Source: Magnetovibrio sp. (GTDB taxonomy: Bacteria; Pseudomonadota; Alphaproteobacteria; Rhodospirillales; Magnetovibrionaceae). From it: DNA of 18,548 nucleotides. A program made the translations under genes and the position numbers. Below, in pieces: positions 1-18,548 of this stretch (positions within the stretch are counted from its first letter, which is position 1; each line of letters opens with the position of its first letter). The stretch is taken from assembly GCA_016763895.1 (NCBI GenBank), contig JAESSV010000086.1:1-18548 (forward strand), in the 5' to 3' direction. Under the pieces are notes generated by a model. The model worked only from the letters and a program-made list of their open reading frames with translations. It was not told where the DNA came from and did not search any database.

Positions 1-1781
1 ACGGTTCTATGTTGATGTATGCCCTGTTGTATCTTTCAGGTGTTGATGACATTACCATGCAAGATCTGAAAAATTTCCGCAAAATGGGGCCTAAAACAGC
101 GGGTCACCCAGAATACGGTCACATTGACGGCATCGAAACCACCACGGGTCCATTGGGACAAGGCATCACCACGGCTGTGGGCATGGCTTTGGCTGAAAAG
201 ATGCAAGCCGATCGTTATGGTGACGACATTGTGGATCACTACACCTACACCATTTGTGGTGATGGCTGTTTGATGGAAGGTATTTCCCAAGAAGCCATTT
301 CCATGGCGGGTCACTTAAATTTAAGCAAGTTGATCGTTCCTTGGGATGACAACGAAATCTGCATCGATGGCAACACCAACCTGACTTTGATCGACGATCA
401 ATGTGCACGTTTCGAAGCCTCTGGCTGGGATACACAAGCCATTGACGGTCATGATCCGGTGGCCATTGAAGCCGCGCTTAAAAAAGCAAAATCGTCTGGC
501 AAGCCTTCTATGATCGCTTGCAAAACCATAATTGGTTTTGGCGCACCGACAAAAGCCGGCACCCACTCTGTTCATGGTGCGGCCCTTGGTGACGAAGAAA
601 TCCAAGGCATGCGCGACAAATTGGGCTGGACGGCCGAGCCATTCGTTATTCCTGATAACATTTTGAAAGCTTGGCGTTCTGCCATGGCCAGAAATGCTGA
701 CGATCATACCGCTTGGGATGCTCGCCTGAATGCTTTGAGCGCGCCTAAAAAATCTGAATTCGTGCGCACCGACGCTGGCATCTTGCCCGAAGGTTGGGAA
801 GACAAGCTGAACGCGTTCAAAAAAGCCACAGCCGAAGACCATCCTAAACTCGCGACCCGTCAGGCTTCGGGTAAAGTTTTGGAAGTCCTCACCGCGGCTA
901 TTCCTGAAATGCTTGGTGGTTCTGCTGATCTTACAGGGTCCGTCAACACCAAAACATCGTCAACACCATCTCTGTTGAACACGGACTTCTCTGGTCGTTA
1001 CATTCACTATGGTGTGCGTGAGCATGCGATGAGTGCGGTGATGAACGGTTTGTCACTGCATGGCGGGTTCATTCCGTATGCGGGAACGTTCGTCATGTTT
1101 GCCAATTACATGATGGGCGGCATTCGCTTGTCGGCGCTTATGGGCAAACGTGTGGTTTATGTTTTGACCCACGATTCAATTGGTTTGGGCGAAGACGGTC
1201 CAACCCATCAACCCATCGAAACATTGCCAATGTTGCGGTCCATGCCAAACTTTAACACCATGCGTCCTTGCGACGTTGTTGAAACGGCGGAATGCTGGGC
1301 AATTGCTTTGAAATCAGACAAAACCCCAACGGGCATGATGTTGACTCGTCAAGGTTTGGCGCCACAACGCCACACCCACACCGACGAAAACTTGTGTGCT
1401 AAGGGCGCTTATGTTTTGGCTGAAGGCGAAGGCGGCGACCGCAAGGTAACGTTGCTGGCATCTGGTTCCGAAGTCGAAATCGCTGTTGCCGATCGCGAAA
1501 CTTTGCAAGCTGAAGGCATTTCAACGGCTGTTGTATCCATGCCATGTTGGGAACTGTTTGACGCACAAGACGATGCATACCGCGCGTCTGTTTTGGGTGA
1601 AGGCACCGCTCGTGTCGGCGTCGAAGCGGCTTTGCGCTTTGGTTGGGACAAGTATCTTGGAATTGAAGGTGGCTTTGTCGGCATGACCGGCTTTGGCGCT
1701 TCGGCTCCCGCACCTGATCTTTACAAACATTTTGGTATTACGGCTGAAAACGTGGTTACAGAAGCAAAAGCTCGTCTGTAA
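1..1781 (+). CDS. cbbT: Transketolase (CBB cycle / pentose phosphate), 5' end cut off by window
   Basis: Transketolase moves two-carbon ketol units between sugar phosphates using thiamine diphosphate; in the Calvin cycle it helps regenerate ribulose bisphosphate. The frame is already open at base 3 and begins inside the conserved GHGSML segment (G-S-M-L visible), so about 65-70 N-terminal residues lie left of the window and the ATG at 9 is internal. Visible family features are the ThDP motif beginning GDGCLMEG and ending DDN, the active-site segment GTHSVHG, the G-V-R-E-H-A-M segment carrying the catalytic glutamate, and HDSIGLGEDGPTHQP in the pyrimidine-binding domain. The frame closes with TAA at 1779. 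The aldolase gene follows after 50 bp, the usual cbbT-cbbA order, and the two are probably cotranscribed. The family is certain; the name cbbT rather than tktA rests on the cbb neighbourhood. Confidence 0.95.
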   Translation, partial: GSMLMYALLYLSGVDDITMQDLKNFRKMGPKTAGHPEYGHIDGIETTTGPLGQGITTAVGMALAEKMQADRYGDDIVDHYTYTICGDGCLMEGISQEAISMAGHLNLSKLIVPWDDNEICIDGNTNLTLIDDQCARFEASGWDTQAIDGHDPVAIEAALKKAKSSGKPSMIACKTIIGFGAPTKAGTHSVHGAALGDEEIQGMRDKLGWTAEPFVIPDNILKAWRSAMARNADDHTAWDARLNALSAPKKSEFVRTDAGILPEGWEDKLNAFKKATAEDHPKLATRQASGKVLEVLTAAIPEMLGGSADLTGSVNTKTSSTPSLLNTDFSGRYIHYGVREHAMSAVMNGLSLHGGFIPYAGTFVMFANYMMGGIRLSALMGKRVVYVLTHDSIGLGEDGPTHQPIETLPMLRSMPNFNTMRPCDVVETAECWAIALKSDKTPTGMMLTRQGLAPQRHTHTDENLCAKGAYVLAEGEGGDRKVTLLASGSEVEIAVADRETLQAEGISTAVVSMPCWELFDAQDDAYRASVLGEGTARVGVEAALRFGWDKYLGIEGGFVGMTGFGASAPAPDLYKHFGITAENVVTEAKARL

Positions 1782-1831
1782 TCTTTTTCGTCATAAAAAT
1801 AACGTTTTAACTTTTTAAAGGAGTGAGAAAA

Positions 1832-2896
1832 ATGGCTCTCGTAACCATGCGCCAACTTCTCGATCACGCTGCAGAAAACAACTATGGTCTGCCTGCGTTC
1901 AACGTCAATAACATGGAACAAGTCAAAGCGATTATGGTCGCGGCGGATGCTGTGAACAGTCCTGTGATCCTTCAGGGGTCTGCGGGTGCTCGCGGTTATG
2001 CCGGCGAAACGTTCCTGCGTCACTTGATTTTGGCGGCTATTGAAGCTTATCCACACATTCCCGTGTGCATGCACCAAGATCACGGCGCGTCTCCGGACGT
2101 GTGCCAACGTTCCATTCAATCTGGATTTTCATCTGTGATGATGGACGGATCACTAGAAGCTGATGGCAAAACCCCATCGTCTTATGAATATAACGTCGAT
2201 ACAACACGCCAAGTGGTCGATATGGCCCACGCGTGTGGCGTTTCTGTTGAAGGTGAATTGGGCTGCTTGGGCTCACTTGAAACCGGCGAAGCTGGCGAAG
2301 AAGACGGCCAAGGCGCTGAAGGCAAGCTGGACATGGATCAAATGTTAACCGATCCAGACGAAGCTGCTGATTTCGTCAAGAAAACCAACGTTGACGCGCT
2401 TGCGATTGCGATTGGTACGTCTCATGGGGCTTACAAGTTTACCCAAGAACCAACCGGCAAAGTTTTGCGCATCGACCGGGTTAAAGAAATCCACGACCGC
2501 ATTCCGTCTGTTCACCTTGTTATGCACGGGTCCAGCTCGGTTCCCCAAGACTGGCTGAAAATCATCAACGATTTCGGTGGTGATATGGCTCAAACCTATG
2601 GTGTGCCAACAACGGAAACCGTTGAAGGCATCAAATCTGGTGTTCGCAAAGTTAACATCGACACCGATTTGCGCATGGCGTCTACGGGTTCTGTGCGTCG
2701 TCATTTGCACGACAACCCATCCAACTTTGACCCCCGCAAGTTCTTGGCCGAAGCCACCAAAGGCATGACGGACATCTGCAAAAACCGCTACGAAGCGTTC
2801 GGTTCTGCGGGCCATGCATCTGAAATCACAGCAAAATCACTCGAAGTTATGTTCAGTGAATACGCTTCTGGTTCTTTGGACGCGAAAGTCAGCTAA
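1832..2896 (+). CDS. cbbA: Class II fructose-1,6-bisphosphate aldolase (CbbA type)
   Basis: This zinc-dependent aldolase joins or splits dihydroxyacetone phosphate with glyceraldehyde-3-phosphate or erythrose-4-phosphate, serving the Calvin cycle and gluconeogenesis. The product is 354 aa, normal for the class II enzyme of CBB clusters. The M-H-Q-D-H-G motif (residues 80-85) supplies the catalytic Asp83 and Zn ligand His84; further Zn ligands are His198 in GTSHGAYK and His232 in MHGSS. The N-I-D-T-D-L-R segment that binds phosphate is present. I chose the ATG at 1832 because GGAG at 1820-1823 lies 8 nt upstream; a GTG at 1823 in the same frame overlaps that Shine-Dalgarno sequence. It sits 50 bp after transketolase and is followed by a strong terminator, so the operon ends here. 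Confidence 0.96.
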
Positions 2897-2919
2897 GACT
2901 TTTCGTCACATCCAAATTG

Positions 2920-2952
2920 AAAAGGGCGGTCCTTTAGGGATCGCCCTTTTTT
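2920..2952 (+). terminator. Rho-independent terminator after cbbA
   Basis: A 13-bp stem (2920-2932 with 2938-2950, one G-U pair) has a 5-nt loop and ends in a run of T. It lies 23 bp after the cbbA stop. The stem starts with four A, so the reverse strand also ends in T and it may terminate the convergent phosphoesterase gene, whose stop is at 2963. Confidence 0.9.
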
Positions 2953-2962
2953 GGTTTTTGAT

Positions 2963-4417
2963 CTAAGCCGGTTCAGGCCACATTTGCACGCATGTGCCTG
3001 TGTCGGTGACTTCATAAAAGATTTCGCTGATGGTTCCGTCTTTTTGAATGGTGAGCACGGCAAACCCGTTTTGCACTTGTATTGTGCCCGTGGGTTGAAG
3101 CGGGGTATGGGCAAAATAATCAACGTTGTCCGCGATCATTCCCGATGCGTTGCCGAACGGAATGCCACCGTGACCGATGCATCTGGATTTAATGCCCAAT
3201 TGACCCAGTGCGGACGCGTCATTATAAGCCACGCCCAAATGCAAATGCCCCCAATACCAAAGATCAGGTTGTTTGCCCAACAAAGCCTTTATTCCGTCCA
3301 ACAAATTAATGCCGGCTTTTTGGTTTTGGGTGATGTCTTGCCCATCGTAACTCATGGGATTGTGGTGGGTCATGACCATAACTTTTTTGTCTTTATTGGC
3401 GCCGGAAACAAGTCCCAGACTGTCAACAAAGTCTTGTTGTTCCGGCCCGCCCACGGCGCCTTGCATATAGAGGTTCGAAGGATCAAAATAAGCACTGTCC
3501 AAGCCAATAATAATCCAGTTTCCATAGTCCAAGGCAAAATACGGGGCCGAATTTTGGTGAGAAAAGGGGCTATTTCCAGCCAGCGCCACTTCGATCAATC
3601 CCTTGGCAGCCCCATACATTTCATGATTGGAATTCAGCGTGAAATTGGTTTGTGGCTCTTCTATCCCGGTTTTCCAGTCGTTGATAAAATTTTCTTGTTC
3701 TTCATGGCGAGGATGTCGGTTTTCGGCGGTTCCACTATAATAAACATCGCCAAGGTGTACGGCGTAATCGGGGCTTAAGCCTCGAACGGCGTTCATGACG
3801 GCAATGGCCGGGCCTTTGCCCCCAAATTCGTCGCCATAAGCTCCGGTGCCCCAATCTCCAATGATTGCGATGGAAATGCTGTCTTTGTCCGTGCCAATGG
3901 GTTTGTTGTAAGCCAGATTAGCCGGGGGGTAGGGGGTGTAAACCGTGTCTGGAAAAGCCAGATTAATGCCGTAGTTGAGTACGGTGCCCAACCACCTCAC
4001 ATCCAACTGAGCATATTTGCCAAACGTCCATAACGTTCCGTCGGCGGCCGCAAAACCAAGCTCATAGGCCGAAACTTGAAAAGCATTAAAGATATCGGTG
4101 GAAATTTGGCTTTGCGGCGCAAAATGGCGCAACATCATCAAAGCATTTGTTTGCAAGGGGATGGCATCAATTTCGGCTTCAAAGGCTTCAATGGGATTGT
4201 TAAGCCAATGTAAAAACAGGCCAAACTCTAATTCTCCTTCAACGTCTGGATCGACCGAGCGGGGTTCATTTCCGTTAGTGACGTCTGTAATGAAGTCCAG
4301 CATAAGCTGTTCACTGGTTTGCAAATATTTATAAAGCTCTGACAAACGGTCTTCTAAATCCGGGACGTGTTCGATAAGTTCTTCTATGGACCGAATGGAT
4401 GCTAATATTTCAGACAT
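2963..4417 (-). CDS. Calcineurin-like metallophosphoesterase, purple-acid-phosphatase-like
   Basis: A 484-aa predicted phosphoesterase; the substrate cannot be named. All five dinuclear-metal motifs are present in order: GDWG (Asp188), GDVYY (Asp224, Tyr227), S-N-H-E (Asn264, His265), MTHH (His351/352) and GHLHLG (His391, His393). The GDxxY spacing, with a Tyr three residues after the Asp, is the purple acid phosphatase signature in which Tyr binds Fe(III), so this looks PAP-like rather than a generic DxH phosphoesterase. Residues 1-175 form an acidic, mostly helical N-terminal region that I do not recognise. No signal peptide is visible, unusual for a PAP, so it may be cytoplasmic. The start is supported by AGGGGA about 7-8 nt upstream of the ATG. 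It ends at TAG and converges on the cbbA terminator. Its promoter should lie in 4418-4560. Confidence 0.85.
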   Translation of the reverse strand: MSEILASIRSIEELIEHVPDLEDRLSELYKYLQTSEQLMLDFITDVTNGNEPRSVDPDVEGELEFGLFLHWLNNPIEAFEAEIDAIPLQTNALMMLRHFAPQSQISTDIFNAFQVSAYELGFAAADGTLWTFGKYAQLDVRWLGTVLNYGINLAFPDTVYTPYPPANLAYNKPIGTDKDSISIAIIGDWGTGAYGDEFGGKGPAIAVMNAVRGLSPDYAVHLGDVYYSGTAENRHPRHEEQENFINDWKTGIEEPQTNFTLNSNHEMYGAAKGLIEVALAGNSPFSHQNSAPYFALDYGNWIIIGLDSAYFDPSNLYMQGAVGGPEQQDFVDSLGLVSGANKDKKVMVMTHHNPMSYDGQDITQNQKAGINLLDGIKALLGKQPDLWYWGHLHLGVAYNDASALGQLGIKSRCIGHGGIPFGNASGMIADNVDYFAHTPLQPTGTIQVQNGFAVLTIQKDGTISEIFYEVTDTGTCVQMWPEPA

Positions 4418-4697
4418 ATGAATTTCCCCTAATAAGTGACTAAATTTACGGCTCGTACTTTGTCATCGAGAACAATTAATATCAACATAAAAGAGTATAT
4501 GCGTTAATTATTAAATGCATTGAGTGCTTTTAGGGCGTCAAAACCTGCAACGCGGTCATCGGCAGATGACATGTTTTAACTTTATGCGGGGTGTTAGGAT
4601 AACCGTGCAAACGGCGAAAAAGAAAGGACGTCCTGAAATCAGGACCCCAAGCAACAAAGGTGTGGACTCCCCCTTAATTGCACGCAATACTTTGAAA

Positions 4698-6221
4698 ATG
4701 ACGCAACAAAAACCAATGAAGCCCGAAGGCAAAGCCGAGGAACTCGTCTTTAAATCTGTGAAGACAGGGGCCTTTGCCATAGTGTCTAAGGGGCTTGATG
4801 TCGCGGATGACGAGGCGTGGGGAGCCGCCGAAACCATCCGAGCCGAATTCCTCCGCCACATATGTCTCCACCCCCAAATTTACAATATAGAAACATCGGG
4901 CTTTCAAATTCAAGGAGCCCGCATCGTTGGGACGTTAAACCTGCAATTTATTACACTTGAATTCCCCATCCGTATTCAAATGTCCCGCTTTATGGACAAA
5001 CTGTTTCTTGATCAGTGTTCCGTCCCGATCCTTAACTTTAACGGCAGTTTTTTTAAGCATGGCCTTGCGGCGGACGGACTGAAATGCGCGGGAAGCGTTT
5101 CTCTGAACAACATTCAGTCCCAAGGCGAGGTGCATTTGTTGGGGGCAGATATTAAGGACAATTTGTCGTGCGGTGGAGCAATTTTTAAAAATGAGAAAAA
5201 TGATGTCCTGAGTGTCGATCGATTAATATGCGGGGGAAGTGTTTCTCTGGAAAAAATTCAGGCCCAAGGCAAGGTTCGTTTTTTGGGGGCCGATATTAAG
5301 AGCGATTTGTCGTGCGATGGGGCATTTTTTGAAAATGAAGGCGGTGACGCCTTTAATGCCGAGCGTTCGCGTGTGGGAGGGCGGTTGTTTTGGCGAAATT
5401 TTAAGCCACAATCAAATGGCAGGGTTGATTTTCGTCATGCCCATGTGGGGGATTTGATCGATGATTTGGACAGTTGGCCTGAAATGGGCAAGCTTCGTCT
5501 GGATGGGTTTACCTACGACAATTTAGGACAGTTTTGTGCGGCTAAAGGCCGGATTGCGTGGCTGGATCGGATGATACAATCATCAGAAGAATTCTATCCG
5601 CAACCTTACGAGCAGTTGATCAAGGTTTTAAAAAATGCCGGGCATGAACACGATGCCAAAAAAATTGCCATGGCGAAACAGGATGCTTTTTGTGCGTATT
5701 TAAAGCGATCTTCGAAAGCGGACTCTAACAAAGTCACTTGGCATCGACGTTTGTGGTTGTATATATTAAAGAAAACAACTGGATATGGGTACAAGCCCCA
5801 TCGGGCCTTGTTGTGGAGTGTTTCTTTTATCTTTGTCGGAACATTCGTGTTTGAGGCCGCCTACGTGACACAGGCCATTGTTCCGGCAAAGGATCGTGTT
5901 TTTGTTGATCCGTGTTCTTCAATCACGAATAAAAATGTCGCTTGCAAGGACGTATGGGAAACCAAGACGACAAAAAGATTTTACCAGCCCGTTTGGATGA
6001 GCAAGGGCAATGCGTATCGTTTGCCCAAGGCCTACGTTGAATTTAACCCCATTGGGTATTCCGCAGATGTGTTTGTTCCGTTTTTGGATCTTCAACAAGA
6101 AACCAGTTGGATGCCCAAAAAGGGCTGGTGGCATTATTACATGTGGTTCCACATCATTATGGGCTGGATCTTTACCACGGTGACCGTCATCGGTTTCACG
6201 GGTCTTTTCAAAAAAGAATGA
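4698..6221 (+). CDS. Repeat-containing membrane protein, pentapeptide-like repeats plus two C-terminal TM helices
   Basis: The function is unknown. From the ATG at 4698 the product is 507 aa. The frame is open further upstream, with possible starts at 4524 (GTG), 4566 and 4584, but none has a clear Shine-Dalgarno, and the sequence before 4698 is basic and low in complexity; the start is therefore uncertain. Layout: residues about 15-55 form a short domain containing W-G-A-A-E-T-I-R-A-E; about 60-270 form a repeat region with short hydrophobic beta-type turns, including two 48-residue near-copies; about 275-330 hold a conserved-looking block with PQPYEQL and AGHEHDA; membrane helices lie near 369-390 and 478-502 with a polar loop between them. 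From memory this resembles proteins often labelled membrane-associated oxidoreductase or pentapeptide-repeat protein; I see no cofactor motif supporting an oxidoreductase. It stands alone on its strand, 119 bp before the kinase. Confidence 0.7.
   Translation: MTQQKPMKPEGKAEELVFKSVKTGAFAIVSKGLDVADDEAWGAAETIRAEFLRHICLHPQIYNIETSGFQIQGARIVGTLNLQFITLEFPIRIQMSRFMDKLFLDQCSVPILNFNGSFFKHGLAADGLKCAGSVSLNNIQSQGEVHLLGADIKDNLSCGGAIFKNEKNDVLSVDRLICGGSVSLEKIQAQGKVRFLGADIKSDLSCDGAFFENEGGDAFNAERSRVGGRLFWRNFKPQSNGRVDFRHAHVGDLIDDLDSWPEMGKLRLDGFTYDNLGQFCAAKGRIAWLDRMIQSSEEFYPQPYEQLIKVLKNAGHEHDAKKIAMAKQDAFCAYLKRSSKADSNKVTWHRRLWLYILKKTTGYGYKPHRALLWSVSFIFVGTFVFEAAYVTQAIVPAKDRVFVDPCSSITNKNVACKDVWETKTTKRFYQPVWMSKGNAYRLPKAYVEFNPIGYSADVFVPFLDLQQETSWMPKKGWWHYYMWFHIIMGWIFTTVTVIGFTGLFKKE
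5085..5372 (+). repeat. Two tandem 144-bp (48-residue) coding repeats
   Basis: Unit 1 covers 5085-5228 and unit 2 covers 5229-5372, both inside the repeat-containing membrane protein. By hand alignment 27 of 48 residues match, including G-S-V-S-L, the block L-G-A-D-I-K, and L-S-C. More degenerate copies appear to flank them on both sides. The conserved spacing indicates internal duplication of a beta-solenoid-like module. Confidence 0.85.
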
Positions 6222-6274
6222 TTGCCCAACTTTTCAGACGTTTTAGGGTTGTTGGTGAGGAGTCTCTAGCGTAT

Positions 6275-6339
6275 TTGTTGATTAATGTATAGTCTAAGGT
6301 TCACGATCAAGCTCTTAACAGATTGTTGAATGTATAGCC
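6275..6339 (+). repeat. Short direct repeat just upstream of the hybrid kinase gene
   Basis: TTGTTGATTAATGTATAGTC (6275-6294) and TTGTTGAATGTATAGCC (6323-6339) match except for a 2-nt gap and one base, and start 48 nt apart. The second copy ends directly before the kinase start codon. It could be a regulatory half-site pair or chance; no ribosome binding site is obvious here. Confidence 0.4.
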
Positions 6340-6340
6340 C

Positions 6341-9100
6341 ATGCAACTCACCATGAGGAAAAGCTTAGGCCTTCGTTTTTTGTCGGCGATGATCCCTATT
6401 ATTGGTCTTCTCATTGCCGGATTGTTTGTGAGCTTTGATTATTTCACAAGCAACATTATTGACGAGCTGAGTGAACAATTTGCCGGCCAACAGGCTGCTT
6501 TTGATCGTGGGCGCACGTTGCAACCGTTGCTTCAAGAAGTGGCGCTGGCGAAAAAGCTTGCACGGTCTCCTGCGATCATTGACTGGGCTTTGAATGAAGG
6601 CGACCCTAAAGTTGACGCACGGGGGGTGGCTGAATTGGAAAGTTTTCGCGATTCATTTCGAGATCGCAGCTATTTCTTTGTGGTCAATAAATCAAGGCAC
6701 TATTACTTTAACGATGCTCAAAAATCTTATTCTGGCAAGCAATTGCGTTACACGGTATCGCCGAAAGATCATCGAGATTTATGGTATTTTGCGACCATCC
6801 AAAGCCCAAATCAATGCCAGTTGAATGTCAATAACGATGAGAAATTGGGGCTGACCAAGGTTTGGGTCAATTGCCTTATCAAAGTCGATAATAAGGTTGT
6901 GGGTATCGTTGGCACGGGCATTGATTTGTCAAAATTCCTGCGTTCTGTCTTGAATACTCACCAACCCGGTGTGGAAAATATGTTTATAGATGGCGATGGT
7001 GCAATTCAGGCTTACCAAGATGAACTTTCTATAGATTTCAGCACGATAACAAAGAGTGCGGATCAAAAGAAAACATTGTTTCGGCTTTTAAATAATCAAA
7101 AAGATCAATCTTCCCTAAAAGCGCTCTTGGAAAAAATTAAACAGACACCAGACAAAATTGAAACCACCTATTTAAATATTAATGGGCAAAAAAAGTTGCT
7201 TGGAATTGCATACTTGCAAGAAATTGGCTGGTTTAACGTCACGGTTATCACACCAAAAATTTGGGCATTGGGAAAAAATTTCATTCCCTTGGCCTCCTTA
7301 ACGTTGTTGGGAATGTTATTAACTTCTTTTTTCGCTGCGATCATTTTGCACCGGATTGTTTTGCGGCGGATCGGACGTCTTGATGTCGCGATTGGCAAGG
7401 TGAAAGAAAAAGATTACGAACTGGAATTAAGTGATGATACCTCGGATGAAATCGGAAGGTTAACAGCCAGCTTTGTCGAAATGGCGGGGGTCATACATAA
7501 AGAAAGACAAGAACTTGAAAAGACGGTCAATAAACGCACCCACGAACTGAAAGAGGCAAAAGAGTGCGCTGAATTGTATCTTGATGTTGCGGGAAGCATC
7601 ATTGTTGCCTTGGACGTTCAGGCACAAGTGACCCTGATCAACAATCAGGGCTGTTTGATTCTTGGCATGGAAAAACAAGATATTCTCAATAAAAATTGGA
7701 TCGATAACTTCATATCGGATGATCAGAAGGATGACGCTCGCACAACATATCAGGAAATTATGAGCAGCGAGCGGGGGTTTGTCGAGCGTATTGAACATGA
7801 AATTATCGACAAAAATGGTAATAAGCATCTGATTTCTTGGCATAATACTCTTTTGCGAGATGATTTTGGCAAGCCTTCTGGGACGTTGAGTTCCGGCGTG
7901 AACATTACGGAACGTCGCAAGGGTGAAATTGAGCTGTTCGACGCAAAAAATGTAGCCGAAAAAGCGAATTTAGCAAAAACGCGTTTTCTTGCGTCTGCCA
8001 GCCATGATCTTCGCCAGCCCTTGCAAGCGGTCAATTTATTTTTATTTGCTCTTGATGCCAAAGTTCAAAAAGCAGAAAACAAAGACATTATATCCAGCAT
8101 CCAGGCATCAGTGGGATCGCTTGGGAAATTGCTGGATAGCCTGCTTGATATTTCCCGTCTTGAAGCCGGATTGATTGAGCCACATAAACAGAAATTTCCA
8201 ATTGCCCCTCTGATGGACCGTATTGCGAATGAATATGCCGAGATTTTTGCGGATGCAAAATCTAAAGTCGGCATTCATTTTGTAAAGACAAAAGCGATTG
8301 TTTGCACGGACCCAATCTTGCTTGAAACGATATTGCGTAATTTGGTTTCGAATGCATTTAAAAGCGCGGCAAGGGGCAAGATCTTGATTGGCTGTCGACA
8401 CCAAGGCGATCACATTAGCCTTGAGGTTTGGGATAACGGGTGTGGGATCGCCGAAGATAAATTAACAGAAATTTTCGGAGAATTTGTGCAGATTGGCAAT
8501 GAAGGCCGCGACCGAAGCAAAGGATTAGGCTTGGGCTTGTCCATCGTCGAAAAACTGGCATCGCTGCTCCATCACGATGTTCACGTGAGGTCATGGGAAG
8601 GCAAGGGGTCTGTTTTTTCGATTGAGTTGCCCTTGTTCTATGGGGACTTTGTTTATCCCGAAATACCAGAAACTGCATTGATAAAACTCACAACCAAGGC
8701 TTCGATTTTCATCGTTGAGGATGAACCTGACATTAGGTTAAGCCTGTCTATCGTTTTGAAAGAGATGGGGTATGAGGTTGATGCCGTGTGCGGATATGAT
8801 TTCCATGAAAGTGCACGTCTGATCTCGAAAAGGGGGTCTGCGCCGGACCTTATTGTTGCGGATTACCGTCTTCAAAACAATCTTACCGGCATTGACGCCA
8901 TCCATTTTTTCAATGAGGCCTACAAAGAAAGCATCCCCGCGATTTTGTTGACCGGCGATACGGCTCCGGACCGATTGATTGAGGCGAACATCAGCGGGTT
9001 TACGATTTTACATAAACCAATTCTTGCCGAAGAACTTGTCAAAGAAATTGAGCAAACCCTTCTCTCGGTAAAAAGGTCATCACAGTGTCTCGAAATCTAG
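6341..9100 (+). CDS. Membrane-bound hybrid sensor histidine kinase (Cache-like sensor, HAMP, PAS, HisKA, HATPase, REC)
   Basis: A 919-aa hybrid kinase of two-component signalling. Residues 11-33 form TM1; 34-312 form a periplasmic region consistent with a double-Cache small-molecule sensor; 314-338 form TM2; 339-390 are HAMP, followed by a short coiled coil; 410-525 are PAS, ending in the typical N-I-T-E-R-R. The dimerisation box is SASHDLRQPLQ with phospho-acceptor His555. The ATPase domain has an N box near 667-671, G1 DNGCGI (698-703) and G2 GLGLGLS (728-734). The C-terminal receiver has EDE (793-795), phospho-acceptor Asp841 and Lys892. All key residues are present, so it should be active. 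No partner regulator lies next to it; with its own receiver it may act by phosphorelay. The start could be 6341 or the ATG at 6353; neither has a good Shine-Dalgarno. The ligand is unknown. Confidence 0.92.
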   Translation: MQLTMRKSLGLRFLSAMIPIIGLLIAGLFVSFDYFTSNIIDELSEQFAGQQAAFDRGRTLQPLLQEVALAKKLARSPAIIDWALNEGDPKVDARGVAELESFRDSFRDRSYFFVVNKSRHYYFNDAQKSYSGKQLRYTVSPKDHRDLWYFATIQSPNQCQLNVNNDEKLGLTKVWVNCLIKVDNKVVGIVGTGIDLSKFLRSVLNTHQPGVENMFIDGDGAIQAYQDELSIDFSTITKSADQKKTLFRLLNNQKDQSSLKALLEKIKQTPDKIETTYLNINGQKKLLGIAYLQEIGWFNVTVITPKIWALGKNFIPLASLTLLGMLLTSFFAAIILHRIVLRRIGRLDVAIGKVKEKDYELELSDDTSDEIGRLTASFVEMAGVIHKERQELEKTVNKRTHELKEAKECAELYLDVAGSIIVALDVQAQVTLINNQGCLILGMEKQDILNKNWIDNFISDDQKDDARTTYQEIMSSERGFVERIEHEIIDKNGNKHLISWHNTLLRDDFGKPSGTLSSGVNITERRKGEIELFDAKNVAEKANLAKTRFLASASHDLRQPLQAVNLFLFALDAKVQKAENKDIISSIQASVGSLGKLLDSLLDISRLEAGLIEPHKQKFPIAPLMDRIANEYAEIFADAKSKVGIHFVKTKAIVCTDPILLETILRNLVSNAFKSAARGKILIGCRHQGDHISLEVWDNGCGIAEDKLTEIFGEFVQIGNEGRDRSKGLGLGLSIVEKLASLLHHDVHVRSWEGKGSVFSIELPLFYGDFVYPEIPETALIKLTTKASIFIVEDEPDIRLSLSIVLKEMGYEVDAVCGYDFHESARLISKRGSAPDLIVADYRLQNNLTGIDAIHFFNEAYKESIPAILLTGDTAPDRLIEANISGFTILHKPILAEELVKEIEQTLLSVKRSSQCLEI

Positions 9101-9103
9101 GGG

Positions 9104-9410
9104 TTATTGATCTGAAATAGCGGTCAAATATTTAATGATTGCGCTACGATCTCTTCCTTTTTTGACTTTTATATTCATAGTTGTTTTGCCCAGTTTATAC
9201 TTTTTTGCAAATTTCTTGGAATTGGTGATCCATTCGTCGATGCGTTCGGGAGTCCAAGTATGGGTCGCTCTTTGCATAGCTCTATAATTTTTGAAGTCAT
9301 CAACAGAACCAGCTCTGCGTCCGATGACTCTGTACAACGATGGGCCCATTTTGTGTCGGCCTTCTTGAATAGAGTGGCAACCTCTTGCAATGAATACGCT
9401 GCACAAAATA
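9104..9410 (-). pseudogene. Class I cytochrome c remnant, frameshifted in the haem motif
   Basis: Reading the minus strand, the frame from the CH pair (9379-9374) to TAA at 9104 gives CHSIQEGRHKMGPSL, then a Y-R-V-I-G-R-R-A-G block, T-W-T-P-E-R-I-D-E-W and K-T-T-M-N, a class I cytochrome c fold with axial ligands His (9376) and Met (9178). In that frame the first haem cysteine is missing (A-R-G-C-H). The neighbouring frame upstream reads I-H-C-K-R. Removing one base at about 9379-9380 joins them into C-K-R-C-H, a perfect CxxCH. There is no signal peptide upstream; that stretch instead runs into the start region of the divergent EamA gene. I infer a decayed gene for a periplasmic electron carrier with a frameshift and a lost N-terminus. 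A one-base sequencing error could explain the frameshift but not the missing signal peptide. Confidence 0.75.
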
Positions 9411-9476
9411 TGTAATTGTTTTGTGAAAATGATGTTTTGTATTGCGCCGGGCTTTAAGAGCGAACACAGTCTGTTT

Positions 9477-10373
9477 ATGACACCGCAAACCCACACCGAT
9501 ACCTACTCACAAAACATGCGCGGCATTGTCTTGGTTCTTTTGGGGTCCTTGATGTTGTCCTTGATGGACGGCGTGATGAAGCATTTGTTGGAACAGGGTT
9601 ATTCCGTGTTGCAAATGATGGCGGTGCGGGGGTGGTTTGTCGTGCCGCTTATGGCGTTTTGGGCGTGGGCAAAAATGCCCGCCGGGGCCTTGAAAACCAA
9701 ACGGCCTGTGGCTCACTTTATCCGCGCGTTCATCGGCTTTTTTGCGCCACTTTTCTTTTTTACGGCGCTCATCACCTTGGACCTTGCCGATGCCACGGTG
9801 ATTGTGTTTGGGTCGACCTTTATCATGACGGTGTTGTCGGTTCCAATCTTGAAAGAACACGTTGGGCGGCACCGTTGGGCGGCGGTTTTTTTTGGCTTTG
9901 TCGGCGTCCTTATTGCCGCAAATCCAACAGGTGATTTTTTTAAAGGGGGAGCCGTCTATGCGGTCTTCGCCAGTTTGGCCTATGCCTTGATTATGATCAT
10001 GACGCGGTGGTTGGGAAAAACCGAAAGCACCTTTGCCCAGGTGTTTTATTTCAACGCTTGGGCCGCATTCGCCGCCACCGTGATTTCTTTCCCAGATGTT
10101 AGCTCAATCCCTTATGTGGATTTCGGCTTTATAGTCTTGTTGGGAGCTTTATCCGTCGCCGGACACTTTTGCCTGACCCACGCCTTTTCCATCGCCCCCA
10201 TCGGCCTTGTGGCCCCCTTTGAATATTCAATTATAGTGTGGGCCACGCTGATCGGGTTTTTTGTGTGGGGGGACATTCCGGGGTCCGAAGTCATCTTAGG
10301 CGGAGCCGTCATCGTCGCCAGCGGCCTATACCTCTTGCACCGCGAACACGGTCGAAAGGGTGGACCGGCTTAG
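9477..10373 (+). CDS. EamA / DMT-superfamily transporter
   Basis: A 298-aa, very hydrophobic protein with about ten predicted membrane helices in two halves, the drug/metabolite transporter (EamA) architecture. The first helix is MRGIVLVLLGSLMLSLMDG, with the family-typical small and polar residues; the second half repeats the pattern from about G-G-A-V-Y-A-V-F-A-S-L-A-Y-A. The substrate is unknown; relatives export amino acids, metabolites or drugs. The frame is open back to 9390, but I prefer the ATG at 9477, or the ATG at 9516 directly before helix 1, because the earlier residues overlap the cytochrome c remnant and look non-native. No strong Shine-Dalgarno is visible for either. The stop (TAG at 10371) overlaps the stop of the convergent TPR gene by 4 bp. 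Confidence 0.88.
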   Translation: MTPQTHTDTYSQNMRGIVLVLLGSLMLSLMDGVMKHLLEQGYSVLQMMAVRGWFVVPLMAFWAWAKMPAGALKTKRPVAHFIRAFIGFFAPLFFFTALITLDLADATVIVFGSTFIMTVLSVPILKEHVGRHRWAAVFFGFVGVLIAANPTGDFFKGGAVYAVFASLAYALIMIMTRWLGKTESTFAQVFYFNAWAAFAATVISFPDVSSIPYVDFGFIVLLGALSVAGHFCLTHAFSIAPIGLVAPFEYSIIVWATLIGFFVWGDIPGSEVILGGAVIVASGLYLLHREHGRKGGPA

Positions 10374-11269
10374 TCTTTGGGGCAGTCGATGCTTGCGAGA
10401 TTGGCTTGAGTTTGTTTAATTTGCGGCTTCATGCCAACGTCTTCAAATAAAGCCAAAGCCTCTTTCCACAAACGGCAGGCTTTTGGGATATCCCCTTTGA
10501 GTTCTGCAACAGCCCCAAGGTTGCCTAAATCATTAGCCATCCCCTCTTTATGGCCCAGTTCTGTATCAAGGGTGTAGGCTTGCTGCTGGTAGTCCACGGC
10601 CTTGTCCAGATCGCCGCGTATTCGGGCGATGATGCCAAGGTTGCCGAGAGCTGCTGCAATTATTCCCTTATCTGCAGTCTTATTGCCGAGCGCCAAAACC
10701 TTGTTATAGGCCTGTTCTGCCGCCGCCAAGTCACCTGTCAGTTTAAGGAGATGTCCCAACCTGTTCCACGCTTGGGCATCGTCCGGATTCAGGGTTGAGG
10801 CTTTTTGATAGGCTTTTAAGGATTTTTTCGGGTTGTGCAAATAGGCTAGGGCACCTAAGTGTTTGGCAGCCTCTGCGGCTTCAAGGTTGGCAGCTTGTCC
10901 TTCGGCTTGCTTTTCGTCGAGGATACGTTGGAAAATATCCTCAGCCTTGTCGGTTTTGTCCTGTTTTAAGAATATCAGGGCTTCTTGAATGCCTTCTTTT
11001 GTTTTCTCAGATGTTTCTGGTGCATTTCCCTGATCGGAAAGGGCATTAACGGCATTTTGCAAAGCCTTAATTGTTTCGCCCTGATCGTTGATGGTACCTT
11101 TGTGTTTTTCAATGAGGGCTTCAAAGGCTTCATCTGCAAGAGGCGAAGCTGGAGGCGTGGGTTTTTCTAAGGCCTTTCTGACAAGCCAGCCAAAGCCAAG
11201 GAGAAAAACAACAATAAGGGGGCCAACCCAGTTCCCATGCTCGTCCATAAATGCAAGAAATACGTCCAT
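10370..11269 (-). CDS. Membrane-anchored TPR-repeat protein
   Basis: A 299-aa protein with one N-terminal membrane helix (about residues 14-31), a Pro-rich linker (35-43), a probable coiled coil (about 50-80) and roughly five TPR units (about 93-125, 132-164, 165-198, 205-238, 245-278). The best units contain A-W-N-R-L-G-H-L, the block A-A-L-G-N-L-G and N-D-L-G-N-L-G-A-V-A. The topology is probably a short N-terminus, one helix, then a soluble scaffold domain; which side it faces is uncertain. TPRs bind other proteins; no partner can be deduced. The start ATG at 11269 has only a weak upstream purine run (GGGA). It is tail-to-tail with the EamA gene, overlapping by 4 bp. Confidence 0.85.
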   Translation of the reverse strand: MDVFLAFMDEHGNWVGPLIVVFLLGFGWLVRKALEKPTPPASPLADEAFEALIEKHKGTINDQGETIKALQNAVNALSDQGNAPETSEKTKEGIQEALIFLKQDKTDKAEDIFQRILDEKQAEGQAANLEAAEAAKHLGALAYLHNPKKSLKAYQKASTLNPDDAQAWNRLGHLLKLTGDLAAAEQAYNKVLALGNKTADKGIIAAALGNLGIIARIRGDLDKAVDYQQQAYTLDTELGHKEGMANDLGNLGAVAELKGDIPKACRLWKEALALFEDVGMKPQIKQTQANLASIDCPKD

Positions 11270-11367
11270 TCCCAGATGCTAACACCTGAATTAATTGGTT
11301 GTATATTATTATATCGTTACTCTTTTTTAAAGAGCTACGTGTCGGCGTTGATATGCCCAGCTTGAAT

Positions 11368-12452
11368 TTAGGGTTTATGCTTGCTGGGGACCGGTGGAAT
11401 GGGTTTGCCGTTTGTTCCCAACAGAACGGTCGTGGGGCGAGCCGGGGCGTAGTTGCGAAAATGGGGTTGGGCTTCAGCAGTGGGATTGGGTTGGGGCGCG
11501 GGTGGCGTTGGTGGTTTTGGCATATTTTGTGAACCCTGTTGGGACAAGGGTTCTCTTTTCAAGATCGATGTGGCTTCATTCAACAAGAAATCTTTGAAGG
11601 CCAGGGCGATGGGCGACAAACGTTTGCCTTTGCGATGCAAAACATGCCATTGCCGCATGATGGGAAAATGCAAAATGTCGGGCACGATCAATTGACCCAA
11701 TTGCAATTCATTTTGCACCGCATCCCGGCTCATGATGCCAAGGCCCAACCCGGCCTGAACACTTTGTTTGATGGCTTCGTCCGAGCTGACCTCCATACCC
11801 GTGGTCATTTCAATGCCGTGTTGCGTGAAGAAAAGCTCCATAGCCTTGCGCGTGCCAGAGCCTTCTTCGCGCACCAGAAAAATCTCATTTTCCAAGCGAT
11901 CCAGTTGAATGGATTTTTCGCGACCAAAGGGGTGTTCCTTCGGCGCAATCAAAACCAGAGGATTTTCCATAAACACGCCGCCTTCGATATCGGTTTCTTC
12001 GGGCGGGCGGCCCATGATCACCATATCGACTTCGTTGTTGATCAGCTGGGTGATCAGTTGTTCCCGGTTGGTCACATCTAATTTGACATTCACACCGGGG
12101 TAACGTTCATAAAAAATGCTCAACAGTTTCGGCGCAAAATAGTGGGCCGTGGTGGCAACAGAAATTCTCAACGTGCCCCGTTCCAAACCTTTTAAGCTGT
12201 CGAGGCCCGACCTTAAGTCTTCGAGCTGTTGCATGATTGCCCGGGCGTATTGGCGGACTTCCCGACCGGCTTCGGTGAGATAAATCTTTTTGCCCATTTG
12301 TTCAAATAAAGGCTGTCCGATTTGTTCTTCCAATTGCTTGACTTGCATGGACACAGCCGGTTGGGTAAGGTTCAATTCTTGCGCGGCTCGGGTGAAACTT
12401 AAATGGCGAGCAACGGTCTTGAAAGCCAGAATTGCTTAAGGGTTACATTCAT
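11368..12452 (-). pseudogene. cbbR: CbbR, LysR-type regulator of the cbb genes, with a one-base frameshift in the helix-turn-helix
   Basis: CbbR activates cbb promoters in response to metabolites. The frame ending at 11368 contains the LysR recognition helix region (L-T-Q-P-A-V-S-M-Q-V-K-Q-L-E-E) and a full substrate-binding domain, but its first usable start is a TTG at 12375, inside the helix-turn-helix. Upstream in the same frame the codons read F-K-T-V-A-R-H-L-S-F-T-R-A-A-Q-E-L, clearly the missing part, and then meet a stop at 12438. The expected N-terminus M-N-V-T-L-K-Q-F-W starts at the ATG at 12452 in another frame. The two parts join if one base is added near 12424-12427, giving about 361 aa. 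After the normal family end (about residue 305) there is an unusual Pro-rich tail of about 55 residues. Divergent placement from cbbM and the position of the LysR-type box support the name. Confidence 0.85.
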
Positions 12453-12495
12453 CTGGGACCGGACCCCCGTCTTTGTTGCAACATGTAGTAGGTAC

Positions 12496-12531
12496 CTTAT
12501 AGCAAAACACACTAGCATAAGCAAACCTTAT
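12496..12531 (+). promoter_or_regulatory. Candidate CbbR operator in the cbbR-cbbM intergenic region
   Basis: The inverted repeat ATAAG-N5-CTTAT (12517-12531) has the spacing of a LysR-type recognition site. Another CTTAT lies at 12496-12500, about two helical turns from ATAAG, and related GTTAT and AATAA elements follow at 12536 and 12544. This is the place expected for CbbR between divergent cbbR and cbbM. Seen: the repeat. Inferred: that CbbR binds it. Confidence 0.55.
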
Positions 12532-12661
12532 ACTCGTTATCAAAATAAATGACTTTTTTTATGGGTTTTGTTTGGGTAATGTGCTGTTATTCGGGGGATC
12601 GTTAAAGTGACCCTTGACCAAAATTATATATGTAAAGAAACCTTTTAAGGAGAACTATAAA

Positions 12662-14050
12662 ATGGCTTTGTTAGATCAAACAAACCGTTATTCAGACCTA
12701 AGCCTGAGCGAAAAAGAATAGATCGACGGCGGCAATCACGTTCTTTGTGCGTATTTGATGAAACCTTCCGAAGGCCACGGTTACCTGGAAGCAGCGGCTC
12801 ACTTTGCTGCGGAAAGCTCCACCGGAACAAACGTTGAAGTGTCCACCACGGATGACTTCACCAAAGGTGTTGACGCGCTGGTCTACGAAATTGACGAAGC
12901 CAACGAAATCATGAAGATCGCTTTTCCAAGTGATTTGTTTGACCGCAATATCACAGACGGTCGTGCCATGATTGTTTCTTTCTTGACCTTGGCCATTGGG
13001 AACAACCAAGGCATGGGCGACATTGCTTATGCTAAAATGTTGGACTTTTATGTTCCTCCTGCGTACTTGCGTTTGTTCGACGGTCCAGCAAAAGACATCT
13101 CCGATCTTTGGCGCATTTTGGGTCGTCCGATTGTTGATGGTGGTTACATTTCTGGTACCATTATTAAGCCTAAACTGGGTCTGCGTCCGAAACCTTTTGC
13201 TGAAGCGGCTTACCAGTTCTGGCTGGGCGGCGACTTTATCAAAAACGATGAACCCCAAGGCAACCAGGTTTTCGCTCCCATGCGCGAAACCATTCCTTTG
13301 GTTTATGACGCCATGAAACGGGCTCAAGACGAAACCGGCGAAGCAAAGTTGTTCTCGGCAAACATTACGGCTGATGATCACTATGAAATGCTCGCACGCG
13401 GCGAATTCATCCTTGAAACATTCGGCCCTGACGCTGATAAAGTTGCCTTCTTGGTTGACGGTTATGTGGGTGGACCGGGCATGATTACGACCGCTCGTCG
13501 TAACTTTGCGGGTCAATACTTGCATTATCACCGCGCTGGACACGGTGCTGTGACGTCACCTTCTGCGAAACGCGGTTACACGGCATTCGTTCTTGCGAAA
13601 ATGTCTCGTTTGCAAGGGGCTTCTGGTATCCACGTGGGCACCATGGGTTACGGCAAAATGGAAGGCGAGAAATCCGATACAGACATCGCTTACATGATCG
13701 AACGTGATTCAGCAGATGGTCCTTTCTATCACCAAGAATGGCAGGGCATGAAGCCGACCACGCCAATTATTTCTGGTGGTATGAACGCTCTGCGTTTGCC
13801 TGGTTTCTTTGAAAACCTGGGCCATGCCAACTTGATCAACACGGCTGGTGGTGGGGCTTATGGTCACATCGACAGCCCGGCGGCTGGTGCGATTTCTCTT
13901 CGCCAGGCTTACGAATGCTGGAAAGCGGGTGCTGATCCTATTGAATGGGCGAAAGAACACAAAGAGTTTGCTCGTGCGTTCGAAAGCTTTGAACACGATG
14001 CCGACAGCATCTTCCCCGGTTGGCGCGAAAAATTGGGCGTGCACAAATAA
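12662..14050 (+). pseudogene. cbbM: Form II RuBisCO large subunit, interrupted by in-frame TAG at codon 20
   Basis: RuBisCO carboxylates ribulose-1,5-bisphosphate; form II works as large-subunit dimers without small subunits. The ATG at 12662 has AAGGAGA at 12647-12653, near-ideal spacing. Codons 1-19 read MALLDQTNRYSDLSLSEKE, codon 20 is TAG (12719-12721), and the same frame continues [11 protein letters not shown] to TAA at 14048: 462 codons before the stop, close to the 466 aa of the Rhodospirillum rubrum enzyme. Relatives have Leu at the TAG, so TTG to TAG by one base (12720) is the simplest change. All active-site parts are present: GTIIKPKLG, the carbamylated-Lys motif [16 protein letters not shown], loop 6 GKMEGE and SGGMNAL. 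Restart at TTG 12755 or ATG 12758 would lose the first 31-32 residues including a core strand, and no ribosome binding site is visible there. Confidence 0.93.
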
Positions 14051-14082
14051 GCACGAGGTCAATTTAGCCACTGTTAAAAACT

Positions 14083-14116
14083 GGCCGGGGGCGTACACTG
14101 CTCTCGGCCTTTTTTT
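14083..14116 (+). terminator. Hairpin terminator or attenuator between cbbM and cbbQ
   Basis: A 10-bp stem (14083-14092 with 14100-14109, two G-U pairs) has a 7-nt loop and is followed by seven T. It lies 33 bp after the cbbM stop. Since cbbQ starts only 47 bp further on with no clear promoter, partial readthrough giving much cbbM and little cbbQO message is likely (inferred). Confidence 0.88.
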
Positions 14117-14163
14117 CTCCCCTTTAAAGATCTGCCCTCTATAGATTAGAAAGATTCCAAGTT

Positions 14164-14973
14164 ATGTCTGATGTTGAACAATACTTGATCAAAGATGAGC
14201 CTTTTTACCAAGCCGTTGGCAATGAGGTTGACCTTTACGAAGCCGCTTATTCAGAACGCTTGCCGGTGATGGTCAAAGGCCCTACGGGCTGTGGCAAGTC
14301 ACGGTTTATCGAATATATGGCTTGGAAGCTTAAAAAACCGCTGATCACTGTGGCGTGTAACGAAGACATGACAGCCAGTGATTTGGTGGGACGATATTTA
14401 TTAGACGCCAATGGCACGCGTTGGCTGGATGGTCCCTTGACCGTTGCGGCGCGCCTGGGCGCCATTTGCTATTTGGATGAAGTGGTCGAAGCCCGCCAAG
14501 ACACGACGGTGGTCATTCACCCGCTGACCGATCACCGCCGCACTTTGCCTTTGGACAAAAAGGGCGAATTGGTGAATGCTCACGAAGATTTCCAATTGGT
14601 GATTTCTTACAATCCGGGTTACCAAAGCTTGATGAAAGACTTGAAACAGTCCACCAAGCAACGCTTTTCCGGGCTTAATTTTGATTATGCTTCTGGCAAA
14701 CTGGAAGCCGAAATTGTGACCAAAGAAACGGGGATTGATTTAAGCACCGCAACTAAATTGGTGAAAATCGGTGAAACCGCTCGTAATTTGAAGGGCCACG
14801 GCCTTGATGAAGGCATTTCCACCCGTTTGTTGGTTTACGCAGCCCGTTTGATTAAACGCGGCATTAGCCCCAATGATGCTTGCCGCATGGCTATGGTGGC
14901 CCCGATTACCGATGATATGGACATTGCCGCCACGCTAAAGCACGCCATTGACGCCGTATTTGGTCAGAAATAG
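14164..14973 (+). CDS. cbbQ: CbbQ, AAA+ ATPase of the RuBisCO activase complex
   Basis: CbbQ is a hexameric MoxR-type AAA+ ATPase that works with CbbO to pull inhibitory sugar phosphates out of RuBisCO. The product is 269 aa, normal length. Walker A is GPTGCGKS (39-46), Walker B is C-Y-L-D-E (102-106), the sensor-1 region is S-Y-N-P-G (Asn150) and the arginine finger candidate is in K-Q-R-F-S (Arg167). The start is an ATG with a weak AGAAAG upstream. It follows cbbM by 113 bp across the hairpin and ends in TAG 11 bp before cbbO, so Q and O are one unit. The frame is intact, in contrast to cbbM and cbbR. Confidence 0.95.
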   Translation: MSDVEQYLIKDEPFYQAVGNEVDLYEAAYSERLPVMVKGPTGCGKSRFIEYMAWKLKKPLITVACNEDMTASDLVGRYLLDANGTRWLDGPLTVAARLGAICYLDEVVEARQDTTVVIHPLTDHRRTLPLDKKGELVNAHEDFQLVISYNPGYQSLMKDLKQSTKQRFSGLNFDYASGKLEAEIVTKETGIDLSTATKLVKIGETARNLKGHGLDEGISTRLLVYAARLIKRGISPNDACRMAMVAPITDDMDIAATLKHAIDAVFGQK

Positions 14974-14984
14974 GGCTTTTCGCC

Positions 14985-17243
14985 ATGACGCTGAGCCAAG
15001 CCGAACTTGACGACTTCAGATCCTTGCTGACCTGCGGGTTTGAACAATTGGATGTGGCGTTTGCGGGATGCATGGAAGATGCGGTCACGCGCCTTAGTCC
15101 TGAGGGCGTGATCAAGTTGTTAGAAGGCGGGTCGTTGATTGGCATGATCGGGCGGGGCTATGAGCCCGTTCAGGTCTATCTTGAAGAAATGCCAGAAATT
15201 GCCCAGAATTTAGGCGAAGACACCCTTGAAACCGTGAGCAAAGCGGTTTGGAAATTGTCGCGCACGCCCAATGGCAAGGGAATATTGGCGTTTCTGCAAA
15301 CCCTGGGCGAAGCCGCAAGGCGTTTGCGGGCTCATGACCTTTTTGAAGATTATATCAAAATTGCTTTCGATATGGGAGACGGCACGGCGCGGTCGGTTCA
15401 TGGCAAAATTCCCACCATTCCCAGCCCCGGTTTCGTCTCTTTTTTAAATCAAATGCCGTATATGCTGAACCAATTGTCGTTGGATGGTATTCGCAATTGG
15501 ATGGAATACGGCGTAAAGCACTATTTTACCCACCCCGAACGCCAAATTGATTATTTCACGCTGCAATCGGCGGATTCCAAGGCCATCATGCAACGGGAAC
15601 GCCACGGCACATTGTTCACGGATGTGGAACGCAAACTGGGCCTGTACATGAAGGCCTTGTGGGAAGAAAAAACGCACTTTATCCCGTATTCCATGGGCTT
15701 TGATGAATTGCGCAAGCCTCAGCCCTATTTCGATGAACTCGGCATTCGGGTGCCGGATGTTTATGACGACAAGGATGGCGTGCGGGGCATCGACCGGTAC
15801 CGCGCCATGTTGGGCCATATGGCGGCACACAGGCGTTGGACCAAAGCTATTTTTGCCGATAACTTCAGCCCTTTTCAACGGGTTGCGGCTGAATTATTTG
15901 AAGATTCACGCGTCGAATACTTGATGATGCGGACCTATCCGGGCATGCGGGGCTTGTATCAAAAATTACACCCCAAGCCGGTTGAAGGGTCCGTTGACCC
16001 GGACAAAGAATCCACCATTCGCCATCGTCTGGCTATGGTTTCCTACGCCATGCTGGATGAAAATCATGGCTATCAGGATCCAGATTTGCTGGATTTTGTG
16101 GATCGCTTTCATGACATGATGGAAGACAGTGATGCTTCGACCCAAGAGGTCGCGACCTTGGCCATTCAATACATTGCCCGCACCCGGCGCCAAAATGATG
16201 CGTCCGCCAATGTTTGTTTTACCGACACCGAAGTCGATTATCGGGATGATAATCGCCACATGTGGAAGTTTTATGAGCTTGGCGATGAAGAAGAAATGTT
16301 TGAAGAACACGACAAAACCAAGTCTAAGGAAGAAGACGAAGCTCAAGGTTTGCCCCCGCGTCATTACAAAGAATGGGATTACGTATCCAAGACTTACCGT
16401 CCGGATTGGGTCAGTTTGTATGAAAGCTTGCACCCACCGGGACCGGTTTCTTGTATTGATGATATTTTGTCCAAACATGCGGCTTTGGCCAAGCGCTTGA
16501 AACAAATTCTGGATATGTTGAAACCTCAACAAACCGTGCGCATTCGTTATCAGGAAGAGGGCACAGAGCTGGACTTAGATGTTGCTATTCGGGCCTTAAT
16601 CGACCTCAAAGCCGGATCTATGCCGGATTCCCGCATCAACATGAGCCATAAAACCGATGGTCGTGACATTGCGGTGTCTCTGCTTTTGGATTTGTCTCAA
16701 TCTGTGAACGAAATCCCCGAGGGCAGCACACAGTCGATTCTAGAGCTGTCCCAAGAAGCCGTGACCCTTTTGGGGTGGGCCATTGGGCACTTGGGCGATG
16801 ATTTCGCCATTGCCGGATTTTCATCCAACACCCGTCATGAAGTTCGCTATCAACACATCAAAGGCTTTTCCGAAGACTGGAACGATGAAGTCAAAGGACG
16901 TTTGGCCGGGATTGAGGCTGGTTATTCGACGCGGATGGGGGCTGCTTTGCGCCATGCCGGTCATACCCTTGCCTCGCGAAAGGCTGATAAAAAGCTGTTG
17001 TTGGTGTTAACGGATGGCGAGCCTGCGGATATTGATGTGGACGATGAGCAATATTTGATCCAAGACGCGCACAAAGCCGTGCAAGAGCTGGATCAAGATG
17101 GAATCTACACGTATTGCATTAATTTAGACTCCAAAGCAGACGAATATGTCGGTGATATTTTTGGAAACCAGTTCACCGTGATCGATAATATCGACCGTTT
17201 ACCAGAAAAATTGCCTCAATTGTTCCTATCTTTGACAAAATAA
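14985..17243 (+). CDS. cbbO: CbbO, von Willebrand A-domain subunit of the RuBisCO activase complex
   Basis: CbbO is the adaptor of the CbbQ ring: its C-terminal VWA domain recognises RuBisCO while the N-terminal part docks on CbbQ. The product is 752 aa, close to usual. The MIDAS motif is D-L-S-Q-S (Asp569, Ser571, Ser573), with Thr649 in Y-S-T-R and Asp677 in L-T-D-G-E as the other metal-site residues. An acidic, low-complexity linker (about 433-455, rich in E, D and K) separates the helical N-terminal region from the rest. The start ATG at 14985 lies 11 bp after the cbbQ stop, with only a weak AGGG upstream; translation coupling is likely. The frame is complete, ending in TAA. Confidence 0.93.
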   Translation: MTLSQAELDDFRSLLTCGFEQLDVAFAGCMEDAVTRLSPEGVIKLLEGGSLIGMIGRGYEPVQVYLEEMPEIAQNLGEDTLETVSKAVWKLSRTPNGKGILAFLQTLGEAARRLRAHDLFEDYIKIAFDMGDGTARSVHGKIPTIPSPGFVSFLNQMPYMLNQLSLDGIRNWMEYGVKHYFTHPERQIDYFTLQSADSKAIMQRERHGTLFTDVERKLGLYMKALWEEKTHFIPYSMGFDELRKPQPYFDELGIRVPDVYDDKDGVRGIDRYRAMLGHMAAHRRWTKAIFADNFSPFQRVAAELFEDSRVEYLMMRTYPGMRGLYQKLHPKPVEGSVDPDKESTIRHRLAMVSYAMLDENHGYQDPDLLDFVDRFHDMMEDSDASTQEVATLAIQYIARTRRQNDASANVCFTDTEVDYRDDNRHMWKFYELGDEEEMFEEHDKTKSKEEDEAQGLPPRHYKEWDYVSKTYRPDWVSLYESLHPPGPVSCIDDILSKHAALAKRLKQILDMLKPQQTVRIRYQEEGTELDLDVAIRALIDLKAGSMPDSRINMSHKTDGRDIAVSLLLDLSQSVNEIPEGSTQSILELSQEAVTLLGWAIGHLGDDFAIAGFSSNTRHEVRYQHIKGFSEDWNDEVKGRLAGIEAGYSTRMGAALRHAGHTLASRKADKKLLLVLTDGEPADIDVDDEQYLIQDAHKAVQELDQDGIYTYCINLDSKADEYVGDIFGNQFTVIDNIDRLPEKLPQLFLSLTK

Positions 17244-17253
17244 AACCCAGAAA

Positions 17254-17282
17254 TTGACTTATTTGCCGATACAGCTTAGAAA
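17254..17282 (+). promoter_or_regulatory. Candidate sigma70-type promoter upstream of rpe
   Basis: TTGACT (17254-17259) and TAGAAA (17277-17282) are separated by 17 bp, placing a start near 17289. It lies just after the cbbO stop in AT-rich DNA and would produce a leader of about 175 nt for rpe. The -10 matches only 4 of 6 bases, so this is tentative. Confidence 0.45.
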
Positions 17283-17324
17283 TATATTCAGAATAAAATT
17301 CGTTTAATACGTGATAGTGGCGGT

Positions 17325-17417
17325 TCTGGATGACGAGTAAACCTGGGGAGGTCCGCTCGTAATTTTCCCAGAATAGCCCAGGAGGCCTCCGTCCTGTGGC
17401 GGAGGTCTTCTCTTTAC
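17325..17417 (+). promoter_or_regulatory. Structured leader with competing hairpins ahead of rpe
   Basis: An 11-bp stem (17381-17391 with 17400-17410) is followed by a poor T tract (TCTTT), like a weak terminator. GGAGGTC occurs twice (17347-17353 and 17401-17407) and both copies can pair with GGCCTCC at 17384-17390, so the upstream copy could block the hairpin. CCTGGG (17342-17347) can also pair with CCCAG at 17367-17371 or CCCAGG at 17377-17382, and ACGAG (17333-17337) with CTCGT (17356-17360). This may be an attenuator, or the end of the cbbQO transcript. I do not recognise it as a known riboswitch. Confidence 0.5.
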
Positions 17418-17465
17418 CTGCCAGCCAACTGATTTCCCAACAAATTTACTTCATGGAGACGCCTT

Positions 17466-18125
17466 ATGACCGACACCATTAAAATCGCCCCATCCATTCT
17501 TGCCGCAGATTTTGCCCGTTTGGGCGAAGAAGTTAAAGCCATCGATGAAGCGGGTTGCGATTGGATTCATATTGATGTTATGGACGGTCACTTTGTGCCC
17601 AACCTAACCTTTGGCCCCCCCGTAATCTCTTGCATTCGGCCCTGGACCAAGAAATTCTTTGACGTTCACTTGATGATTGACCCGGCTCAGCCGTTTTTGG
17701 AAGACTATGCCAAAGCGGGTGCGGACCAAATCGTTGTTCACGCCGAAGCCGACAAGCATTTGGATCGGTCCATTCAGGTGATTAAAGGTCTTGGCAAAAA
17801 AGCGGGGGTTTCTTTGAACCCGCACACGCCTGTTAACGTTTTGGATCATGTTTTGGATCAACTTGATATGGTTTTGATCATGAGCGTAAATCCGGGCTTT
17901 GGGGGGCAAAGCTTCCTTCCTGCGGCTTTGGATAAAGTGCGTGCGGTCAAAGCCATGATCGGGGACCGCAATATCGACATTCAAGTCGACGGTGGGGTGA
18001 ACGCAAGCACGGCGAAAGCTGTTGTTGATGCCGGGGCAACGTGCCTTGTTGCGGGCTCTGCCGTGTTTAAAGGTGACGATTACGTGGCCAGCATCCAAGC
18101 CATTCGTGATGCTTATAATGCTTAA
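17466..18125 (+). CDS. rpe: Ribulose-phosphate 3-epimerase
   Basis: This enzyme interconverts ribulose-5-phosphate and xylulose-5-phosphate in the Calvin cycle and pentose phosphate pathway (cbbE in cbb clusters). The product is 219 aa, standard length. The TIM-barrel motifs are A-P-S-I-L-A-A-D-F near the start, the block [12 protein letters not shown] with His35 and Asp37, D-V-H-L-M (His68), [10 protein letters not shown], and Q-V-D-G-G-V with catalytic Asp175. GGAG at 17455-17458 is 7 nt before the ATG. It lies 222 bp after cbbO, probably with its own leader, and has a terminator behind it. Confidence 0.96.
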
Positions 18126-18148
18126 AAAATAAGCCTTAGATTTTAAGC

Positions 18149-18184
18149 AAAAGGGGAGCGTTTGATATTAGACGCTCCCCTTTT
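18149..18184 (+). terminator. Rho-independent terminator after rpe
   Basis: A perfect 13-bp stem (18149-18161 with 18172-18184) has a 10-nt loop and ends in T4GTTGTT. It lies 23 bp after the rpe stop and should end the CBB transcript before ftsB. Confidence 0.92.
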
Positions 18185-18327
18185 GTTGTTGCCCGTCGAA
18201 AACCGAATCTAAGTCTCGATTAAGTCGATTCGTTGAGTTCTTTTGATGAATTTCAAAACCTAAACGCTTGCTTAAGAACTGTGCGCGTAAAATTAAAGAC
18301 CATTCAGAAAGAATGCTGTTTGTGCTT

Positions 18328-18381
18328 AAGTCAAACCATGTGTGCAAGCCAAACCATGTGCTTAAGCCAAACCATGTGTGC
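18328..18381 (+). repeat. Three 18-bp tandem repeats upstream of or within the 5' end of ftsB
   Basis: Units AAGTCAAACCATGTGTGC, AAGCCAAACCATGTGCTT and AAGCCAAACCATGTGTGC follow head to tail, with a partial unit (TTGTGCTT) before and AAG after. The period is a multiple of three, so in the ftsB frame they read K-S/P-N-H-V-C/L three times. The near-identity of units points to recent slippage. Confidence 0.9.
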
Positions 18382-18399
18382 AAGAAAGAAACCTTAGCC

Positions 18400-18548
18400 G
18401 TGGGGATCGTTCAAGAAATAAAGGCCCGTGCAGGTCAGGTTTTAGGCCCCGTATTTGGCATGACCGTGGTTGTGTACTTTGCGTATCATGCGATTCAAGG
18501 GGATCGTGGGTTTATCGCATTGGGCAAATTGCGTCATGACGTTGCCGG
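18400..18548 (+). CDS. ftsB: Septum formation initiator FtsB/DivIC family protein, 3' end cut off by window
   Basis: FtsB is a small bitopic inner-membrane division protein that forms a coiled coil with FtsL and FtsQ. Visible residues include V-Q-E-I-K-A-R-A, a single membrane helix around GMTVVVYFAYHAIQGDRGF and the start of the coiled coil (L-G-K-L-R-H-D-V-A). The G-D-R-G motif after the helix is typical of alphaproteobacterial members. I place the start at GTG 18400 because family members usually begin shortly before this basic segment. The same frame is open back to an ATG at 18313, which would add 29 residues made mostly of the 18-bp repeats; neither start has a good Shine-Dalgarno. The gene runs off the window at 18548. 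Family moderately sure, start unsure. Confidence 0.72.
   Translation, partial: MGIVQEIKARAGQVLGPVFGMTVVVYFAYHAIQGDRGFIALGKLRHDVA

Follow-up and report, generated by a model that had tools for sequence, protein, structure and literature searches.

Organization of the cbb locus

We analyzed an 18,548-base stretch of DNA (hereafter the window), which is the complete contig C30 of a draft genome of 293 contigs and 1.94 Mb, with an estimated completeness of 59.41%. The window carries a form II RuBisCO gene (cbbM), a LysR-type regulator gene (cbbR) divergent from it, and further genes, listed below with the family models that they match.

3..1781, plus strand: transketolase gene, cut by the contig start (TIGR00232)
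1823..2896, plus strand: class II fructose-bisphosphate aldolase gene, unbroken (TIGR01521)
11368..12452, minus strand: cbbR, LysR-type regulator gene divergent from cbbM, with its 5' piece and main part in different frames
12427..12434, minus strand: frame break of cbbR, position approximate, from the frame translations and the unbroken N-terminus of relatives
12517..12531, no strand assigned: dyad ATAAG-N5-CTTAT between cbbR and cbbM, perfect in the window and in two of the four relatives checked
12647..12652, plus strand: AAGGAG, ribosome-binding site of cbbM, nine bases ahead of the ATG (read directly)
12662..14050, plus strand: cbbM, form II RuBisCO frame of 462 codons, one of them an internal TAG, followed by the stop (NF010002, PF02788, PF00016)
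12719..12721, plus strand: in-frame TAG, codon 20 of cbbM, where the compared relatives have Leu
14164..14973, plus strand: cbbQ, unbroken, ending in TAG (PF08406 CbbQ_C, PF07728)
14985..17243, plus strand: gene of a cbbO-like VWA protein, unbroken (PF00092; no NCBIfam match)
17466..18125, plus strand: rpe, ribulose-phosphate 3-epimerase gene, unbroken (TIGR01163)

The name CbbO for the product of the gene at 14985..17243 is presumed from its place beside cbbQ. The dyad between cbbR and cbbM is a probable CbbR operator. A PRK-like gene of the draft was open across 299 aligned residues. On the minus strand of the window, a remnant of a cytochrome c-550-like gene (9104-9424) matched NF043008 only over profile positions 39-96 of 131, far below the cut-off of this model, and neither the first heme-binding Cys nor a signal peptide was seen.

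The in-frame TAG of cbbM

The cbbM frame begins with the ATG at 12662, is interrupted only by the TAG, and then stays open to the TAA at 14048-14050. A preliminary description of this DNA had reported an amber stop at codon 20 of an otherwise complete form II RuBisCO gene, preceded by a near-perfect ribosome-binding site and followed by 442 codons in the same frame with every catalytic motif intact. All of these points were confirmed in the sequence, and every stretch that we take to form the active site was readable in the translation. The product from Met33 onward scored 846.8 bits against NF010002, above the curated family cut-off of 489, and by family membership the predicted product is a form II RuBisCO. 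As assembled, the gene departs from an uninterrupted form II RuBisCO frame at codon 20. Judged from the sequence, 442 open codons of form II identity after a TAG are far beyond chance.

Codon 20 of cbbM in relatives

We searched 60 related genomes and kept 29 cbbM loci, of which two lacked a readable form II codon 20 (one 3' fragment and one distant form). Codon 20 encoded Leu in all of the remaining 27 loci, as CTN in 26 and as TTG in one. The protein comparison covered 116 proteins of 440-500 amino acids among the 120 matches listed of 4,361, and each of these proteins had Leu at the corresponding residue. The statement of the preliminary description that relatives carry Leu at the TAG site thus held for both the loci and the listed proteins. 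That description had also derived the TAG from TTG by a single base change. This account is plausible, since TTG encodes 17 of the 33 Leu residues of the window's cbbM, more than any other codon. It is uncertain because codon 20 is CTN in 26 of the 27 relatives, the two nearest among them.

The closest full-length protein among the matches listed was 93% identical to the window's cbbM product. The best cbbM identity in the search of genome contigs, which may omit the window's own genome, was 92%. No second sequence of the same species was seen among the listed protein matches, the genome contigs or the viral contigs; the best listed full-length relative being only 93% identical, no second assembly of the species was recognized. 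Among Rhodospirillales relatives, the cbbM products of MAG P6-1 (L048) and Magnetovibrio blakemorei MV-1 (L049) each showed 92% protein identity over 430 residues. Both loci resemble the window in DNA matches across cbbR, cbbM, cbbQ, the cbbO-like gene and rpe, and differ from it in that codon 20 of cbbM (in these loci, as L003 and L004) encodes Leu and the start of cbbR is intact.

A strong cbbM match was found in 101 of 317 genomes of the order. Apart from the window's genome, only one of these 101 (G141) had an internal TAG in cbbM, in a search for stops that began at codon 21 and so left earlier stops in other genomes unscored. The G141 gene (L313, G141:C221, minus strand, match 1192-2574) resembles the window's cbbM in carrying a single TAG in an otherwise conserved gene. 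Its TAG lies at query position 268, where the window's protein has Tyr, and is therefore not a shared recoding site; a stop shared among relatives was rejected. No internal stop was found in the cbbM matches of the other genomes of the genus and family. The literature listings searched contained nothing on a premature stop codon in a cbbM gene for RuBisCO, and nothing on stops and frameshifts in metagenome-assembled genomes, whereas four entries concerned Magnetovibrio together with cbbM and RuBisCO.

Sequence constraint on cbbM

We compared the window's cbbM with that of the congener P6-1 (L048). The dN was 0.056 and the dS 1.61, giving a dN/dS of about 0.035, and the differences at codon positions 1, 2 and 3 numbered 42, 21 and 203. 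At 292 columns with at least 97% conservation among the 116 listed proteins, the window's cbbM product departed once, as did the median relative. By these measures of its sequence, cbbM apart from the TAG is strongly constrained and not decaying. Neither the relaxed constraint nor the several lesions of a pseudogene were seen in cbbM, but a very young pseudogene would look alike. The earlier reasoning that a preserved frame means either a recent event or a bypassed codon remains valid at this dN/dS.

A second lesion in cbbR

The cbbR gene also contains a break, which was absent from the preliminary description. The first seven residues are read from the ATG at 12452-12450, and the remainder from about 12426 in another frame. 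A cbbR N-terminus such as MHVTLRQLEAFIAVARHLSFTRAAEELNLSQPAVSMQ was unbroken in at least 41 matches in relatives, among which two loci appear twice. Because of the frame break near the start, the listed ORF (11368-12375) matched only part of the HTH domain, starting at position 23 of the profile. The CbbR model NF045990 was the best match of this truncated ORF, below the cut-off (238 of 450 bits). The cbbR break sits 290 bases from the TAG of cbbM.

Broken genes in the draft and in a congener

The frequency of broken genes was compared between the draft (G000) and a 99%-complete genome of the same genus (G001). The draft sample consisted of 61 of the 293 contigs, including the window (419,477 bases), and the congener sample of about 1.07 Mb of G001, including L048. 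ORFs of G001 were aligned to the draft using tblastn, and the reciprocal comparison was performed on G001. On the draft, 101 genes were matched, with 81,444 bases aligned. Six draft genes were broken, each once: cbbM, cbbR and the four listed below, the family names having been assigned by scanning the intact genes of G001 that correspond to them against Pfam.

L131, near 3392: HlyD-family (HlyD-like) gene, TAA
L134, near 3350: lon, one-base frame change
L135, near 4914: alanine dehydrogenase gene, one-base frame change
L226, near 10650: family 9 glycosyltransferase (heptosyltransferase) gene, one-base frame change

No clear break was found in the 107 genes (85,836 bases) of the reciprocal test. 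The difference between 6 of 101 and 0 of 107 genes gave a Fisher p of 0.012. The cbbR break was found by eye and the other five were flagged by the script, and the window received a closer reading than the rest of the sample; with the five script-flagged breaks, p was 0.026, and with the genes outside the window (4 of 93 against 0 of 107) it was 0.045, which is only just significant. Breaks thus occurred in unrelated genes of the draft, with no clear counterpart in the better congener. At the rate outside the window (4 breaks in 71,649 bases), the chance of a break in cbbM was 0.07, and that of two breaks in cbbR plus cbbM was about 0.009.

Several rows were set aside before counting. In the draft, these were TGA rows in L237 and L244, where the query ORFs were antisense to longer ORFs; a stop at 9982 of L226, where only two residues of the aligned query remain; a TAA before PRK in L035, ahead of the likely start; and four matches ending 26-36 residues short of the G001 ORF (the EamA gene of the window, L131, L139 and L237). 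In G001, the rows set aside were as follows: three of L216 and two of L284 were antisense to longer ORFs or to a 90-amino-acid frame, two rows in L217 lay just beyond the ends of the open frame, one row in L202 lay in a poorly matching stretch (by eye), and one row in L284 was a short end. A draft ORF of 503 amino acids (L237, 2121-3632, minus strand) corresponds to two frames in G001 (L284) and was counted for neither genome; it may reflect two genes, a fusion error in the draft, a break in G001 or a real difference.

Two draft tRNA genes are further signs of noise. In tRNA-Leu(GAG) (L047, 474-561), two acceptor-stem pairs were mismatched when read by eye. In tRNA-Arg(ACG) (L044, 1498-1574), also read by eye, the first T-loop position is C where the congener has T; a T at this position is nearly invariant in tRNAs. 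By contrast, among genes of an essential type, no stop was found in six tRNA-synt_1 matches or in one topoisomerase match of the draft, the latter partial because its contig seems to stop some 31 bases past the match. Therefore, no break is shown in a strictly essential gene.

Origin of the TAG

Three origins of the TAG had been offered in the preliminary description: loss of RuBisCO, readthrough and a sequence error. An error is the best supported of them, since unrelated genes of this draft are also broken, each at a single point; loss is the main rival, and readthrough received no further support. We consider that the TAG probably stems from an erroneous consensus base in a noisy and incomplete draft, itself probably metagenome-assembled or single-cell, and we infer that the assembly, not the cell, carries the error. 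The unbroken state of cbbQ, the cbbO-like gene, rpe and the aldolase gene, together with the intact constraint on cbbM, speaks for this. The organism itself would then have a normal cbb locus, with a cbbM that is complete and unremarkable for a form II RuBisCO gene. An assembly error, the likeliest explanation, is a rather ordinary one. The short distance between the cbbR and cbbM lesions counts against it and fits either real decay of the locus or locally poor sequence; nothing else favors a real event, or such local poor quality, as much as this clustering. Also against an error are the borderline contrast with G001 outside the window, the closer reading that the window received, and the essential-type matches, in which no stop was found.

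A real and very recent nonsense mutation or strain variant, through which RuBisCO has just been lost, perhaps with its activator CbbR, is doubtful, at well below even chances. Two breaks so close together in the regulator and the enzyme of one pathway are improbable at the background rate calculated above, and the unbroken cbbQ, cbbO-like, rpe and aldolase genes are as expected if the loss is very recent. However, unrelated genes such as lon and the alanine dehydrogenase gene are also broken, cbbM shows no relaxed constraint, as would equally be the case in a very young pseudogene, and the cbbM matches of the other genomes of the genus and family contain no internal stop. If real, the event would show an autotroph in the act of losing carbon fixation, with cbbR and cbbM both hit. 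More likely, the lesson is a practical one: before an isolated stop in an important gene of an incomplete draft is given a biological reading, it should be weighed against how often genes are broken across that draft.

Use of TAG as a stop codon

Suppression or readthrough of the amber codon would still yield full-length RuBisCO, perhaps in a controlled amount. The open and constrained frame after the TAG favors this, but TAG serves as an ordinary stop in the draft. We checked the stop codons of 62 draft genes, taken as ORFs of at least 100 amino acids that aligned to the end of the G001 ORF and not individually checked; 11 ended in TAG, 42 in TAA and 9 in TGA. In the window, cbbQ and the genes for a histidine kinase, an EamA transporter and a metallophosphoesterase end in TAG. 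Recoding would be expected to place a TAG at the same site in relatives, and none of the 27 loci and none of the 116 listed proteins had one. Global recoding of TAG was rejected, since TAG ends 11 of the 62 genes and the other breaks of the draft consist of a TAA and frameshifts, which are beyond the reach of amber suppression.

A search for a tRNA with a CUA anticodon had been suggested earlier. ARAGORN detected none among the 16 tRNAs of the draft, which is 59% complete, or among the 42 tRNAs of the 99%-complete G001. A search for PylS in five genomes of the genus, of which the window's own is 59% complete, found none. The gene for release factor 1 (prfA) was not found in the draft and scored over the cut-off in three of the four other genomes of the genus; its absence would agree with readthrough but is uninformative because the draft is 59% complete. 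With TAG in ordinary use, readthrough is left with the conserved frame as its positive support, and we regard it as very unlikely. A native amber codon with partial readthrough, yielding low and adjustable amounts of RuBisCO in a lineage that is abandoning autotrophy and whose CbbR is also broken, appears slightly less likely again.

Least credible of all is a restart of translation at Met33, whose ATG at 12758 lies 36 bases past the TAG and would give a shortened working enzyme: by eye, no purine-rich ribosome-binding site precedes this ATG, and the N-terminal domain match of the shortened protein begins only at profile position 20 of 120, while the compared relatives retain the part before it. 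In comparison with solved form II RuBisCO structures (e.g., 5c2c and 5rub), the part of the window's protein from Met33 matched almost to the chain end. The match began at chain residue 30-54 in the 17 best rows, and these solved chains therefore include the N-terminal segment that would be lost through the TAG.
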